Origin: an uncultured Tateyamaria sp.
GTDB taxonomy: Bacteria > Pseudomonadota > Alphaproteobacteria > Rhodobacterales > Rhodobacteraceae
NCBI RefSeq assembly: GCF_947503415.1
Contig: NZ_CANNDS010000003.1
Span: 124,001 to 188,000, forward strand
Direction: 5' to 3'
DNA: 64,000 nt
Shown here: positions 1-64,000 of the stretch, in pieces
How positions within the stretch are numbered: position 1 is the first letter of the stretch
How the letters are laid out: every line of letters begins with the position of its first letter
Position numbers and translations under genes: made by a program
The notes under the pieces: generated by a model
What the model saw: the letters and a program-made list of their open reading frames with translations, nothing else
Database searches by the model: none
Told to the model about the DNA's origin: nothing

Positions 1-1169
1 TCCGCGATGACGAAGGTGTCGAAAGCGATGCGGCCGCTCAAACTGCCGAGTACTGGTTCCGCACCGATGCAGACGCGCCGACGCGGCTGGATCCATGGAT
101 CCTGTGCACCTTGCCGGCAGAGGGCGAAGCGCATGTGTTTGGCCTCGACAACCCGCGCATCGTGTTCGCGACAAATGCCGTCGACCAACTCTTTGCGGCC
201 TACGGCAAAGAGTTGCGCGTGCGGCTCAAGGCGGCCTCGTTCAAGCAGGTTGAGGAACCGGGCCTTCCGCATCCCGTTCCAATCGATGCGGGCACGCTCG
301 AGAACGTGCAAGCGCATGTGTTATCGCCATTCGAAGCGGTGCTTCAGGACGTCATCAAGGAAACCGGTCCATGCGTGGATGTTGCTGGCGACCGGGTGCG
401 CCATTCCATGGTCAAACTGCCGATCCCGCTTGATCCGTACACTGACTACGTGATGGACATCGAATCTGTGGACATCGGCGCACCCGCTGAAACGGTGGGT
501 GATCGGGTCTACCGTCTGAACTTCTCGACCGGCCAATTCGGACTGACCGAGGACTTTGCAAGAGACGTGCAAGCCACATTGACCGAGGATCGTTTTGTAG
601 AAGCCGGAGCGCTGCAAGCGATTGGCAATGACCCACGGTTTGCTGGCCGGGAACTCGACAGTATCGTGCCGGGTCAGACATTGCTGACCACCATGGGCCC
701 CGAACTGGACGAGGAACTGGTGGGCGCGGGCCTTGAGCCAATGGATGTACCGGGCGCGGCCCGTGTGATCGTCTTCTGGGAACAGGCCAATCCGGGTGCC
801 GATCCACAACCGGCGGCCATTTTGCTGGATGCAAGTGAACCAATGCATCGGACACGGCCATTGCCGCAGGAAGTCACTGAGGAAGATCCCGATGGGATTG
901 CCACAACCCGCTGGCGGCTTGAGCCGACACCGTGGCTGTCGATCGCGGAAAGTGCTGCCTCCGACAATGTCGTGGACACGATACTGTTTTCGCCAGGTGC
1001 GCAGCGCGCGCTGATCACACTCAAGCCCGGATCACGAGGGCAAAGCCTGCGCATCAACATGGTCCGCAAGGCATTTTCGGAGCCGTACCTTGATGAAGGC
1101 CTTGGCGGCGATGTCGAGTTTGAAATCATTGCAACCGATCTGACCCGCGCACCGTGGGAAGAGGACTAG
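1..1169 (+). CDS. Large hypothetical protein, C-terminal part (5' end outside window)
   Basis: The reading frame is open from base 3 to the TAG at 1167-1169, so the true start lies upstream of the window. About 388 residues are visible. No family is recognised. The segment near residues 140-190, with a pattern like PYTDYVMDIESVD followed by RVYRLNFST, resembles the beta-sandwich modules of large surface or structural proteins, but that is only an impression. There is no membrane segment and almost no cysteine. The next gene begins 9 bases downstream behind a strong AGGAGGG site, so the two are almost certainly co-transcribed. Function unknown. Confidence 0.8.
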   Translation, partial: RDDEGVESDAAAQTAEYWFRTDADAPTRLDPWILCTLPAEGEAHVFGLDNPRIVFATNAVDQLFAAYGKELRVRLKAASFKQVEEPGLPHPVPIDAGTLENVQAHVLSPFEAVLQDVIKETGPCVDVAGDRVRHSMVKLPIPLDPYTDYVMDIESVDIGAPAETVGDRVYRLNFSTGQFGLTEDFARDVQATLTEDRFVEAGALQAIGNDPRFAGRELDSIVPGQTLLTTMGPELDEELVGAGLEPMDVPGAARVIVFWEQANPGADPQPAAILLDASEPMHRTRPLPQEVTEEDPDGIATTRWRLEPTPWLSIAESAASDNVVDTILFSPGAQRALITLKPGSRGQSLRINMVRKAFSEPYLDEGLGGDVEFEIIATDLTRAPWEED

Positions 1170-1178
1170 GAGGGACCG

Positions 1179-4100
1179 ATGAACCGTATTTTCAACCCTT
1201 ACCGGTTCCGTGGCCAAGGTGCGATGATCACTGGCGACGCGCTGTTTCGCCCGTTCGCAGACGAAAGCGGGGTGGTCACCAGCCCGTTCGGACCTTCGGC
1301 AGATGTGGCCGCAACTCATGAAACCCTGCGCACGACGCGCGGCGCACCCCAAGGTCTGGACCTGAAGGATTTTGGCAATCGGACGCTGGCAGTCTTTCTG
1401 CGCTGGCAGGTCAACCCGCGCATCGGACTGCCGTCCGAACCTTTCAAGGTTTGGCGCCGTGTCGCCTTTCCGCTTTTGCAGAATCCCGAACCGGTCCTGT
1501 CGCACAGGGTCTCGCTGCCCCCGCTTGGCACGGTGCATCGATTCAGTGAACCGGTGATGTCGATTACCGTGCGCATCAGAAGCCTTGGGCCCGCGCTTGG
1601 CGTGACCATCGTACCGCTGGTGAACGGGGTCGGGTTCGAAAACATGTTGGGATTTGAAACCCTGAACATCCCGGCCAACGGCGTGCGCACATACCGGTTC
1701 TATGCCCCGTTCATAACAGCTGTAATGATTGCGGGAGCAGATGGGCAGGAAGTGTCTGCCGTTGGCGAGGCATTGTCGCAGGCAGAAAAAATCCAAGGCT
1801 GGGAGCTGGTGGAAACGGTGGGTCTGCCAGTTGATCCCAACGAATTCAGTGACCTGGACGGACAGGAGCATGGCATAGATCAGGGCATGGTGGGTCAGGA
1901 AGTGCCGGCACGCGAAGCGGCCAAGCAACGCTTTTCCCGCGGGTTGAATCCGTTCGGATGGTACCCGGCTTTCCCAACGGGGGACATGGCACCGACATGG
2001 GAGTTGCCTGACGTCGACGGCATGATTGACGATGCCAACAAGACATTGCTCGAGATGCTGCACAGGGCGCTGCAGGCACCACCCAACCAGCAGGTCAATG
2101 TACTGGATCACCACGTCATCCGCCCACCCGAAAACGCGAATGGCGACAGCATGCCAGCCGAAGATGGCGAAGCGCGCGTGTCGTCGGTCAAGCTGATGCA
2201 GATGGCGGTTGCCACAGATCCCATGCAATCCGTCTTGATGGGGTTTGGCACCGGATATCCTTATGTCGATCTGGATCCGATCCACTTTGGGGAGCAGAGC
2301 TTTCTCGGTTCATCAGATATGGCCGACTATGATTTCATGGTCACTGGCTTGTGGAACAAGGGGTTGGATGGCGACAGTGAACCACGCGAATACGCAGCAC
2401 TCATTCCCCGCCCGCGCCGTGTCACCCGCCCGTTTCCTCCCGGTGACATGCGCGTTCATTTCCTTTCCCATCAACGACCCGCCGCCCCCGATGGAAGTTG
2501 GGTGGCCACCAGCCGCGCGAGTTGGGAGCAGTTGCCACTCGACAACATCAACGCGGTGTCCAGCTTTGCCTTCGGCCGGGCCGAGGGCGGTGTTGCAGGT
2601 CCTGCAACCCCGTTGATGGAGCCACGCCCCTCTGGCAAGGGCCTTATGCCGATCGGCAACAATGAAAACTTGCAAGACCCTGAATACCCACGGCAATCCG
2701 CATCGGACACCGGATTTGTCATCCCCAATTCACCCGGATCGGTAAGCGCGCAATACGGCGTGGCCACCCAAAATATCTTTGGCATCTGGAGCCCGTGGGG
2801 CACGCAACCCTTTTCAAGCACGCAACCAGAACCGGACACGGTCAACATCATCTCGGCTGAGATGCGACCGATCGATACGGGCAGTGGCACGGTGTGTCCC
2901 GCCGACTTGGTGGTGGAATTCGTCGTTGATTGGCGCGTCCGTTCCGTCAACAGGATCGATTTTGCCGGGCGTTTGTTCTCGGCGGACACACGCCACACGC
3001 CGGCACCCGGTGGATTACCCGGCGGATTGCAGAAAAGCATTGGTGGACCATCACAAAACGTCTTCATCGAATTTGCGGGTGACGTGCCATCACTGGTCGA
3101 CCCAAGTGTGCCGGGCTTGAATGGTGCTGCCAACGTCATCAGTCTGGATGTTCAGGGGGAGGCCGAAGTTGGAACGCCTGGATTTGCCAGCCAAGGTCAT
3201 GCGCGACGCTACCGTGTGACCATCCCCGGGTTTTCGCTGGATTATGCAGGCACCCCGCATGTGGGTCTTGCGATGCGCGCGCGCCTGCGAGAAGCCTTAC
3301 CACCGGGGCGCATAGGCAGTTTCGGTCCGCGCAGCAAATTGACATACGCGTCGGATCCCCGATCTCGTCCGACGCAAGTGATCGAAATAGTGCGGCTTGC
3401 CAGCTTGCCGGATGCCAAAGGTGAATGCCACGCTATCGTCGAATGGCAGTCCGTTGCGGGTGCGGATGGCTATATCCTTTACCAAAGTACGGAAACCCGG
3501 ATGCTGGCGAGCCGGGATTTGCCCGAGGCTTTGCCCGGCGTGACGCTCAGCACGCGCCTTGCAACCCTCAAAGCCGCATTTGAGGCATCGCCTGACAGGC
3601 GCGACTTCAATCGCGTGAACAAGACCTTGCTGACCGGAACCAATCTGGATGTTGCGCTGCCACGTGGATCGCAAGCCATTCATCTCTTTGTAGTTATTCC
3701 GATCAGCGCTGGCGGTGTCGAAGGTCCTTGGCCAAACGGACCGGATGCAAGCATGCAGTTGATCCCGTTCGTCGCCCCGCGCACCGCGACACCTGCACCC
3801 CCCACCATCGAGGCGCAGCGCATCGAAGAACCGGGTGGCTTTGCGGCACGCATACGTGTGGAAACCCGTCCCAGCTCTGGCGCACGCCCTGGCCGAATTG
3901 ATCTGTATCGTACCCGTGTCGCGGATGCGGCCAGACAGATCGACAGCATGGGGCCGCCGCTTGTTTCACTGACCGGCAGCACGGCAGATTGGATGGTCGG
4001 CACCGACACAAACGGGACCGAGACGTGGATTACCGATGTTGCAGGCGACGACGCGCCGACCGGGTCGTGGAAGCCGCAGTGGTATCGGGCCATCGCCTGG

Positions 4101-5147
4101 GGGCTTGATGACGCACAACGCGGTGTACGCAAGGGCCGGGGGCGACCTTCGCCCGCCGTTCCTGTGGTGATACCGCCCGCTGGCCCACCGCAACTGTCGC
4201 CCCCCGTTCTAACCTGGCCCGGTGGGGGCAATCTGGGTGATATCCTGTTGTCCACGGCGTCGAATGCGCCCATCGCACCGACCAGTTTGGGGCCGCACAC
4301 CTTGTCCGCCGAAGTGCGTCTGGAGGGGGAGCCGACGCTGCATTACTACACCATTGCGCCTGAGGCAGGCGATGATCCTCTAAACCCCGGTCAAAAGCTT
4401 CCAGGTGCGACGCCCTTGGACTTGATCCCGGAAGTGCCCGAGATGACGCAGACCGCTCTGTGGCGCGCGCCTAACGGCCTGGATCGCAACTATCGCCTCT
4501 TTATCCGCCGTCCAAACACAAGACCTGCTGGCAGCATCTTGTTGCGCATGACGGATCCGCTGGGACGGGTAACTGAACGCACCGTCAGTTTTGGCGAAGG
4601 TTCCATCATTCCGCTGCCGGATCTGAGTGATGTCGACCGGTTCAGCATCACGGGTCGGGGCACGGTGTATTCGGTGACCACCGACGCGCCTGTTGATGGC
4701 CCTCTCGAATATCGGGTTCGGATTTCCATCCGGCCTGCAGGCGGTGGCGGTATCTTGGGAACGGACAGGTTCCGTGATTTGCGTGAATTGCCAGACGCCT
4801 TCGATCGCTTTCGTCCGATACCGGACGAAACCCCGACCCCTGGCTTCCGTATCCCCCGACCATTCGAACCCCGTCCCGGTCCCATTATTGATCTGGGAAC
4901 CAATCGCCCGTCGTCACAATTCAAAACGGACGGGCGCAACCTTGTGTACGACGCACCGTTGGATGAAGTGCCTATCGGTGGACGGCCGACAGCATCCGGC
5001 GCGCAGGCTCCGCTTTATGTCGCCACCCGGCAAAAGATCGGTGCGCGCACCGGCATCACCGTATTGGCCCGTCAGGACATTCGCAGCATCACGTTCGAGA
5101 TCATCATGCCGGATGGGCGACGCGTCTCTAGTTCGGATCGGGATTGA
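1179..5147 (+). CDS. Giant hypothetical protein (1322 aa) with a fibronectin-III-like stretch
   Basis: A 1322-residue protein starting at an ATG 6 bases after AGGAGGG. It has no signal peptide, no clear membrane segment and very few cysteines. Residues about 750-860 read like a fibronectin type III module: a VEWQSVAGADGYILYQ core and a later strand ending in ISAGGVEGPWP. Proline- and glycine-rich beta segments follow, and a basic, proline-rich stretch lies near residues 1190-1250. No catalytic motif is recognised. It overlaps the possible start region of the next gene, so it is the middle gene of a three-gene operon. A structural or surface role is inference only; membership of a contractile-injection or tail-like particle cannot be shown from this window. 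Confidence 0.85.
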   Translation: MNRIFNPYRFRGQGAMITGDALFRPFADESGVVTSPFGPSADVAATHETLRTTRGAPQGLDLKDFGNRTLAVFLRWQVNPRIGLPSEPFKVWRRVAFPLLQNPEPVLSHRVSLPPLGTVHRFSEPVMSITVRIRSLGPALGVTIVPLVNGVGFENMLGFETLNIPANGVRTYRFYAPFITAVMIAGADGQEVSAVGEALSQAEKIQGWELVETVGLPVDPNEFSDLDGQEHGIDQGMVGQEVPAREAAKQRFSRGLNPFGWYPAFPTGDMAPTWELPDVDGMIDDANKTLLEMLHRALQAPPNQQVNVLDHHVIRPPENANGDSMPAEDGEARVSSVKLMQMAVATDPMQSVLMGFGTGYPYVDLDPIHFGEQSFLGSSDMADYDFMVTGLWNKGLDGDSEPREYAALIPRPRRVTRPFPPGDMRVHFLSHQRPAAPDGSWVATSRASWEQLPLDNINAVSSFAFGRAEGGVAGPATPLMEPRPSGKGLMPIGNNENLQDPEYPRQSASDTGFVIPNSPGSVSAQYGVATQNIFGIWSPWGTQPFSSTQPEPDTVNIISAEMRPIDTGSGTVCPADLVVEFVVDWRVRSVNRIDFAGRLFSADTRHTPAPGGLPGGLQKSIGGPSQNVFIEFAGDVPSLVDPSVPGLNGAANVISLDVQGEAEVGTPGFASQGHARRYRVTIPGFSLDYAGTPHVGLAMRARLREALPPGRIGSFGPRSKLTYASDPRSRPTQVIEIVRLASLPDAKGECHAIVEWQSVAGADGYILYQSTETRMLASRDLPEALPGVTLSTRLATLKAAFEASPDRRDFNRVNKTLLTGTNLDVALPRGSQAIHLFVVIPISAGGVEGPWPNGPDASMQLIPFVAPRTATPAPPTIEAQRIEEPGGFAARIRVETRPSSGARPGRIDLYRTRVADAARQIDSMGPPLVSLTGSTADWMVGTDTNGTETWITDVAGDDAPTGSWKPQWYRAIAWGLDDAQRGVRKGRGRPSPAVPVVIPPAGPPQLSPPVLTWPGGGNLGDILLSTASNAPIAPTSLGPHTLSAEVRLEGEPTLHYYTIAPEAGDDPLNPGQKLPGATPLDLIPEVPEMTQTALWRAPNGLDRNYRLFIRRPNTRPAGSILLRMTDPLGRVTERTVSFGEGSIIPLPDLSDVDRFSITGRGTVYSVTTDAPVDGPLEYRVRISIRPAGGGGILGTDRFRDLRELPDAFDRFRPIPDETPTPGFRIPRPFEPRPGPIIDLGTNRPSSQFKTDGRNLVYDAPLDEVPIGGRPTASGAQAPLYVATRQKIGARTGITVLARQDIRSITFEIIMPDGRRVSSSDRD

Positions 5148-5152
5148 TCGCC

Positions 5153-8100
5153 ATGACACAACTGAATGTCTTCACCCTGACCCCTCAAGCCGCCGCACAG
5201 GCGCTGCAAGACAATGGCCTCGATGCGCTTGGGTTGACCATGCCGCACTTGTCCAACGCTTGGGGTGCCGCCGATCCCAGCTTTGACAGCTCCACGTTGC
5301 GACTGACACCGTCCGGCAACGCGCTGGCACCTTTTCGCGGAACATTGGAATATCTGGATCAGGGCCATGAGTTTCGCGGTGTCACCGGCGCTGGGATAAC
5401 TGGTCCCGTTGCTGCCTTTCGCCTTCACCCGCAGGCTGTCACACGGCTGTCGAGCCTTATGGCGCGTTACGCCGTGGCACCTGCACCCCATCATCGGCCC
5501 GTTCCGGAAACGCTGGTGTTCACTGGCGCAGTGCCTGCACCTGATCGCTCGCCGCAGACCTATGAACCCGGCGAAAGCCTGGGCCGGAACGAGCCGATGA
5601 GCTTTCATGACAGCCGTGGTCTGATTATCGATCCCGTGGCGGTCGCAGCGTTGTTTGATGACTTGATCACCGCATTCCCCGCTCTGGATTTTTCGGGCGG
5701 CGCAGGCACCGGAGGGGCAGGGGGCGTGGGCAGTATTGCGGGTCTGGCTACCGGAGTTGTGGCGCAGGTTGTCGATTTGCATGGCAACCCCTTCGTGGCG
5801 CCACTTGGCGATGTCGGTATCGAAAAGCAGGACGGGGCAGATACGCAGACCGGAACGCCTGACGGGTCGGGCTTGGTGACGCTTGGCACAGGCGAGGTGC
5901 TGGCCGCGACCGGCACGGGCGCAGACACCCGGATCCGCCTTGGTTGGGCCACGGGTGGCACGATGGCAAGCGGGCCATTGGCGCAACCCGGATTGCCGGG
6001 AGGCGTGACGTTGCCCCGCCAATTCCTGCGCGCCTTTGCCGTTGACCTTAATTGGCATTTGCGTGGCAACCGTACAACAAGTCCGGTGGTCGGTGTACCT
6101 GCCGAGGACGGTGACATGCCGGATGACCTCAAACCGCAGGTGCGGACCGAGGTGATTGTGGATTACGCCGTTGACGGCCCGGATTTGATGGCGCTGTCGA
6201 ACGCCGTTCTGGCCCGGATGGACGGCGCAACAGGCAACCCCTTGATGTTTGCGGCGGCCCCGATCATTGCGGATGGCGTGGCGGCGCCGCTTGCACCGGG
6301 GGCACCTGCACGGTGGCCCGCATTTCCGGCCCCGGCGGGCGCCGGTGTCTTCGGAGCCAACCCGGCCCCATTGGTCGGGGCGACCGCGTCTTGGACTGCA
6401 GATGAGGATGTGGTTGTCACTCTTGCCGCCAACGCGGTGCCTGATGGATGTTCAGTGCGCATCTACAACCAACGGTTCATCTCCATCCCTGCAATCGGCG
6501 AAACGCCGTCTTTCAAACGGGGGGACGGCGGCGCGTCTATCGCCGTGGCGGGTCAACCGACCCTGATCCTGGTGCACAATCCGATGGGGCTGGAACCGGG
6601 CGACCCGAAACCAGACCCGGCAACGCTTGTCTTCGATATGGTCGTGACCCCACGTGCGCAAAATCGCCGTTTGTTTGCCGCACGAACCCTTCCCATTGCA
6701 GCGGGTCCTGCCGCTGTTCCTCCGGACGCTTTTGCGCCAGTGCTCGACCGCATGGCCGCTGTACCGGACACGGTGAAATCGGTCGCTCCCGTGCCGCTTT
6801 TTGGCACCGATGATGGCCCTGCCGATGGCGGAGCGGGCACGCCAGCTGACGCAGCGCGCGCGCTGGCGTCCGAAACGGTGCCGCGCACCGGGCCGCGCTT
6901 GCCCACCATGGGACGTCTGGAGGCCATCGTGGTCAGCGGTATCGGGTCTGCCGCGATCAGCGAAGGGCTTGACTGGGACGGTGTCCTGAGCGGCACGTCC
7001 TGGAGCCGTGATGCGATGTCGGCCAATCACGCGCAAGGCAATCCCGGCAACCCGCCGGGGCCTGATACGCACAGCGCAGGCGTGCGCGTTGAGGGGGCGC
7101 TGGCTTACGACCTCGCCCGTCATGCCGTTCGGCGTGTCCAGCCATTCATTCCACTGCCTGGCGGTCCACCCCCCGCTCAGGCGCCGGGGTGGCTTGCGAT
7201 GTCGGGTGGCGACAACATGAACCCGCCGGAACGGGCAGGGGCGCCGCCAGCCGATGCAACCTCGTCAGGTGTATTGCTGCAATCCATCGCTGCCGTGGCC
7301 GAAACGCCGGAACTGTCGCTTTTGCCGCCGGGCAATCCTTTGGATTCTGCGGCGCCGATCGACGTGCAAACAGTGATCAATGATGTGGCGAGCGCCATTG
7401 GCATTCCGGCACCGATGATCGACGTCACAAACGGCAATCGCTTGCTGAACGAATTGCGACGAGAGTACGAATTGTCGGTCAACGGCGCACGTGATGCGCT
7501 CTGGTCATTGGCGCGCGCCTTTCATCAAGCGGAAGAGCTTGTGTACATCGAAACCGCCGGGCTTGCGCGCACGCTCCACGCCGGGGCAGGCGCGGGAGCC
7601 ATCAGCATAGATCTGATGCAAATACTTGCAGATCGATTGGCGGTACAACCACGGCTGAAGGTCATTATCTGCACCCCTCGCGAGACCGACTTTGTACCAC
7701 CCCCGTTTGTGCGTGCCGCGATCCAATTGCGGAATGAGGCGCTGACAGCGCTGACGTCCGGTGCCATGGAGCGTGTGGTGGCCTTTCACCCCGGGGGCTT
7801 CCCGGGGCGTGCGGCCAAACTGCCCGGAACGACAGTGATTGTGGACGACGTTTATTCCCTGACAGGGGCCACTCATCTGCGGCGTCGCGGGGTCAGTTTT
7901 GACGGTAGCGCAGCGGTGGCATCGGTTGATCACTCCATCGCTCAGGGCTACAGCGCAAAGGTGCGCAACCAGCGGGTTCTGTCTTTGGCTGCAAGGATGG
8001 GTATTGCGCAGCGCGATCCCATGGGATTGCCAACGTCAGACTTCATCCGGTTGCAACGGCCGTCTGCTGCGTTCTCATTGGTCCATGACGTCGTCGAACA

Positions 8101-8239
8101 GGGCGGTCTTGGCCGTGTTGAGCCAAATTGGGAGGGGCCCAGCGATGCCACTGTCATTCCCCAAACCGCAGATGTGGCGGACCCCGATGGAAGTGATGGG
8201 GCAAATCTGACCCTGTTCCTGGCGGCTTTGCTCAGCTGA
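5153..8239 (+). CDS. Giant hypothetical protein (1028 aa) with a degenerate phospholipase-D-like C-terminus
   Basis: I chose the ATG at 5153, five bases after the upstream stop; an in-frame TTG at 5144 would overlap that stop. The N-terminal 190 residues are unrecognised and end in a glycine-rich linker (about 180-200). The C-terminal part resembles one half of the PLD/cardiolipin-synthase fold: VYIETAGL near residue 797, a KVIICTP strand near 840, and VIVDDVYSLTGATHLRRRG near 893-911, where active enzymes have HxKxxxxDxxxxxxGSxN. The Asp is present, but the His and Lys positions are Pro and Thr. An active lipase or nuclease is therefore unlikely. It is the last gene of the operon; the stop lies just before a convergent TRAP permease gene. 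Confidence 0.8.
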   Translation: MTQLNVFTLTPQAAAQALQDNGLDALGLTMPHLSNAWGAADPSFDSSTLRLTPSGNALAPFRGTLEYLDQGHEFRGVTGAGITGPVAAFRLHPQAVTRLSSLMARYAVAPAPHHRPVPETLVFTGAVPAPDRSPQTYEPGESLGRNEPMSFHDSRGLIIDPVAVAALFDDLITAFPALDFSGGAGTGGAGGVGSIAGLATGVVAQVVDLHGNPFVAPLGDVGIEKQDGADTQTGTPDGSGLVTLGTGEVLAATGTGADTRIRLGWATGGTMASGPLAQPGLPGGVTLPRQFLRAFAVDLNWHLRGNRTTSPVVGVPAEDGDMPDDLKPQVRTEVIVDYAVDGPDLMALSNAVLARMDGATGNPLMFAAAPIIADGVAAPLAPGAPARWPAFPAPAGAGVFGANPAPLVGATASWTADEDVVVTLAANAVPDGCSVRIYNQRFISIPAIGETPSFKRGDGGASIAVAGQPTLILVHNPMGLEPGDPKPDPATLVFDMVVTPRAQNRRLFAARTLPIAAGPAAVPPDAFAPVLDRMAAVPDTVKSVAPVPLFGTDDGPADGGAGTPADAARALASETVPRTGPRLPTMGRLEAIVVSGIGSAAISEGLDWDGVLSGTSWSRDAMSANHAQGNPGNPPGPDTHSAGVRVEGALAYDLARHAVRRVQPFIPLPGGPPPAQAPGWLAMSGGDNMNPPERAGAPPADATSSGVLLQSIAAVAETPELSLLPPGNPLDSAAPIDVQTVINDVASAIGIPAPMIDVTNGNRLLNELRREYELSVNGARDALWSLARAFHQAEELVYIETAGLARTLHAGAGAGAISIDLMQILADRLAVQPRLKVIICTPRETDFVPPPFVRAAIQLRNEALTALTSGAMERVVAFHPGGFPGRAAKLPGTTVIVDDVYSLTGATHLRRRGVSFDGSAAVASVDHSIAQGYSAKVRNQRVLSLAARMGIAQRDPMGLPTSDFIRLQRPSAAFSLVHDVVEQGGLGRVEPNWEGPSDATVIPQTADVADPDGSDGANLTLFLAALLS

Positions 8240-8244
8240 CCGTT

Positions 8245-10593
8245 TTAGGTCGCCTCGGCATTGAACGCCCGCCGATTGTGCAAGACAATGAGCATCAGCG
8301 TCGCGACCGCCGCGCTGATCCAAATCATTTCCAGCTTCATCATAAGCAGGGCTGCAAGCCCCAATCGGCACAATATCTCCCATACAGGCAGGCGATGCCT
8401 GTCAAATCCGGCCAATGCGGACGACAACAGGTAAAGCGCCACAACCAAACGGCAGAGCAACAGAACCAGCGCGCCAAGGTGAAGCTGTCCGTCATATCCT
8501 GAAAGGTACGCTGCGCCCCCAGCAGATTGCGGATCGCGGATGGCGTCGTCGATCAGCAAAAGCTCCGGATAAAAGGCAAAAACAAACGGGACCACAAACA
8601 TCACGATGCCGGACCTCACCGCGGAAAAGCCGGTTGCCATCGGTTCAGCTCTGGTGATGGTCGCAGCCGCAAACGCGGCCAACGCGACAGGCGGTGTGAT
8701 TGCACTGGCCACCGCGAAGTAGAAGATGAACATATGTGCCGTAAACAACGATAGACCTAACCCCGCCAGAACGGGGCCCATAAGAAGAGCTGCGTTGATA
8801 TAGGCAGGCACGGCAGGCATCCCCATGCCCAAAAGCACAGCCAACAGCATCGTCATGAACAATGCCAGAAATTGGAAGAAATGAGAGCCTCCACCGCCCA
8901 AATCGAGACTGTTAAGCCAAGCCAGCACATCGAGAGACAGGAAGACGGGCAGCCCGGTAAAGGACAGGCAAAAGTCGATGATCGATACGGCAAGGAACAT
9001 CAGGTAAAGGGTTGAGATCAGTTGACCCGCGTTAGCCAAGGCATCGACAATCCGACGCGGGCGTGCGCGCATTTCCGGGTCCAGAAACAAAAGCACAAGA
9101 AGCAGCATGACCGCCCACCACCCTGCAGCCCCTGCAGATCCCGCAGCGTTCTGAATGGCGCGTTGAATCCAGCTCAGACTTTCCACCTGACACCCGGTGT
9201 CCGACAGAATACGCTCCGCACCCAGCAAGCCACCAAGCAGGCCACAACCTACCGCATCCTTTGGTGTCAGCAACAATCCGAGGATCAAAAAGATAGGTCC
9301 GAAGATCATCATCAGGTTCAGGACATCCTGCCGGTTCAGGATCATGTCGTCGGTCAGTTTCCCGATGGCAGAGATGTTCTGCTTTCGGGATTGGAAGATG
9401 GCCGACAGGAACAGGCAGAAGAAATACGCGATGGCCGGTATGATCGCGGCGATGATCACGCTTGAGTAGGGGATGGCGGTCAATGAAGCGAGGACAAAGG
9501 CGGCAACACCCATCACCGGAGGCATGATAGACCCACCGGACGAGGCCGCCGCCTCAACCCCTCCGGCGAATACCTTGGAAAATCCGCGTTTGAGCATCAT
9601 CGGAATGGTCAAAACGCCAGTGGAGAGCACGTTGACGATGGGGCCGCCGGAAATGGTGCCGAACATGGCAGATGACACAATGGCGGCATGTGCGGGACCG
9701 CCGCGCAGGTGACGTGTCCAGCGGAATGCCAGTTTGATAAGGGACCGCCCCCCCGCCGAACTGCCGAACAGCGACCCCAGAACCAGATACGGAAAGATCG
9801 TATTCAGCACGATATCCATGAACCGACCCAAAAGGCCCGAAGAGTTGTTCACCAACACATCATGTACGCGAGGTCGGCCATCAGCCAACATGCGTGGCTC
9901 TCCTGCCAGCTTGGTTACGAAGTACTTGTTGATGTCCTCGGCCCCGTACATGTACCAGACCAGCACGGTGAGGATTGTGTAGGCCGAAATGAGGATCGCG
10001 ACGAGGACAAGGGGCAGTCCCCAGACCTTGATGTTGTAGGACAGGAACACCACGATCGCGAGGCCGACGATCAAGACAAGCCAGCCGCCGGTCGTATTCA
10101 GGCATTGCGGGTCTTCCACGGTTGTGGGCGCTGACAGGCCTATGCTTTCATTGAATGCCGCTGCCGCGGCGAGGCTTTCTTGTATCAAGCGCGCCCGGTC
10201 ACCCGTCACCCGATCAATCAGGCAAATTGACTCGATCTCGATCAGGTAAGTGAGCGCTATGGTGAACGCCATCGCGACCATCGCGATATCAAGGCACAGA
10301 CCAAATTTCCGCCTGATGGGCGACCTGTTCCGCCAGTCCCGCCACATGGAATGCTTCAGCACCACAATCAGCATCATCAACGCAAAGAACAGCGGGTAAA
10401 ACCATTCAAAGGCGAACTTGCGGAACTTCGCGCCGCTCTGACCGGTGATGGCAGAGGCAAGCTGATCATACCCGGGTATCCCAGGGGTAGAGTTGATCAG
10501 CCCGATCAGCACCATCGCAATCGACAGGACATAAAGCAGGCGCAGTGCAAAGCCGCGATGTGCCTCATCCGCGTCCACTGAAGCGTCTGTCAT
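8245..10593 (-). CDS. TRAP transporter fused permease subunit (TAXI type)
   Basis: A 782-residue polytopic membrane protein. The N-terminal part holds four to five hydrophobic helices like a DctQ small subunit; it is followed by a long DctM-like domain rich in glycine- and proline-containing helices. Motifs include SSGGSIMPPVMGVAAFVLA near residue 355 and GMGMPAVPAYINAA near 595, both typical of the 4TM-12TM fused permeases that pair with TAXI binding proteins. It imports organic acids using a sodium or proton gradient in the inner membrane. The binding-protein gene lies 65 bases upstream on the same strand, so the two form one operon. The substrate cannot be read from sequence. Confidence 0.93.
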   Translation of the reverse strand: MTDASVDADEAHRGFALRLLYVLSIAMVLIGLINSTPGIPGYDQLASAITGQSGAKFRKFAFEWFYPLFFALMMLIVVLKHSMWRDWRNRSPIRRKFGLCLDIAMVAMAFTIALTYLIEIESICLIDRVTGDRARLIQESLAAAAAFNESIGLSAPTTVEDPQCLNTTGGWLVLIVGLAIVVFLSYNIKVWGLPLVLVAILISAYTILTVLVWYMYGAEDINKYFVTKLAGEPRMLADGRPRVHDVLVNNSSGLLGRFMDIVLNTIFPYLVLGSLFGSSAGGRSLIKLAFRWTRHLRGGPAHAAIVSSAMFGTISGGPIVNVLSTGVLTIPMMLKRGFSKVFAGGVEAAASSGGSIMPPVMGVAAFVLASLTAIPYSSVIIAAIIPAIAYFFCLFLSAIFQSRKQNISAIGKLTDDMILNRQDVLNLMMIFGPIFLILGLLLTPKDAVGCGLLGGLLGAERILSDTGCQVESLSWIQRAIQNAAGSAGAAGWWAVMLLLVLLFLDPEMRARPRRIVDALANAGQLISTLYLMFLAVSIIDFCLSFTGLPVFLSLDVLAWLNSLDLGGGGSHFFQFLALFMTMLLAVLLGMGMPAVPAYINAALLMGPVLAGLGLSLFTAHMFIFYFAVASAITPPVALAAFAAATITRAEPMATGFSAVRSGIVMFVVPFVFAFYPELLLIDDAIRDPQSAGGAAYLSGYDGQLHLGALVLLLCRLVVALYLLSSALAGFDRHRLPVWEILCRLGLAALLMMKLEMIWISAAVATLMLIVLHNRRAFNAEAT

Positions 10594-10658
10594 AAGCTGT
10601 CCTGACGGTCAGGTGTCATGCCCGTGCGCAGCCTGCGCACAGGTCGGAAGGCGATGGG

Positions 10659-11705
10659 CTATTTTGCGCAATCGGGCAGGGCATAGCCCGCCTCTTCCCA
10701 GGCAGCGACAGCGCCCGGGTGGTACTTGAGTGGGTTGGGCCCACACATATCGGTCACAGCGATATCCGTCTCACCATGCCACGACACGGACATGAACGGT
10801 GCCTTAGCATGGTAGATGCCTTCGATATTTGCGATGAATGCCGCGGTCAGCGCCTTGGCCGTATCGAAATCCATGCTGGCGTTCACGATATCCGCCCCGA
10901 CGGTCCCCGGACCGCGGAATGTGCCGTCTTCGGATGCGATCGTGACGCCATCGCCATACCCCATGTCAGCCACGGGCATCGAAAACCGAACCGTACCGGG
11001 AATGCCAGCCACCTTCTGAAACGCGTCACCTTCAAAGACATCCTTGGCCATCGAAAAGATGGTCATGTTGCCGGACGCAAGGGCCGCTGACACGCGCGGG
11101 TCCGGGAAGGACATCGGCAACACAAATGCATCAGCAGAGCCGTCCTGAATTGTTTTGACGGCCTGCCCCCAATTGACCTGGATCCCGGTGTAACCCGATC
11201 CCTCTTCGAGCCCTGTACTTGTCTTGATCAACAGGCGCGCATTTGACAGCGCAGCCCCGCGTGGTGGGCCGTTGTAGATGGTCTTGCCCTCAACACCGCT
11301 CCAGCCGGCGATGTTCGAGCTGTCATAGGCATAAAGCCCCTGAACGGAGATACGGTAGGTGTATAGAACAGCGAGATTGCCAGCCAATTCCGCACCTTTT
11401 TCCGCGCCGACGCTGGCATATGGGCCGACGCCACGGGAAAGAAAGAAGGGCAAGATGAACGGGGCTGCCGCGATGTCCGTTTTCCCTTCGGCGACGTTCT
11501 GGACCGAGTTGGTCAAGGTTTGACCGGATGTGACCTGTATGTCTGCCACGCCTTCTTTTGCAGCGGCTTCGGACAGCGCGATGATGGAGATGCCGGGCGT
11601 TGTATTCGGGGCTGCGGTCTCTGCCGTAAGAATGGACTGTGCCTGCGCGCTCGCGGCCATACATAAGGCCGTCGCCAGCCCGGCTATAATGGTTCGTGAC
11701 ATCAT
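10659..11705 (-). CDS. TAXI family TRAP transporter solute-binding protein
   Basis: A 348-residue periplasmic binding protein. The start at 11705 is supported by GGGAGG a few bases upstream and a clear signal peptide (MMSRTIIAGLATALCMAAS, cleavage after AQA). The mature N-terminus with a VTSGQTLTNSVQNVAEGKTD stretch fits the TAXI family, which captures organic acids for the fused permease encoded downstream. A longer in-frame version from 11771 would put a basic tail in front of the signal peptide and is unlikely. The gene diverges from a glutathione S-transferase gene across a short AT-rich region. Confidence 0.92.
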   Translation of the reverse strand: MMSRTIIAGLATALCMAASAQAQSILTAETAAPNTTPGISIIALSEAAAKEGVADIQVTSGQTLTNSVQNVAEGKTDIAAAPFILPFFLSRGVGPYASVGAEKGAELAGNLAVLYTYRISVQGLYAYDSSNIAGWSGVEGKTIYNGPPRGAALSNARLLIKTSTGLEEGSGYTGIQVNWGQAVKTIQDGSADAFVLPMSFPDPRVSAALASGNMTIFSMAKDVFEGDAFQKVAGIPGTVRFSMPVADMGYGDGVTIASEDGTFRGPGTVGADIVNASMDFDTAKALTAAFIANIEGIYHAKAPFMSVSWHGETDIAVTDMCGPNPLKYHPGAVAAWEEAGYALPDCAK

Positions 11706-11827
11706 ATTCCTCCCGAAGTGATGTGCATTCGACTTGGACCGTGCCGCTTGTTTGATCGTGGCTTTTGGCATGAAAATCGATTTTTTTGCTTGTTGGGTTA
11801 GTAATAACTAGATTATGATTCCAATCA
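11706..11827. promoter_or_regulatory. Divergent promoter region between TRAP-TAXI operon and GST gene
   Basis: A 122-base AT-rich region between divergent genes. On the plus strand TTGTTG (11790-11795), an 18-base spacer and TATGAT (11814-11819) form a plausible sigma-70-type promoter. The GST ATG lies only 8 bases after the -10 box and has no Shine-Dalgarno sequence, so its message may be leaderless. This is read from sequence; no transcript data are available. Confidence 0.45.
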
Positions 11828-12505
11828 ATGCCGGACCTAAAGCTTTTTGTTGCACCCAATACTTGCGCGCGGGTTCCGACCATTGCGTTGGAAGAGATCG
11901 GCGTGCCCTTCGACACCGAGCTTATCCGTACGGCAGCGAACCAACAGAACTCGGCTGAATTTCTAAAGCTGAACCCTAAAGGCAAGGTGCCGACGCTGCT
12001 GATAAATGGCACACCACTCACGGAAAATGTCGCTATCTTAAGCTGGCTGAATGCCACTTTTCCCGACGCCGGGTTGCTACCAAGTACCAACTCCACTCTG
12101 GAGGCGCTGCAACAGACGGCAGATCTGGTCTTCTTTTCAGCCACAGTGCACCCGACCGTTACACGCGTCGCCATGCCTTTGAAGTTTATCGAAGATAAGG
12201 AATTGTCATTCGAAATCGTCCGTCCCTTGGGCATCGAGGCGATGAACAAGATCATGGCCATGATCGACGCGCGGCTCGAATCCGGGCCATGGTGGTACGG
12301 GGACGCCTGGTCCGTCGTCGACGGATATCTGTTCTGGGTCTGGGCCCGCATTCTGGGCGTAGGCTATCCTGGCGACACATACAGAAACATTCAACGTCAC
12401 CATGATCTGAGCATTGCCCGCCCGGCTATTCAACGCGCGATGCTACGCGAAGAAAAGAACATCGAAATACTGAAATCCGAAGGGCTGTATATCCCGCCCC
12501 GTTGA
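11828..12505 (+). CDS. Glutathione S-transferase family protein
   Basis: A 225-residue cytosolic GST-fold protein. The N-terminal thioredoxin-like domain starts KLFVAPNTCARVPTIALEE and carries the family's cis-proline segment (GKVPTLLINGTPLTEN, about residues 54-69). An all-helical C-terminal domain follows with the conserved YGDAWSVVDGYLFWV segment. Such enzymes conjugate glutathione to electrophiles or act as glutathione-dependent lyases and isomerases. It lies between a TRAP importer and a sulfatase, so a role in breakdown of an imported compound is possible but unproved. A second, unrelated GST gene lies at 51150. Confidence 0.9.
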   Translation: MPDLKLFVAPNTCARVPTIALEEIGVPFDTELIRTAANQQNSAEFLKLNPKGKVPTLLINGTPLTENVAILSWLNATFPDAGLLPSTNSTLEALQQTADLVFFSATVHPTVTRVAMPLKFIEDKELSFEIVRPLGIEAMNKIMAMIDARLESGPWWYGDAWSVVDGYLFWVWARILGVGYPGDTYRNIQRHHDLSIARPAIQRAMLREEKNIEILKSEGLYIPPR

Positions 12506-12532
12506 TGGTGCGAAGAAATTGGGGGATTCCGA

Positions 12533-14143
12533 ATGAACGTCTTGTGGATCATGGCGGACCAGCTGCGGTGGGACTACCTCAGCTGTTACGGCGCAACCCA
12601 TATCAACACGCCGAACCTCGACAGGCTTGCTTCAAGGGGCGTGCGGTTCAACCGAGCCTACGTGCAATCTCCGATCTGCGGTCCCAGCCGTATGAGCTTT
12701 TATACCGGCCGATATGTGCGCAGCCATGGCGCCACATGGAACGGTTTTCCGTTGCGGGTAGGGGAGCCAACATTGGGCGATCATCTGCGTGAGATTGGTG
12801 TGACCAGCACCCTTGTCGGCAAGACCCATATGCGCGCGGATGAAGAGGGCATGAAGCGCCTTGGAATTGAACCCGAAAGCACGATTGGCGCGCTGGTCAG
12901 CGAATGCGGGTTCGACGTGTTTGTACGAGACGATGGAACAAATGCGGCAACCGACAAGAACCGCCATGCAGAGGATTACGAACAGTATCTGCGTGACCAT
13001 GGGATGGGGGGCGAGACCCCGTGGGAGGAATGGGCCAACACAGCAATCGGCCCGGATGGTCTGAAAAAGTCTGGCTGGCTTCTGGAAACCGCGCCGCTTG
13101 CGGCCCGGGTGCCCAAAGAGCATTCGGAGACAGCATGGCTGACAACACGCGGTATCGAATTCATGGAAGCTCAGGGTGACGACCCGTGGCTTTGCCATCT
13201 GAGCTACATCAAGCCGCACTGGCCGTATTTGGCACCCGCCCCCTACAACGACATGTACTCCAAGGATGATCTGCCAGAGGTAAATCGGCGCGAAGGGGAG
13301 CACACGCACCCCTTGATGCAAGGCTGGACCAACACACGCATCTGCAAAAGCTTCGCCCGCGACAACGTGCGGGATGTCGTGGCCCCTGTCTACATGGGTC
13401 TCATCAAGGAACTGGACGACAACATGGGCCGGCTCTTTGACTACCTTGAAAGCAGCGGGCGCATGGAGGACACCATGATTGTCTTCTGCTCGGATCACGG
13501 GGACAACATGGGTGACCACTGGCTTGGTGAGAAAGACCTGTTTTACGACTGTTCCGCCCGCATTCCACTGATGGTTTATGATCCAAGGCCGCAAGCTGAC
13601 ATGACACGCGGCACATCGACGGATGCTCTGGTTGAAGGGATCGATCTGGCTCCGACGTTCCAGTCCTTCTTTGGTGGGCCAGCCAAGGATCATGTGTTCG
13701 AGGGGTGTGCACTTGATCCTTTACTGCATGCAGACGGCGGGAAATGGCGGGATCACTGCATTTCGGAATACGACTACGCCACCCGCGATGCGCGGCGCGC
13801 GGTGAACGTGGATCAAAGCGATGCGCGCCTTGTTATGGTCTTTGACGGGCGCTGGAAATACATCCATGTGGAAACGATGCGACCGATGCTTTTTGATCTC
13901 GAGACTGATCCGGGCGAGTTGCATGATCTTGGCGATGACCCGCAGCACCAGGATCAGGTCGAGCGCTTGAAGGCATTGCACTTTGCGTGGACCCGTAAGC
14001 ACCACACGCGGATCACGCGGTCGTCAGACGTGATCAACAGGATGGCGGATGCTCAGGAACCCGAAGGCATCTACATCGCCTATTGGGATCAGGAAGAGCT
14101 GGAAGCGAACGGGTTGAAAATGCCGCCGCACATTGATGCATAG
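12533..14143 (+). CDS. Sulfatase-family hydrolase (type I, formylglycine-dependent)
   Basis: A 536-residue alkaline-phosphatase-superfamily enzyme. Metal-binding residues lie in the N-terminal MADQLRWDY segment. The type I sulfatase signature C-x-P-S-R is at residues 49-53 (SPICGPSR); Cys49 would be oxidised to formylglycine. The FCSDHGDNMGDHWLGEKD segment near residue 320 supplies further metal ligands. No signal peptide is seen, so it is probably cytoplasmic. Members hydrolyse sulfate or phosphonate esters; the substrate is unknown. It follows the GST by 27 bases, probably in one transcript. A maturase for the Cys is not in this window. Confidence 0.9.
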   Translation: MNVLWIMADQLRWDYLSCYGATHINTPNLDRLASRGVRFNRAYVQSPICGPSRMSFYTGRYVRSHGATWNGFPLRVGEPTLGDHLREIGVTSTLVGKTHMRADEEGMKRLGIEPESTIGALVSECGFDVFVRDDGTNAATDKNRHAEDYEQYLRDHGMGGETPWEEWANTAIGPDGLKKSGWLLETAPLAARVPKEHSETAWLTTRGIEFMEAQGDDPWLCHLSYIKPHWPYLAPAPYNDMYSKDDLPEVNRREGEHTHPLMQGWTNTRICKSFARDNVRDVVAPVYMGLIKELDDNMGRLFDYLESSGRMEDTMIVFCSDHGDNMGDHWLGEKDLFYDCSARIPLMVYDPRPQADMTRGTSTDALVEGIDLAPTFQSFFGGPAKDHVFEGCALDPLLHADGGKWRDHCISEYDYATRDARRAVNVDQSDARLVMVFDGRWKYIHVETMRPMLFDLETDPGELHDLGDDPQHQDQVERLKALHFAWTRKHHTRITRSSDVINRMADAQEPEGIYIAYWDQEELEANGLKMPPHIDA

Positions 14144-14242
14144 TTTGGCGATCCTCCCGGCTGCACGAGCCTTCCACACGCCGGTTCTCTGCTGAACTCG
14201 ACCTGAACAGCGACCGGCAAGGTATTAATTCGGGGGACAAAG

Positions 14243-14318
14243 TGGTGCCGCTGAAGGGACTCGAACCCCCGACCCCATCATTACGAATGACGTGCTCTAC
14301 CAGCTGAGCTACAGCGGC
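14243..14318 (-). tRNA. tRNA-Thr (anticodon CGT)
   Basis: A 76-base cloverleaf including an encoded 3' CCA. The acceptor stem is GCCGCTG/CAGCGGC, the anticodon stem CGTCA/TGATG, and the loop TTCGTAA carries CGT, which reads ACG (Thr). The T-loop TTCGAGT is canonical. Confidence 0.97.
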
Positions 14319-14331
14319 CTGTTGGGTGCGG

Positions 14332-14359
14332 CTTATACTGAATGGATAAAACGGAACAA
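14332..14359 (-). promoter_or_regulatory. Probable sigma-70 promoter of tRNA-Thr
   Basis: On the minus strand, TTGTTC (-35), a 16-base spacer and TATAAG (-10) end 14 bases before the tRNA 5' end, the short leader expected for a tRNA gene. Confidence 0.55.
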
Positions 14360-14448
14360 GAGGATATGTAATCACCCAAATGCCCGCGGTTTAAGGTGCC
14401 TTTAATCCCAGACGGGTAGGTCGCAGGCATCCTAATTGTGAATTGAAC

Positions 14449-15240
14449 ATGAAAACTCTGATGAAACTGCTCTTGGCCGTAAGTCTGATGCTCGGCCTGG
14501 GATTGCGGTCGGCGGACGCGGAACCAGCGACAGTGCGCGTTCTGGCAGACCAGGCAGTTTTGGTGCACCGGGTCACGAAATCGGTTTGTATGGTGCTGAT
14601 CGGGGCTGAGACCCCGGTACATGTGCAGGACATTTCCCATTCGACCGAACAGCTTGTTCGACTGTCGCATGACTTGGACACAAGAGCAGATGTGTCAAAG
14701 GCACTACTTGCCGATGTCGATACGCTCACAAAGTCGGCACGCCAAATTGCAGCCGGTGATCTGCACACCGTTCCACTGACTCTTATATTGAGGATCAATC
14801 CGGATCTGGCCGACGCGTTCGATCAGATGAAGGTCGACGCGCCTTCTACGATCAGCGCTAAAAACCGCGGCTCATTCATGTTGGTTCAAGATTTGCGCGT
14901 TGTCTCGCAGGCATTTCAGCGTGATCTGTGCCTGGCGCTCACCGGTCTTGCACCTGATGGTGCAAACGAGGTTTTGGCCCGAAAAATTGCGTTCTTTGCC
15001 GTGTCGATGGACAGGTTGGTGACAGGCCGTGCGAAAGATGGGTTGGTCGCCGCACCGAACATCCACATCAAGATCACGCTTGGAAAAGTGGCGGGCAAGT
15101 GGAAGACGCTCGAACCCATTCTATCGGCAGCAGCGGCCGGACAACCGATTGATCCGCGTGATGCGCAGCTTGCTTCGGTCCTTGGGGACGCAATCCTCAA
15201 GAATCTCGACGACATAACGGATCGCTTTCTGGCGTTGTAG
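14449..15240 (+). CDS. Secreted protein with two PilJ-like (type IV pili MCP N-terminal) repeats
   Basis: A 263-residue protein. ATG at 14449 is preferred over a TTG at 14443 because it directly opens a signal peptide (MKTLMKLLLAVSLMLGLGL, cleavage after ADA). The mature protein is helical. Two segments, around residues 30-80 and 140-195, share a pattern (VLADQAVLVHRVTKSVCMVL and VQDLRVVSQAFQRDLCLALTG) like the PilJ/NarX-type four-helix sensory domain, here without any transducer. It would be a free periplasmic protein. The role is unknown; nitrate or small-ligand binding is only suggested by the fold family. Confidence 0.7.
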   Translation: MKTLMKLLLAVSLMLGLGLRSADAEPATVRVLADQAVLVHRVTKSVCMVLIGAETPVHVQDISHSTEQLVRLSHDLDTRADVSKALLADVDTLTKSARQIAAGDLHTVPLTLILRINPDLADAFDQMKVDAPSTISAKNRGSFMLVQDLRVVSQAFQRDLCLALTGLAPDGANEVLARKIAFFAVSMDRLVTGRAKDGLVAAPNIHIKITLGKVAGKWKTLEPILSAAAAGQPIDPRDAQLASVLGDAILKNLDDITDRFLAL

Positions 15241-15243
15241 CCG

Positions 15244-18200
15244 TCAGCCCTGCAGCGCCTTTACCCCGACATCCCCATACGCTTGTTCGCGAATGGCCAG
15301 TGCCGCCGCGTAAGCGCCTGCGGCTGTCGTGAAGTACGGGATTTTGTCATACAGCGCGATGGATCTGATCGACTTGCTGTCTTCGACCGCCTGTGCGCCT
15401 TCCGTGGTGTTGAACACCAACTGGATACCGCTGTCTTTCATCATGTCCGTCACGTCAGGCCGTCCTTCATAGACTTTGTTCACCGTCCCGCATGGCACGC
15501 CATTGGCCTCAAGCCAGCTTGCGGTGCCGCGTGTCGCGACCGTGGTGAAGCCCAAACCATGCAGTATCTGTGCCGCCTCCAGCATCTGCGGGGTTTTGTC
15601 CATGTCCTTGATCGAGATGAACGTACATCCCGCACCGGGCAGCACCATACCAGCGCCCATCTGCGCCTTCAAAAACGCACGGGCAAATGTCCGATCCCAC
15701 CCCATGACTTCGCCGGTTGATCGCATTTCGGGGCCAAGGATCGTGTCGACACCGGGGAAACGGGCAAAGGGCAACACCGCTTCCTTGACTGAAAACCACG
15801 GCATGTTTGGGTCGGCCAATGTCATCGGATCGGCCAGCGGCAGCACACTGTCATAGCTTGCATCCGCATCATAGGCCGGGCGCTGCGGGAAGTTCGACAG
15901 CGGTTCACCCGCCATGACCCGGGCTGCGATGGACGCGATGGCGCTGTCCGTGGATTTGGCAACGAAGGGCACCGTGCGCGATGCACGAGGGTTCACTTCG
16001 ATCAGGAAAATGTCATCGCCCTGAATGGCGAATTGAATGTTCATGAGGCCCACCACGTTCAACGCTTTTGCCAGCGCATGGGTCTGTGCCTCAATCTCGG
16101 AAATCACGTCGGACGTCAGAGAGTAGGGGGGCAAGGAACAAGCGCTGTCGCCCGAGTGCACACCCGCTTCTTCGATGTGCTGCATGATGCCTGCAACATG
16201 CACATCCGTACCATCGCACAGCGCATCGACATCCAGTTCAACAGCGCCGGCAAGATAGCTGTCCAGCAACACGGGGCTGTCGCCCGATACGACAACCGCC
16301 TCGGAAATGTAGCGCTCAAGGTTGGCTTGATCGCGCACGATCTCCATCGCGCGACCGCCCAGGACGTAAGATGGCCGGATCACCAGCGGGAAGCCAATTT
16401 CACCTGCAATCTCAAGCGCTTCTGCGCCGGAATGGGCAATACCGTTCTTAGGCTGCTTGAGGCCCAGATCGTTCACGAGTGCCTGGAACCGTTCGCGGTC
16501 TTCGGCCAGATCAATGGCGTCGGGAGTGGTGCCCAGGATCGGGATACCCGCTTCTTCCAGCGCATTGGCAAGCTTCAGCGGTGTCTGCCCCCCGAACTGC
16601 ACGATCACACCATGCAGCAATCCGTTGTCCTGCTCGACCCGCAGGATCTCCATGACATGCTCAAACGTCAGCGGCTCGAAATACAGCCGGTCAGACGTGT
16701 CATAATCTGTGCTGACCGTCTCCGGGTTGCAGTTGATCATGATCGTCTCGTAACCCGCCGCCGTCAGGGCAAAGCAGGCGTGACAGCAGCAATAGTCAAA
16801 CTCGATCCCTTGCCCGATCCGGTTCGGACCACCGCCAAGGATAACCACCTTCTTGCGTTCGGACGGGCGCGCTTCGCACTCCACTTCGCCGAACACGGGC
16901 GTTTCGTAGGTGGAGTACATATACGGCGTTTGGGCTTCGAATTCGGCGGCGCAGGTGTCGATCCGTTTGAACACCGCCTTCACACCCAGATTTTCCCGCG
17001 CGCGGCGCACTTGACCTTCGTCGCGACCCGTCAATTGACCAAGCCGCGCATCGGTAAAGCCCATCATCTTGAGCGCACGCAGCCCTTCTTCGGTTACCGG
17101 CAGTCCGGCGTCGCGCACCTGTGCCTCGGTGTCCACGATTTCGCGAATGCGGGCAAGGAACCAAGGGTCGAACTTGGTCGCACCAAAGATATCATCATCG
17201 CTCAGCCCGTGCCGCATGGCCTGGGCAATCAGGCGCAAACGGTCCGGTGTCTGGGTAGAGATTGCTTTGACCACGGCTGCCTTGTCCGGCGCACCGGGAA
17301 TGTCGATGTCGTCCAGACCGACAAGTCCGCTTTCCATCGACGCCATCGCCTTTTGCAGAGACTCGTGGAAGGTGCGCCCGATGGCCATCACTTCGCCCAC
17401 GGATTTCATCGCGGTGGTCAGGGATGCCTCAGAGCCTGGGAATTTCTCGAACGCGAATTTAGGGATCTTCGTGACGACGTAATCGATGGTGGGCTCGAAC
17501 GACGCGGGTGTGACCTTGGTGATATCGTTGTCGAGCTCGTCGAGCGTGTAACCGACCGCCAGTTTCGCCGCGATCTTCGCTATGGGAAAGCCCGTCGCCT
17601 TGGAGGCCAGCGCGGATGACCGCGACACGCGCGGGTTCATTTCGATCACGACCATGCGCCCGTCGTCGGGGTTGATCGCCCATTGCACGTTCGACCCGCC
17701 GGTCTCCACGCCGATCTCGCGCAGAACGGCGATCGAGTGGTTGCGCATGATCTGGTATTCTTTGTCGGTGAGCGTCAGGGCAGGGGCCACGGTGATGCTG
17801 TCGCCCGTGTGTACGCCCATCGGGTCCACGTTTTCGATGGAGCAGACGATGATGGCATTGTCAGCCGTGTCGCGCACGACCTCCATCTCGTATTCTTTCC
17901 AGCCCAGCAGCGACTCGTCCACCAGGATCTGACCCACGGGGGACGCGTCCATGCCCGACCGGCAAATGGCTTCATAGTCATCGCGGTTGTAGGCCACTCC
18001 GCCGCCCGTCCCGCCAAGGGTAAAGGCCGGGCGGATGATGGCAGGCAGGCCGATCTCTTCGAGCGTCTCAAGGGCGATGGCCACGCCTGCGGCAAGGTCC
18101 TTGTTGCCCTTCGCGTCCTTGGGCGCTGTCACGATGGTGGCGCGTGGGTTTTCGATCCCCAACCGGTCCATCGCCTCGCGGAACAGCTTGCGATCCTCGG

Positions 18201-18576
18201 CCATCTCGATGGCGTCGCGCTTGGCCCCGATCATCTCGACACCGAATTTCTCAAGCACGCCCATCTCTTCGAGCGCGAGGGAGGTGTTCAGACCCGTTTG
18301 CCCACCCATCGTGGGCAGCAAGGCATCGGGACGCTCCTTCTCGATGATCTTGGCGACAACTTCGGGGGTGATGGGTTCGATATAGGTGGCGTCGGCCAGC
18401 CCCGGATCGGTCATGATCGTGGCCGGGTTCGAGTTGACCAGAACCACCCGGTAGCCTTCCTCGCGCAGCGCCTTGCAGGCCTGAGCACCGGAGTAGTCAA
18501 ATTCGCAGGCCTGACCGATCACGATGGGACCCGCGCCGATGATCATGATCGACTTGATGTCGGTACGCTTTGGCAT
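15244..18576 (-). CDS. carB: Carbamoyl-phosphate synthase large subunit
   Basis: A 1110-residue enzyme of normal length. It makes carbamoyl phosphate from ammonia (supplied by CarA), bicarbonate and two ATP, feeding arginine and pyrimidine synthesis. Two homologous ATP-grasp halves are visible: [20 protein letters not shown] near residue 10 and the matching [18 protein letters not shown] near 570. Each has a glycine-rich loop ([15 protein letters not shown] and [13 protein letters not shown]). A C-terminal MGS-like allosteric domain follows. The start at 18576 (MPKRTDIKS) has a run of G upstream as ribosome site; a longer in-frame version has no support. carA is not adjacent. Confidence 0.98.
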
Positions 18577-18632
18577 CTTGGCCCCCCGGTGTGGATGCAG
18601 CCTGCGCAGCGGGCGCAAGCAAATTGTCCTGC

Positions 18633-18660
18633 GTTATAGGGATGGCGCGGGAAGGTGCAA
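18633..18660 (-). promoter_or_regulatory. Probable promoter of carB
   Basis: On the minus strand TTGCAC (18660-18655), a 16-base spacer and TATAAC (18638-18633) lie 57 bases before the carB start. The fit to a sigma-70-type promoter is good. No attenuator hairpin is obvious in the leader. Confidence 0.5.
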
Positions 18661-18770
18661 GAGGGCCCGCGCGCCCGCGCCCGGAAAACTGCATCTGAGC
18701 GCGGAACTCTTTGCCTGCCGCCGCGGTTACGCCTGAGTGCGCGACCATCCAAACCACAGGGAACAGACAT

Positions 18771-19445
18771 ATGGCGTATTCAACACTTCTTTTGGGATCC
18801 ATTGGCGTGCTGGCCGAAACATCCGATCTGCAACGCCGGGCTTTCAACACTGCTTTTGAGCTAAACGAGGTGGTGTGGCATTGGGATGCTGATACTTACC
18901 GCAGCTTGTTGGAAGTGCCGGGCGGCAAGGCGCGGTTGAAACATTACGCAGATACCCAAGGGGCCGAAGTCGAAATTGACGCAATCTACGAAGACAAGGT
19001 GCGTGTCTTCGAGAAGGCGTTGGAACAGGGTGTCGACTTGCGCCCGGGCATTGCCGATCTGATTGCCGAGGCGCAGGCTCAAGACATGAAAATCGGCTTT
19101 GTGACAGCGACCGACCCGCGTCAGGTCGCAGCGATATTGCGTGGACTCCATGCGACGATTGATCCGTCCGTTTTCGACTTCATCGGGGACAACACGCTGG
19201 CCGCACGGTCCAAGCCTGCACCGGACATCTACAATGAAGCGCTGCGCCACCTGGGTGTCACCGCCAATACGGCGCTGGCCATCGAAGACACGCCCGAAAG
19301 TGCGCAGGCCGCATTTGCCGCCGGTATCCGCACGCTTGGCTACCCCGGCGCGACGGTCGAAGGGCGCAGCTTTGGCGACGGTGTCGAAGTGATCGATGTC
19401 CCGCGCGTATCCCTATTGCGTGGAGAGGCGTCTATCGCAGCCTAG
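18771..19445 (+). CDS. HAD-superfamily (CbbY-like) protein lacking both motif I aspartates
   Basis: A 224-residue protein, ATG at 18771 behind AGGGA. Overall it matches HAD subfamily IA phosphatases or phosphomutases. Motif II Thr112 (FVTATD), motif III Lys148 (RSKPAPD) and motif IV Glu172-Asp173 (AIEDTPES) are all present. Motif I should read FDxDG but is LGSIGVL at residues 8-14: the nucleophile position is Gly9 and the acid/base position Ile11. The frame is intact, so this is not a sequencing frameshift. Normal phosphoaspartate chemistry is not possible; a binding or regulatory pseudoenzyme is inferred. It diverges from carB and converges with the methyltransferase gene, sharing the palindromic CTAG at their stops. 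Confidence 0.82.
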   Translation: MAYSTLLLGSIGVLAETSDLQRRAFNTAFELNEVVWHWDADTYRSLLEVPGGKARLKHYADTQGAEVEIDAIYEDKVRVFEKALEQGVDLRPGIADLIAEAQAQDMKIGFVTATDPRQVAAILRGLHATIDPSVFDFIGDNTLAARSKPAPDIYNEALRHLGVTANTALAIEDTPESAQAAFAAGIRTLGYPGATVEGRSFGDGVEVIDVPRVSLLRGEASIAA

Positions 19446-20686
19446 GCTTGTCGCCGCTCGTGCATGATGGACGCTGCCGCAGGTGTGGCCGCGTCATAAA
19501 GATAGTCTCGCGTCAAAGGCACGGCATCCCGTTTATGTGCCAATTGCAGGTGGTAAACACCCTGCATCTGCTGTTCGAACGCCATGATGCAGACGGTCAG
19601 GTAATACCGGAACATACGGACAAAGCGATCATCATAGGTCGCACTTATCTCATCCAGATGCGCGTCAAAACGGTCCCGCCAATGCCGGATCGTTTTGGCG
19701 TAATGCAGACGCCACACCTCGATGTCCATTTGCCAAAGTCCGGATTGCTCCATTGCCGGGGCAAGCTCGGACAGCGACGGGACATAGCCGCCCGGGAAGA
19801 TGTATTTGTTGATCCACGATGAATGCGTCATGGGCGGAGCGGACCTGCCAATCGTGTGGATCAGGGCAACGCCGTCAGGATCCAACAGCTCGGCAACCCG
19901 ATTGAAATATGTGCCGAAATTGGGCACGCCTACATGTTCCAGCATGCCAACCGATACGATCCTGTCAAAGGTGCCTTCGGTGTGGCGGTAGTCCTGCAGG
20001 CGGAACTCTATTTGGTCGGACAGGCCTTCTGCCTTGGCGCGGTGTTTTGCGGTGGCCAATTGGTTCTTGCTGAGCGTAATGCCGGTGACCCGGCATCCGT
20101 AATCGCGGGCAAGCGTTAGTGCCATGCCGCCCCAGCCGCACCCGATGTCGAGCACATGCATGCCGGGCTCAAGGCACAGCTTGCCGGCAATATGTGCCTT
20201 CTTCGCAATCTGCGCCTCTTCCAGCGACATGTCATCGTGCACGAAATAGGCGCAGGAATACTGCATGTCCTGATCCAGAAACAGCCGGTAGAGGTCGTCC
20301 GAAATGTCGTAGTGATGCGCTACGTTCTTGCGCGATGCGGTCGGCGCGTTGTTCTGAATGAAACGGCGCATGTGAAAGCGGGCCCGGTTCGCCATCAGCA
20401 TCCACGGTGGAATGGTTCCCTTGAACCGATTGCGCACAATGATGGTCAGAACGTCGTCCAGCGTGCAGTTGCGCGGGATGATCTTTCCGTCCATGTACCC
20501 TTCGCCCAGACCCAGATCGGGGTTCAGGATTATGGATCGCAGCGTGGCCGCGTCAGATATCTCAAGGTGAGCGGTCGCACCGGTATCCGGGCCATAGTCC
20601 CGCGTCGATCCATCCGGATAGGTCAGGCTCAGACGGTCCGCGACCATCATGCCTTTCAAAAAACGGTCAAGCAGTTTGTCCCACAT
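19442..20686 (-). CDS. Cyclopropane-fatty-acyl-phospholipid synthase family methyltransferase
   Basis: A 414-residue SAM-dependent methyltransferase of the CFA synthase family. The N-terminal lipid-binding part includes LGLGEGYMDG near residue 58, then KNVAHHYDISDDLYRLFLD (120-138), the SAM site VLDIGCGWGG (178-187), and a C-terminal YIFPGGYVPSLSEL segment. Such enzymes methylenate or methylate unsaturated acyl chains of membrane phospholipids. The start at 20686 follows GGAGGG. The stop overlaps that of the convergent HAD gene by 4 bases. A related lipid methylase is possible; true cyclopropane formation is not proved. Confidence 0.9.
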   Translation of the reverse strand: MWDKLLDRFLKGMMVADRLSLTYPDGSTRDYGPDTGATAHLEISDAATLRSIILNPDLGLGEGYMDGKIIPRNCTLDDVLTIIVRNRFKGTIPPWMLMANRARFHMRRFIQNNAPTASRKNVAHHYDISDDLYRLFLDQDMQYSCAYFVHDDMSLEEAQIAKKAHIAGKLCLEPGMHVLDIGCGWGGMALTLARDYGCRVTGITLSKNQLATAKHRAKAEGLSDQIEFRLQDYRHTEGTFDRIVSVGMLEHVGVPNFGTYFNRVAELLDPDGVALIHTIGRSAPPMTHSSWINKYIFPGGYVPSLSELAPAMEQSGLWQMDIEVWRLHYAKTIRHWRDRFDAHLDEISATYDDRFVRMFRYYLTVCIMAFEQQMQGVYHLQLAHKRDAVPLTRDYLYDAATPAAASIMHERRQA

Positions 20687-20737
20687 GATCGCACCCTCCT
20701 AGTCACTCCGCCCGTAAAAGTGCGGCGGGTGCAGGGG

Positions 20738-21514
20738 TTACGTCAAGGGTCTGGGGGCGGGCGCGTCCAGATATGCGCGCACGGTGCCTTCAAGTGCGCG
20801 TGGGTTGTCTGCATGCAGCCAATGCCCGGCCCCCGGTATCTTCACAAAGCGCGCTTCGGGAAACAGCGAACGGATGACCGGGCGATAGGCCTGAGTGACA
20901 TAGTCGCTTTGCCCACCCGACAGGAACAAGGTCGAACCGGCGAAGGACGTTGTCACATCAGGAAACCCCAGAATCGCAGGCATGTTGTCCGCAAGCGCAT
21001 CCAGGTTCAGCCGCCACCTTTGCTCAGCCACTTCCAGCGATTGGGTCAGGAAACTGCACAGGGCGGGATCCACGCCTTGCGCCGCAAGCTGATCATTTGC
21101 GTCTGACCGGCGGGTCACAGACGACAGATCCACGGCACGCATGGCATCGATGAACTCCATCTGAGAGTGGCCGTAGCTGACCGGCGCGATATCGCCGATC
21201 ACGAGCCGACGAACCGCGTCTGGCCGGTCCAGCGCCAGCATCATCGCCGCTTTTCCGCCCATCGAGTGTCCCACCACGTCCATAGGGCCTCCAAGGCCGT
21301 GGATGATTTCCGCCAGATCAGCGCCCAGAGCTTCGTAGCTGTGATCATCTGACCAAAAGCTCTGCCCATGATTGCGCATGTCTACCGTGATCACACGGCG
21401 TGTGTCAGAAAGACGTTTGGCAATCACATTCCAGTTGCGCCCGGATCCGTAAAGGCCGTGTGCAATCAGAAGGGGTGTGCCGTCGGAAGATCCATGTTCG
21501 GAATAGCTGAGCAT
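20738..21514 (-). CDS. Alpha/beta-fold hydrolase (YbfF-like esterase)
   Basis: A 258-residue cytosolic hydrolase with the start taken at MLSYSEHG, where homology to the fold begins. The oxyanion segment IAHGLYGSG is at residues 17-25, the nucleophile elbow GHSMGG has Ser84, and the late GAGHWLHADNP supplies the His. The TVDMRNHGQS strand is typical of esterases related to E. coli YbfF. The substrate is unknown. It lies 51 bases downstream of no known partner and diverges from the small membrane-protein gene at 21591. Confidence 0.87.
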   Translation of the reverse strand: MLSYSEHGSSDGTPLLIAHGLYGSGRNWNVIAKRLSDTRRVITVDMRNHGQSFWSDDHSYEALGADLAEIIHGLGGPMDVVGHSMGGKAAMMLALDRPDAVRRLVIGDIAPVSYGHSQMEFIDAMRAVDLSSVTRRSDANDQLAAQGVDPALCSFLTQSLEVAEQRWRLNLDALADNMPAILGFPDVTTSFAGSTLFLSGGQSDYVTQAYRPVIRSLFPEARFVKIPGAGHWLHADNPRALEGTVRAYLDAPAPRPLT

Positions 21515-21590
21515 GGACACAGACTTAGCCAGATACAGCCCCCGGGACCAGAGGGATTGAGCGCCCGCGACGTCCGGGGTAGGAAGTCGC

Positions 21591-21965
21591 ATGGAAACCC
21601 GAGACAGCATTCAGACACGCGCCGACCGGATTCAGGCCGCATTGAGAGCGGCATTTGGCGTGCGGGGCAAATCGCTGGACGCGGCCCTCAGCCGAACAGG
21701 GCGGCGTATGCCCAAGCGTGTGCATGCGGATGCGCGCAAGATCGTCGCGGCGCAGTCCTATGGTGGCCACCCCAAGCTTATGCGGCAGGTAGACCCTGCC
21801 GCGTTGTCCGCCGCAGAGGATCGTGTGCTGACATTTCTGGACGGCATCGACCGCGCGGACAGGCGGAAGGGGCTGTGGCTGGGGATCGGTGCCGCCGTGG
21901 CCTTCAACGTTCTTCTGGTGCTGACGGCCGTTGTGGTGTGGATGTGGTGGTCCGGGCACGTGTGA
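21591..21965 (+). CDS. Small hypothetical protein with C-terminal membrane anchor
   Basis: A 124-residue protein, ATG after GGAAG. The N-terminal 85 residues are basic and helical (RRMPKRVHADARKIVAAQ) and would be cytoplasmic. One membrane helix at about residues 95-120 (LGIGAAVAFNVLLVLTAVVV) ends the protein. It is a tail-anchored-like layout. No family is recognised by me. It is followed closely by bciA, possibly co-transcribed. Confidence 0.75.
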   Translation: METRDSIQTRADRIQAALRAAFGVRGKSLDAALSRTGRRMPKRVHADARKIVAAQSYGGHPKLMRQVDPAALSAAEDRVLTFLDGIDRADRRKGLWLGIGAAVAFNVLLVLTAVVVWMWWSGHV

Positions 21966-22009
21966 ATGTCTGGATGTTCCGTGCATGATACGACGACGGT
22001 TGCAGTACC

Positions 22010-23002
22010 GTGACGACAGAACCCGCTCCGAACCAAACGCTGAGGCCAAAGCGCGTCCTCGTCCTTGGGGCCACGGGCACAATTGGCCGCGCCACCACAA
22101 ATGCGCTTGTGCATCTTGGTTACGATGTGACGTGCCTTGTCCGGCCTGCTTCAGATGTGGGTGCCTTGGCCGGTGTTACGCTTGTGCAGGCAGATGTCAC
22201 CGATCCCGCAACCCTCGAACGTGATGCCTTCGGCGATCCCCCCTATGATGCAGTCATCTCGTGCCTCGCGTCGCGCACCGGCGCGCCGCAAGATGCATGG
22301 GCCATCGACCATCAGGCGACCGTCAACGTAATTGACGCGGCACGAGCCACGGGTGTGCAGCAATTCGTTCTGCTGTCGGCCATCTGCGTCCAGAGACCAC
22401 GCCTCGCGTTCCAGCACGCAAAACTGGCCGCCGAACAGGCACTGATTGCATCCGGTCTGACCTATTCGATTGTGCGTCCCACCGCCTATTTCAAGTCGCT
22501 GTCGGGCCAGATAGCACGGGTGCGGGCAGGCAGGCCCTATCTGCTGTTCGGGGACGGAGAGTTGACGGCCTGCACACCCATCAGCGACCGTGATCTCGGG
22601 GCCTACATGGCGTCGTGCCTGACCGCGCCAGAGCGGCAAAACCGTATCCTGCCGATAGGCGGCCCCGGTCCTGCGCTGACGCCGCGCGCGATGGGCACGC
22701 ATCTATTCTCGCTGTTAGACAAGCCGCCAATCTTCAAACACGTCCCCGTGGGCATGATGCGTGGCATTGCAGGTGGCTTGGGGCTGGTCAGCCGTGTCAT
22801 TCCCAGCTTGGCGGCAAAGGCGGAATTTGCGCGTATCGGTCTGTATTATGCGACAGAGTCGATGCTGGTCCTGAACGAAGACACAGGGCACTACGACCGC
22901 GGCACAACGCCGTCCACGGGCGCCGACACGCTGTTTGACTACTATGCCGATGTCATCGACGGCAAAGCCACTGTCGAGCGCGGTGATCACAGCGTGTTCT
23001 GA
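22010..23002 (+). CDS. bciA: Divinyl (proto)chlorophyllide a 8-vinyl reductase, BciA type
   Basis: A 330-residue SDR-fold protein starting at GTG 22010. The N-terminal NADPH loop is GATGTIG (residues 20-26). The region with FQHAKLAAEQALIASGLTYS, then PTAYFKSLSGQ and LFGDGELTACTPISD, is characteristic of BciA, which reduces the 8-vinyl group of divinyl (proto)chlorophyllide with NADPH in bacteriochlorophyll synthesis. A generic NmrA-like reductase is the alternative. No other bch, crt or puf gene is in the window; bciA is often outside the photosynthesis cluster in this group. Its presence suggests an aerobic anoxygenic phototroph or a recent descendant. Confidence 0.8.
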   Translation: MTTEPAPNQTLRPKRVLVLGATGTIGRATTNALVHLGYDVTCLVRPASDVGALAGVTLVQADVTDPATLERDAFGDPPYDAVISCLASRTGAPQDAWAIDHQATVNVIDAARATGVQQFVLLSAICVQRPRLAFQHAKLAAEQALIASGLTYSIVRPTAYFKSLSGQIARVRAGRPYLLFGDGELTACTPISDRDLGAYMASCLTAPERQNRILPIGGPGPALTPRAMGTHLFSLLDKPPIFKHVPVGMMRGIAGGLGLVSRVIPSLAAKAEFARIGLYYATESMLVLNEDTGHYDRGTTPSTGADTLFDYYADVIDGKATVERGDHSVF

Positions 23003-23004
23003 AT

Positions 23005-23027
23005 GCCCCCCACGCCGGGCAGGGGGC
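23005..23027. terminator. GC-rich hairpin between convergent bciA and glyA
   Basis: GCCCCC (23005-23010) and GGGGGC (23022-23027) can pair around an 11-base loop just after bciA and before the glyA stop. There is no T-run, so termination is only possible. Confidence 0.3.
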
Positions 23028-23034
23028 GCTCACA

Positions 23035-24330
23035 TCACAGGTTCGGATAAAGCGGGAAGCGTGCGCAAAGCTCGGCCACTTCGGCCTTCACCTTTGCTTC
23101 CACGTCTCCATTCCCATCTTCGCCATTTGCGGCCAACCCATCGACCACTTCGATGATCCAGTCGCCGATCTGACGGAACTCTGCCTCGCCAAACCCGCGC
23201 GTCGTGCCAGCGGGGGAGCCCAGACGAATGCCCGACGTGATCGTCGGCTTTTCATCATCAAACGGCACACCGTTCTTGTTGCAAGTGATATGCGCCCGGC
23301 CCAGTGCCTTCTCGGTTGCGTTGCCCTTCACACCTTTGGGGCGCAGGTCCACCAGCATCACGTGGGTGTCGGTGCCGTGGGTCACGGTGTCCAGCCCGCC
23401 CTGATGCAGCTGATCGGCGAGTGCTTGGGCGTTCTTGATCACCTGCTGCTGATAGGTCTTGAAGGACGGCTCCAGCGCTTCGCCAAAGGCCACGGCCTTG
23501 GCCGCGATCACGTGCATCAGCGGACCACCCTGAATGCCGGGGAAGATGGCGGAGTTGAACTTCTTCGCCAACGCCTCGTCATTTGTCAGGATCATGCCGC
23601 CGCGCGGGCCGCGCAGGGTCTTGTGGGTGGTGGTGGTCGCCACATGTACATGTGGGAAGGGCGAGGGGTATTCGCCCGCCGCGATCAGACCGGCAAAGTG
23701 CGCCACGTCGGCGAGCACATAGGCACCCACCTTGTCTGCAATCTCGCGGATGCGGGCAAAGTCGATGACACGCGGGATGGCCGACCCACCTGCGATGATC
23801 ATCTGCGGCTTGTGCTCAAGCGCCAATGCCTCGATCTGGTCATAGTCGATGTCCAGCGTGTCGCGGCGCACACCGTATTGCACGGCATTGAACCACTTGC
23901 CCGACTGGTTGGGCTTGGCCCCGTGGGTCAGGTGCCCACCGGCATCAAGGCTCATGCCAAGGATCGTATCACCGGGCTGCAACAGCGCCTGAAACACACC
24001 CTGGTTGGCCTGAGAGCCGGAGTTCGGCTGCACATTGGCAAAGCCGCAATCAAAGAGCTTGCAGGCACGTTCGATGGCAAGGTTCTCGGCCACGTCAACG
24101 TATTGGCACCCACCATAATACCGACGGCCCGGATAGCCTTCGGCGTACTTGTTGGTCATCACGCTGCCTTGCGCTTCCAACACGGCGGCGGACACGATGT
24201 TTTCCGAGGCGATCAGCTCGATCTCGTCCCGCTGGCGGCCCAGCTCATCGCGGATGGACCCGAACAGTTCGGGGTCACGATCGGCCAAGGATTGGGTGAA
24301 AAAACCGTCGGTGCGATGGGGCGCATTCAT
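23035..24330 (-). CDS. glyA: Serine hydroxymethyltransferase
   Basis: A 431-residue PLP enzyme of normal length. It interconverts serine and glycine with tetrahydrofolate, supplying one-carbon units. Visible motifs are [10 protein letters not shown] near residue 34, the YPGRRYYGG segment, the PLP lysine in [13 protein letters not shown], and the C-terminal [15 protein letters not shown]. The start MNAPHRTDG at 24330 has GGAGAG upstream; a longer in-frame extension has no support. It is transcribed away from nadK across a 183-base region holding a perfect inverted repeat. Confidence 0.98.
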
Positions 24331-24369
24331 TGGAACTCTCCTAGCGGGACTGAGTCGATTTGATTGGCC

Positions 24370-24385
24370 GTTTCCTATCGGAAAC
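24370..24385. promoter_or_regulatory. Perfect inverted repeat in the glyA-nadK divergent region
   Basis: GTTTCC-TATC-GGAAAC is a perfect 6+4+6 dyad 40 bases upstream of the glyA start. A 14/16 match in opposite orientation lies at 24493-24508, immediately before nadK, although part of that copy also serves as the nadK ribosome site. It is a candidate operator for an unknown regulator. Confidence 0.5.
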
Positions 24386-24513
24386 CGACCCTTTGAGCAA
24401 AGGATGTATCCCGACCAAACGCGCGCCACCAGCGACAAAGCGTGGTCAACGCTGGTAAGGGGCGAAAAGATATGGTTCTTTCGGCGCACTACGTTTGCCA
24501 TAGGAAACTTTGA

Positions 24514-25275
24514 ATGCCCCTCAAGATCGCCTTTGCGGCCAGCCGCGCGCCCGTGGCCCAAACCGCGCGGGCGACGTTGATCGGGCGCTATGGCGATGTG
24601 GATCAGGCGAAGGCGGACGTGGTTGTGGCCCTTGGGGGCGATGGGTTCATGTTGCAGACCCTGCACGCAACCGAACGCATGGACGTGCCTGTCTACGGTA
24701 TGAACCGCGGCACCATCGGTTTTCTGATGAACGAATATGGCGAGGCCGATCTGGTCGACCGGCTTGAGGCGGCGGAGGAGGCGGAACTGAACCCGCTGTC
24801 CATGACCGCGTGGAACACGTCCGGCGAAAGCCACAAGGATCTTGCCATCAACGAAGTGTCACTGCTGCGGGCCGGGCCGCAGGCGGCAAAGCTGCGCATC
24901 ACCGTGGATGGCCGTTTGCGCATGGACGAGTTGGTGTGCGACGGCGCGTTGGTGTCCACACCGGCAGGGTCAACCGCCTACAACTATTCTGCTCACGGAC
25001 CGGTGTTGCCCATCGGGTCAGACGTGCTGGCCCTGACCGCCGTGGCTGCCTTCCGCCCACGGCGCTGGCGCGGGGCGCTGTTGCCCAAGATGGCCAAGGT
25101 CCGCTTTGACGTGCTGGAAAGCGAAAAGCGCCCCGTCATGGCCGAAGCGGATTCGCGATCTTTCCGGGACGTCGTGTCGGTCGAAATCCAGTCAGAGCCG
25201 TCCATCGTGCACCGTATCCTCTTCGACCCCGGTCACGGGCTCGAAGAGCGGCTCATTTCAGAGCAGTTCAACTAG
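24514..25275 (+). CDS. nadK: NAD kinase
   Basis: A 253-residue cytosolic enzyme that phosphorylates NAD to NADP using ATP. The diagnostic GGDG is at residues 41-44 ([13 protein letters not shown]). The substrate-binding segment [19 protein letters not shown] (about 148-166) is intact. It starts at ATG 24514, with AGGAAA as ribosome site inside the second copy of the putative operator. The shared divergent region with glyA could link NADP supply to one-carbon metabolism, but this is inference. Confidence 0.97.
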
Positions 25276-25277
25276 GG

Positions 25278-25841
25278 TCAGCCCTGCGGGTTCAGATAGC
25301 CCCGTGCGATCTTGGTGGCTTGGCTCACGTCCAGAATGGGCGGCAACAGAGTCAGCAACTCACCGTCAGCATCCAGCAGATGCACAAAGCTGCCGTGGGA
25401 ATAAATCCAGCCATATTCCGGGTCTTCAAACAGCGGCTCCACCTCGACCTTGAAGGCGTCATAGGCGCCTTGCAGCGCGTCCTCGTCCCCGGTCAGGCCC
25501 ACGAAGTCGGTATGGATTTCCGCCAAAGGCTCTCCCATCGTCTCAACCGTGTCCTGATCGGGCGCAACGGTGATCATCACGGGCGTCACATCAATCCCGT
25601 CCGCAGCCAGTTCGTCCACAACCTGCGCCATCAGGGGCAGGGCGGCTGAACAGATGTTCAGGCAGTTGGCGTATCCGAAGAAAACCAACTGCGCCTTGCC
25701 ATCAGGGTCCGCTTCGGTCCGTGTCTGGCCATGTTGGTCCAACAGAGCGTAAGGCCCACCGATATCCACAGGAAATGGACTTTGGCTTGCGGCAGGCATC
25801 CCCACCGCAAGCGCCATGATCGTCAAAAGAGTGCGCAACAC
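25278..25841 (-). CDS. SCO1/SenC family copper-handling protein
   Basis: A 187-residue protein. The start is a GTG at 25841, one base after the previous stop, giving a signal peptide or anchor (LLTIMALAVGMPAASQ). The thioredoxin-like fold carries Cys60 and Cys64 (ANCLNICSAALP, the CxxxC copper site) and His149 (YSHGSFVHLLD), the three known copper ligands of Sco proteins. Sco1 delivers copper to the CuA centre of cytochrome oxidase or acts as a periplasmic thiol reductase. It is the last gene of a three-gene operon with two secreted cysteine-rich proteins. Confidence 0.92.
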   Translation of the reverse strand: MLRTLLTIMALAVGMPAASQSPFPVDIGGPYALLDQHGQTRTEADPDGKAQLVFFGYANCLNICSAALPLMAQVVDELAADGIDVTPVMITVAPDQDTVETMGEPLAEIHTDFVGLTGDEDALQGAYDAFKVEVEPLFEDPEYGWIYSHGSFVHLLDADGELLTLLPPILDVSQATKIARGYLNPQG

Positions 25842-25842
25842 C

Positions 25843-26409
25843 TCAGAAATTCTCCGCAATCCATTCCTTGTCGAAAGCAGGTCCAAGGCCAAGATACCCC
25901 TCTTCCTCGATGATCGCGGCGATGCTTGGATCACGACGGAACCATGGGCCCTTGCCCTTGGCCTCAGGGTGTTCAGCGGCCCATTTCTTGGTCCACTGGT
26001 TGGCCTTGATCTTGTCGCCGCCGCCCGGGGGCACAATGGTCTGCACCAGATAGACGTTGTTGGCACCCAGTTCCGGGTCATCAATCATCAACCCGTCCAC
26101 GGTGATGGTCTGGTTGCAAAAGGGCTGCAATTCGACCGCCGCGCCGGTAAAGGCCGGTTGGCTGTTTTTCATCGGCAAGACCAGCACATCGTCCGCCGTG
26201 CGCACCAGCCCAAGCTGGCGTTTGCCGGCGCCGCAATCAGCGGGACAGTCACCGGTGAACTCACACACCAGATCAACAACGGTCGCCTCGAACGTGGCGG
26301 GCACTTCGGCATAGAGGTTCCAACTGCGCGCTTCGGACCCTTCGGAAAAGTCCTGCGCAGCGAGGGGTGCGGCCACAAGGGCCAGCGCGGCTGTAAACTG
26401 TTTCAACAT
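25843..26409 (-). CDS. Secreted cysteine-rich hypothetical protein upstream of Sco1
   Basis: A 188-residue secreted protein (signal MLKQFTAALALVAAPLAAQ). ATG at 26409 has the better spacing to GGAGGGG; ATG at 26415, overlapping the upstream stop, is the alternative. A core of about 60 residues has a VVDLVCEFTGDCPADCG pattern followed by a QLGLV strand, which mirrors the cysteine pattern of the gene just upstream. No enzyme motif is recognised. The C-terminal part (residues 130-188) is rich in lysine and glutamate. Tight linkage to Sco1 suggests a role in periplasmic copper or thiol chemistry, by inference only. Confidence 0.8.
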   Translation of the reverse strand: MLKQFTAALALVAAPLAAQDFSEGSEARSWNLYAEVPATFEATVVDLVCEFTGDCPADCGAGKRQLGLVRTADDVLVLPMKNSQPAFTGAAVELQPFCNQTITVDGLMIDDPELGANNVYLVQTIVPPGGGDKIKANQWTKKWAAEHPEAKGKGPWFRRDPSIAAIIEEEGYLGLGPAFDKEWIAENF

Positions 26410-26411
26410 GA

Positions 26412-26879
26412 TCATTCCCCTCCGGGCCGGGCTGATTTCGGGATGGAGAAAGGGGGCACATTGCCATAGTCGTCGTGGTTCTGGTTCGTGATATCCAGAT
26501 CAGACACAACCTCGGACACGACGATGTAGTTCAGGCCATCCCTCTGATAAAGCGTGCCATCCGCCTCAACCGTATGAGCGGCGAGCTTCAAAATGCCATC
26601 GCCGCCTGCGGTCTGATCGTCGTCGCCCACCTTCAACACCATATAGACAGTGCCGTCTTCGGCCAGCAGACCCACCGGGATGCCACCGGCACTGCACCAC
26701 AGTGCACAGGTGTGGTGGGCAGAGCCGACAACGGCATCCGGGCTGCCCATGACGCCAGAATAGTAGCACCAGGTGTCGATAATCTCGCCCGTGACCTGAA
26801 TGGGGGTGCCTTCGGCGGCTTGCCCGGCCATGGGCAGGGCAATCGCAGACAGCGCGCCAAAAATGAGTGATCGCATCAT
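26412..26879 (-). CDS. Secreted protein with conserved C...HHxC..xC motif, first gene of Sco1 operon
   Basis: A 155-residue secreted protein: signal MMRSLIFGALSAIALPMAG, cleavage before AEG. Residues about 30-70 hold TGEIIDTWCYYSG, then SAHHTCALWCSAGGIPVGLL, a pattern with three cysteines and two histidines suited to metal or haem-edge binding, in what looks like a small OB-type beta barrel. I know this motif from uncharacterised bacterial secreted proteins; no function is established. The next gene overlaps or nearly overlaps its stop, and the Sco1 gene follows, so all three are co-expressed. Confidence 0.8.
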   Translation of the reverse strand: MMRSLIFGALSAIALPMAGQAAEGTPIQVTGEIIDTWCYYSGVMGSPDAVVGSAHHTCALWCSAGGIPVGLLAEDGTVYMVLKVGDDDQTAGGDGILKLAAHTVEADGTLYQRDGLNYIVVSEVVSDLDITNQNHDDYGNVPPFSIPKSARPGGE

Positions 26880-27043
26880 GCGGCCTTTCCTTTGAAACTG
26901 TAACATGAGGCTGACAGTTGACGTGGCGTCGGTCAAATCACGGTTTTTGGATTTGCGCATTTGTGATCGCTTGGCGGCTGCGGGCACGTCTGCTATCGTT
27001 GGTAGGCACGACAGAGGCACAAAAGCGCCCGCCAACCACAGGT

Positions 27044-28060
27044 ATGACAGCACTTAGCAAATATGACCGGCTCGAAGCATCGGGCCTTTGGCGCGCGTCA
27101 GCGGATGCGCAGCGCCGTGAAGTGATCGTGTCGGTGGGCGATGCCACTTTGATCATATCCGACCTCAATGACCGCGCGATTACGCATTGGTCGCTGGCAG
27201 CTGTCGAAAAGGCGCCGATGCCGGACAAAGGCGGGGCGGCGTACCACCCCGATGGCGATCCGGAAGAGTTGCTTGAACTTGCCGCGACCGAAGACGCCAT
27301 GATCGATGCGATTGATACGCTGCGCCGCGCGGTTGCGCGGGCACGTCCGAAACCTGGCCGCGTACGGTGGCTTGGGGCTGCGATTTCTGCCTCGGCGGTT
27401 GCGGCGCTGGCTCTGTTCTGGCTGCCGGGCGCTTTGGTCGATCACGCCATGCGCGTGGTGCCACCGGTAAAGGAGGCCGAGATCGGCGCAGCCCTGCTGG
27501 CGCGGATCGAACGGGTATCGGGCCAGCCCTGCAACACAATCGAAGCGCGCCCCGGGTTGGTTGCCCTTGCCGGGCGTACCGGGGCGGCCCGCGTTGTGGT
27601 GGTGCCGGGTGGCGTACGCGAAGCACTATCCTTGCCCGGCGGAACCGTCCTTTTGAACCGCACGTTGGTCGAAGACTACGAAGAACCGGATGTCGCCGCA
27701 GGCTACATCCTGGTCGAGCAGAGCCGCAGTGCTGAAACGCCTCCGTTGCGCAAGCTGCTGGAACATGCGGGCCCCCGTGCAACGGGCACGCTGCTTACCA
27801 CAGGATCGTTGCCGCCCAGAGTGCTTGAAGCGTTTGCCGAAGATCAGTTGGCCACTCCTGCCGTCGAAATGCCTGCGGAGAACCTTCTGCCCACCTTCGC
27901 AACAGCCCAGGTGCGCAGCACGCCGTATGCCCGTGCGCGCGACATATCAGGCGAGGCGACGCTGCCCTTGATCGAGGCGGACCCGATGTCCGGGCAGGAT
28001 CCCGCGCCAATCATGCGCGACAGGGATTGGCTGCAACTTCAGGCTATTTGCGAAAACTAG
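27044..28060 (+). CDS. Membrane protein resembling an M48 peptidase without HExxH
   Basis: A 338-residue protein, start chosen at ATG 27044 (MTALSKYDRL). The cytoplasmic N-terminal 105 residues precede one membrane helix (LGAAISASAVAALALFWLPG, about 108-127). The outer part has an order of segments like M48 peptidases: a VVVVPGGVREALSLPGGTVL strand, then LLNRTLVEDYEEPDVAAGYI. The zinc motif that should read HExxH is VEQSR near residue 225. The two zinc histidines are absent, so catalysis is unlikely. The assignment to the M48 fold is my inference from segment order and needs structural confirmation. Confidence 0.6.
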   Translation: MTALSKYDRLEASGLWRASADAQRREVIVSVGDATLIISDLNDRAITHWSLAAVEKAPMPDKGGAAYHPDGDPEELLELAATEDAMIDAIDTLRRAVARARPKPGRVRWLGAAISASAVAALALFWLPGALVDHAMRVVPPVKEAEIGAALLARIERVSGQPCNTIEARPGLVALAGRTGAARVVVVPGGVREALSLPGGTVLLNRTLVEDYEEPDVAAGYILVEQSRSAETPPLRKLLEHAGPRATGTLLTTGSLPPRVLEAFAEDQLATPAVEMPAENLLPTFATAQVRSTPYARARDISGEATLPLIEADPMSGQDPAPIMRDRDWLQLQAICEN

Positions 28061-28063
28061 GGC

Positions 28064-29434
28064 TTACTTGCGGACAAACGCATCGCTGAAACCTACGGCC
28101 CGGCTGCGTTGCAACCCGTTAGACAGATCAGCGGATGACGCGAACGGACCGGCAAGCACGATCTGGTAGGATTTTCCCCCGCGCTTTACCTTGCCAATTC
28201 GCGCAGGAAGACCGGCGCGCGCGACGCGCTGTGCTGCCGCCTGTGCGTTTGCAGGCACACCAAATGTACCGACCTGCACGTATTGGCCTTTCGTTGTCGC
28301 CTCGGGCGATTTGCGCGGGGCTGTTTTCACAACAGGCTTTGGGGCGGACCGTGTGGATACAACGGGTTGGCGCGCCTTGGCACGGCTTTTGCGCTGCACG
28401 CGCTTCATGATCTTTCCATCGCGGCGCACCAGCGTCACAGTGCCCAGGTTGCGCTCCTGTGTGTCGATATCTGTATACGGGAACACAAGCGGCACTCTGG
28501 CCGTCATGTCCCGTCCCGTGCTGCGATCAATCAAACGACGCGGAACCGTGGCGGTCCACGCCAGTCGGGTCAGCGCGATGCCGTTCAACGACTGTTCTGC
28601 CCGACGCGGGTTCAATCGGTCATCTTCCCACACAGGAACATAGCCCTCGGGCACTTTGGAAGGGCGCTTCAGCGACCGGTTTTCAAACACATGGCGGGGT
28701 ACGACCCGCGTTTGCGGACCTGCAATTCTGGCTTCGGGGGCTGTGGCAGCAACGGTGCGGGTGGGTGCAGGGCGCACGGGCGCTACAGGCACAGGTGCTT
28801 GCGCCGCGGCGACAGGGGCCGTCGTTGGCGACACCGATTGTGGTCCACACCGCACGGCGCGGGTTTGACCCGAATTGATATATCGCGAACTGACGGCGGT
28901 CCGGCCATCGCATGCCGGCACGGCCTGCTCTGCGGTTGCCGTGCGTTGCTGCGTCGGGGCAGGCGCAACGGGGCGCACCGGTGATGCAGCCGGACGGCGC
29001 ACTGTCACGGCAGGTGCAGGCTGCACTGTCTGGGCTGTTCGTGCCGTGGGCTGAGGGGCAGGCGTCTGCACGGGCGCCGGGGCCACGTTGGTCTGCGCGG
29101 TGGGCGCATCAATCGTAATCTGCTCGGGCGATCCTTGTGTCGTCTGGCGTGGCGTGGACCGCGCTGCCGCCGCTGCATTTGCAGACAGCGTCGGCGTCTG
29201 ACCACAGATCAGTTGGCGCTGGCGGTTGACCCGCGGCACCCAGGTCACATTGCCATCAATCCCGGCGCGGATGAACACACAGCCCCGACTGTCCACATAT
29301 TGGGTGCCTTTGAAGGACGCGGGCGGAAACTCCGCTGGGGTCTGCGCACTGCGCAGGTTTTGCGCATGGCTCGCACCGATAAACACAGAAGCGGCAATAA
29401 CAGCAATGGCTGCAATTCTGGTAAAACTCATCAT
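28064..29434 (-). CDS. SPOR-domain protein with long Ala/Pro/Thr linker
   Basis: A 456-residue secreted or periplasmic protein (signal MMSFTRIAAIAVIAASVFIG, cleavage after SHA). ATG at 29431 is an equally possible start because both lie behind GGGGG. Residues 70-240 form a low-complexity linker rich in Pro, Ala, Thr and Gln. The C-terminal 70 residues (GQYVQVGTFGVPANAQAAAQ ... SYQIVLAGPF) are a SPOR domain, which binds glycan strands stripped of peptides at division sites. An N-terminal conserved segment with two cysteines (SRGCVFIRAG and QLICGQ) precedes the linker. A role in cell-wall or division-site function is likely. Confidence 0.88.
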   Translation of the reverse strand: MMSFTRIAAIAVIAASVFIGASHAQNLRSAQTPAEFPPASFKGTQYVDSRGCVFIRAGIDGNVTWVPRVNRQRQLICGQTPTLSANAAAAARSTPRQTTQGSPEQITIDAPTAQTNVAPAPVQTPAPQPTARTAQTVQPAPAVTVRRPAASPVRPVAPAPTQQRTATAEQAVPACDGRTAVSSRYINSGQTRAVRCGPQSVSPTTAPVAAAQAPVPVAPVRPAPTRTVAATAPEARIAGPQTRVVPRHVFENRSLKRPSKVPEGYVPVWEDDRLNPRRAEQSLNGIALTRLAWTATVPRRLIDRSTGRDMTARVPLVFPYTDIDTQERNLGTVTLVRRDGKIMKRVQRKSRAKARQPVVSTRSAPKPVVKTAPRKSPEATTKGQYVQVGTFGVPANAQAAAQRVARAGLPARIGKVKRGGKSYQIVLAGPFASSADLSNGLQRSRAVGFSDAFVRK

Positions 29435-29499
29435 ATCCCCCACAAGATATAGGGTATACGATGCCTCAACACCGCGACTGAGTAAAGCGGCGATGCCCG

Positions 29500-30132
29500 C
29501 TATTTGGTGCCAAACATCCGATCCCCGGCATCGCCAAGGCCCGGCACGATATATCCGATGTCATTCAGGCGCTCATCGACCGACGCCGTGACAATCGGAA
29601 CATCCGGATGCGCGTCTTTCATGCGGGCGATTCCCTCCGGAGCGGCCAGAAGGCACAAAAAGCGGATATTGGTGGCGCCCGCCTCTTTCAACTTGTCGAT
29701 GGCAGCTGCGGACGAGTTGCCCGTGGCCAGCATCGGATCGACGGCAATGACCAGCCGATCTTGCAGGGCTTCGGGCACCTTGAAGTAATATTCGACCGGC
29801 TGAAGGGTCTCTTCATCCCGGTACAGACCGACAAAACCCACGCGCGCCGACGGGATCAGCTCCAAAACGCCATCCAGCAGGCCGTTGCCGGCCCGAAGGA
29901 TCGAAATCAACGCCAGCTTCTTGCCGTCGAGAGTCGGTGCATCCATCGACTGCATCGGTGTTTCGATCTGCTTGGTGGTCATCGGCAACCCACGCGTCAC
30001 CTCATAGGCCAGAAGCTGCGAAATCTCGCGTAACAACTGCCGGAACACCGCCGTCGGCGTGTTCTTGTCGCGCATGATGGTCAGCTTGTGCTGGACAAGG
30101 GGGTGGTCGACAACAGTCAGATGTTCGGACAT
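29500..30132 (-). CDS. upp: Uracil phosphoribosyltransferase
   Basis: A 210-residue enzyme, start [11 protein letters not shown] at 30132. It converts uracil and PRPP to UMP in salvage. The PRPP-binding segment [14 protein letters not shown] (about 128-141) and the C-terminal uracil site [20 protein letters not shown] are intact. It lies 143 bases downstream of deoB on the same strand, with a hairpin between, so it may be read with the cdd-deoA-deoB operon or from its own promoter. Confidence 0.98.
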
Positions 30133-30218
30133 GGGGCAGCTCCTCATTGGTGCCTCCTTCTGCCTCGCGATCAACGCGCCGACAATACCCCTTCTTCTGA
30201 CTGAAAATATCACGGGGT

Positions 30219-30235
30219 TTGGGGCAGCGCCCCAA
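30219..30235. repeat. TTGGGGC-AGC-GCCCCAA hairpin between deoB and upp
   Basis: A perfect 7+3+7 inverted repeat in the deoB-upp gap. The same GGGGC-loop-GCCCC hairpin type occurs at 34556-34571 and 61318-61334, making it one member of a dispersed hairpin family. It may attenuate or process the deo message. Confidence 0.6.
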
Positions 30236-30275
30236 TGCGCGCCAGCGCCAAAATATCGCGCGCGCCGTCAGGCGC

Positions 30276-31442
30276 TCATTTTGGAGAGACGCCCAGATGC
30301 CGCGCCACCAGATGAGCGACGTCCTGAAATCCTATCAACCCAAGAGGCCCGCCGTCGCCACCTTTCACCAAAACAGGGACCCGCTCGCGCGTATGATCCG
30401 TGCCAACCCAAGTGGGGTCATTGCCGTGATCAGCCGTCAGAACAAGCAGATCATCGGCACGCAATCGCGGCAACAGCGCACCGATCTGCGCATCGAACCA
30501 CTCGAGATGCCGGGCATAGCCTGACACGTCCCGTCGGTGTCCATACAGGCTGTCAAATTCAACGAAATTGGCAAATGTCAGGCTGCCATCCTCCGCCTCA
30601 TCAACGAGGGTCGAAAGATGCTCCATCAGCGTTGCATCCGGCCCTTTGCGTACCTCGTCAAAGCCTTGCATGGAAAAGATGTCACCAACCTTGCCCACCC
30701 CGTAAACATGCCGTCCGGCATCCTGTACCCAATTGGTCAGGATGGGGGCAGGGGGCGTGATCGCAAAGTCGCGGCGGTGGACGGTCCGCTCAAATGCACC
30801 CGGCTCACCCACGAACGGACGCGCAATGACACGGCCCACCCGCATGTTGTGTAATTTCGGGGCCACCGCCTTGCAAAGATCCATCAACCGATCCAGGCCA
30901 AAATGGTCTTCGTGGGCCGCGATCTGGAACACGCTGTCTGCGGATGTGTAACAGATCGGCTTGCCGGTCCGAACATGCTCTGCCCCCAGCTCCGCAATGA
31001 TGGTTGTGCCGGACGCGTGGCAATTGCCCAATATGCCATCGACGCCCGCCGCAGTGCTGACAGCGTCGACAACATCATCGGGAAAGGCCGGCGTCTCGTC
31101 TGGAAAGTAATGCCAGTCCCACGGCACAGGTACACCGGCCAGTTCCCAATGCCCGGACGGGGTGTCCTTGCCCTGCGACACCTCCGTGGCCGCCCCCCAC
31201 GGGCCTGTTCCACTGCCACCATTGGCAAGCGCCATGGCATCAAACAATCCCAGCGTGGCCAGATGCGGCACGGCCAACGGACCGCTACGCCCGTCTTCGG
31301 CGCGACCTGCTGCGCAGGCCTCGGCGATGTGTCCGACCGTATTTGCGCCGGTGTCTGGCACGTCACCGTTGAAATACGCATCCGCATCCGGTGCGCCGCC
31401 GATGCCAACGGAATCCATGACGATGAGAAACGCGCGGGGCAT
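30276..31442 (-). CDS. deoB: Phosphopentomutase
   Basis: A 388-residue alkaline-phosphatase-superfamily mutase that converts (deoxy)ribose 1-phosphate to the 5-phosphate. Metal ligands are in MDSVGIGGAPDADAY at the N-terminus and TADHGNDPTWVGTDHTRERV near residue 330. The start at 31442 overlaps the deoA stop by one base (TGATG), implying translational coupling. It passes the sugar phosphate released by DeoA toward aldolase cleavage; deoC is not in this window. Confidence 0.97.
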   Translation of the reverse strand: MPRAFLIVMDSVGIGGAPDADAYFNGDVPDTGANTVGHIAEACAAGRAEDGRSGPLAVPHLATLGLFDAMALANGGSGTGPWGAATEVSQGKDTPSGHWELAGVPVPWDWHYFPDETPAFPDDVVDAVSTAAGVDGILGNCHASGTTIIAELGAEHVRTGKPICYTSADSVFQIAAHEDHFGLDRLMDLCKAVAPKLHNMRVGRVIARPFVGEPGAFERTVHRRDFAITPPAPILTNWVQDAGRHVYGVGKVGDIFSMQGFDEVRKGPDATLMEHLSTLVDEAEDGSLTFANFVEFDSLYGHRRDVSGYARHLEWFDAQIGALLPRLRADDLLVLTADHGNDPTWVGTDHTRERVPVLVKGGDGGPLGLIGFQDVAHLVARHLGVSPK

Positions 31443-32749
31443 CAACCGATCCGTTCGGTGATGAGGTCCGGAACAGTCGGCGCCTGTGGACCGATTGTGA
31501 TCGCCGCACGCACTGCTGCCTCGGCCCGGTCGGCTTCCGCCGGGCGGGCGGCATGTACGACGCACAGGGGCTGGCCCTTGGCAACCTTGGTGCCCAATCG
31601 CACCACATCCGACAGTCCGACGCCCGGATTGATCACATCGTTCTCAACCTTGCGCCCACCGCCCATATCCACAACGGCAAGGCCCAGCGCCTCTCCGTCC
31701 ATGGCCGTGACAAAGCCTGCCCCGGGTGCATTGATCTCGCGGATCACCGTGGCTTCGGGCAAAAAACGGGGCCAGTTCTCCACGAAGTGCACGGGCCCGC
31801 CCATCGCCGCAATCATCGCACCAAATCGCTCGGCTGCGCGCCCATCACTGATCGCACTCACAATGGCATCGGCACCCGCCTGAACATCCTTGGCAAGCCC
31901 GCCATTGGCCAACAGGACACCGCCAAGGGCGGCACAAATCTCAACCAGTGGCCCGCTGGGCGACGTGGTCAGGGTCCGCATCACGTGCGCCACTTCAAGG
32001 GCGTTGCCAAGAGCAGGGGCAAGGGGTTGAGACATATCGGTGATCAGCGCAGTGGTCTTGCACCCGGCCGCATTGGCCGTGTTGACCAGCGCATCAGCCA
32101 AGGCGCGCGCATCCTCCGCGTCTTTCATGAACGCGCCAGACCCCACCTTGACGTCCAGCACCAACCCGTCCAGCCCCGCCGCCAGCTTTTTCGACAGGAT
32201 CGACGCCGTGATCAGGTCCATGCTTTCAACGGTGGCTGTGACATCGCGCACGGCGTAAAGCCGTTTGTCCGCTGGCGCGATCTGCGCGGTGGCGCCCACA
32301 ATGGCGCATCCGGCTTTGGTCATCACATCGCGCAAGCGCCGCTCGCTCAACTGCGTCGACACGCCGGGGATCGCGTCAAGTTTGTCCAGTGTTCCACCGG
32401 TATGACCCAACCCGCGCCCCGAAATCATCGGCACATAGGCGCCGCACGCGGCAAGGGCAGGGGCGAGGATCAGGCTGACGCAATCGCCCACACCGCCGGT
32501 CGAATGCTTGTCGAGAACGGGGCCGTCAAAATCCCACACCAGCACCTGCCCGCTGTCACGCATCGCCATGGTCAGGGCCACGCGCCCCGCATCACCCAGA
32601 CCGTTCAGGCACACGGCCATGGCAAAGGCACCCGCTTGGGCGTCCGTCACAGTGCCATCGGCAAGGCTCTGGGCGAACCAGGTCAGCTCATCGCGGGATG
32701 GGGTCTGCCGTTGCCGCAACTTGGCGATGATGGACCGCGCGTCGCTCAT
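31442..32749 (-). CDS. deoA: Thymidine phosphorylase
   Basis: A 435-residue enzyme that splits thymidine or deoxyuridine with phosphate to give the base and deoxyribose 1-phosphate. The phosphate-binding KHSTGGVGDCVSLILAPA (about residues 83-100) and the nearby GRGLGHTGGTLDKLDAIPG signature are intact. The start overlaps the cdd stop by four bases (ATGA). It is the second gene of the salvage operon. Confidence 0.97.
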   Translation of the reverse strand: MSDARSIIAKLRQRQTPSRDELTWFAQSLADGTVTDAQAGAFAMAVCLNGLGDAGRVALTMAMRDSGQVLVWDFDGPVLDKHSTGGVGDCVSLILAPALAACGAYVPMISGRGLGHTGGTLDKLDAIPGVSTQLSERRLRDVMTKAGCAIVGATAQIAPADKRLYAVRDVTATVESMDLITASILSKKLAAGLDGLVLDVKVGSGAFMKDAEDARALADALVNTANAAGCKTTALITDMSQPLAPALGNALEVAHVMRTLTTSPSGPLVEICAALGGVLLANGGLAKDVQAGADAIVSAISDGRAAERFGAMIAAMGGPVHFVENWPRFLPEATVIREINAPGAGFVTAMDGEALGLAVVDMGGGRKVENDVINPGVGLSDVVRLGTKVAKGQPLCVVHAARPAEADRAEAAVRAAITIGPQAPTVPDLITERIG

Positions 32750-33144
32750 GCGTCGCCATCCATGTGGGCCGCGACAAACGCACCGGGCAGCAGTTCAGCC
32801 AAGGTCATCACCTGCTCGACCCCTTTGGTCGTGGCCATGGTCACGCGCACATCGCCCGCGCCAAACTCGGCCAGCTTCTGGCGGCACCCACCACAGGGGG
32901 GCACTGGCATCGGACTGCCTGCAACAACATAGGCTTCGAGGATCTGGCGCTGACCCGCGGCCACCATGGCCGCAATGGCTCCGGCTTCGGCACATGTGCC
33001 CTCGGGATAAGCCACGTTTTCAACATTGCAGCCAGAAAATACGGTGCCGTCCGCTGCACGCAAAGCGGCCCCCACCTTGAAATTCGAATAGGGCGCATGC
33101 GCATTTTCCCGCACCGCCACTGCGGCCTGCTTCAGCTCGTCCAT
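32746..33144 (-). CDS. cdd: Cytidine deaminase
   Basis: A 132-residue zinc enzyme that deaminates cytidine and deoxycytidine. The zinc and catalytic residues lie in CAEAGAIAAM (Cys and Glu) and PCGGCRQ (two Cys). ATG at 33144 has GAGG at good spacing; an ATG at 33150 sits directly on that site and is less likely. It is the first gene of cdd-deoA-deoB and overlaps deoA by ATGA, so cytidine is converted to uridine and passed to phosphorolysis. Confidence 0.96.
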   Translation of the reverse strand: MDELKQAAVAVRENAHAPYSNFKVGAALRAADGTVFSGCNVENVAYPEGTCAEAGAIAAMVAAGQRQILEAYVVAGSPMPVPPCGGCRQKLAEFGAGDVRVTMATTKGVEQVMTLAELLPGAFVAAHMDGDA

Positions 33145-33217
33145 AACCATCCTCGTTTCGGAACTCCGATCCTATCCAAGCGTTGGCTTTTTGACTACCT
33201 GCTAAAGGAGAGAAACC

Positions 33218-33421
33218 ATGTCCAGCACAAACCAGTCATCACGACTTGTCGTGTCCCCCGCATCCGCGCCGGACGCGAGCGACGAAAGCGTCGCGGAAAT
33301 GACCGAAAAAACCGCAGCCGAACTGCGCGCACTATGCGAAGCGAAGGGCGAGCCCTTCGACACCGCACTCAGCGAAACACAGGCGCAGCAACGGATCGAA
33401 GCCCTCAAGGCAATGGACTAA
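33218..33421 (+). CDS. DUF3072 domain protein
   Basis: A 67-residue acidic cytosolic protein behind AAGGAGAG. The core MTEKTAAELRALCEAKGEPF and the QAQQRIEAL helix match DUF3072, a small family of unknown role. It diverges from cdd and converges with the cupin gene; their stop codons overlap by three bases (33419-33421 and 33418-33420). Confidence 0.85.
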   Translation: MSSTNQSSRLVVSPASAPDASDESVAEMTEKTAAELRALCEAKGEPFDTALSETQAQQRIEALKAMD

Positions 33422-34503
33422 ACTGGTGTCGTTGCGAAGACGCCCGGCAATGATACTTCCAGCAATTCGATGTCATCTGACAGATTGGAATAGCGGGTTA
33501 CCATGCCGGGCGGGACCACAAACGCGTCGCCCGGCTCCAGCGCAAACGGGGCACGCCCTTCGCCTTCAAGCGTCATTGTGCCGTCCATCACGAAGGTGAA
33601 CAGGATGTCGCTGTCATGGGCGGTCCACTCCAGCGGGCCGGACCCCTTTCGCGCAACCTGAACCCCTGCAACCCCTGCCGTTCCGTTTGCAATCCCGGTA
33701 TCGCGTCCCTCAAATCCACTCAGGCGAAATGGGCGCCAGACCGCATCCTCGACCTTGTGATGCACAAAGCGCTGGCCCTGAAATCGTCGCTCTGGATTGG
33801 CCGGGCCGTTGGGGAGTTCCATTTCGTGATCAATGGTGGTGACATGCTCGGCTGGCACCCCGATCTCGATCACCTCGATGTTGTCACTTGCATACAGCAC
33901 CCGGTGTCGGATCTCTGGCGGCTGGATCACGCAGCAGCCCGCATGCAGCCGAAACGGCGCGCCCTGATCTTCGTACACAAGGTCCACCCAGCCCCGATAG
34001 CAAAAGATCAGCTGAAACCCGACCGTATGATAGTGCACCATGTCAGGCACAGGGCCGCCATCGGGAATGCGGATATGACTGGCAATGATCGACCCGCCCA
34101 ACCGGTCAGGGATCAGATCGCGGTAGTGCATGCCCGCGCGTCCAATGATCCAGGGCGCCTGATCAGCCAACCTGCGCACGACAAAGCTGTGCACGGTTTC
34201 AGGCATCACAAGCGGTGGGTTCAGATCATCAATTTCAACCCGCGTGCCATTCGGGGCCACCAATTCTCGCGCGCCACCCGCGAACGCATCAGGATCATCC
34301 GTCAATATACGCAACGTCCCCGGCGGCTCGCTGGCACCTGCTTCGATACGCACGCGTAACCCATGGCCTGAAAACACAGCCACAGACGGGTCATCAGCGG
34401 GATAGATCATATCCATCCGCATCCCCAGAACCTTGGTGAAAAACGGAATATCGTCGCGCAATTCCTGCGTGGGCAGCCGTATCTCTGCGCGAACCTCAAC
34501 CAT
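33418..34503 (-). CDS. VOC-like domain fused to a double cupin protein
   Basis: A 361-residue cytosolic protein. The first 80 residues resemble a glyoxalase/VOC half-domain (LRDDIPFFTKVLGMRMDMIY). Two cupin domains follow: one near residues 150-215 (MVHYHTVGFQLIFCYRGW with GCCVIQPPEIRHR), the other near 285-350 (LEPGDAFVVPPGMVTRYS). The first retains histidines able to bind a metal; the second seems to lack them. It may be a dioxygenase or an isomerase; no substrate can be named. The start at 34503 is followed upstream by a repeat-rich region. Confidence 0.8.
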   Translation of the reverse strand: MVEVRAEIRLPTQELRDDIPFFTKVLGMRMDMIYPADDPSVAVFSGHGLRVRIEAGASEPPGTLRILTDDPDAFAGGARELVAPNGTRVEIDDLNPPLVMPETVHSFVVRRLADQAPWIIGRAGMHYRDLIPDRLGGSIIASHIRIPDGGPVPDMVHYHTVGFQLIFCYRGWVDLVYEDQGAPFRLHAGCCVIQPPEIRHRVLYASDNIEVIEIGVPAEHVTTIDHEMELPNGPANPERRFQGQRFVHHKVEDAVWRPFRLSGFEGRDTGIANGTAGVAGVQVARKGSGPLEWTAHDSDILFTFVMDGTMTLEGEGRAPFALEPGDAFVVPPGMVTRYSNLSDDIELLEVSLPGVFATTPV

Positions 34504-34513
34504 CCGGGATCCC

Positions 34514-34571
34514 CTTCACTTTGCCAAATAAACTCCGGGGGCGTTGCGAATGCAACGGGGGCAGAGCCCCC
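34514..34571. repeat. Dispersed intergenic repeat, copy A, with two hairpins
   Basis: The core TTGCCAAATAAACTCCGGGG (34521-34540) is the reverse complement of the sequence found at 51856 and 61340. It is followed by a perfect hairpin CGTTGC-GAAT-GCAACG (34542-34557) and GGGGGC-AGA-GCCCCC (34557-34571). The element lies just before the cupin gene start on one side and 130 bases before maeB on the other. Confidence 0.7.
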
Positions 34572-34699
34572 TCAATGTAAGGTCGTGCGCAAAGCGCTCA
34601 TCCGGATCACGATTGCCACATCTGACCAAACGTCAATTGGCGGCGTCCGCAAAACAGTTTAACGCTAAACCAAATCCGACGACCCAAAGGGGACATTCC

Positions 34700-36973
34700 A
34701 TGGCCGACACACCAAATTTGCGCGACGCGGCACTCGCCTACCACGAATTCCCCAAACCCGGAAAACTCGAAATCCGTGCGACCAAGCCGATGGCAAACGG
34801 GCGCGATCTGGCGCGCGCCTATTCCCCCGGCGTGGCCGAAGCCTGCCTTGAAATCAAGGACGACCCCGCAAACGCCGCCCGCTTCACCGCACGTGGCAAT
34901 CTGGTGGCCGTCGTCTCCAACGGTTCGGCCGTTCTGGGGCTCGGTGACATCGGCGCGCTGGCCTCCAAACCGGTGATGGAGGGCAAGGCGGTGCTCTTCA
35001 AGAAATTCGCCTCGATCGACTGCTTCGACATCGAAGTGAACGAAAACGACCCGGAAAAACTGGCCGACATCGTCTGCGCGCTGGAGCCGACCTTCGGCGC
35101 CATCAACCTCGAAGACATCAAGGCCCCCGACTGCTTTGTTGTCGAAAAACTCTGCCGCGAGCGTATGAATATCCCGGTGTTCCATGACGACCAGCACGGC
35201 ACCGCCATCGTCGTCGGGGCGGCGGCCAAGAACGCGCTCTACGTGACGGGCAAAAAATTCGAAGACATCAAGATTGTCAGTACAGGCGGCGGGGCCGCAG
35301 GCATCGCCTGCCTCAACATGTTGCTCAAAATGGGCGTCAAACGCGAAAATGTCTGGCTTTGCGACATCCACGGCCTTGTCTACGAGGGCCGGGCCGAAGA
35401 CATGAACCCGGCCAAGGCCGCCTTTGCCCAAGCGACAGACAAACGTACGCTCGATGATGTGATCGACGGCGCAGACATGTTCCTTGGCCTGTCCGGCCCC
35501 GGCGTTCTGAAGCCTGAACAGGTCGCAAAGATGGCAAAGCAGCCGATCATCTTTGCCCTCGCCAACCCCACACCTGAAATCCTGCCCGACGACGCCCGCA
35601 GCGTGGCACCTGACGCCATCATTGCCACGGGCCGCAGCGATTTCCCCAATCAGGTCAACAACGTGCTGTGCTTTCCGTTCATCTTCCGCGGCGCGCTTGA
35701 TGTGGGCGCCACAACGATCAATGATGAAATGCAGCTGGCCTGCATCGATGGTATCGCGGCCCTTGCCCGCGCCACCACAAGCGCCGAAGCAGCCGCCGCC
35801 TACCAAGGCGAACAGCTCAATTTCGGCCCTGAATACCTGATCCCCAAACCGTTCGATCCGCGCCTTGTAGGCGTGGTCAGTTCTGCCGTGGCCAAGGCCG
35901 CCATGGAGACAGGCGTCGCACAACGCCCCATCGCGGACCTTGACGCCTACAAGACGTCGCTGGACGGGTCAGTTTTCAAATCGGCCCTGCTGATGCGCCC
36001 GGTGTTCGACGCCGCCCGCGTCACATCCCGCCGCATTGTCTTTGCCGAAGGCGAAGATGAACGGGTGCTGCGCGCCGCCCAAGCCATGGTCGAGGAAACC
36101 ACCGAACGCCCCATCCTGATCGGACGGCCCGAGGTGATCGAGGCGCGGATTGCGCGCGCGGGCCTCACGATCAGGATCGGGGACACAGTCGATCTGGTGA
36201 ACCCCGAAAACGACCCCCGCTACCGCGACTATTGGGGCACCTATCACGAGCTGATGTGCCGCCGCGGCGTCACGCCCGATCTGGCCCGCGCGATCATGCG
36301 CACCAACACCACCGCCATCGGCGCCGTTATGGTGCAACGGGACGAGGCGGACAGCCTGATCTGCGGCACCTTTGGTGAGTTCCGCTGGCACCTCAACTAC
36401 ATCAACTGCGTTCTGGGCCGCGACGGGCATCACCCCGTCGGCGCGCTGTCCATGATGATCCTCGAAGACGGCCCGCTCTTTGTCGCCGACACGCAGGTTC
36501 ACCTGCACCCGGAACCGGAACAGATTGCCGAGATTGCCGTGGGCGCCGCACGCCACGTGCGCCGTTTCGGGATCGAACCCAAGATCGCCTTCTGCTCGCA
36601 AAGCCAGTTCGGCAATCAGGGCGACGGCTCGGGCTGGCGCCTGCGCGAGGCGATCCGCATGCTCGACGCGCAAGGGCACGATTTCTGCTACGAGGGAGAG
36701 ATGAACATCGACACCGCCCTTGATCCCGAACTGCGCAACCGCCTGTTCCCGGGCAACCGGATGGACGGGGCCGCCAACGTGCTGGTCTTCGCCCATGCCG
36801 ATGCGGCCTCGGGCGTGCGCAACATCCTCAAGATGAAGGGCGGCGGGCTAGAGGTTGGCCCCATCCTGATGGGCATGGGCAATCGCGCCCACATCGTGTC
36901 GCCTTCGATCACTGCGCGCGGCCTTTTGAACATGTCCGCCGTCGCGGGCACCCCCGTGGCGCATTACGGCTAG
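34700..36973 (+). CDS. maeB: NADP-dependent malic enzyme (MaeB type, with phosphotransacetylase-like domain)
   Basis: A 757-residue enzyme that converts malate to pyruvate and CO2 with NADP reduction. The N-terminal half carries the malic enzyme core (YSPGVAEAC near 35-43, [13 protein letters not shown] near residue 160, and the Rossmann segment [15 protein letters not shown]). The C-terminal 320 residues are a PTA-like domain ([17 protein letters not shown]) that is regulatory in this class. The start MADTPNLRD at 34700 has AAAGGGGAC upstream. Length is normal for the fused form. Confidence 0.97.
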
Positions 36974-37073
36974 GCAACGGGGGGCGTCCCTCACCTGAAG
37001 GTGAAAAGACGTTTTTTGCTTCCCGTCCGATCAAACACATCTGGTCTTTCAAACACCATAAGGAGAAAACCGG

Positions 37074-37334
37074 ATGAAACACGCACTCCTTGCCACCTGC
37101 GCGGTGACACTGGCCGCCTGTAGCCATGCCACTGTCGTTCAGGAAGGCACGTTTACCTTCCGGGGAGAGACCTACAGGTCGATCACACAGGACATCACCA
37201 CCGGTGACCGGACCTTTCAACGACGTACCATTTTCGTGGGCGCACGGCGGGTCAGCTGTTCTGCCACGGACGACGCGGATTGCACGTTGGGCGTGATCGA
37301 AGCCACCAAAAGTGCGGGCGATCGTGGCGCATAG
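37074..37334 (+). CDS. Small lipoprotein 1 of a tandem triplet
   Basis: An 86-residue protein behind AAGGAGAA. The signal peptide ends in the lipobox LAAC with Cys16, so it is lipidated; Ser at +2 favours the outer membrane. The mature part shares a pattern with the next two genes: EGTFTFRGETY, then TFQRRTIFVGARRVSC and DDADC. The two shared cysteines could form a disulfide. The family is not known to me. Confidence 0.8.
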   Translation: MKHALLATCAVTLAACSHATVVQEGTFTFRGETYRSITQDITTGDRTFQRRTIFVGARRVSCSATDDADCTLGVIEATKSAGDRGA

Positions 37335-37560
37335 ACGCGCTGTATCTTAGCGCGCAAAACCGTCGAACAGGGCCACATCGATTGGCTGGGATGATGCCGC
37401 CAAAGGCCAAACGCAATGCGCCGTCCGTTCCGGGGCCGGGCGATCAGGCACCCTGCATGCACCTTGTCTCGAAAATTTTTTCCAAACAGGCCGGGACCCA
37501 AAGGAAATCCACCGGGTTCACCCTATATCCAAACTAGGATTTCGGCAGGACGGGGGTACC

Positions 37561-37821
37561 ATGCGCTTGATGTTGATGATGTTCACCTGCGTGGGCATGG
37601 CCGGATGTGTCGATACGGTCAGCGAGGACGCAGGCACCTTCACCTCGCGAGGCGAGACCTACGACACGACGACCCGCCAGTTCCAGCGCCCGGACGGCAG
37701 CACCTACTCCCGCATGACCATCTATGTCGGTGCCGAACGGGTCACCTGTATTCCAAACGACCGCGAAGACTGCGAAACCGCGTTGCTCGACACGTTCAAC
37801 CGGGCGCGCAGCGGTTTCTGA
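37561..37821 (+). CDS. Small lipoprotein 2 of a tandem triplet
   Basis: An 86-residue lipoprotein with lipobox MAGC (Cys16) and a GGGGG ribosome site. It is the most divergent of the three: AGTFTSRGETY, then TYSRMTIYVGAERVTC and DREDC. A 226-base gap without a recognisable gene separates it from the first copy; the third follows after 19 bases. Confidence 0.8.
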   Translation: MRLMLMMFTCVGMAGCVDTVSEDAGTFTSRGETYDTTTRQFQRPDGSTYSRMTIYVGAERVTCIPNDREDCETALLDTFNRARSGF

Positions 37822-37840
37822 GACAGCAAAGGATGACGTG

Positions 37841-38092
37841 ATGCGACTTACACTTGCCCTTGTGTTCCCCCTGGCCCTCATCGCCTGCACAGAGGTGGTG
37901 TCCGAGCGCGAGGGCACCTTCAACTACCGCGGGGAGACACTGCGTGCCGTCACCCGGGAGTATTCGACCAACGGCAACACGTTCACCAAGCGGGTGATCT
38001 ATGACGGCAATCGCCCGGTAAGCTGCTCGGCCACCGACGATGCCGACTGTCGCGCGGCGCTTTCTTACGAAAAACTGGACCGCAACGACTGA
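37841..38092 (+). CDS. Small lipoprotein 3 of a tandem triplet
   Basis: An 83-residue lipoprotein with lipobox LIAC (Cys16), ATG at 37841 after AAGGATG. The mature part has EGTFNYRGETL, then TFTKRVIYDGNRPVSC and DDADC. It is closer to copy 1 in its cysteine segment (SCSATDDADC is identical in both). It lies 102 bases before prpE. Confidence 0.8.
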   Translation: MRLTLALVFPLALIACTEVVSEREGTFNYRGETLRAVTREYSTNGNTFTKRVIYDGNRPVSCSATDDADCRAALSYEKLDRND

Positions 38093-38194
38093 TCAGACCC
38101 GAGACATTCTGCCCCTGTTGGCGCTCACGGCCCTTGCCCCCGGCGCCCTTGCCCGCGTAACCCTTTCTCCCAAGACGTTAAGGGAGGATGGGCC

Positions 38195-40084
38195 ATGGGC
38201 TACCGCGCGGAATATGACAGCTGGAAAGCCGACCCGGAAGGGTGGTGGATGCAAGCGGCAGAGGCCATCGATTGGGTCGAAGCGCCGACAAAGGCACTGA
38301 GCCAGCGGGCCGACCACCTCTACGACTGGTTCGCGGATGCACAGGTGAACACCTGCTGGAACGCCGTCGACCGCCATGTCGAAGCGGGCCGCGGCGATCA
38401 GACGGCCATCATCTATGACAGCCCGATCACCGGCACGAAATCCAAAACCTCCTATGCCGAATTGCAAACCCAAGTCGCCTCGCTGGCAGGCGCGCTTGCG
38501 GCCAAGGGTGTCGTCATGGGCGACCGCGTCATCATCTACATGCCAATGGTGCCCGAAGCGCTGGTCGCCATGCTCGCCTGTGCCCGGCTTGGAGCCATCC
38601 ATTCGGTGGTGTTCGGCGGCTTTGCGGCGAACGAACTGGCGGTCCGCATCGACGATTGCACACCCAAAGCGATCATCGCCGCCTCCTGCGGTCTCGAACC
38701 CGGCCGCACGGTGGAATACAAACCCTTGCTCGACGGCGCCATTGAATTGGCCGACCACACGCCCGAATTCAACGTGATCCTGCAACGCGACCAGTCGCCT
38801 TGTGAACTCGGCCCCCTTGATGTGGACTGGCATGCGGCGCAAGAAGGCGTTGATCCGGCCCCTTGCACACCCGTGCCCGGCGATCACCCAGCCTATATCC
38901 TCTACACCTCGGGCACCACCGGCGCGCCCAAGGGCGTGGTGCGCCCGACAGCGGGCCATCTCGTGGCGCTGAACTGGACGATGAAGAACATCTATCAGGT
39001 CGATCCGGGGGACGTCTTCTGGGCCGCGTCAGATGTCGGCTGGGTCGTCGGCCACTCCTACATCTGCTACGCGCCGCTCATTGCGGGCAACACCACGGTG
39101 GTGTTCGAAGGCAAACCCATCGGCACGCCAGATGCAGGCACCTTCTGGCGCGTGATCGAAGAACATGACGTCAAAACCTTCTTCACCGCCCCCACTGCCA
39201 TCCGCGCGGTGAAACGCGAGGATCCCAAAGGCGAATACCGCGCCAAATATGACCTGAGCGGTCTCCGCGCACTGTATCTCGCGGGTGAACGGGCGGACCC
39301 CGACACAATTCAATGGGCACAGGACATGCTGGGCGTACCGGTCTATGACCATTGGTGGCAGACCGAAACTGGCTACACCATCGCGGGCAACCCTGCGGGT
39401 CTCGAAGCGCTGCCCGTCAAAATTGGTTCCCCCACCGTCGCGATGCCCGGCTACGACGTGCAAATCCTCGACGATGCGGGCCACCCAGTCGCGGCAGGCG
39501 AACTCGGTGCCATCGCCATTAAACTGCCCTTGCCCCCCGGCACGTTGCCCACGCTCTGGAACGCCGAAGACCGGTTCATAAAATCCTACCTGCACACTTT
39601 CCCCGGCTATTACGAGACGGGCGATGCGGGCATGATGGACGAAGACGGTTACCTCTACATCATGGCGCGCACCGATGACGTGATCAACGTGGCCGGGCAC
39701 CGCCTGTCCACCGGTGCGATGGAGGAAGTCCTCGCAGGGCACCCGGATGTCGCAGAATGCGCGGTGGTCGGTGTCTCCGATCAGCTCAAGGGGCAATCGC
39801 CCGTGGGCCTTCTGTGCCTGACCAACGGCGTCAACCGGCCCCATCCGGAGATTGTCAGCGAATGCGTCAAACGCATCCGCGACCAGATCGGCCCGGTCGC
39901 CGCCTTCAAACAGGCCATCGTCGTGGACCGCCTGCCCAAGACGCGTTCGGGCAAAATCCTGCGCGCCACGGTGGTGAAAATCGCGGACAATCAGGATTTC
40001 AAGATGCCCGCCACGATCGACGACCCGGCCATTCTGGACGAAATCAAGGACGCGCTGCAAACCATCGGCTACGCTAAAGGGTAA
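38195..40084 (+). CDS. prpE: Propionate-CoA ligase
   Basis: A 629-residue acyl-CoA synthetase of the acetyl/propionyl-CoA synthetase branch. The AMP-binding P-loop is YTSGTTGAPKGVV near residue 236. The adenylation core DHWWQTETG and the hinge GDAGMMDEDGYLYIMARTDD follow, and the catalytic lysine is in KTRSGKILR near residue 588. It activates propionate, and often acrylate, to the CoA ester. Given the DMSP lyase in the same window (acrylate producer), a role in C3 use is plausible but not shown. Confidence 0.93.
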   Translation: MGYRAEYDSWKADPEGWWMQAAEAIDWVEAPTKALSQRADHLYDWFADAQVNTCWNAVDRHVEAGRGDQTAIIYDSPITGTKSKTSYAELQTQVASLAGALAAKGVVMGDRVIIYMPMVPEALVAMLACARLGAIHSVVFGGFAANELAVRIDDCTPKAIIAASCGLEPGRTVEYKPLLDGAIELADHTPEFNVILQRDQSPCELGPLDVDWHAAQEGVDPAPCTPVPGDHPAYILYTSGTTGAPKGVVRPTAGHLVALNWTMKNIYQVDPGDVFWAASDVGWVVGHSYICYAPLIAGNTTVVFEGKPIGTPDAGTFWRVIEEHDVKTFFTAPTAIRAVKREDPKGEYRAKYDLSGLRALYLAGERADPDTIQWAQDMLGVPVYDHWWQTETGYTIAGNPAGLEALPVKIGSPTVAMPGYDVQILDDAGHPVAAGELGAIAIKLPLPPGTLPTLWNAEDRFIKSYLHTFPGYYETGDAGMMDEDGYLYIMARTDDVINVAGHRLSTGAMEEVLAGHPDVAECAVVGVSDQLKGQSPVGLLCLTNGVNRPHPEIVSECVKRIRDQIGPVAAFKQAIVVDRLPKTRSGKILRATVVKIADNQDFKMPATIDDPAILDEIKDALQTIGYAKG

Positions 40085-40122
40085 GCCAAACCTGAGACAC
40101 GCCGCTTCATTCGAACCACCCG

Positions 40123-40141
40123 CCTGACGGGAACCGTCAGG
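40123..40141. terminator. Hairpin after prpE
   Basis: CCTGACGG-GAA-CCGTCAGG is a perfect 8+3+8 hairpin 38 bases after the prpE stop. No long T-run follows. It sits between convergent genes and likely ends one or both transcripts. Confidence 0.55.
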
Positions 40142-40142
40142 C

Positions 40143-40197
40143 CGCGCCGACCCGCCCCCATGGGGCGGCGCGATTGCGCCACCCCCGGGTCGGCGCG
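40143..40197. repeat. Nested inverted repeat between prpE and the cyclase gene
   Basis: A perfect 12-base arm pair (40143-40154 and 40186-40197; CGCGCCGACCCG and its complement) encloses the smaller hairpin GGCGC-GATT-GCGCC (40166-40179) and a GC-rich dyad centred on CCATGG. The transcript could fold as a long branched stem. Confidence 0.55.
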
Positions 40198-40268
40198 TGA
40201 ATCCCTGTCAGACACGTCTTAAGTGTGCGGCTAAATTGCCCTTATCATTAGGGCAGGACGCTTCCGCC

Positions 40269-41807
40269 CTACGACCGATCCCCAAAGGCGCGCACGGGGT
40301 CGCTGACGCCCCGCAACTCAAGCGACCCCAGATCGGCCAACCCGGTCTGGGTCGCCGCCACCTCATCCGTGACCATGATGGCGTGGCCGTGGCTCTTGCC
40401 CGCATCGCAAAGGCGTGCGGCCACATTCGCGGCCAGACCAATCACGGTGAAATCCAGCCGCGTGCTTGACCCGATATTGCCATAGGTCACCCGACCAAAG
40501 GCAATGCCAATGGCACAAGACGTCTGCGCCGTGACCTCATCCTCTGCCACCTGCGCCACCACAGCGCGCGCGGCGTCCAAAGCGGACGCACAAGCCGCCG
40601 CTGCATCCTCGCCCGCCGGGAATACGGCCAACACAGCGTCGCCGATGAACTTCAAAACCTCGCCCCCATGGGCATCCACCACGGTCGAGGTGATCTCCAA
40701 AAACGCATTCAGCAGCGCAATGTATTCATCGCGCGGCAATTCCTGCTCCAACCGGGTGGAGCCGCGCAGATCACAGAACATAATGGCGGCATCAATCTCG
40801 TCGCCGTCGCCGCGCCGGATCTCTCCGCCCAACACGCGCGCACCGGACCGCTTGCCCACATAGGTCTCAAGCAAGGCCTGCGCATTGTCGCGCTGCATGA
40901 ACACCTCGTAATACCGGCTGATGACGGTCGCACATTCAAACACCAGCCCAAGGTTCTCGGTGGTGAACCCATCAGGATGGTCCGACGTCAACGTCAGCAC
41001 ATTTGTCCGCCCATCGGAAAAGGGCAGGGGCATGGCGACATAATCTGTCGCCCCCTCGGCGCGCAGATCGTCCATGATGGGAAAACGCGACGCCTCGTCC
41101 GTATCCGCCAGCCGCTGACGCACCCCGCCCAAACCGTTCGACACATGCTGGAGCGGGCTGTTCACAAAGCCCGGAAACTGATGAATGTCGTAGGACGGGG
41201 TAAAGGTCTGCACCTCGTCCGTCTCCGCCCGCCAGATATGGTTCTTGCCCGCAATCATCGGATGCAGCGACCAGACCAGCACCGCAAGACGGGACACGGC
41301 AATGCCATTCTCACGCATCTTCGTGGCGACGGCACGGGTGAATTCCTCGGGATTGGGAACGGTGCCCGCCTCGCGCATCAACCAGTCGACCAAAGGCCCG
41401 GTGATGTTGCCATCGCGGTCGGTCTGCAACTGGTTCTGGCCCAGATCAACACGGGTCGCAGCATTGGGCATGAAGCCGACATAGCCCTGAATGCCCTTGC
41501 TCTCCGGCAGGGCCGACACATAGCTCCAGACCCCGTTCTCGATGGTGTTCCCATCCAGCAATACATCATGGTAACTTGCCGTGCCCTTGAACGGGCAAAA
41601 GGTCTGCAGCTCCGTCTTTGGCCCCAGCGGCACCACGATGTCCTCGCGCGGAACATAGATGGCCGTGGGCAGGCGCGTCTCGTACATGGCGCGGGCGCGC
41701 ATGGTTTCGACCAGCAGGATATCGTTGTGCCAGATGCGCAACGGATGCGTCAGCGGCTCCACATCAATACTGTAGCCGGCAGGTTTGGCAATGTCGTCAA
41801 GGCTCAT
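40269..41807 (-). CDS. DUF427 domain fused to a class III adenylate/guanylate cyclase
   Basis: A 512-residue cytosolic protein. Residues 20-115 match DUF427 (IWHNDILLVETMRARAMYET, then YVPREDIVVPL, CPFKGTASYHDV and NGVWSYV). Residues about 150-330 resemble a GAF-type sensor module ending in a helix before the catalytic domain. The class III cyclase domain (340-505) has both metal aspartates, Asp346 (MFCDLRGSTRLEQ) and Asp390 (KFIGDAVLAVF), Lys386 at the base-selecting position, and the NVAARL segment. It should make cAMP; the sensed signal is unknown. Fusion to DUF427 is unusual. Confidence 0.88.
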   Translation of the reverse strand: MSLDDIAKPAGYSIDVEPLTHPLRIWHNDILLVETMRARAMYETRLPTAIYVPREDIVVPLGPKTELQTFCPFKGTASYHDVLLDGNTIENGVWSYVSALPESKGIQGYVGFMPNAATRVDLGQNQLQTDRDGNITGPLVDWLMREAGTVPNPEEFTRAVATKMRENGIAVSRLAVLVWSLHPMIAGKNHIWRAETDEVQTFTPSYDIHQFPGFVNSPLQHVSNGLGGVRQRLADTDEASRFPIMDDLRAEGATDYVAMPLPFSDGRTNVLTLTSDHPDGFTTENLGLVFECATVISRYYEVFMQRDNAQALLETYVGKRSGARVLGGEIRRGDGDEIDAAIMFCDLRGSTRLEQELPRDEYIALLNAFLEITSTVVDAHGGEVLKFIGDAVLAVFPAGEDAAAACASALDAARAVVAQVAEDEVTAQTSCAIGIAFGRVTYGNIGSSTRLDFTVIGLAANVAARLCDAGKSHGHAIMVTDEVAATQTGLADLGSLELRGVSDPVRAFGDRS

Positions 41808-41953
41808 TGGGCGTCCCCTTACACGTCCATCCTACATGGGCGCGGCGGACCAGACCACCAAGGGCAGAAATCACATAACACGAAACCGCGGCCCCTTGGC
41901 CGCCAGCATGTTAATATTTGGTGGAATTTCGGTGACCGCACCGCCCGGTGTGT

Positions 41954-41968
41954 CAAGTCTTTGACTTG
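41954..41968. other. Small hairpin upstream of the cyclase gene
   Basis: CAAGTC-TTT-GACTTG, a perfect 6+3+6 dyad, lies in the 252-base region between the cyclase and CsbD genes. Role unknown. Confidence 0.3.
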
Positions 41969-42016
41969 GGGTACAAATCACGGAACGGCTAAGATTGAAT
42001 GACCGCTCAGAACATG

Positions 42017-42034
42017 TTGTCCCCGCGGGGACAA
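42017..42034. terminator. GC palindrome downstream of the CsbD gene
   Basis: TTGTCCCCGCGGGGACAA is a perfect 18-base palindrome 26 bases beyond the CsbD stop, with a further CCCCACGGGGAC dyad between. It may end the CsbD transcript, although no T-run is present. Confidence 0.4.
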
Positions 42035-42059
42035 ACCCCACGGGGACAGCGTTTTTGGC

Positions 42060-42269
42060 TCAGAACTTGGCTTTATTTTCGGCCATGAACGCATCAATTT
42101 GCTGTTCGGCTTCATCCTTGGCCACGCCATAGCGTTCCTGGATCTTGCCCGCCAACTGATCGCGGTCGCCTTCGGCCTGTTGCAGATCGTCGTCCGTCAA
42201 TTCGCCCCATTTCTCCTTGAGCGAGCCGGTCATCTGCTTCCAATTGCCCTTGATCGTATCCCAGTTCAT
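42060..42269 (-). CDS. CsbD family stress-response protein
   Basis: A 69-residue hydrophilic protein starting MNWDTIKGNWKQMTGSLKEK, the classic CsbD pattern, with repeated charged helices and no cysteine. CsbD proteins are induced by general stress in many bacteria; their biochemical role is unclear. The ribosome site is AAAGGAG. It is a single-gene unit. Confidence 0.93.
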   Translation of the reverse strand: MNWDTIKGNWKQMTGSLKEKWGELTDDDLQQAEGDRDQLAGKIQERYGVAKDEAEQQIDAFMAENKAKF

Positions 42270-42336
42270 GTCGTGTCTCCTTTGCGCGGTGTCTGTTCAC
42301 TGGATCAACGCGCGTGAGACCTGGGCGTTCCCTGCA

Positions 42337-43956
42337 TCACAGGGCGGCGGCAGTTTTCCGCAACTCGAACTTCTGGATCTTCCCGGTCGAGGTCTTGGGC
42401 AATTCCTGAAACACCACCTGCTTCGGCGCCTTGAACCCCGCCAAAGTCTCGCGCGAAAACGCGATCAAATCCGCCTCGGACGGCGAGGCCCCCGGCTTCA
42501 ATTCGACAAAGGCGCAGGGCACCTCGCCCCACTTCTCATCCGGCTTCGCCACCACCGCCGCCAGGTTCACATCCGGATGCGCCATCAGCACGCCCTCAAC
42601 CTCGACGGAGGAGATATTCTCGCCGCCCGAAATGATGATGTCCTTGGCCCTGTCCGCAATTTGGATGTAGCCATCAGGATGCTGGATCGCGATGTCGCCC
42701 GAGTGGAAATACCCACCCTCAAACGCCTCTGCCGTGGCATCCGGGTTCTTCAGATACCCCTTCATGACCGAGTTGCCCCGGATCATGATCTCCCCCTGTG
42801 CCGCAGAGTCCATTGGCACCTGCGCCATGCCGCCGTCCATAACGGTGATATGCTCCATCATCGGAAACGCTACGCCCTGGCGCGCCTTGATGGCGGCGGT
42901 ATCCTCGGCCCCGTCCCAGTCGCTTTGCCACAGGCATTCGGTCACGTGCCCATAGGTCTCGGTCAGCCCGTACACTTGCGTGACGTTGAAACCCAGCTTC
43001 TCGATCTTGTCCAGGGTGGCAGGGGCCGGGGGCGCACCGGCAGTGAACACCTCGACCACATGATCGAAGTCGCGCCGCTCGGCATCGTCGGCATTCACCA
43101 GCATGTTCAGCACAATCGGCGCGCCACCAAAATGCGTGACACCTTCGTCCGCAATCGCGTCATAGATGGGCTTTGCGGCGATGTCCCGGCAGCACACCAG
43201 CGTGCCCCCGAGCATCGGCATCATCCACGTGTGGTTCCAGCCATTGCAGTGAAACAGCGGGACAATCGCCATAAAGACCGGATGCAGCACCATGCGCCAC
43301 GACACCACGGTGCCCATGGTCATCAGATACGCGCCCCGGTGATGGTACACGACGCCCTTGGGCCGACCGGTCGTGCCGGAAGTATAGTTGAGGGCAAGGC
43401 TCTCCCATTCATCCTCGGGCATGATCCAGTCAAAGGACGGATCGCCAGAGGCCAGCACCGCTTCATATTCAGGATGCCGCCCCGACGCGGGCCAGCCATG
43501 GGCGGCATCCGCCACCTCGACAATCCGCGGGGACGGGCCGTCCATCTTCGCAATCGCCGCCTCTGCCAGCTCCAGAAACTGAGGGTCGGCCAGCACAACC
43601 TTGGCACCGCCATGGTCAAAAATATAGGCGACCGTTTCCACATCCAGCCGCGTGTTGATCGTGTTCAGAACGGCCCCGCAGGCAGGCACGCCGAAATGCG
43701 CTTCGGCCTGCGCGGGCAGGTTCGGGATCAAGGTTGCCACCACATCGCCGGGGGCCACACCCATCTCGGCCAAGGCCGACGCCAACCGTGTGCAGCGCTC
43801 GTAATACTGCGCGTAAGTCACGCGATGATCGCCATAGATCACCGCAGTCCGCTCCGTAAAAACAGAAGCCGCGCGCCGCAGGTGCGACAGGGGCGTCAGG
43901 GGTACGTAATTCGCAGCCGTCTTGCCGAGACCGGTTTCATCTGCCATCCAACCCAT
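42337..43956 (-). CDS. Acyl-CoA ligase (AMP-dependent synthetase; DmdB-like candidate)
   Basis: A 539-residue adenylate-forming enzyme, start MGWMADETG at 43956 behind GGGAGGAC. The P-loop is YTSGTTGRPKGVV near residue 185. QVYGLTETYGHV (about 310), GDIAIQHPDGYIQIADRAKD and the C-terminal lysine in KTSTGKIQKFELRK are intact. It forms acyl-CoA esters from medium- or short-chain acids, or from methylthiopropionate if it is DmdB; the sequence does not decide which. A DmdC-like dehydrogenase lies about 10 kb away. Confidence 0.88.
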   Translation of the reverse strand: MGWMADETGLGKTAANYVPLTPLSHLRRAASVFTERTAVIYGDHRVTYAQYYERCTRLASALAEMGVAPGDVVATLIPNLPAQAEAHFGVPACGAVLNTINTRLDVETVAYIFDHGGAKVVLADPQFLELAEAAIAKMDGPSPRIVEVADAAHGWPASGRHPEYEAVLASGDPSFDWIMPEDEWESLALNYTSGTTGRPKGVVYHHRGAYLMTMGTVVSWRMVLHPVFMAIVPLFHCNGWNHTWMMPMLGGTLVCCRDIAAKPIYDAIADEGVTHFGGAPIVLNMLVNADDAERRDFDHVVEVFTAGAPPAPATLDKIEKLGFNVTQVYGLTETYGHVTECLWQSDWDGAEDTAAIKARQGVAFPMMEHITVMDGGMAQVPMDSAAQGEIMIRGNSVMKGYLKNPDATAEAFEGGYFHSGDIAIQHPDGYIQIADRAKDIIISGGENISSVEVEGVLMAHPDVNLAAVVAKPDEKWGEVPCAFVELKPGASPSEADLIAFSRETLAGFKAPKQVVFQELPKTSTGKIQKFELRKTAAAL

Positions 43957-44032
43957 ATCGGTCCTCCCAGTCCTTTTGTGCGCAGTGATGTTGCGCACTT
44001 ATGGCGAGGGGCGCAAGCTATGGAAAGCCCTG

Positions 44033-45019
44033 ATGACAGCCACCCCCACCCATCGCCCGACGGCGGCTGCCCTGAACATGGTCGGCGCCATGTGTGTGAT
44101 CGGGGTGATCGACATCTATGTGGCGGTGATCGCGGAAACGATCTCGGTTTGGCAGTTTCTGATCATGCGGTTGCTGCTGGCGGCCCCGATCATTCTGGCC
44201 CTGTCGGCCATGGGCTTCGGCACGGTCCGTCCCCGCAGGGTCAGGGCGGTGGCGTTCCGGTCGTCCCTGATTGCGACGGGCATGTTCTGCTATTTCGGAG
44301 CACTTGCCTTCATGCCAATCGCCATGGCGCTGGCAGGGCTCTTTACATCGCCCATCTTCGTGCTGCTGCTGACGGCCTTTGTCCTGCGCCAACGCATCGG
44401 GCCTTGGCGGATCATTGCAGTGGCGGTGGGGTTTGCAGGCATCCTTGTGGTGCTCGGTCCCTCGGGTGGCAGCCTTGGCTGGGTGGCGGTGTTGCCGGTT
44501 CTGGGTGGCATCCTCTATGCCTCAGGCGTCGTGGCGACACGGGCGCTGTGCGAAGGGGAAAGCACGCTGACGCTGCTCTTGGGCATTTTCGTGGCGCAAG
44601 GTGTGCTGGGCACCGTGGTCCTGGCGATCATCACGCTGATGAATGTACAGGTCGGGGTAGGGGGCATGGCCTTTCTGACCCGTGGCTGGATCTGGCCGAT
44701 TGGAGAGGCGTGGCTCTACCTTCTTGTTCAGGTCATAGGCTCGGTGATCGGGGTCGGCCTGCTGAACCGTGCCTACCAGATGGGCGAGGCCAGCCATGTG
44801 GCGGTGTTCGAATATTCCATCATGATCTTCGGTCCGTTCTTTGGCTGGTGGTTGCTGGGTCAGCCAGTGACGTGGGTGCAGGGGGCAGGGATCGCGCTGA
44901 TCGTTCTCGCGGGTGTGATCATTGCGGTGCGGTCCCGCGAACCGGTTGCACAGCATCCCGTGCCGGGCGCCCAGCCGGGCCAGCGCCCGACCGACCTCCC
45001 CCCGGAGGGCGGGCGCTAG
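44033..45019 (+). CDS. EamA/DMT family transporter
   Basis: A 328-residue inner-membrane protein with about ten helices in two EamA repeats. The start at ATG 44033 is preferred to an upstream ATG at 43988 because it gives a short cytoplasmic lead to helix 1. The C-terminal tail of 28 residues is basic and proline-rich. Such carriers export metabolites such as amino acids, but the substrate cannot be read. It diverges from the acyl-CoA ligase gene. Confidence 0.88.
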   Translation: MTATPTHRPTAAALNMVGAMCVIGVIDIYVAVIAETISVWQFLIMRLLLAAPIILALSAMGFGTVRPRRVRAVAFRSSLIATGMFCYFGALAFMPIAMALAGLFTSPIFVLLLTAFVLRQRIGPWRIIAVAVGFAGILVVLGPSGGSLGWVAVLPVLGGILYASGVVATRALCEGESTLTLLLGIFVAQGVLGTVVLAIITLMNVQVGVGGMAFLTRGWIWPIGEAWLYLLVQVIGSVIGVGLLNRAYQMGEASHVAVFEYSIMIFGPFFGWWLLGQPVTWVQGAGIALIVLAGVIIAVRSREPVAQHPVPGAQPGQRPTDLPPEGGR

Positions 45020-45153
45020 GTCAACACCTGTGCTGAACGACACTGTTGTGCGAAATGGTTGAGCGCGTTCGCTGTTCATAGGCCCTCCAGGTCGGTCGGG
45101 CGCTGGCCTTCTGCCAATGGACACGCGGAAGGCGACGGGGCATCTTGCCCCCC

Positions 45154-45795
45154 ATGATCCTGAGCACCGGTCGCAACTACGTCTTCATCCATGCCCCCAA
45201 GACGGGCGGCACGGCCATGACCCTCGCCCTTGAAGATCGCGCGATGAAGGATGACATCATGCTGGGCGACACGCCCAAGGCGCTCAAGCGCCGTCGCCGC
45301 TTGCAGGATGTCAAGACGCGCGGCAGGCTCTGGAAGCATTCGACCATGGCCGATATCGACGGATTGGTGCCGCGCCTTGATGGCCTCTTTGCCTTTACCC
45401 TTGTGCGCAATCCGTGGGATCGGCTGGTCAGCTACTACCACTGGCTGCGGGATCAGGACTTTGATCATCCGGCCGTGGCGCTGGCCGGGCAAATGGAGTT
45501 TGCTGACTTCGCCTGTGCCGCTCAAACGCGATCATCGCTGAAGGCGAGCCCCGCCCGACACTACATGACAGATGCTGAGGGGCACGAGCGGTGTGACCTT
45601 TACATCCGGCTGGAACAGTATGACACGGATGCAGCGCCGCTGTGGGATCACCTCGGGTTTCACCTGACATTGCCCCATGCAAACGCGTCGGACAGGGTTG
45701 CGGACTATCGCGTGTACTACACCGATGAGGCGCGCAGTGCCGTGGCTGATGCCTGTTCCGAAGACATCCAAAGATTCGGTTACCGCTTCGACTAA
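45154..45795 (+). CDS. Sulfotransferase family 2 protein
   Basis: A 213-residue protein. The start ATG 45154 is preferred to an in-frame TTG at 45145. The PAPS 5'-phosphosulfate loop is HAPKTGGT (residues 13-20) and the 3'-phosphate segment is LVRNPWDRLVSYYHW (about 82-96). It would move sulfate from PAPS to a carbohydrate or small acceptor. It is a stand-alone gene; the acceptor is unknown. The window also has a sulfatase at 12533, without known link. Confidence 0.85.
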   Translation: MILSTGRNYVFIHAPKTGGTAMTLALEDRAMKDDIMLGDTPKALKRRRRLQDVKTRGRLWKHSTMADIDGLVPRLDGLFAFTLVRNPWDRLVSYYHWLRDQDFDHPAVALAGQMEFADFACAAQTRSSLKASPARHYMTDAEGHERCDLYIRLEQYDTDAAPLWDHLGFHLTLPHANASDRVADYRVYYTDEARSAVADACSEDIQRFGYRFD

Positions 45796-45811
45796 ACTGA
45801 CTGGACGACGG

Positions 45812-45831
45812 ATTTCGCGCGAAATTGTCGC
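45812..45831. promoter_or_regulatory. Palindrome and AAATTGTCGC element upstream of Hint gene
   Basis: ATTTCGCGCGAAAT (45812-45825) is a perfect palindrome, overlapping AAATTGTCGC (45822-45831). The same ten bases, followed by a similar AT-rich stretch, lie at 55915-55924 upstream of the second Hint-domain gene. A shared control element is possible. Confidence 0.3.
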
Positions 45832-45998
45832 CATATTACGATCAATCCAAAGCAAACATCGCGACTTTAGCCAAACCCGGCGACAGTGCCCAATTCCCGC
45901 CCAGATTGCGACCCGTCTTGGCCCCGAGAATCACTGCACTTGGTCTTATCAAACGCAAACAGGCGCGCTGCCAGCGCCGCACCATGGGGATGGAAACG

Positions 45999-46634
45999 AT
46001 GTTTGGATGGACAAGGGCGCAAGCCCCGCAGCGCATGGCTGAATCGACGGCGGCCTGGGATGGTGGTGTCATGACGACGCGGGGGCTTTTGGCGGGCACG
46101 CGGGTTGCCACGTCCATGGGCTGGCGTGCGGTGGATGCACTGGCGGCGGGCGACATGGTCCTCACCTTTGATGCGGGCCTGCAGCCGCTGGTCGAAGTGC
46201 GTCGCGACATCTTCTGGACCGCCGATGCCCCGGTTCCAGCCACTTACCATTCGGTGTTTGTCCCCGCGGGGGCGCTGGGCAACAGTGCCGATCTGGAACT
46301 GCTGCCGGATCAGGGTGTGCTGGTGGAAAGCGACGCCGCCTGCGACGCCTATGGCGATCCATTTGCCGTCCTGTCCGCCAAGTCGCTTGATGGCTACCGT
46401 GGTATCCGCCGCGTGTCCCCCCGTACGCAGATCGAGATCGTCACGCTTGTCTTTGCGGCGGAACAGGTTGTCTATGCCGAAGGTGGTGCTTTGGTGCACT
46501 GCCCGCGGCCCATGCTGGGTCTGGATGAACTGGGTGCGCCCATCGTTGGCTACGATGTGATTCCGCCGCGCGATGCGGCATTTCTGGTCGAATGCATGAA
46601 ACTCGAAGCCAGCCAGTACCACAGCTGTCGCTGA
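45999..46634 (+). CDS. Hint-domain protein without the N-terminal catalytic cysteine
   Basis: About 211 residues if begun at ATG 45999, where GGATGG lies at usable spacing; ATGs at 45984 and 45990 are alternatives. The Hint (hedgehog/intein) fold is recognised from GLLAGTRVATSMGWRAVDALAAGDMVLTFD at about residues 28-57, then an HSVFVPAGALG segment and a C-terminal strand set. In active Hint domains and in the second Hint protein of this window the segment starts with Cys (CFTAGT); here that position is Gly. Self-cleavage is therefore unlikely. Function unknown. Confidence 0.75.
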   Translation: MFGWTRAQAPQRMAESTAAWDGGVMTTRGLLAGTRVATSMGWRAVDALAAGDMVLTFDAGLQPLVEVRRDIFWTADAPVPATYHSVFVPAGALGNSADLELLPDQGVLVESDAACDAYGDPFAVLSAKSLDGYRGIRRVSPRTQIEIVTLVFAAEQVVYAEGGALVHCPRPMLGLDELGAPIVGYDVIPPRDAAFLVECMKLEASQYHSCR

Positions 46635-46641
46635 CCAGTTC

Positions 46642-46666
46642 GGCGCGCGACCTGGAGGCGCGCGCC
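46642..46666. terminator. GC-rich hairpin after Hint gene
   Basis: GGCGCGCG (46642-46649) and CGCGCGCC (46659-46666) form a perfect 8-base stem with a 9-base loop, 8 bases after the stop. No T-run follows. Confidence 0.4.
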
Positions 46667-46891
46667 TCGAACGCTCCGTGCCCGGCCCGTACATATCGGC
46701 CAACTGTCCCGCCCCCATTTCGGGGCAGTGGCCGGGTACGGGGTCGTAGTCCCAGATGGACTGATTATCCTTTCAGCATTGCTTGATGTTTGGTCCCGGA
46801 ACGGCGGCCATCCGGCCATCATGGATTGCACCTTTATCCGTTTCCCGCCATGTGTCGCCGCGATGTTTTCACTGCAGGTGATGGTAAGCTG

Positions 46892-47551
46892 ATGTCCGAT
46901 CCCTCCAAACTCAGCGGCCACCCCGATTGGGTGTATGTTCTGCGCGACAGCTATGATTTTTACCGCCGCCTGTCGGCCGGGGGCAGCGGCAAGATCCGCA
47001 CCCATCAACGCTCCGTTCGCGAGCGCATCAACCGCGTTCTCAAGGCGGATGCAGAGGTTCGGTTTCCCGAGCCCGCGCTGAAGCCGGTCACCAGCCATTT
47101 GAACCGCGCGCTGGACAATGGCCGAATGGAACGCCACGCGCCCTTCATCCGCTCGCTTGAGGCAATCCGGTCCACGCTGACCTGGCAATACGGGTACGAG
47201 AAGGTGCCGCGCGGGTTGGAACGCAAGTTCGCCTATGCCGAGTTGGTGGGGCCAAGCGGGCCTGTCATTACCGATGAGGTCATCTTGGGGCTGGTCCTGT
47301 TTGCGCCCGGCTGCACCTATCCCGCCCATGCCCACAGGGGGATCACCGAAAGCTACATCTGCCTGTCGGGGGCCGTGTCGGAGAATGATCAGGGCGTCTA
47401 TGGCCCCGGATCGCTGATCTTCAACCCGCCCGAGACATTGCACCGGATCACGGTGGCGGACTTTCATCCGGCCCTGCTGCTGTATGCGTGGGAGGGGTCG
47501 AAAGAGGATCTGGCGGATCAGAAGATGGTGTTTACCCGCAAGTCCGGCTGA
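46892..47551 (+). CDS. dddL: Dimethylsulfoniopropionate lyase DddL
   Basis: A 219-residue cupin lyase that cleaves DMSP to dimethyl sulfide and acrylate. The start MSDPSKLSGHPDW matches where DddL proteins begin. The cupin metal site is visible as His146, His148 and Glu153 (PAHAHRGITESYICLSG) with His184 (PPETLHRIT). The preceding APGCTYP strand and the following ALLLYAW segment also fit DddL rather than DddQ or DddW. Length is close to known members. It stands alone, ended by a strong terminator; no acrylate-handling genes are adjacent. Confidence 0.87.
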   Translation: MSDPSKLSGHPDWVYVLRDSYDFYRRLSAGGSGKIRTHQRSVRERINRVLKADAEVRFPEPALKPVTSHLNRALDNGRMERHAPFIRSLEAIRSTLTWQYGYEKVPRGLERKFAYAELVGPSGPVITDEVILGLVLFAPGCTYPAHAHRGITESYICLSGAVSENDQGVYGPGSLIFNPPETLHRITVADFHPALLLYAWEGSKEDLADQKMVFTRKSG

Positions 47552-47554
47552 ACG

Positions 47555-47586
47555 AAAAAAGGCCCCGCTCGTGCGGGACCTTTTCT
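47555..47586. terminator. Bidirectional Rho-independent terminator after dddL
   Basis: A stem GGCCCCGC-TCGT-GCGGGACC, one mismatch, is flanked by AAAAAA on the left and TTTTCTTT on the right, so it can stop transcription in either direction. It lies four bases after the dddL stop and faces the fadJ-type gene. Confidence 0.85.
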
Positions 47587-47596
47587 TTGGTGTTGC

Positions 47597-47617
47597 GGTG
47601 CGCAGTGAATGCGCACC
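47597..47617. repeat. Perfect hairpin GGTGCGCA-GTGAA-TGCGCACC
   Basis: A perfect 8+5+8 inverted repeat just past the terminator and 10 bases before the convergent fatty-acid gene's stop. From memory such GTGCGCA-type repeats recur in Rhodobacteraceae genomes; only this copy was found in the window. Confidence 0.5.
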
Positions 47618-47626
47618 CTACGGTGT

Positions 47627-49825
47627 TTAGGCGGCTTCGGCAGCTTTGGGGCCAAAGCGGCCATAGAAGCTTTGGCCTTTCTCGGCCATCTCGCGCAGCA
47701 AGTCGGGGCATTTGAACCGTTCGCCATATTGCGCTTCGAGCTGATCGCACCGTTCGGCGGCGTAGGGTGCGCCGATGATGTCGAGCCAAGACAGCGGACC
47801 ACCGGACCACGGGGCAAAGCCCCAGCCGAGGATCGCACCCACGTCGCCTTCGCGGATGTCCATCAGCACGCCTTCTTCCAGCGCGCGGACGGCTTCGAGA
47901 ACCTGGGAGAAGAGCAGGCGGTGCTGCACTTCGGTGACGTCCGGTTGGTCATCCTTCAGCGGGTAGCGGTCGTGCACGCCACGCCAGATGCCTTGACGCT
48001 TGCCCTTGTCGTCGTAGTCGTAAAAGCCTGCGTTGGCTTTGCGACCCAGACGCCCTTCTTCTTCCATCCAGAAGATCAGGTCGTCGGACGGGCTGTCCGG
48101 GTAGTCGTCGCCCATGGCGGCCTTGGTTGCGCGGGCGATCTTTGCCCCCAGATCAATAGCGGTTTCGTCCGTCAATTGCAGCGGACCCAGCGGCATGCCA
48201 ACCATCTTGGCGGCGTTTTCGATCAGCGCGGGTTCGACCCCTTCGGTGACCATCCGCGTCCCTTCGTTGATGTAGGGGATAATGCAGCGGTTGGCGTAGA
48301 AGAAGCGCGCGTCGTTGACCACGATGGGCGTTTTGCGGATCTGGCGCACGTAGTCGAGCGCCTTGGCCACGGCCCGGTCGCCGGTGTTCGCGCCCTTGAT
48401 GATCTCGACCAGCAGCATCTTCTCGACGGGCGAGAAGAAGTGGATGCCGATGAACTGCTCCTGATTTTTGCTGGCCTTCGCCAGTTCGGAGATCGGCAGG
48501 GTCGAGGTGTTGGAGGCGAAGATGCAGTCGTCGGGGATGATCGCCTCGACCTTTTGCGTGATCTCGGCCTTGACCTCGGGGTCTTCGAAGACGGCTTCGA
48601 TGATCAGGTCGCAGCCTTTGAGCGCGTCGAGATCAGGTGTGGCGGTGATGCGGGACAGAAGTGCTTCGCCCTTTTCCTGCGTGGTCTTGCCGCGCTTGAT
48701 GCCGCCTTCGACGTACTTCTCGGAGTAGTTTTTGCCCCGATCTGCCGCTTCCTGATCGCGGTCGATGAGGACCACTTCGATACCGGCCTGGGCCGAGACG
48801 AGCGCAATGCCCGCGCCCATGAGGCCCGCACCCAGCACGCCGAGCTTCTTGACCCGTTGGTCTTCGATGCCTTGGGGCCGCACGGCACCCTTTTCCAGTG
48901 CTTCCTTGTTCAGGAACAGCGAGCGGATCATGGCCCCGGAGGAGGGGTTCATCAGCACATTGGTGAACCAGCGCGCTTCGATCTTGAGGGCCGTGTCAAA
49001 GGGCACAAGCGCGCCTTCATAGACGGCACTCAGCAGCGCCTTGGCGGCAGGGTAGACCCCTTGGGTCTTGCCGTTCACCATGGCGGCAGCCCCCACGAAG
49101 GTCATGAAACCTGCGGGGTGGTAGGGGGCACCGCCGGGCATCTTGTAGCCCTTTTGGTCCCATGGTTTGACAAGGTCCGCATCGGTGGCATTCAGCACCC
49201 ATTCGCGGGCGGCGGCGACGGGGTCAGCGACGACCTCATCCACCAGCTTGCCCTTGGCTTTGTCGGGCGACACCATCTTGCCTTCCAGCAGGAAGGGCGA
49301 GGCGTCCATCGCGCCCAGCTTGCGGGCCAGACGGGTTGTGCCACCCGCGCCGGGGAAGATGCCGACGAGGATTTCGGGCAGGCCCACCTTGGCCTTGGGG
49401 TTGTCCGCGATGAAGGTGCGGTGCGTGGCCAGCGGCAATTCCAGACCGATGCCAGCGGCGGTGCCGGGCAGGGCGGCGGCAATCGGCTTGCCGCCCTTGT
49501 TGGTCTTGGGGTCCATGCCTGCGCGTTCGATCTTGCGCAGCAGGGCGTGCATTTTCATCGTGCCTTCGAACAGGCCCTTGGCGGGGTTGTCGCCCGCGTC
49601 GTCTTTCATCTTGGCCAGCAGGTTCAGGTCCATGCCGCCCGCAAAGGTGTCCTTGCCAGAGGTGATAACCACGCCCTTGACGGCGTCATCGGCCAGCACG
49701 TCGTCGATGTGGTCGTTGAGCTGTTCCAGCCCTTCAAGCGACATGACATTCATTGTCTTGTCCGCGACATCCCATGTGATTGTGGCGATGCCGTCGGCGT
49801 CTTTGGTCAGTGTAAAGTCAGCCAT
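47627..49825 (-). CDS. fadJ: Bifunctional enoyl-CoA hydratase / 3-hydroxyacyl-CoA dehydrogenase (FadB/FadJ type)
   Basis: A 732-residue multifunctional beta-oxidation enzyme. The N-terminal hydratase domain has the crotonase loop GTAAGIGLELPLATH and the second catalytic Glu region KVGLPEILVGIFPG. The NAD-binding GVLGAGLMGAGIALV begins near residue 330, and the dehydrogenase catalytic His is in IGIHFFSPVEKM. It acts with the thiolase encoded 15 bases upstream in the same operon. FadB and FadJ cannot be told apart by sequence here; gene symbol is by resemblance. Confidence 0.95.
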   Translation of the reverse strand: MADFTLTKDADGIATITWDVADKTMNVMSLEGLEQLNDHIDDVLADDAVKGVVITSGKDTFAGGMDLNLLAKMKDDAGDNPAKGLFEGTMKMHALLRKIERAGMDPKTNKGGKPIAAALPGTAAGIGLELPLATHRTFIADNPKAKVGLPEILVGIFPGAGGTTRLARKLGAMDASPFLLEGKMVSPDKAKGKLVDEVVADPVAAAREWVLNATDADLVKPWDQKGYKMPGGAPYHPAGFMTFVGAAAMVNGKTQGVYPAAKALLSAVYEGALVPFDTALKIEARWFTNVLMNPSSGAMIRSLFLNKEALEKGAVRPQGIEDQRVKKLGVLGAGLMGAGIALVSAQAGIEVVLIDRDQEAADRGKNYSEKYVEGGIKRGKTTQEKGEALLSRITATPDLDALKGCDLIIEAVFEDPEVKAEITQKVEAIIPDDCIFASNTSTLPISELAKASKNQEQFIGIHFFSPVEKMLLVEIIKGANTGDRAVAKALDYVRQIRKTPIVVNDARFFYANRCIIPYINEGTRMVTEGVEPALIENAAKMVGMPLGPLQLTDETAIDLGAKIARATKAAMGDDYPDSPSDDLIFWMEEEGRLGRKANAGFYDYDDKGKRQGIWRGVHDRYPLKDDQPDVTEVQHRLLFSQVLEAVRALEEGVLMDIREGDVGAILGWGFAPWSGGPLSWLDIIGAPYAAERCDQLEAQYGERFKCPDLLREMAEKGQSFYGRFGPKAAEAA

Positions 49826-49840
49826 TGTAATTTCCTTTCC

Positions 49841-51055
49841 TTACACGCGTTCGATGATTGTGGCGGCACCCATGCCGGAGGCGACGCAGAGCGTAGCAAG
49901 ACCGGTTTCCTTATCGGTCCGCTCCATTTCGTCCAGCAGCGTGCCGAGGATCATGGCACCTGTGGCGCCCAGCGGGTGGCCCATTGCGATGGCACCGCCG
50001 TTCACGTTCACCTTGTCGTGGTCGACGTCGAACGCCTGCAGGAAGCGCAGGACAACGGCGGCGAAGGCTTCGTTGACTTCGAACAGGTCGATGTCGCTGA
50101 TCTTCATGCCAGTCTGGGCCAGAATGCGTTCGGTGACGGGCACGGGGCCGGTCAGGTTGATGGTGGGATCGGTGCCGATCTTGGCGGTGGAGTGGATGCG
50201 CGCGCGGGGCTTGATGCCCAGCTTTTCACCCAGTTCCTTATTGCCGATCAGGAGCGCTGCGGCGCCGTCCACGATGCCGGAGGAATTGCCCGCGTGGTGC
50301 ACGTGGTTGATGCGTTCAAGATGCGGGTATTTCATCAGGGCCACCTTGTCGAAGCCGGGCATGACCTTGCCCATGGCCTCAAACGCGGCGTTGAGGGAGC
50401 CGAGAGACTGCATGTCCGTTTGAGGGCGCATGTATTCGTCGTGATCAAGGATCGGCAGGCCGTTCTGGTCCATGACGGGGATGATGGATTTAGAGAACCG
50501 TTTGTCGTCCCACGCTTCTTTCGCGCGGCGCTGGCTTTCGACCGAGTACTGGTCGACGTCATCGCGGGAAAAGCCGTATTCGGTGGCAATCAGATCCGCG
50601 CCGATGCCCTGCGGGGCAAAGTAGCTTTCCATGGCGATGGAGGGGTCTGCCGCAATGGCGGCCCCGTCAGAGCCCATGGCCACGCGGCCCATCATTTCGA
50701 CCCCGCCCGCGATATAGCCGTCACCGGCCCCGCCGCGCACCTGGTTGGAGGCGATGTTGACGGCCTCGAGACCGGAGGCACAGAAGCGGTTGATGGCGAT
50801 GCCGGGGATGGCTTCGTCGATGTCCGAGGCCAGCACGGCGGTCCGGGCGAGGTTGCCGCCCTGCTCCATCACCTGCGTGACGTTGCCCCAGATCACATCC
50901 TCGACCACGTGGCCGTCGATGTTGTTGCGCTCTTTCAGCGCGTTCAGGGTGAGGGCCGACAGGCGCAGCGAGGTCACCTCGTGCAGGGCACCATCCTTGC
51001 GGCCCTTGCCGCGCGGGGTGCGGATCGCGTCGTAGATATAGGCTTCGGTCATCAT
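49841..51055 (-). CDS. fadA: Acetyl-CoA acyltransferase (3-ketoacyl-CoA thiolase)
   Basis: A 404-residue thiolase. ATG 51055 has AAGGA five bases upstream; ATG 51052 is the alternative. The nucleophile Cys is in INRFCASGLEAVN (about residue 90). The C-terminal HG region GGAIAMGHPLGATGA and the second Cys in LCVASGMGAA are intact. It cleaves 3-ketoacyl-CoA in the last step of each oxidation cycle, partner of the FadJ-type protein. A TGACGT-type element lies in the upstream region. Confidence 0.95.
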   Translation of the reverse strand: MMTEAYIYDAIRTPRGKGRKDGALHEVTSLRLSALTLNALKERNNIDGHVVEDVIWGNVTQVMEQGGNLARTAVLASDIDEAIPGIAINRFCASGLEAVNIASNQVRGGAGDGYIAGGVEMMGRVAMGSDGAAIAADPSIAMESYFAPQGIGADLIATEYGFSRDDVDQYSVESQRRAKEAWDDKRFSKSIIPVMDQNGLPILDHDEYMRPQTDMQSLGSLNAAFEAMGKVMPGFDKVALMKYPHLERINHVHHAGNSSGIVDGAAALLIGNKELGEKLGIKPRARIHSTAKIGTDPTINLTGPVPVTERILAQTGMKISDIDLFEVNEAFAAVVLRFLQAFDVDHDKVNVNGGAIAMGHPLGATGAMILGTLLDEMERTDKETGLATLCVASGMGAATIIERV

Positions 51056-51124
51056 ATTGGTCCTTCTGCCAGTGGCGTGTTCTTTGATCTCTAGGTGGGG
51101 TAGACCGGTCGGTCCAATCAAGAG

Positions 51125-51147
51125 TGACGTTGCGGCGTGTTACGTAA
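51125..51147. promoter_or_regulatory. TGACGT-N11-ACGTAA element upstream of thiolase
   Basis: TGACGT at 51125-51130 and ACGTAA at 51142-51147 give a near-perfect dyad. The same half-sites and spacing occur twice upstream of the MerR-type gene at 55744. It is a candidate operator for that regulator, 70 bases before the thiolase start. Confidence 0.5.
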
Positions 51148-51149
51148 AC

Positions 51150-51782
51150 TTATGCGCGATCAGCGGGAGAGCCGGGCATGAGGTCGTAGGGGGCTTTCCA
51201 GCCGGGGGTGTTCGAGATGTTGGTGAGCCAGCGGTCAATGTTGGGCCAATCGGTGCGATCGAAGCCGAAGGGTTCGGGGTAGTAGAGGTAACCGCAGCAA
51301 CTGAGATCGGCGTTGGTGAGGCTGTCGCCCACGATCCAGTCGCGCCCTTCGAGGTGGGCGTTGAGGACGGTGTAGGCGGCCTTGAGGCGGCCTTGGTTGA
51401 AGGCGATGACCTCTTTGGGTTGTTTGTCTTCGGGCAGGAAGTTCATCAGGAAGCGCGTGACGCCGCACATGGAACTGAGCTTGTGGTTGTCCCAAAGGAC
51501 CCAGCGCAGAACTTCGTATTTGTCATCGCCTTCGCCACCGAATTTACCGGTCTTGTCAGAGATGTATTGCTGGATGACACCCGATTGACTGATCTTTTTG
51601 TCACCATCAATCAGCAGGGGCGCTTCGCCCATCGGGTTGAGGGCGCGGTATTCGTCCGTTCTTGCTGCGCCGCCGAAGAAGTCGACAAAGACCGGCTCCC
51701 AGTCGAGGCCCGACAGTTGTAGGGCGAGAGCCGCTTTGTAGGAGTTCCCGCTTTCGCCGAAGCAGTGCAGTTTGAGGGTCAT
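51150..51782 (-). CDS. Glutathione S-transferase family protein
   Basis: A 210-residue GST. The N-terminal half starts KLHCFGESGNSYKAALALQ, where the Ser/Asn region is the glutathione activator site. It continues through GEAPLLIDGDKKISQSGVIQ, with the usual cis-Pro and ESG-like contacts. The C-terminal helical part has a WIVGDSLTNADLSCCGYLYY segment. It lies in the acyl-CoA block, between the thiolase and the acyl-CoA dehydrogenase, but is not clearly part of their pathway. Confidence 0.9.
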   Translation of the reverse strand: MTLKLHCFGESGNSYKAALALQLSGLDWEPVFVDFFGGAARTDEYRALNPMGEAPLLIDGDKKISQSGVIQQYISDKTGKFGGEGDDKYEVLRWVLWDNHKLSSMCGVTRFLMNFLPEDKQPKEVIAFNQGRLKAAYTVLNAHLEGRDWIVGDSLTNADLSCCGYLYYPEPFGFDRTDWPNIDRWLTNISNTPGWKAPYDLMPGSPADRA

Positions 51783-51855
51783 GGGTGCGGGCCTTTCCGG
51801 TCGTGATGTTTGAGAGGAGAGGACCGGTGGGTTTCACACCCCCCGGACCCCCCGT

Positions 51856-51878
51856 GGAGTTTATTTGGCAAGATGAAG
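51856..51878 (+). repeat. Dispersed intergenic repeat, copy B
   Basis: GGAGTTTATTTGGCAAGATG, preceded by a run of CCCCGGACCCCCC. It matches copy D at 61340 except for one base in the core and copies A and C on the other strand. Confidence 0.7.
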
Positions 51879-52025
51879 CTGAATCTGTTCACCAAGCATT
51901 AAGGTTAACGCGCCTAACATAAGGGTGCATGGCAGGCTGGAGAGCTGAGCCATGTGCAAGGTGAAGCCCCAACATCCCGCTGTCACAGGCCGGATGGCGG
52001 GGTGGATCTTGTGCGCTGATCCAGT

Positions 52026-52058
52026 CTTCATCTTGCCAAGAAAACTCCCCCCGGAGGG
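52026..52058 (-). repeat. Dispersed intergenic repeat, copy C
   Basis: CTTCATCTTGCCAAGAAAAC, then TCCCCCCGGAGG. It is inverted relative to copy B 150 bases away, so a transcript through the gap can fold back on itself. One core position differs (AAG for AAT). Confidence 0.65.
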
Positions 52059-52090
52059 CCGATCTGCTACAAACCGCTCGGCCTGGCGCA

Positions 52091-53248
52091 TCAAAACGCC
52101 CTCGCAATCAGCTCTTTCATGATCTCGTTGGTGCCGCCGTAGATGCGCTGTACTCGCGCATCGGTCCACATCCCACCGATGTCGTAGTCGTTGGTAAAGC
52201 CGTAGCCGCCATGGAGTTGCAGGCATTCGTCCAGCACCCAGGCTTGGGTGTCCGTGGTCCAGTATTTGCACATGGCCGCTTTATCGACCGTCAATTCACC
52301 GCGGATATGTTCAGCCATGCATTCGTCAAAGAAGGACCGGCTGACCATCGTCTTCGTTTTCGCCTCGGCCAGTTTGAAGCGGGTGTTCTGGAATTGCAGG
52401 AGATTGCCGCCGAAGGCTTCGCGGTCCTTGCAATAGGCCAGCGTGCGCTCGACCGCGCCTTCCATGGCGCCCACCGCAGCGCAGGCGATGACCATCCGTT
52501 CCTGTGGCAGCTGTTGCATGAGCTGGTAGAAGCCCTGACCTTCGTCCCCGCCGAGGATATTCTCAGGTGCGATTTCCACGTTGTCGAAGAACAGCTCGGA
52601 CGTGTCTGACGCGTGCATGCCGATCTTATCGAGATTGCGGCCGCGCGCGAAACCGTCGGCGCCATCCGTTTCGACGACCACCAGTGACACGCCTTTGGAG
52701 CCCAGAGAGGGGTCGGTCTTGGCCGCGACGATGATCAGGTTGGCGTGTTGCCCATTGGTGATAAAGGTTTTGGAGCCGTTCAATTTGTAGGCGTTGCCGT
52801 CCAGAATGGCGCGGGTCTTGATTGCTTGCACGTCGGATCCGGTGGAGGGCTCGGTCATCGCCAGCGCACCGACCAATTCGCCTGTCACCAGCTTGGGCAG
52901 CCAGCGCTGTTTCTGATCGTCGGTGCCATAGGACAAAACGTAATGCGCGACGATGCCGGAATGGATGCCGTGACCCCATGCGGCCAAATTGGCGCGAGAT
53001 GCTTCGATCAGGATTGCGGCTTCGTGGCCAAAGTCACCGCCCGCGCCGCCATATTCTTCGGGGATCGAGGGGCACAAAAGGCCCAACTCACCGGCCTGCG
53101 CCCAGGTCGAACGGTCCATCTCGCCCTGCTTGCGCCAGCGGTCAAACTCGGGTGCCCATTCATTGGTGATGAATTGCGCCGTCATATCGGCGATCATTGC
53201 GTGTTCTTCGGTCATCCATGTGGATGCGCCGCTTGGCATATCTTTCAT
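52091..53248 (-). CDS. Acyl-CoA dehydrogenase (long-chain/isovaleryl type)
   Basis: A 385-residue flavoprotein that introduces the 2,3 double bond into acyl-CoA. Signatures include [18 protein letters not shown] for [17 protein letters not shown], and a C-terminal [26 protein letters not shown] segment. In the last, Gly replaces the Glu used as base by short-chain enzymes, as in long-chain and isovaleryl enzymes. The base then would be a Glu in the [16 protein letters not shown] helix. ATG 53248 follows GGAGGAGAG. The chain length cannot be given. Confidence 0.93.
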
Positions 53249-53271
53249 ATCTCTCCTCCCCAGGAGACGTG

Positions 53272-53496
53272 TCAGCGTTTGCGCGCCTCCAACTCGGAAT
53301 TGAACAGCCGCAGGCGGGCCGTCAGGTTTTCCTCGTTCATCACGCTATCGAAATTCTCGAACAGGAACGACAGGGCCTCGCCTTCGTCCAGACCCGCTTC
53401 GGCGGCAAACCGCTTGAGGCGGCGATAGCCGTCTTCGGTCATGGCGACGGGAAAGCGGCGGGTGAGGCGAAATCGTTTGGGCAAGGCGGTCTCCAT
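53272..53496 (-). CDS. Small conserved protein between two acyl-CoA dehydrogenase genes
   Basis: A 74-residue basic and acidic helical protein ([20 protein letters not shown], then [15 protein letters not shown]), starting at ATG 53496. The early [14 protein letters not shown] part is reminiscent of a ribbon-helix-helix strand and helix, but no DNA contact can be claimed. It sits 23 bases before the LCAD-type gene and is co-oriented, so it is probably in the operon. No known function. Confidence 0.7.
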
Positions 53497-53531
53497 AAAG
53501 CGGTAGGGCGGGGTTTTACCCCGCCGCCACC

Positions 53532-55313
53532 TTAGAAGTTTGCCGCTTCGAGGGCCATCACAGTGTCGGCACCCGATTGGATACGCGTCAGGTGCAGCGC
53601 CGTGGCGGGCAGTTGGCGCGCCATGTAGTAGCGGCCCGTTGCCAGTTTGGTCTCGTGGAAGTCGGTGTCCGACGTTCCGTTTGCCAGAGCCGCGCGCGAC
53701 GCTTTACCCATCTTGGACCACATCAGGCCCAGGCAGACATGGCCGAACATGTGCATGAAGTCGTACGACCCGCTCAGCGCATTGTTCGGGTTCGTCATGC
53801 CGTTCTGCATGAAGTACATGCCGGCAGCTTGCAGGTCCTTCGATGCGGCTTTGAGCGGCTCCAGGAACTCGGCGTCATAGGCTTCGTCCTGACCGGAATT
53901 CTCCTTGATGAAGCTCTTCACCAGATCAAAGAACGCCATCACGTGCTTGCCGCCGTCCTGCGCCAGCTTGCGGCCCACGAGGTCCAGCGCCTGCACGCCA
54001 TTGGCCCCTTCGTAGATCATCGCGATGCGAGCGTCGCGGGTGTATTGCGACATGCCCCATTCCTCGATGTAGCCATGCCCGCCATAGACCTGCTGGGCCT
54101 TGATGGTGTTGTCGTATCCCACGTCCGTGAGGAAGCCCTTGATGATCGGCGTCAGCAGCGACACGATGCCGTCCGCGTCCTTGTCACCCGCCCGGTGGGC
54201 GGCGTCGATCATGGTGGCCCCCCACAGCACGAATGCACGTGCGCCCTCGGCAAAGGACTTCTGATCCATCAGCGAGCGGCGGATATCGGGATGCACGATC
54301 AGCGGATCGGCAGGCTTTTCGGGGGCCTTGGCACCGGTCACGTCGCGCCCTTGCAGGCGGTCATTGGCGTATTCGACCGCGTTCTGATATGCGACCTCGG
54401 CTTGGGACAGGCCCTGCATGCCGACACCCAGACGCGCTTCGTTCATCATGGTGAACATGGCGCGCATGCCTTTGTGTTCTTCGCCCACAAGGTAGCCCAC
54501 GGCGTCGTCGTAGTTCATGACGCAGGTGGAGTTGCCGTGAATGCCCATCTTCTCTTCGATGCTGCCAACGGCGACACCGTTGCGCGCGCCGAGCGAGCCG
54601 TCTTCGTTCACGAGGAACTTCGGGACGATAAACAGCGACACACCTTTGATGCCTTCGGGGCCGCCTTCGATCTTGGCCAGCACGAGGTGGATGATGTTGT
54701 CGGCCATGTCGTGCTCACCGGCGGAGATAAAGATCTTCTGGCCGGAGATTTTGAAGGTGCCGTCGTCCTGTGGGGCCGCCTTGGTGCGCATCAGGCCCAG
54801 ATCGGTGCCGCAGTGCGGTTCGGTCAGGTTCATGGTGCCGGTCCATTCGCAGGACACCATCTTGGGCAGGTAGATATCTTTCAGCTCTTGGCTGGCGTGG
54901 GCCAGGATGGCGCTTGCCGCACCGTGCGTCAGACCCTGATACATAGTGAACGCCATGTTGGCGGAGCTGAACATTTCGCCAACGGCGGTGCCCATGACAT
55001 ACGGCATGTTCTGGCCACCGAATTCCTCAGGCATATCCAGACCGGTCCAGCCGCCTTCTTTCACCTGTTCAAACGCGTCCTTGAACCCGGTGGGGGTGTA
55101 GACGACGCCGTTTTCGAGGCGGCAGCCTTCGGTGTCACCGACAACGTTCAGGGGAGCCAGCACTTCGGAGGTCAGCTTGCCCGCCTCGTCGAGGATGGCG
55201 GCGGTGAAATCGGCCTCAAGCTCGTCATAGCCGGGGATATCCTGCCCGGTAACGTTCAGAACGTCGTGCAGGATGAATTGCATGTCTTTGGTGGGGGGCG
55301 TGTAGCTGGGCAT
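53532..55313 (-). CDS. Acyl-CoA dehydrogenase, DmdC-like (3-methylthiopropanoyl-CoA dehydrogenase candidate)
   Basis: A 593-residue, long-form acyl-CoA dehydrogenase with an extra C-terminal domain, as in DmdC. It starts [20 protein letters not shown]. The FAD segment [20 protein letters not shown] (about 164-183), [16 protein letters not shown], and the base-bearing [20 protein letters not shown] are visible, and the last has the expected Glu. DmdC oxidises MMPA-CoA in DMSP demethylation, but close paralogues act on ordinary acyl-CoAs. DddL is close by, yet dmdA and dmdD are not in the window. Confidence 0.88.
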
Positions 55314-55342
55314 AGGTCTCTCTCCCTTACAGTCAGCGGCGC

Positions 55343-55744
55343 TTACTCAGCGGCCTTCTTCGTGGTGTTCATGGAGGCGATCATCTTCTCGCCCCACTTC
55401 AACTGGTTCTTGAGGTCATCGATGGCCTCTGTCAGCTCGTCGCGTTGACGTTCCATATCATCAAGGCGGTCGCGGGCTATTTCATATGTCCGCGCAAGTT
55501 GGGTCTGTTGTTGGTCGCCCATGTCATAGAGGTCCAGCAGTTGGCGGATCTCTTCGAGGCTGAAGCCAAAGCGCTTGCCACGCAGGATCAGCTTCAACCG
55601 GGCGCGGTCGCGTTTGGTAAACAGGCGCTTTTGGCCTTCCCGGATTGGGAACAGCAATTCCTTGGCTTCGTAGAAGCGCAATGTCCGCGGCGTGACGTCG
55701 AACGCGTCGCACATTTCGCGGATGGTCATGGTTTTATCGGTCAT
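55343..55744 (-). CDS. MerR family transcriptional regulator
   Basis: A 133-residue regulator, start [11 protein letters not shown] at 55744. The N-terminal winged HTH ([20 protein letters not shown]) and second part ([22 protein letters not shown]) fit the MerR group. The C-terminal half is a coiled-coil dimerisation helix rich in Gln, Arg and Glu with no cysteine cluster, so it senses no metal. It sits just upstream of the acyl-CoA dehydrogenase genes, which suggests control of acyl-CoA oxidation. Two TGACGT dyads upstream suggest autoregulation. Confidence 0.92.
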
Positions 55745-55817
55745 CGGATCACTCGCATATCCTGTTACGGCCACGACATGGGGGAGAGTTGGATTCGATG
55801 CAACGGCTAGGTGACGT

Positions 55818-55841
55818 TGACGTAAGCTGTACGTTACGTCA
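55818..55841. promoter_or_regulatory. Perfect inverted repeat upstream of MerR gene (site 1)
   Basis: TGACGTAA-GCTGTACG-TTACGTCA, a perfect 8+8+8 dyad, 74 bases before the MerR start. Length and symmetry suit a MerR-type operator. The half-site TGACGT recurs at 55852 and 51125. Confidence 0.6.
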
Positions 55842-55851
55842 CGAGCAAAGC

Positions 55852-55874
55852 TGACGTGTTTGTGAAGCACGTCA
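55852..55874. promoter_or_regulatory. Perfect inverted repeat upstream of MerR gene (site 2)
   Basis: TGACGTG-TTTGTGAAG-CACGTCA, a perfect 7+9+7 dyad, 10 bases from site 1. It lies between the divergent MerR and LamG-Hint genes and may serve either. Confidence 0.55.
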
Positions 55875-56005
55875 ACCGGGTTGCCGCGCCCTGTCTGACC
55901 TTTGTATTTAGCAAAAATTGTCGCGATTTACCTGTGACGCGATCCCCGCATTCTCATCAAATCGTAGCTTTTGGCGGCGTATCTCCTCGCAAGGAGAGAT
56001 CGCTC

Positions 56006-57205
56006 ATGGCTCAGATCGCACATTACACCTTTGACGATGGGTCCGGCGCGGGCACGCTTGCCGACAGCGCTGGCCCCACATCCGAGGATGGGGTGTATCA
56101 GGGGGATGCAACCCCTGACGGGGCTGGGGCAGGCCAGTTCGACGGCGATGGCGACTATGCGGAAGTCCCGGCGGACCCGGCCTTTGGGCTGGACGAAGGC
56201 ACGGTCATCATCGGCTTTACCCAGGCCAGCGCGTCGCCGGGTGACAGGCCGTTCGGGGACGCCGCTGCGCAGACGCTTTTTTCCGTGGACTCGAAAGGGC
56301 TGGATGGCGGCGGCCACTTGACCATTTACATCACTTCGTCCGGTGAGGTTGCAGTGCGCCACCAGACGGACACGGCCGAATACATCTATTCCGGTGGCAA
56401 TGTTGTTCTGGGCCAGCCTGTAACGCTGGCCTATTCGTGGGGACCGACTGGCAGCCAACTGGTCGTGAACGGCGCGGTCGTGGACAATGGCACCATACCG
56501 CTCAGCCTTGCCGGGGATGTCGAACCCATCACAATTGGTGCGTCGCAGGCCAGTTCCGGCGATGGCACGGCCAACAACATGACGGGCTTTTTCCATGGCG
56601 AGGTCGAGGATGTTCAGATCCACGACGATGCTGCCGCCGGATCCAGTACGATCATGTGCTTTACCGCCGGGACATGGATACATACGCCCAAAGGTCAGGT
56701 GCCCGTTGAACAGTTGGCAGCAGGCGATGTTGTATGGACCTGCGATCATGGCCCGCTGCCCCTTGTGAGCGTGCACAGCCGCACCATCAGCGCCGCGCAA
56801 GTGGCAGCCTTCCCCAATCTGCGCCCCATCCGCATTGCCCAACCGGAGGGGGCACCCGACCTGAGCGTGTCACGGCAGCATTGCATCGCCGTCTGGGACG
56901 GCCCACGGCAGGTTTTGGTCCGTGCCGCGCATTTGGAAAAGTTCGGCGGGCAGGGCTTCAGTTGCGAAGGGGGCGGTGAGGCCGTGACCTATGTTCATCT
57001 TGAATTCGGGGTCCACGCCTTGATTGTCGCCAACGGCATTCTGGCTGAAAGCCTGTTGCCTGACGCGCCTGCCCTGACAGGCCGCCCTTTGCCAGTCTCA
57101 AGCCGCGCCTGCCGGCAGGTACTGACTGGCAAACAGGCCCGGATCCTGCTGGACCGGCAACCGCCACGCCTTGTCCGTCCAGAGCTGTTGGCCTACGCCG
57201 TTTAG
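56006..57205 (+). CDS. LamG-like and Hint-domain protein
   Basis: A 399-residue protein starting at ATG 56006 behind AAGGAGAG. Residues 1-210 look like a concanavalin/LamG-type beta sandwich (IAHYTFDDGSGAGTLADSAG at the start, AYSWGPTGSQLVVNG near 150). The Hint domain follows from about residue 217 with an intact first Cys (MCFTAGTWIHTPKGQVPVEQ) and SVSRQHCIAVW near 290. The C-terminus ends with an RVQ-like arm. No signal peptide is visible; secretion by a type I route is possible in this group. Function unknown; Hint self-processing is plausible because the Cys is present. Confidence 0.82.
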   Translation: MAQIAHYTFDDGSGAGTLADSAGPTSEDGVYQGDATPDGAGAGQFDGDGDYAEVPADPAFGLDEGTVIIGFTQASASPGDRPFGDAAAQTLFSVDSKGLDGGGHLTIYITSSGEVAVRHQTDTAEYIYSGGNVVLGQPVTLAYSWGPTGSQLVVNGAVVDNGTIPLSLAGDVEPITIGASQASSGDGTANNMTGFFHGEVEDVQIHDDAAAGSSTIMCFTAGTWIHTPKGQVPVEQLAAGDVVWTCDHGPLPLVSVHSRTISAAQVAAFPNLRPIRIAQPEGAPDLSVSRQHCIAVWDGPRQVLVRAAHLEKFGGQGFSCEGGGEAVTYVHLEFGVHALIVANGILAESLLPDAPALTGRPLPVSSRACRQVLTGKQARILLDRQPPRLVRPELLAYAV

Positions 57206-57319
57206 GCTGGATGCCTCCTTTTCCGCGCGGTCACTCTGTATGACGCGTTTCGCGACCGTTCCGCTCGTTCAGGTGATTATCCTGCACCAACACCATGCCA
57301 ATTGGCCCTTTCTGATCTG

Positions 57320-57333
57320 TTGATACACATCAA
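57320..57333. promoter_or_regulatory. FNR/FnrL box upstream of universal stress protein
   Basis: TTGAT-ACAC-ATCAA exactly matches the FNR consensus TTGAT-N4-ATCAA, 58 bases before the ATG. This implies induction under low oxygen by the FnrL homologue. Confidence 0.8.
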
Positions 57334-57391
57334 GGGAACGGGGTTTGCCGCCTGCTACGCTTGTGTCACGCAATCATAAGGAGGACCCGAC

Positions 57392-57838
57392 ATGTTCAAG
57401 AAAATCGTAGTGGGTGTCGACGGATCGGCCACATCGGACAACGCGGTGCGCATTGCATGCGATCTGGCCGGAAAATACGACAGCGACATCTACCTGGTCC
57501 ACACCCCACAACCGCAGACCGTCGCCTTTGCCATGGGGGCCGTGGCCGGCTACCACGCCGTCACCACGATGCCCAGCCATGATGAGGTGATGGAGGCCGC
57601 CAACCGGATCACCAGCGATGCCACGGCGATTGCCAAGGAATGCGGCCGCGAGATTGCAGGCACATTTACGGAGCAAGGCGACCCGGGCGCACATATCATC
57701 GAAGCCACGCAAGAGGTGGGCGCGGACCTGATCGTCACCGGACGGCGCGGTTTGGGCAGCATCGGGTCCCTGGTACAGGGCTCTACCAGCCAGCGGGTCA
57801 ACCACCTTGCCAAATGCGCGACCCTTTCCGTGATCTGA
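57392..57838 (+). CDS. Universal stress protein (UspA family)
   Basis: A 148-residue cytosolic protein, ATG behind AAGGAGGA. The N-terminal KIVVGVDGS strand and the C-terminal ATP loop VTGRRGLGSIGSLVQGSTSQ, which fits G-2x-G-9x-G-S, place it in the ATP-binding UspA class. A perfect FNR box lies upstream, so the gene probably responds to oxygen limitation, as reported for USPs near respiratory or phototrophic genes. It ends in a strong hairpin terminator. Confidence 0.95.
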   Translation: MFKKIVVGVDGSATSDNAVRIACDLAGKYDSDIYLVHTPQPQTVAFAMGAVAGYHAVTTMPSHDEVMEAANRITSDATAIAKECGREIAGTFTEQGDPGAHIIEATQEVGADLIVTGRRGLGSIGSLVQGSTSQRVNHLAKCATLSVI

Positions 57839-57844
57839 GGCGCG

Positions 57845-57867
57845 TGGGCGCATATTGCGCCCATTTT
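57845..57867 (+). terminator. Rho-independent terminator after universal stress protein
   Basis: TGGGCGCA-TAT-TGCGCCCA, a perfect 8+3+8 stem, is followed by TTTT, 7 bases after the stop. Confidence 0.85.
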
Positions 57868-57951
57868 GGACCTCAAGGCTGAGGGTCAGGGAACCGAATC
57901 CGCTTCCGAATGGTTGGTCAATTGCGCATCAACTATCAGAAGGGGTTCGTC

Positions 57952-58020
57952 ATGAACCGCGTCATCTATCTTGTCGGCCTTGTGGTCATTGTTTTGGCCA
58001 TCGTCGGCTTCGTCCTCTGA
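57952..58020 (+). CDS. 22-residue hydrophobic membrane peptide
   Basis: ATG 57952 to TGA 58020 encodes MNRVIYLVGLVVIVLAIVGF and two more residues (VL). It is a single membrane helix with an Arg near the start. AGAAGGGG lies at good spacing as ribosome site, and a GC hairpin follows at 58028-58056. Similar tiny MNRVIYLVG proteins are, as I recall, conserved in Rhodobacteraceae. Function unknown; small helices of this sort often bind larger membrane complexes. Confidence 0.7.
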   Translation: MNRVIYLVGLVVIVLAIVGFVL

Positions 58021-58558
58021 TCAAAGCGGGGAGACGGACATACGTGCCCGTCCCCCGGACACGACTTCTTCTATGACGATTGAGTTTGGCTTGGCCGTTG
58101 TGGCTCACGCGTCCGCAGTTGTTACGGCTATACTTTTCCCATTAACAGAGAGGTCGGCGGCCAGCGTTTCTGTCGCTGTACTTCTGTGATGCGGGTGGCG
58201 TCTCGCTTAATCGAATGCGTTTCCGCTTGTCGACATTCGTGGCAGACGCGAACTGATCATTTCTACATTATCCATCACTGCTAATTGCAATGTAACTCAT
58301 CACTGTGTGGATCATGCCCCACGGGGCGGGGACGTATCGTGCATCGCCTCGGAGGCCACGGAGAAGCCGCGCAGATTATGTGGCGTCGCTGCCGAGAAGT
58401 ATATTAAGTCGCGACTGGATGAACGTAAGCTGCGCCTGCATGAAAACAGTGATGACTTTGACTGCTCACGGCGTTGGTATGGCTGGTAACTGTCCGGCTG
58501 CTGCGCAAGCACATCGACAAACCGAGACCGGAGCGCGAGTCCTCTCTGGAAGCGGCGC
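58021..58558. other. 538-base gap without a supported gene
   Basis: It has an AT-richer patch around 58255-58305 with two CATCACTG copies (58273 and 58295), and short open frames of up to about 60 codons on both strands. None has a convincing ribosome site or recognisable product. It may be a decayed gene or a small-RNA site; nothing further can be said. Confidence 0.5.
58028..58056 (+). terminator. Hairpin after the 22-residue gene
   Basis: GGGG-A-GACGG (58028-58037) pairs with CCGTC-CCCC (58048-58056), with one bulged A. There is no T-run. It supports a separate small transcript. Confidence 0.45.
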
Positions 58559-58948
58559 TTAGCTTCCCAGTTCAGTGGCCACGCTGTCGCGCAGGTCCTG
58601 AAGTTCCGAGCGGGCGTCTTCCAGCTGCTTGCGCTGTTCGTCCAGTTCCTTCAGCTGCCCATCGGCCAGATCGACCCACGCGCGCATCTGCGCTTCGGTG
58701 CCTTCCTTTTCGTAGATCATCAGCCACTGGCGGATGTCTTCCAACTGGAAGCCAAATTTGCGGCCGCGCAGGATCAGCTTCATGCGGGCACGTTCACGCG
58801 CGCCGTAAAACCGGGATCGGCCTTCGCGGTCGGGCTGCAAAAGCTCTATATATTCATAATATCGCAGTGTACGCGGCGTTACGTCGAACTGCGCGCACAT
58901 CTCCTTAAAGCTCAAGCGGTCGTCTGCCATGACTGCCAACATCTCCAT
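58559..58948 (-). CDS. MerR family transcriptional regulator, paralogue of the one at 55343
   Basis: A 129-residue regulator. The DNA-binding part ([20 protein letters not shown] and RMKLILRGRKFGFQLEDIRQW) is close to that of the MerR at 55343. It has the same coiled-coil C-terminus without cysteine. ATG 58948 is preceded by AGGGA; ATG 58930 is the alternative. No TGACGT dyad is seen upstream. It diverges from two PaaI-type thioesterases, which could be its targets. Confidence 0.92.
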   Translation of the reverse strand: MEMLAVMADDRLSFKEMCAQFDVTPRTLRYYEYIELLQPDREGRSRFYGARERARMKLILRGRKFGFQLEDIRQWLMIYEKEGTEAQMRAWVDLADGQLKELDEQRKQLEDARSELQDLRDSVATELGS

Positions 58949-59054
58949 CCCTGACCTCCAAGCCTAAGGCGCGTGGGCGAGCCGCGCAACAGGTGCCTTG
59001 CCCATGCGGCGTGCAGGACCCATAACGTCAAAGCAGACCGCGCAACGAGGCCAT

Positions 59055-59483
59055 ATGTCCGACCCCGACAAACTCAAGCTTGCCCGACAATTCATCGAAG
59101 CTATTCCACATTCCCGCGATCTTGGGATGAAGCTGACACAGATGGAAGATGGGGTTGCCGTGATCACCATGCCCTACGACGACCGCCTGATCGGCGACCC
59201 CGAAACGGGTGTGATCAGTGGCGGCGCCGTATCGGCCCTTATGGATACGTGCTGCGGGGCGGCGGTGATGAGCCACCCCAAGAACCTTGGCGGCACCGCA
59301 ACGCTTGATCTGCGCATCGACTACATGCGCGCCGCGACCCCCGGTCAGTCCATCACAACGACGGCCACCTGTTATCACGTGACCCGTTCGGTCGCGTTTG
59401 TTCGGGCGACGGCCTGTGATGATGATGGCGACAACCCGGTCGCCACTGCCACGGGCGCTTTCACGGTGGAGGGTACGCGATGA
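59055..59483 (+). CDS. PaaI family thioesterase 1
   Basis: A 142-residue hotdog-fold protein, start MSDPDKLKLARQF at 59055. The helix region GVISGGAVSALMDTCCGAAV holds the active-site Asp and surrounding glycines of the PaaI/4HBT group. LDLRIDYMRAATPGQ follows. It hydrolyses acyl- or aryl-CoA esters. The next gene overlaps by ATGA, so the two are translated together. Confidence 0.9.
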   Translation: MSDPDKLKLARQFIEAIPHSRDLGMKLTQMEDGVAVITMPYDDRLIGDPETGVISGGAVSALMDTCCGAAVMSHPKNLGGTATLDLRIDYMRAATPGQSITTTATCYHVTRSVAFVRATACDDDGDNPVATATGAFTVEGTR

Positions 59484-59980
59484 AACGGCCCGAACCCGTC
59501 CAAGTGGTCAAGCAACGGCGCGATGCCGCTCTCAAGGCACTGGTCAGCGGCGTGCCCTACATCCAGTACCTCGACATGACCTTTGACCGGCGCGGAGATG
59601 AGCTGACCGGCGTGTTGCCCTTCGACGAAAAGCTGATCGGCAACCCGCTCTTGCCCGCGCTGCATGGCGGTGTGACGGCGGCCTTCATGGAAGTGACGGC
59701 GGTTGTAACCCTGTCCTGGGCCTATCTGTGGGAGGATATCGAAGCGGGCAGTCTTGATTTCGATCCCGGCGCCGCGTCCCCGATGCCGCGCCTGCCGAAG
59801 ACGGTGGATTTCTCCGTCGATTACCTGCGCTCGGGCCTGCCACGTGACGCTTATGCCCGCGCCCGGATCAACAGGTCCGGTCGGCGCTATGCGTCCGTCC
59901 ATGTCGAAGGCTGGCAGGACAACCGGGACCGTCTGTTCGCCCAAGCCACCGGGCATTTCGTCATGCCGCAACGGCGGTAA
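59480..59980 (+). CDS. PaaI family thioesterase 2
   Basis: A 166-residue hotdog-fold protein. The core LHGGVTAAFMEVTAVVTLSW carries Glu where the first copy has Asp, and VDFSVDYLRSGLPRD matches the second strand. A spacer of about 20 residues (EDIEAGSLDFDPGAASPMPR) is inserted relative to copy 1. The two may form a heteromer. The MATE gene follows directly. Confidence 0.88.
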   Translation: MKRPEPVQVVKQRRDAALKALVSGVPYIQYLDMTFDRRGDELTGVLPFDEKLIGNPLLPALHGGVTAAFMEVTAVVTLSWAYLWEDIEAGSLDFDPGAASPMPRLPKTVDFSVDYLRSGLPRDAYARARINRSGRRYASVHVEGWQDNRDRLFAQATGHFVMPQRR

Positions 59981-59981
59981 C

Positions 59982-61313
59982 TTGGAGGCCGTAGACCCAA
60001 AGGCCCCGCCCGCACCGCTGACGCACAAGCGGGTGCTCAAGATTGCGCTGCCCATCGTGCTGTCCAACGCCACGGTGCCCATCCTTGGTGCCGTGGACGT
60101 GGGCGTGGTGGGACAGATGGGCGAAGCGGCCCCAATCGGCGCCGTGGCCATGGGCGCCATCATCCTGACGACGATCTACTGGATTTTCGGGTTTTTGCGC
60201 ATGGGCACCGTCAGTTTGGTGGGGCAGGCTGCGGGGGCGGGTGACGACAACGAGGTGTCGGCATGGCTGACGCGCGCATTGCTTGTTGCCGGTGTCGGTG
60301 GTGTGAGCCTGATTGTGATGCAGGTTCCGATCTTCTGGGCGGCGTTCCAACTGTCGCCTGCCAGTGCAGAGGTCGAAAGCCTGACCCGCGACTACCTGTT
60401 CATCCGCATCTGGACCGCGCCTGCCGCCATCGCCGTCTATGCCTTGACCGGTTGGCTGGTCGCGATGGAGCGGACGGTCAGCGTGTTCTGGGTCCAACTG
60501 GTGATGAACGGGGTCAACATCGTCCTGAGTTTTGTCTTTGTGCTGGGTTTCGGTTGGGGTGTGCCGGGGGTGGCCATCGCGACAGTGATCGCGGAAGCCA
60601 TGGGCGCGGGGCTGGGTCTGTGGTTCTGCCGCGCCGCTTTTGTTCGCCCGGCGTGGCGCGATTGGCCGCGCGTTTTGCGCCGGGCGCAGCTGATCAAGAT
60701 GGCGCTGTTGAACACTGACATCCTGCTGCGGTCGGCCATGCTGATGATCATCTTTTCCAGCTTCGTCTTTCTGGGCGCACGTTTTGGTGACGTGACGCTG
60801 GCCGCAAACGAGGTGCTCATCCAGTTCATGTATATCACCGCGTACGCCATGGACGGCTTTGCCTTTGCCGCCGAGACGTTGATTGCCCGCGCTTACGGTC
60901 GCAAGGATCCTGCGCGCGTCCGGCGGTCGTCACTGATGACGGGCATGTGGGGGATGGTGGTGTGCGGCACGACTGCCTTTGCCTTTGCGCTGGCGGGCCC
61001 CTGGCTTATCGATGTGATGGCAAAGGATGTCGAGGTGCAGATGGTGGCGCGTGAGTATCTGTGGTGGATGGTGGCGGCCCCGCTTGTGGGCTGTGCGGCG
61101 TGGATGTTCGATGGCATTTTCATTGGCGCGGGCCGGGGCCGGGACATGCGCAACATGATGGCGATATCATTTGTTCTGTATTGGCTGGCGGTGCTGACGC
61201 TGATGCCGCTGATGGGCAATCATGGGCTGTGGGCGGCGCTGCTGGTGTCGTTCATTGCGCGTGGGGTGACGCTGGGCGCGCGGTATCCGGCATTGGAGCG
61301 GGCTGCCGGGTGA
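59982..61313 (+). CDS. MATE family efflux transporter
   Basis: About 443 residues with twelve membrane helices. The start is set at TTG 59982, one base after the upstream stop, as no ATG is present before helix 1; translation is probably coupled. KIALPIVLSNATVPILGAVD in helix 1 and the repeated layout of two six-helix halves are typical of DinF/NorM-like MATE proteins. These export cationic drugs or metabolites with sodium or protons. The substrate is not known. The start is the main uncertainty. Confidence 0.88.
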   Translation: MEAVDPKAPPAPLTHKRVLKIALPIVLSNATVPILGAVDVGVVGQMGEAAPIGAVAMGAIILTTIYWIFGFLRMGTVSLVGQAAGAGDDNEVSAWLTRALLVAGVGGVSLIVMQVPIFWAAFQLSPASAEVESLTRDYLFIRIWTAPAAIAVYALTGWLVAMERTVSVFWVQLVMNGVNIVLSFVFVLGFGWGVPGVAIATVIAEAMGAGLGLWFCRAAFVRPAWRDWPRVLRRAQLIKMALLNTDILLRSAMLMIIFSSFVFLGARFGDVTLAANEVLIQFMYITAYAMDGFAFAAETLIARAYGRKDPARVRRSSLMTGMWGMVVCGTTAFAFALAGPWLIDVMAKDVEVQMVAREYLWWMVAAPLVGCAAWMFDGIFIGAGRGRDMRNMMAISFVLYWLAVLTLMPLMGNHGLWAALLVSFIARGVTLGARYPALERAAG

Positions 61314-61317
61314 GGGA

Positions 61318-61364
61318 CTGGGGCGCTGCCCCAGACCCCGGAGTTTATCTGGCAAGATGAAGAT
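61318..61364. repeat. Dispersed intergenic repeat, copy D, with hairpin
   Basis: The hairpin CTGGGGC-GCT-GCCCCAG (61318-61334) is followed by CGGAGTTTATCTGGCAAGAT (61340-61359), the same two-part layout as copy A. It fills the gap between convergent MATE and pyrD genes. Confidence 0.7.
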
Positions 61365-61367
61365 GGA

Positions 61368-62411
61368 TCAGAGCCAGGTCTCTGTCTCAGATCCTACGGC
61401 GTCTGTGACGGACTGGTGGCCGTCTTTTTCCAGCTGCGCGTCCACCCCTTCGGCGATGCGCGCGGCGAGGCTGAGACCGCCATAGACAAGGCCCGTGTAA
61501 AGCTGCACCGCCGATGCGCCTGCCTTGATCTTGGCATAGGCTTGTTCGGCGGACGCGATGCCGCCGACGCCGATGAGCGGGACGTTGGTGAGCTTGTGCA
61601 ATTTGGCGAGCACGCGCGTTGATTTGTCGAACAGCGGTTGGCCTGACAGGCCGCCTTTTTCCTGTGCCTGAGGGCTGCGCAGCCCATCCCGATCCAGCGT
61701 TGTGTTTGTGGCGATGATCGCGGCCACGCGGGCATCCTCGGCCACCTTGGCGATGTCGGCAAGGTCCTGATCTGTGAGGTCCGGGGCGATTTTCAGGAAA
61801 ACGGGAATGTTGCCCCGCACCTGCATGACGCCGTCGAGCAGGGCCGCGAGGGCCATTGGGCCTTGCAGGTCGCGCAGTTTTTCGGTGTTGGGGCTGGAAA
61901 CGTTGACCGTGGCAAAGTCGATATGCGGTGCGCAGTGTTGCAGGACTCGCGCGAAGTCTTCGGCCCGGTTGGCGCTGTCCTTGTTGGCACCGAGGTTCAA
62001 GCCCACGGGCACGCCCTTGGGACGTTTGGCGAGGCGCGCCGCGATCGCCTCCATCCCGTCATTGTTGAAGCCGAAGCGGTTGATGGCGGCCGCATCTTCG
62101 GTCAGGCGAAAGAGGCGCGGTTTGGGGTTGCCGGGCTGGGGCAGGGGGGTGGCGGCGCCCACCTCGATCCAGCCGAAGCCTGCGCGGCTGAGCGGCGCGA
62201 TGGCGGTGGCGTTCTTGTCGAACCCTGCAGCAAGACCCACCGGATTGGGCAGGTCCATGCCCGCCAGTGTCGTGCGCAAGCGCGGACTGGTCACAGGGCC
62301 GGGCAGCGAAGCAAGAGGCGTGTGCAGCGCTTTCAGCGCCAGCCCGTGCGCCACCTCCGGGTCCAGCTTGCGCAGGCCGCGTGTTCCGATCCGTTCAAGT
62401 GCCTGCTTCAT
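61368..62411 (-). CDS. pyrD: Dihydroorotate dehydrogenase (quinone)
   Basis: A 347-residue class 2 enzyme that oxidises dihydroorotate to orotate, passing electrons to the quinone pool. The N-terminal amphipathic helix for membrane contact is [22 protein letters not shown] and substrate segments include [39 protein letters not shown] and [10 protein letters not shown]. The start at 62411 overlaps the upstream DUF1330 stop as ATGA. Class 2 identity rests on the N-terminal helix and Ser in the NVSSPNT loop. Confidence 0.97.
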
Positions 62412-62836
62412 CCGAAGGATGCGCCCTGATCGGCCGGTTTGCAGCGAATGAGGCGCGAGGTTTTGACCGCCGCCTGTCGGTGTACCACCGCGCGCTGATA
62501 ATCGGGGTCCGTGACCATGGCCAGAAACGCGCCAGAGTTGGGATAGCGCGCGATGAACACGGCATCCCATGCCTCGTCCGCGGGGCCGATCAGCACCGTT
62601 TCGAACCCGCCGCGCCAGACGATGCTGCCGCCGACCTTTTCCAGAATGGCACCCGTTTGCTTGCCGTAGAGCCCGTAGGCCTGTGCGCCGGTCAGCCCAT
62701 CACGCGCCAGCTCATGATCACCGGGGTAGTTGGCAAGATCGTTGAAGCGGACAAGGTTCAGCATCTCGATGGGCACATCGCGGGGCAGGTCCTTGAAGGC
62801 GGCGAATTGGTCGGCTGTGGGATCGATATGTGTCAT
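62408..62836 (-). CDS. DUF1330 domain protein
   Basis: A 142-residue ferredoxin-fold type protein ([18 protein letters not shown], later [21 protein letters not shown]). DUF1330 proteins have no settled function. It overlaps pyrD and the DUF952 gene by four bases at each end, so it is tied into a three-gene transcript. Confidence 0.88.
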
Positions 62837-63180
62837 GCGTCAAATCCTGCGCCGGCCGGAAACTGGTGTACTCCGTTTTCCAACGGAAGGGGCTGCGCCC
62901 AATGCACGTCCGCAAGGCGCATTTCGCGGTAAAGATGCGGGAACTCGGCCCCGCCGCGCGACACTTCCCATTTCAGATCGTCCCCAAGGGCGTCCGCATC
63001 GACGGCAATGAGGAACAGATCCTCTTGCTCTGCAAAATGCTTGGCCGCCGTTTCAGCGGCCTGCGCCGCGGTTGAGAAGTGGACATAGCCGTCGGCCGCA
63101 TCGATGGGCGCACCCGGCGTGGTGCCGTTTTCGCGCAAGGCGGCCCATTCGGGACCGCGAAAAATCTTGTAGATCAGCAT
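62833..63180 (-). CDS. DUF952 domain protein
   Basis: A 115-residue protein with start MLIYKIFRGPEW at 63180. The family core GYVHFSTAAQAAETAAKHFA and the RGGAEFPHLYREM segment identify DUF952, related to ADP-ribosyl-transfer folds but of unknown role. It is the first gene of DUF952-DUF1330-pyrD with ATGA overlaps. Confidence 0.9.
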   Translation of the reverse strand: MLIYKIFRGPEWAALRENGTTPGAPIDAADGYVHFSTAAQAAETAAKHFAEQEDLFLIAVDADALGDDLKWEVSRGGAEFPHLYREMRLADVHWAQPLPLENGVHQFPAGAGFDA

Positions 63181-63222
63181 GAACGCGTGATGCCGTTTGC
63201 CCAAGCGCTGGTCAAGTGGGCG

Positions 63223-63240
63223 CTGTCATGAACCTGTCGC
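63223..63240 (+). promoter_or_regulatory. Pho box upstream of 5'-nucleotidase gene
   Basis: CTGTCAT-GAAC-CTGTCGC is a direct 7-base repeat with 11-base period, as in PhoB binding sites (CTGTCAT-N4-CTGTCAC-like). It lies 83 bases before the ATG at 63323, which suggests induction under phosphate starvation. Confidence 0.7.
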
Positions 63241-63322
63241 GTGCTTTCCGTAAGGAACCGCTTTGACTCGGACGGCGGATTGTTGTCACGATGTCGTCAT
63301 AACCAATATGGGAGACACCAGA

Positions 63323-64000
63323 ATGACCCGATTTTTGATGGGCACTGCTGCACTGGCGCTGAGCGCTGGTATGGCATCCGCCGAATACACGCTGCACATC
63401 CTGCACACCAACGACATGCACAGCCGCATTGAATCGATCAACAAGTACGATTCGACCTGTAATGCCGAAGGAGAGGCCGAAGGCGAGTGTTTTGGCGGTG
63501 TGGCGCGCGTGAAAACGGCCATTGATGCCAAGAAAGCCAGCTTGGACAACCAGAATGTCGTCGTGCTTGACGCGGGCGACCCGTTCCAGGGGTCGCTGTT
63601 CTACACCACCTACAAGGGTGCCGCCGAAGCCGAGTTCATGGAGCAGATGGGCTATCACGCCATGGCCGTGGGCAACCACGAGTTCGACGACGGTCCTCAA
63701 GGGTTGGCGGACTTCATCGAGAAGGTCAGCTTCCCGGTGATCTCTGGCAACCTCGATCTGTCGTCGTCGGACGAGCTGAAAGGCAAGGTGCAGAACCATG
63801 TCGTGCTTGAGGTGGGCGGCAAGAAGATCGGTGTGATCTCGGCGCTGGCCACGGATACGGTTGAGACCTCCAGCCCCGGCCCGAACGTCGTCTTTCAGGA
63901 CGAGATCGAAGCACTGCAGGCCGACGTTGCCACGCTGGAAGGCGAGGGCGTCGATATCATCATTGCGCTGAACCACGTGGGCCTGAACAAGGACCTGGCC
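63323..64000 (+). CDS. 5'-nucleotidase/UshA-like metallophosphatase, N-terminal part
   Basis: The first 226 codons of a gene that continues past the window. It starts at ATG 63323 behind GGGAG with a signal peptide (MTRFLMGTAALALSAGMAS, cleavage after ASA). The metallophosphatase ligands are visible: HILHTNDMHSRIE, LDAGDPFQGS and AVGNHEFDDG. Such periplasmic enzymes strip phosphate from nucleotides, and a Pho box upstream supports a role in phosphate scavenging. The C-terminal nucleotide-binding domain would lie outside. Confidence 0.93.
   Translation, partial: MTRFLMGTAALALSAGMASAEYTLHILHTNDMHSRIESINKYDSTCNAEGEAEGECFGGVARVKTAIDAKKASLDNQNVVVLDAGDPFQGSLFYTTYKGAAEAEFMEQMGYHAMAVGNHEFDDGPQGLADFIEKVSFPVISGNLDLSSSDELKGKVQNHVVLEVGGKKIGVISALATDTVETSSPGPNVVFQDEIEALQADVATLEGEGVDIIIALNHVGLNKDLA

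Follow-up and report, generated by a model that had tools for sequence, protein, structure and literature searches.

A giant-gene operon with a DUF6603-related core in Tateyamaria, and its probable role as a single accessory assembly

What do three giant genes that stand head to tail in a Tateyamaria genome do, and do they do it together? The genes lie at the start of the stretch of DNA analysed here (the window: 64,000 nt, G000:C3:124001-188000) as three consecutive + strand frames, A, B and C, with intergenic gaps of 9 and 5 bases. Gene A begins upstream of the window, and 6.2 kb of extra upstream DNA completes the operon, which encodes proteins of 2456 (A), 1322 (B) and 1028 aa (C) in about 14.4 kb of coding sequence. 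The features referred to below are as follows.

G000:C3:117799 (L003:1799), + strand: start of gene A, the ATG of MPFDL, conserved among relatives
1..1169, + strand: 3' end of gene A, residues 2069-2456 of 2456 (388 visible), frame open at the window start
1179..5147, + strand: gene B, 1322 aa, open frame
3384..3764, + strand: stretch of B resembling fibronectin III by eye, without profile support
5153..8239, + strand: gene C, 1028 aa from its ATG, open frame
7436..8005, + strand: putative C-terminal PLD-like half of C, placed by profile alignment

The MPFDL start of A is preceded by AAAAGG, ten bases before the ATG (use of an upstream ATG would give 2482 aa), and AGGAGG precedes the ATG of B. 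The proteins contain few cysteines (11 in A, two each in B and C), and no signal peptide is seen at any of the three N-termini, as judged by eye rather than with a predictor. In each protein the 19-residue stretch of highest hydrophobicity lies internally (Kyte-Doolittle 1.90 in A, 1.45 in B and 1.75 in C), with eight windows above 1.6 in A, none in B and one in C. Compared with two Tateyamaria relatives, dN/dS is 0.042 and 0.064 for A, 0.044 and 0.066 for B and 0.035 for C, and the core of A is under tighter constraint (0.016 and 0.018); these ratios are rough, with dS at 0.9-2.5, and the ratio of C against L008 is undefined, its synonymous sites being saturated. Because dN/dS lies between 0.035 and 0.066, the three frames are real genes, and all three are under strong purifying selection. 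The first-pass annotation, which described three same-strand genes with these gaps, few cysteines and no signal peptides, is thus borne out by the frames, by dN/dS and by inspection.

Whether the genes form a unit can be judged from where else they occur. In ten of the 15 examined loci carrying an A-type gene, A, B and C are contiguous and in one order, and these loci come from Tateyamaria, Rhizobium tropici and Acidobacteriota, that is, from two phyla. The three gene trees share the outline ((G718, Paracoccus where present), (Rhizobium, (Acidobacteriota, Tateyamaria))), and this interleaving of phyla suggests lateral transfer of the operon. Within the genus, 4 of 20 sampled genomes carry the operon intact and one more (G160) a remnant, in which most of the operon is gone in a manner that fits a single deletion running from A into C. 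Across the family (149 genomes, one per genus), C was found only in the window's own genome, with the exception of a weak, partial hit that contains a stop. Paracoccus aminophilus has A and B and no C, and G638 and G680 each pair an A-like gene with a weakly B-like one (2.9e-5 and 8e-4), for which hhalign gives 84-88% over about 35 residues in G638 and 2.9% in G680. The unit is accessory: it comes and goes, has been found on megaplasmids and occurs in two phyla.

One way to read this distribution is that the proteins are separate, have unrelated jobs, and are together merely through co-transcription and co-transfer. Sequence and profile comparison revealed no homology among A, B and C, and C can be missing, both of which suit such a reading; against it, the order is held across deep divergence and two phyla and the trees are concordant in outline, although co-transfer alone could also yield both. 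We consider this explanation distinctly unlikely. Because the same order recurs in distant bacteria and selection is strong, A, B and C probably work together. The first-pass annotation had treated them as one unit, and the order in 10 of 15 loci, the concordant outlines of the trees and the deletion remnant of G160 argue for that proposal; it had also named homology to unrelated families or absence of co-conservation as evidence that would count against it, and neither emerged from four family libraries and the co-conservation survey.

A clue to what the unit might be comes from A. On profile evidence, the core of A is a remote relative of DUF6603 (Pfam PF20248), an uncharacterised family for which a literature search found nothing. 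The A core aligns with the DUF6603 core at an hhalign value of 96.2% over 404 columns, as against 0.2 for the reversed profile, at most 0.6 for ten column shuffles and at most 1.1 for windows of four other families; among the ten block shuffles, nine fell at 0.5-4.8 and one reached 55.6. A ten-sequence A core set gives 94.3-98.0% across four settings, collinear and beyond the controls, and the three remotest A cores alone give 34.8-92.5%. Comparison of untrimmed A with DUF6603 gave no match, the link emerging with trimmed cores and more relatives. The Pfam model itself recognises the G714 orthologue of A (41.8 bits, cut-off 27) and falls just under the cut-off in that of G724 (25.3); a six-frame search of the orthologues gave 33.3 and 21.9. 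The window's A has no Pfam DUF6603 match at E<=1 and does not reach the gathering score (27 bits), the window's genome has no DUF6603 at E<=0.001, and neither A of R. tropici nor the A-like proteins of G638 and G680 match the Pfam model. The core shows a two-faced, amphipathic beta-strand periodicity (z 6.0, compared with -0.4 to 2.0 elsewhere). Searched against the PDB, its profile found nothing convincing (best E 0.26), and a structure prediction for the L008 sequence, made from three sequences only, reached pLDDT 29. A also contains an OmpA-like segment whose best PDB profile match is 6u83 (E 7e-4); it lies below the Pfam gathering score of 27.2 bits, at 16.8 in the window's A and 18.9 in R. 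tropici. A-B-C represents a new branch within a type of giant-gene operon that is uncharacterised.

B has no family model at E<=1 in Pfam, NCBIfam, PHROGs or PADLOC, and its profile matches nothing in the PDB at E<=1. Its relatives have in common an N-terminal motif, LRW..LG.P..PF.VWRR. The fibronectin-III-like stretch reported for B on first reading gained no support: Pfam has nothing for B at E<=1, and the profile built from eight relatives hits a single, unrelated chain (E 1.3). Nor could B be linked to the large proteins that accompany DUF6603 in the canonical operons. C has no match at E<=1 in the same four libraries, and Pfam searches of its relatives returned stray sub-threshold matches only, to Acetyltransf_6 (best 0.04) and DUF6222 (0.073). 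The initial statement that none of the proteins belongs to a nameable family thus holds for B and C and fails for A.

C appears, with weak support, to end in one PLD-like half. This region aligns with the second halves of E. coli ClsA and ClsB at 69.3% over 117 columns by hhalign (20 shuffles at most 1.9, reversed 0.2, six unrelated proteins at most 0.3); it gives 0.3 against the first Cls halves and 0.2 against a PLDc_2 protein, which itself misses Cls (0.4). The best PDB profile match reaches its E of 0.0094 by summing stretches that each fail singly, and Pfam detects no PLD domain in any of six sequences. A structure prediction from three sequences only reached pLDDT 42.5, and a fold search with this low-confidence model gave no match at E<=0.001, and none of the 50 matches listed was a PLD. 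In the window's C, Pro (Lys in a gapped alignment) stands where the catalytic His would be and Thr where the catalytic Lys would be, and the next Asp is kept. All six aligned sequences lack the catalytic pair in the register of the PDB profile (His replaced by P, R, R, R, K and C, Lys by T), and the first-pass description of a PLD-like half devoid of both residues is to that extent supported, weakly by sequence.

A large operon, patchy in distribution and laterally mobile, whose dead nuclease-like domain acts in defence, could be an anti-phage or inter-bacterial conflict system. The scatter within the genus and the near absence of C from the family are in keeping with this; moreover, three sister DUF6603 operons adjoin trypsin-like proteins (one of the three over the Pfam cut-off), and one operon has a CHAT gene some 5 kb away and a CATRA gene nearby. 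Yet PADLOC models match none of A, B and C at E<=1, the window's neighbouring genes look metabolic by reading, and we recognised no effector whose catalytic residues are intact; a role in conflict seems unlikely.

The neighbourhood also bears on a surface, adhesin or tail-like structure exported by some unknown route; the first-pass annotation had itself inferred a structural or surface assembly. Giant size and the OmpA-like segment of A invite this interpretation, a Paracoccus relative of A is annotated as an outer membrane protein, and the neighbours of the G152 and G571 DUF6603 operons resemble tail-fibre genes on reading, but Pfam assigns those neighbours no tail family and the N-termini lack evident signal peptides. 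The 20 kb upstream of A, read by eye, hold a LysR-type regulator and ordinary metabolic genes and no tail, sheath, baseplate or secretion genes, which also lends no support to the idea that the window start had cut a bigger cluster. In PHROGs, A has only two matches, both weak and to unnamed families (E 0.023 and 0.29), and B and C have none. Searched alone, A has no match in phages, and a short-pattern search of viral contigs confirmed no relative of A or DUF6603; a phage origin was rejected for A on these grounds. A surface structure is, on balance, improbable.

We favour, with somewhat better than even confidence, the reading in which A, B and C are inherited and function as a single unit and are most likely the subunits of one large accessory assembly. 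A would be its core, combining the DUF6603-related amphipathic beta domain with the OmpA-like segment, and B would be the long partner of A. The catalytically dead PLD-like half of C probably acts by binding, not cutting, a partner, lipid or nucleic acid, in the manner proposed for a pseudo-PLD domain elsewhere, and this half and the OmpA-like segment are probably docking modules. We infer both the physical complex and these module roles; its location would be the cytoplasm, or a surface reached without a signal peptide. A bolder conjecture, which we hold to be rather improbable, places A-B-C and the canonical DUF6603 operons as branches in a single class of bacterial giant-protein machine, widespread and undescribed. 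The soluble amphipathic beta structure of A would then shape a groove or barrel accommodating a hydrophobic ligand or membrane, with the dead PLD-type module of C as its lid or dock.

The operon matters since some 14 kb under strong selection is invested in three proteins without known function, in an arrangement that recurs in another phylum. The DUF6603 link gives an uncharacterised family a compact three-gene representative in cultivable strains, Tateyamaria omphalii and Rhizobium tropici CIAT 899, and natural losses of the operon allow comparison. The Paracoccus megaplasmid pAMI4, which carries a relative, is described as dispensable (PMC3925955). With cultivable hosts, natural losses and a relative on a dispensable megaplasmid, the function of A-B-C is testable.

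Among known systems, the closest are the DUF6603 operons, which like A-B-C contain several giant genes without known function. The canonical ones differ in that their partner proteins show no homology to B or C, and A differs from DUF6603 proteins in also carrying the OmpA-like segment. With OmpA-like C-terminal domains this segment shares an Arg of the motif, which is invariant, with Ser at the usual peptidoglycan-binding Asp position, and A, unlike proteins with such domains, has no signal peptide by inspection. With the second HKD half of PLD enzymes (E. coli ClsA and ClsB; plant PLD alpha 1, 6kz8), the order of elements and VDD..L.G line up in C; unlike these enzymes, C lacks the His and Lys of HxKxxxxD, has the Asn of GSAN replaced too, and has a single half. 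In the vertebrate FAM83 pseudo-PLD proteins an inactive PLD fold serves as a protein scaffold, and C, without being a member of that family, may by analogy resemble them in way of working alone.

The three giant genes at the start of the window (placed at G000:C3:124001-188000) form an operon with intergenic gaps of 9 bases (A-B) and 5 bases (B-C):

Gene A, + strand: the window's first frame covers its 3' end, with the remainder upstream of the window
1179-5147, + strand: gene B, 1322 aa
5153-8239, + strand: gene C, 1028 aa

With the upstream DNA added, A encodes 2456 aa from a conserved MPFDL start, or 2482 aa from a further-upstream ATG. By reading, A is preceded by a LysR-type regulator gene and by metabolic genes, and C is followed by a transporter gene on the opposite strand. 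Because the neighbours are regulator, metabolic and transporter genes, the operon comprises three genes and was not excised from any visible tail or secretion cluster, contrary to the first-pass suggestion that the window start had cut a bigger cluster. Nothing among these neighbours points to a substrate. A small, secreted-looking gene (by reading) lies between the operon locus and carB (14449-15237 of the window; L009:24686-25498); of the 20 genus genomes, 13 gave a match to it (two weakly), with and without A-B-C.

The A, B and C proteins are 84-88% identical to those of Tateyamaria omphalii (L008, in genome G149 of the same genus) and L009. The dN/dS values for A are 0.042 (against L008) and 0.064 (against G165); for B they are 0.044 and 0.066 in the same order, and for the A core 0.016 and 0.018. 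C gives 0.035 against G165 and is undefined against L008, where synonymous sites are saturated. These values are rough, since dS is 0.9-2.5. With dN/dS at 0.035-0.066 across the three genes where defined, the three frames are, as first annotated, genuine genes under selection.

Among 15 examined loci, each with an A-type gene, ten carry A-B-C contiguously and in a single order:

Tateyamaria: the window, G149 (L008), G167 (L009) and G165 (L024)
Rhizobium tropici: plasmid pRtrCIAT899c (L006)
Remaining loci: G550, G551, G724, G714 and G718

G550 and G551 are Bryobacterales and thus Acidobacteriota, and both have A divided between two contigs; G724, G714 and G718 were sampled from the class to which G550 belongs. 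C was recognised by reading in G550 and by alignment in G551, G724, G714 and G718. The P. aminophilus plasmid pAMI4 carries A and a B relative, with no C seen. G680 and G638 have an A-like and a weakly B-like gene (a further G680 gene is truncated by the contig end), and the A-like gene of G170 is flanked on both sides by other giant genes; at L023:3757-19003 of this genome stand three consecutive giant genes (1181, 2009 and >1881 aa), the middle one A-related. G160 retains a remnant in which A residues 1-384 are joined in frame to C residues 924-1016 (open frame of 506 codons):

L025:4260-5780, equivalent to L011:9968-11488: G160 remnant

By reading, no fourth gene common to all examined A-type loci was seen.

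Within the genus, the C profile matched five of 20 genomes, a count that takes in the window's own and the G160 remnant; within the family, the C protein matched 2 of 149, one being the window's own and the other a weak partial match. The A core profile found 2 of 385 genomes in the class (the window's own and G170), and a wider A profile found 1 of 398 in the phylum, again the window's own. The A search of G550's class matched 6 of 299 genomes, G550 among them. The R. tropici and P. aminophilus records are absent from the genome samples; they come from a plasmid collection, whose 72,556 records yielded A in two, B in one and C in one. Phages gave no match for A, and viral contigs no confirmed match for A or DUF6603. 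In three species of the genus that lack the operon (G150, G151, G155), the gene flanking it in other genomes is next to carB, and the 14-16 kb read there contained none of A, B and C. The A-B-C unit is accessory, since it is missing from most sampled relatives and an A-B pair is carried by pAMI4, a megaplasmid that PMC3925955 describes as dispensable. That the unit is a conflict system remains an alternative account of its role. The A, B and C trees, rooted at the midpoint, have a common outline in which Tateyamaria groups with Bryobacterales and their class relatives, not with Rhizobium, and Paracoccus groups with G718 in the A and B trees; support is full for A, and the B and C trees have open forks and long branches. 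This interleaving of phyla points to horizontal movement, with old paralogy and losses a less favoured alternative. Mere co-transfer of A, B and C likewise remains a rival to a shared function.

The first-pass annotation could name no family for any of the three proteins. This holds for B and C, which had no match at E<=1 in Pfam, NCBIfam, PHROGs or PADLOC, and fails for A, which had only sub-threshold matches there and is related to DUF6603. After trimming, the cores of ten A-type proteins and five DUF6603 proteins gave hhalign probabilities of 94.3-98.0% in four settings, with alignments spanning 404-560 columns; the three remotest A-type proteins alone gave 34.8-92.5%. Controls gave 0.2 (reversed alignment), at most 0.6 (ten column shuffles), at most 1.1 (windows taken from B, from C and from two partner families) and 0.5-4.8 in nine of ten block shuffles, the tenth reaching 55.6. 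Independently, the Pfam DUF6603 model (cut-off 27 bits) scored 41.8 bits on A of G714 and 25.3 bits on A of G724, but did not match the R. tropici A or the A-like proteins of G638 and G680, and reached E 0.084 on the G170 protein. Core alignment beyond the controls, together with Pfam scores on orthologues, identifies A by sequence as a divergent relative of DUF6603; the window's own A misses the Pfam cut-off and is not classed as a formal member. The A core has strong beta-type hydrophobic periodicity (z 6.0, against -0.4 to 2.0 in the rest of A, B and C). Residues 535-660 of A are OmpA-like, with 6u83 as the best match (E 7e-4; 0.0023 for the single stretch); most of the 22 further chains listed (E 0.036-1.8) bear the name of an outer membrane or Pal-type protein. 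An exported surface structure also remains among the rival readings.

Canonical DUF6603 operons were found at:

L022: G152, another Tateyamaria genome
L060-L066: class of G550
L026, L027: Paenibacillus, Streptomyces

Their layout combines a DUF6603 gene with an LPW-motif protein, a giant of 1000-1900 aa and additional genes; by reading, the partners fall into at least two types. Two include kelch proteins (Pfam), and three have trypsin-like neighbours, one above the Pfam cut-off. The longest DUF6603 protein among those examined (~3360 aa) is at L064:2655-12749 (G654). In Paenibacillus, two genes annotated as phage baseplate assembly protein V and a DUF4280 gene (L026:475-5470) lie ~9 kb 5' of the operon, and a PLDc_2 protein (L026:25063-26139; 27.4 bits, cut-off 27) with HxK and an incomplete HxKxxxxD pattern lies 3'. 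A short motif, LRW..LG.P..PF.VWRR, is common to B and a protein of G638 (hhalign 84-88% over some 35 residues); its likeness to HLHW...NRWL of canonical partners is without statistical support. DUF6603 was absent from the open-licence papers searched. The A-B-C form, whose B and C fall outside the four family libraries, is a new branch of this uncharacterised kind.

The best-supported mechanism, we infer, is one shared assembly in which A would form the core and the dead phospholipase D (PLD) half of C would serve as a binding module. Compared with E. coli ClsA and ClsB, the C end aligned with their second halves at 69.3% (hhalign, 117 columns spanning the catalytic motif) and with their first halves at 0.3; 20 column shuffles gave at most 1.9, the reversed alignment 0.2 and six unrelated proteins at most 0.3. 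The Paenibacillus PLDc_2 protein scored 0.2 with the C end and just 0.4 with the Cls halves, making it an uninformative control, as was a second intended positive control, matched via overlapping letters alone. A six-sequence C-end profile best matched plant PLD alpha 1 (E 0.0094, summed over individually sub-threshold stretches), followed by phage capsid chains (E 0.16-0.2) and enoyl-CoA hydratase (0.28); Pfam found PLD in none of the six. In the plant PLD register, the catalytic His position holds P, R, R, R, K or C and the Lys position T in all six; a gapped variant places a Lys at the His position of the window's C. The first annotation's PLD-like half without these two residues is supported, though weakly by sequence, and the C end is best read as a putative pseudo-PLD module. 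Unlike PLD enzymes, this half has His, Lys and the GSAN Asn (here H or S) replaced, and keeps the Asp after the Lys position.
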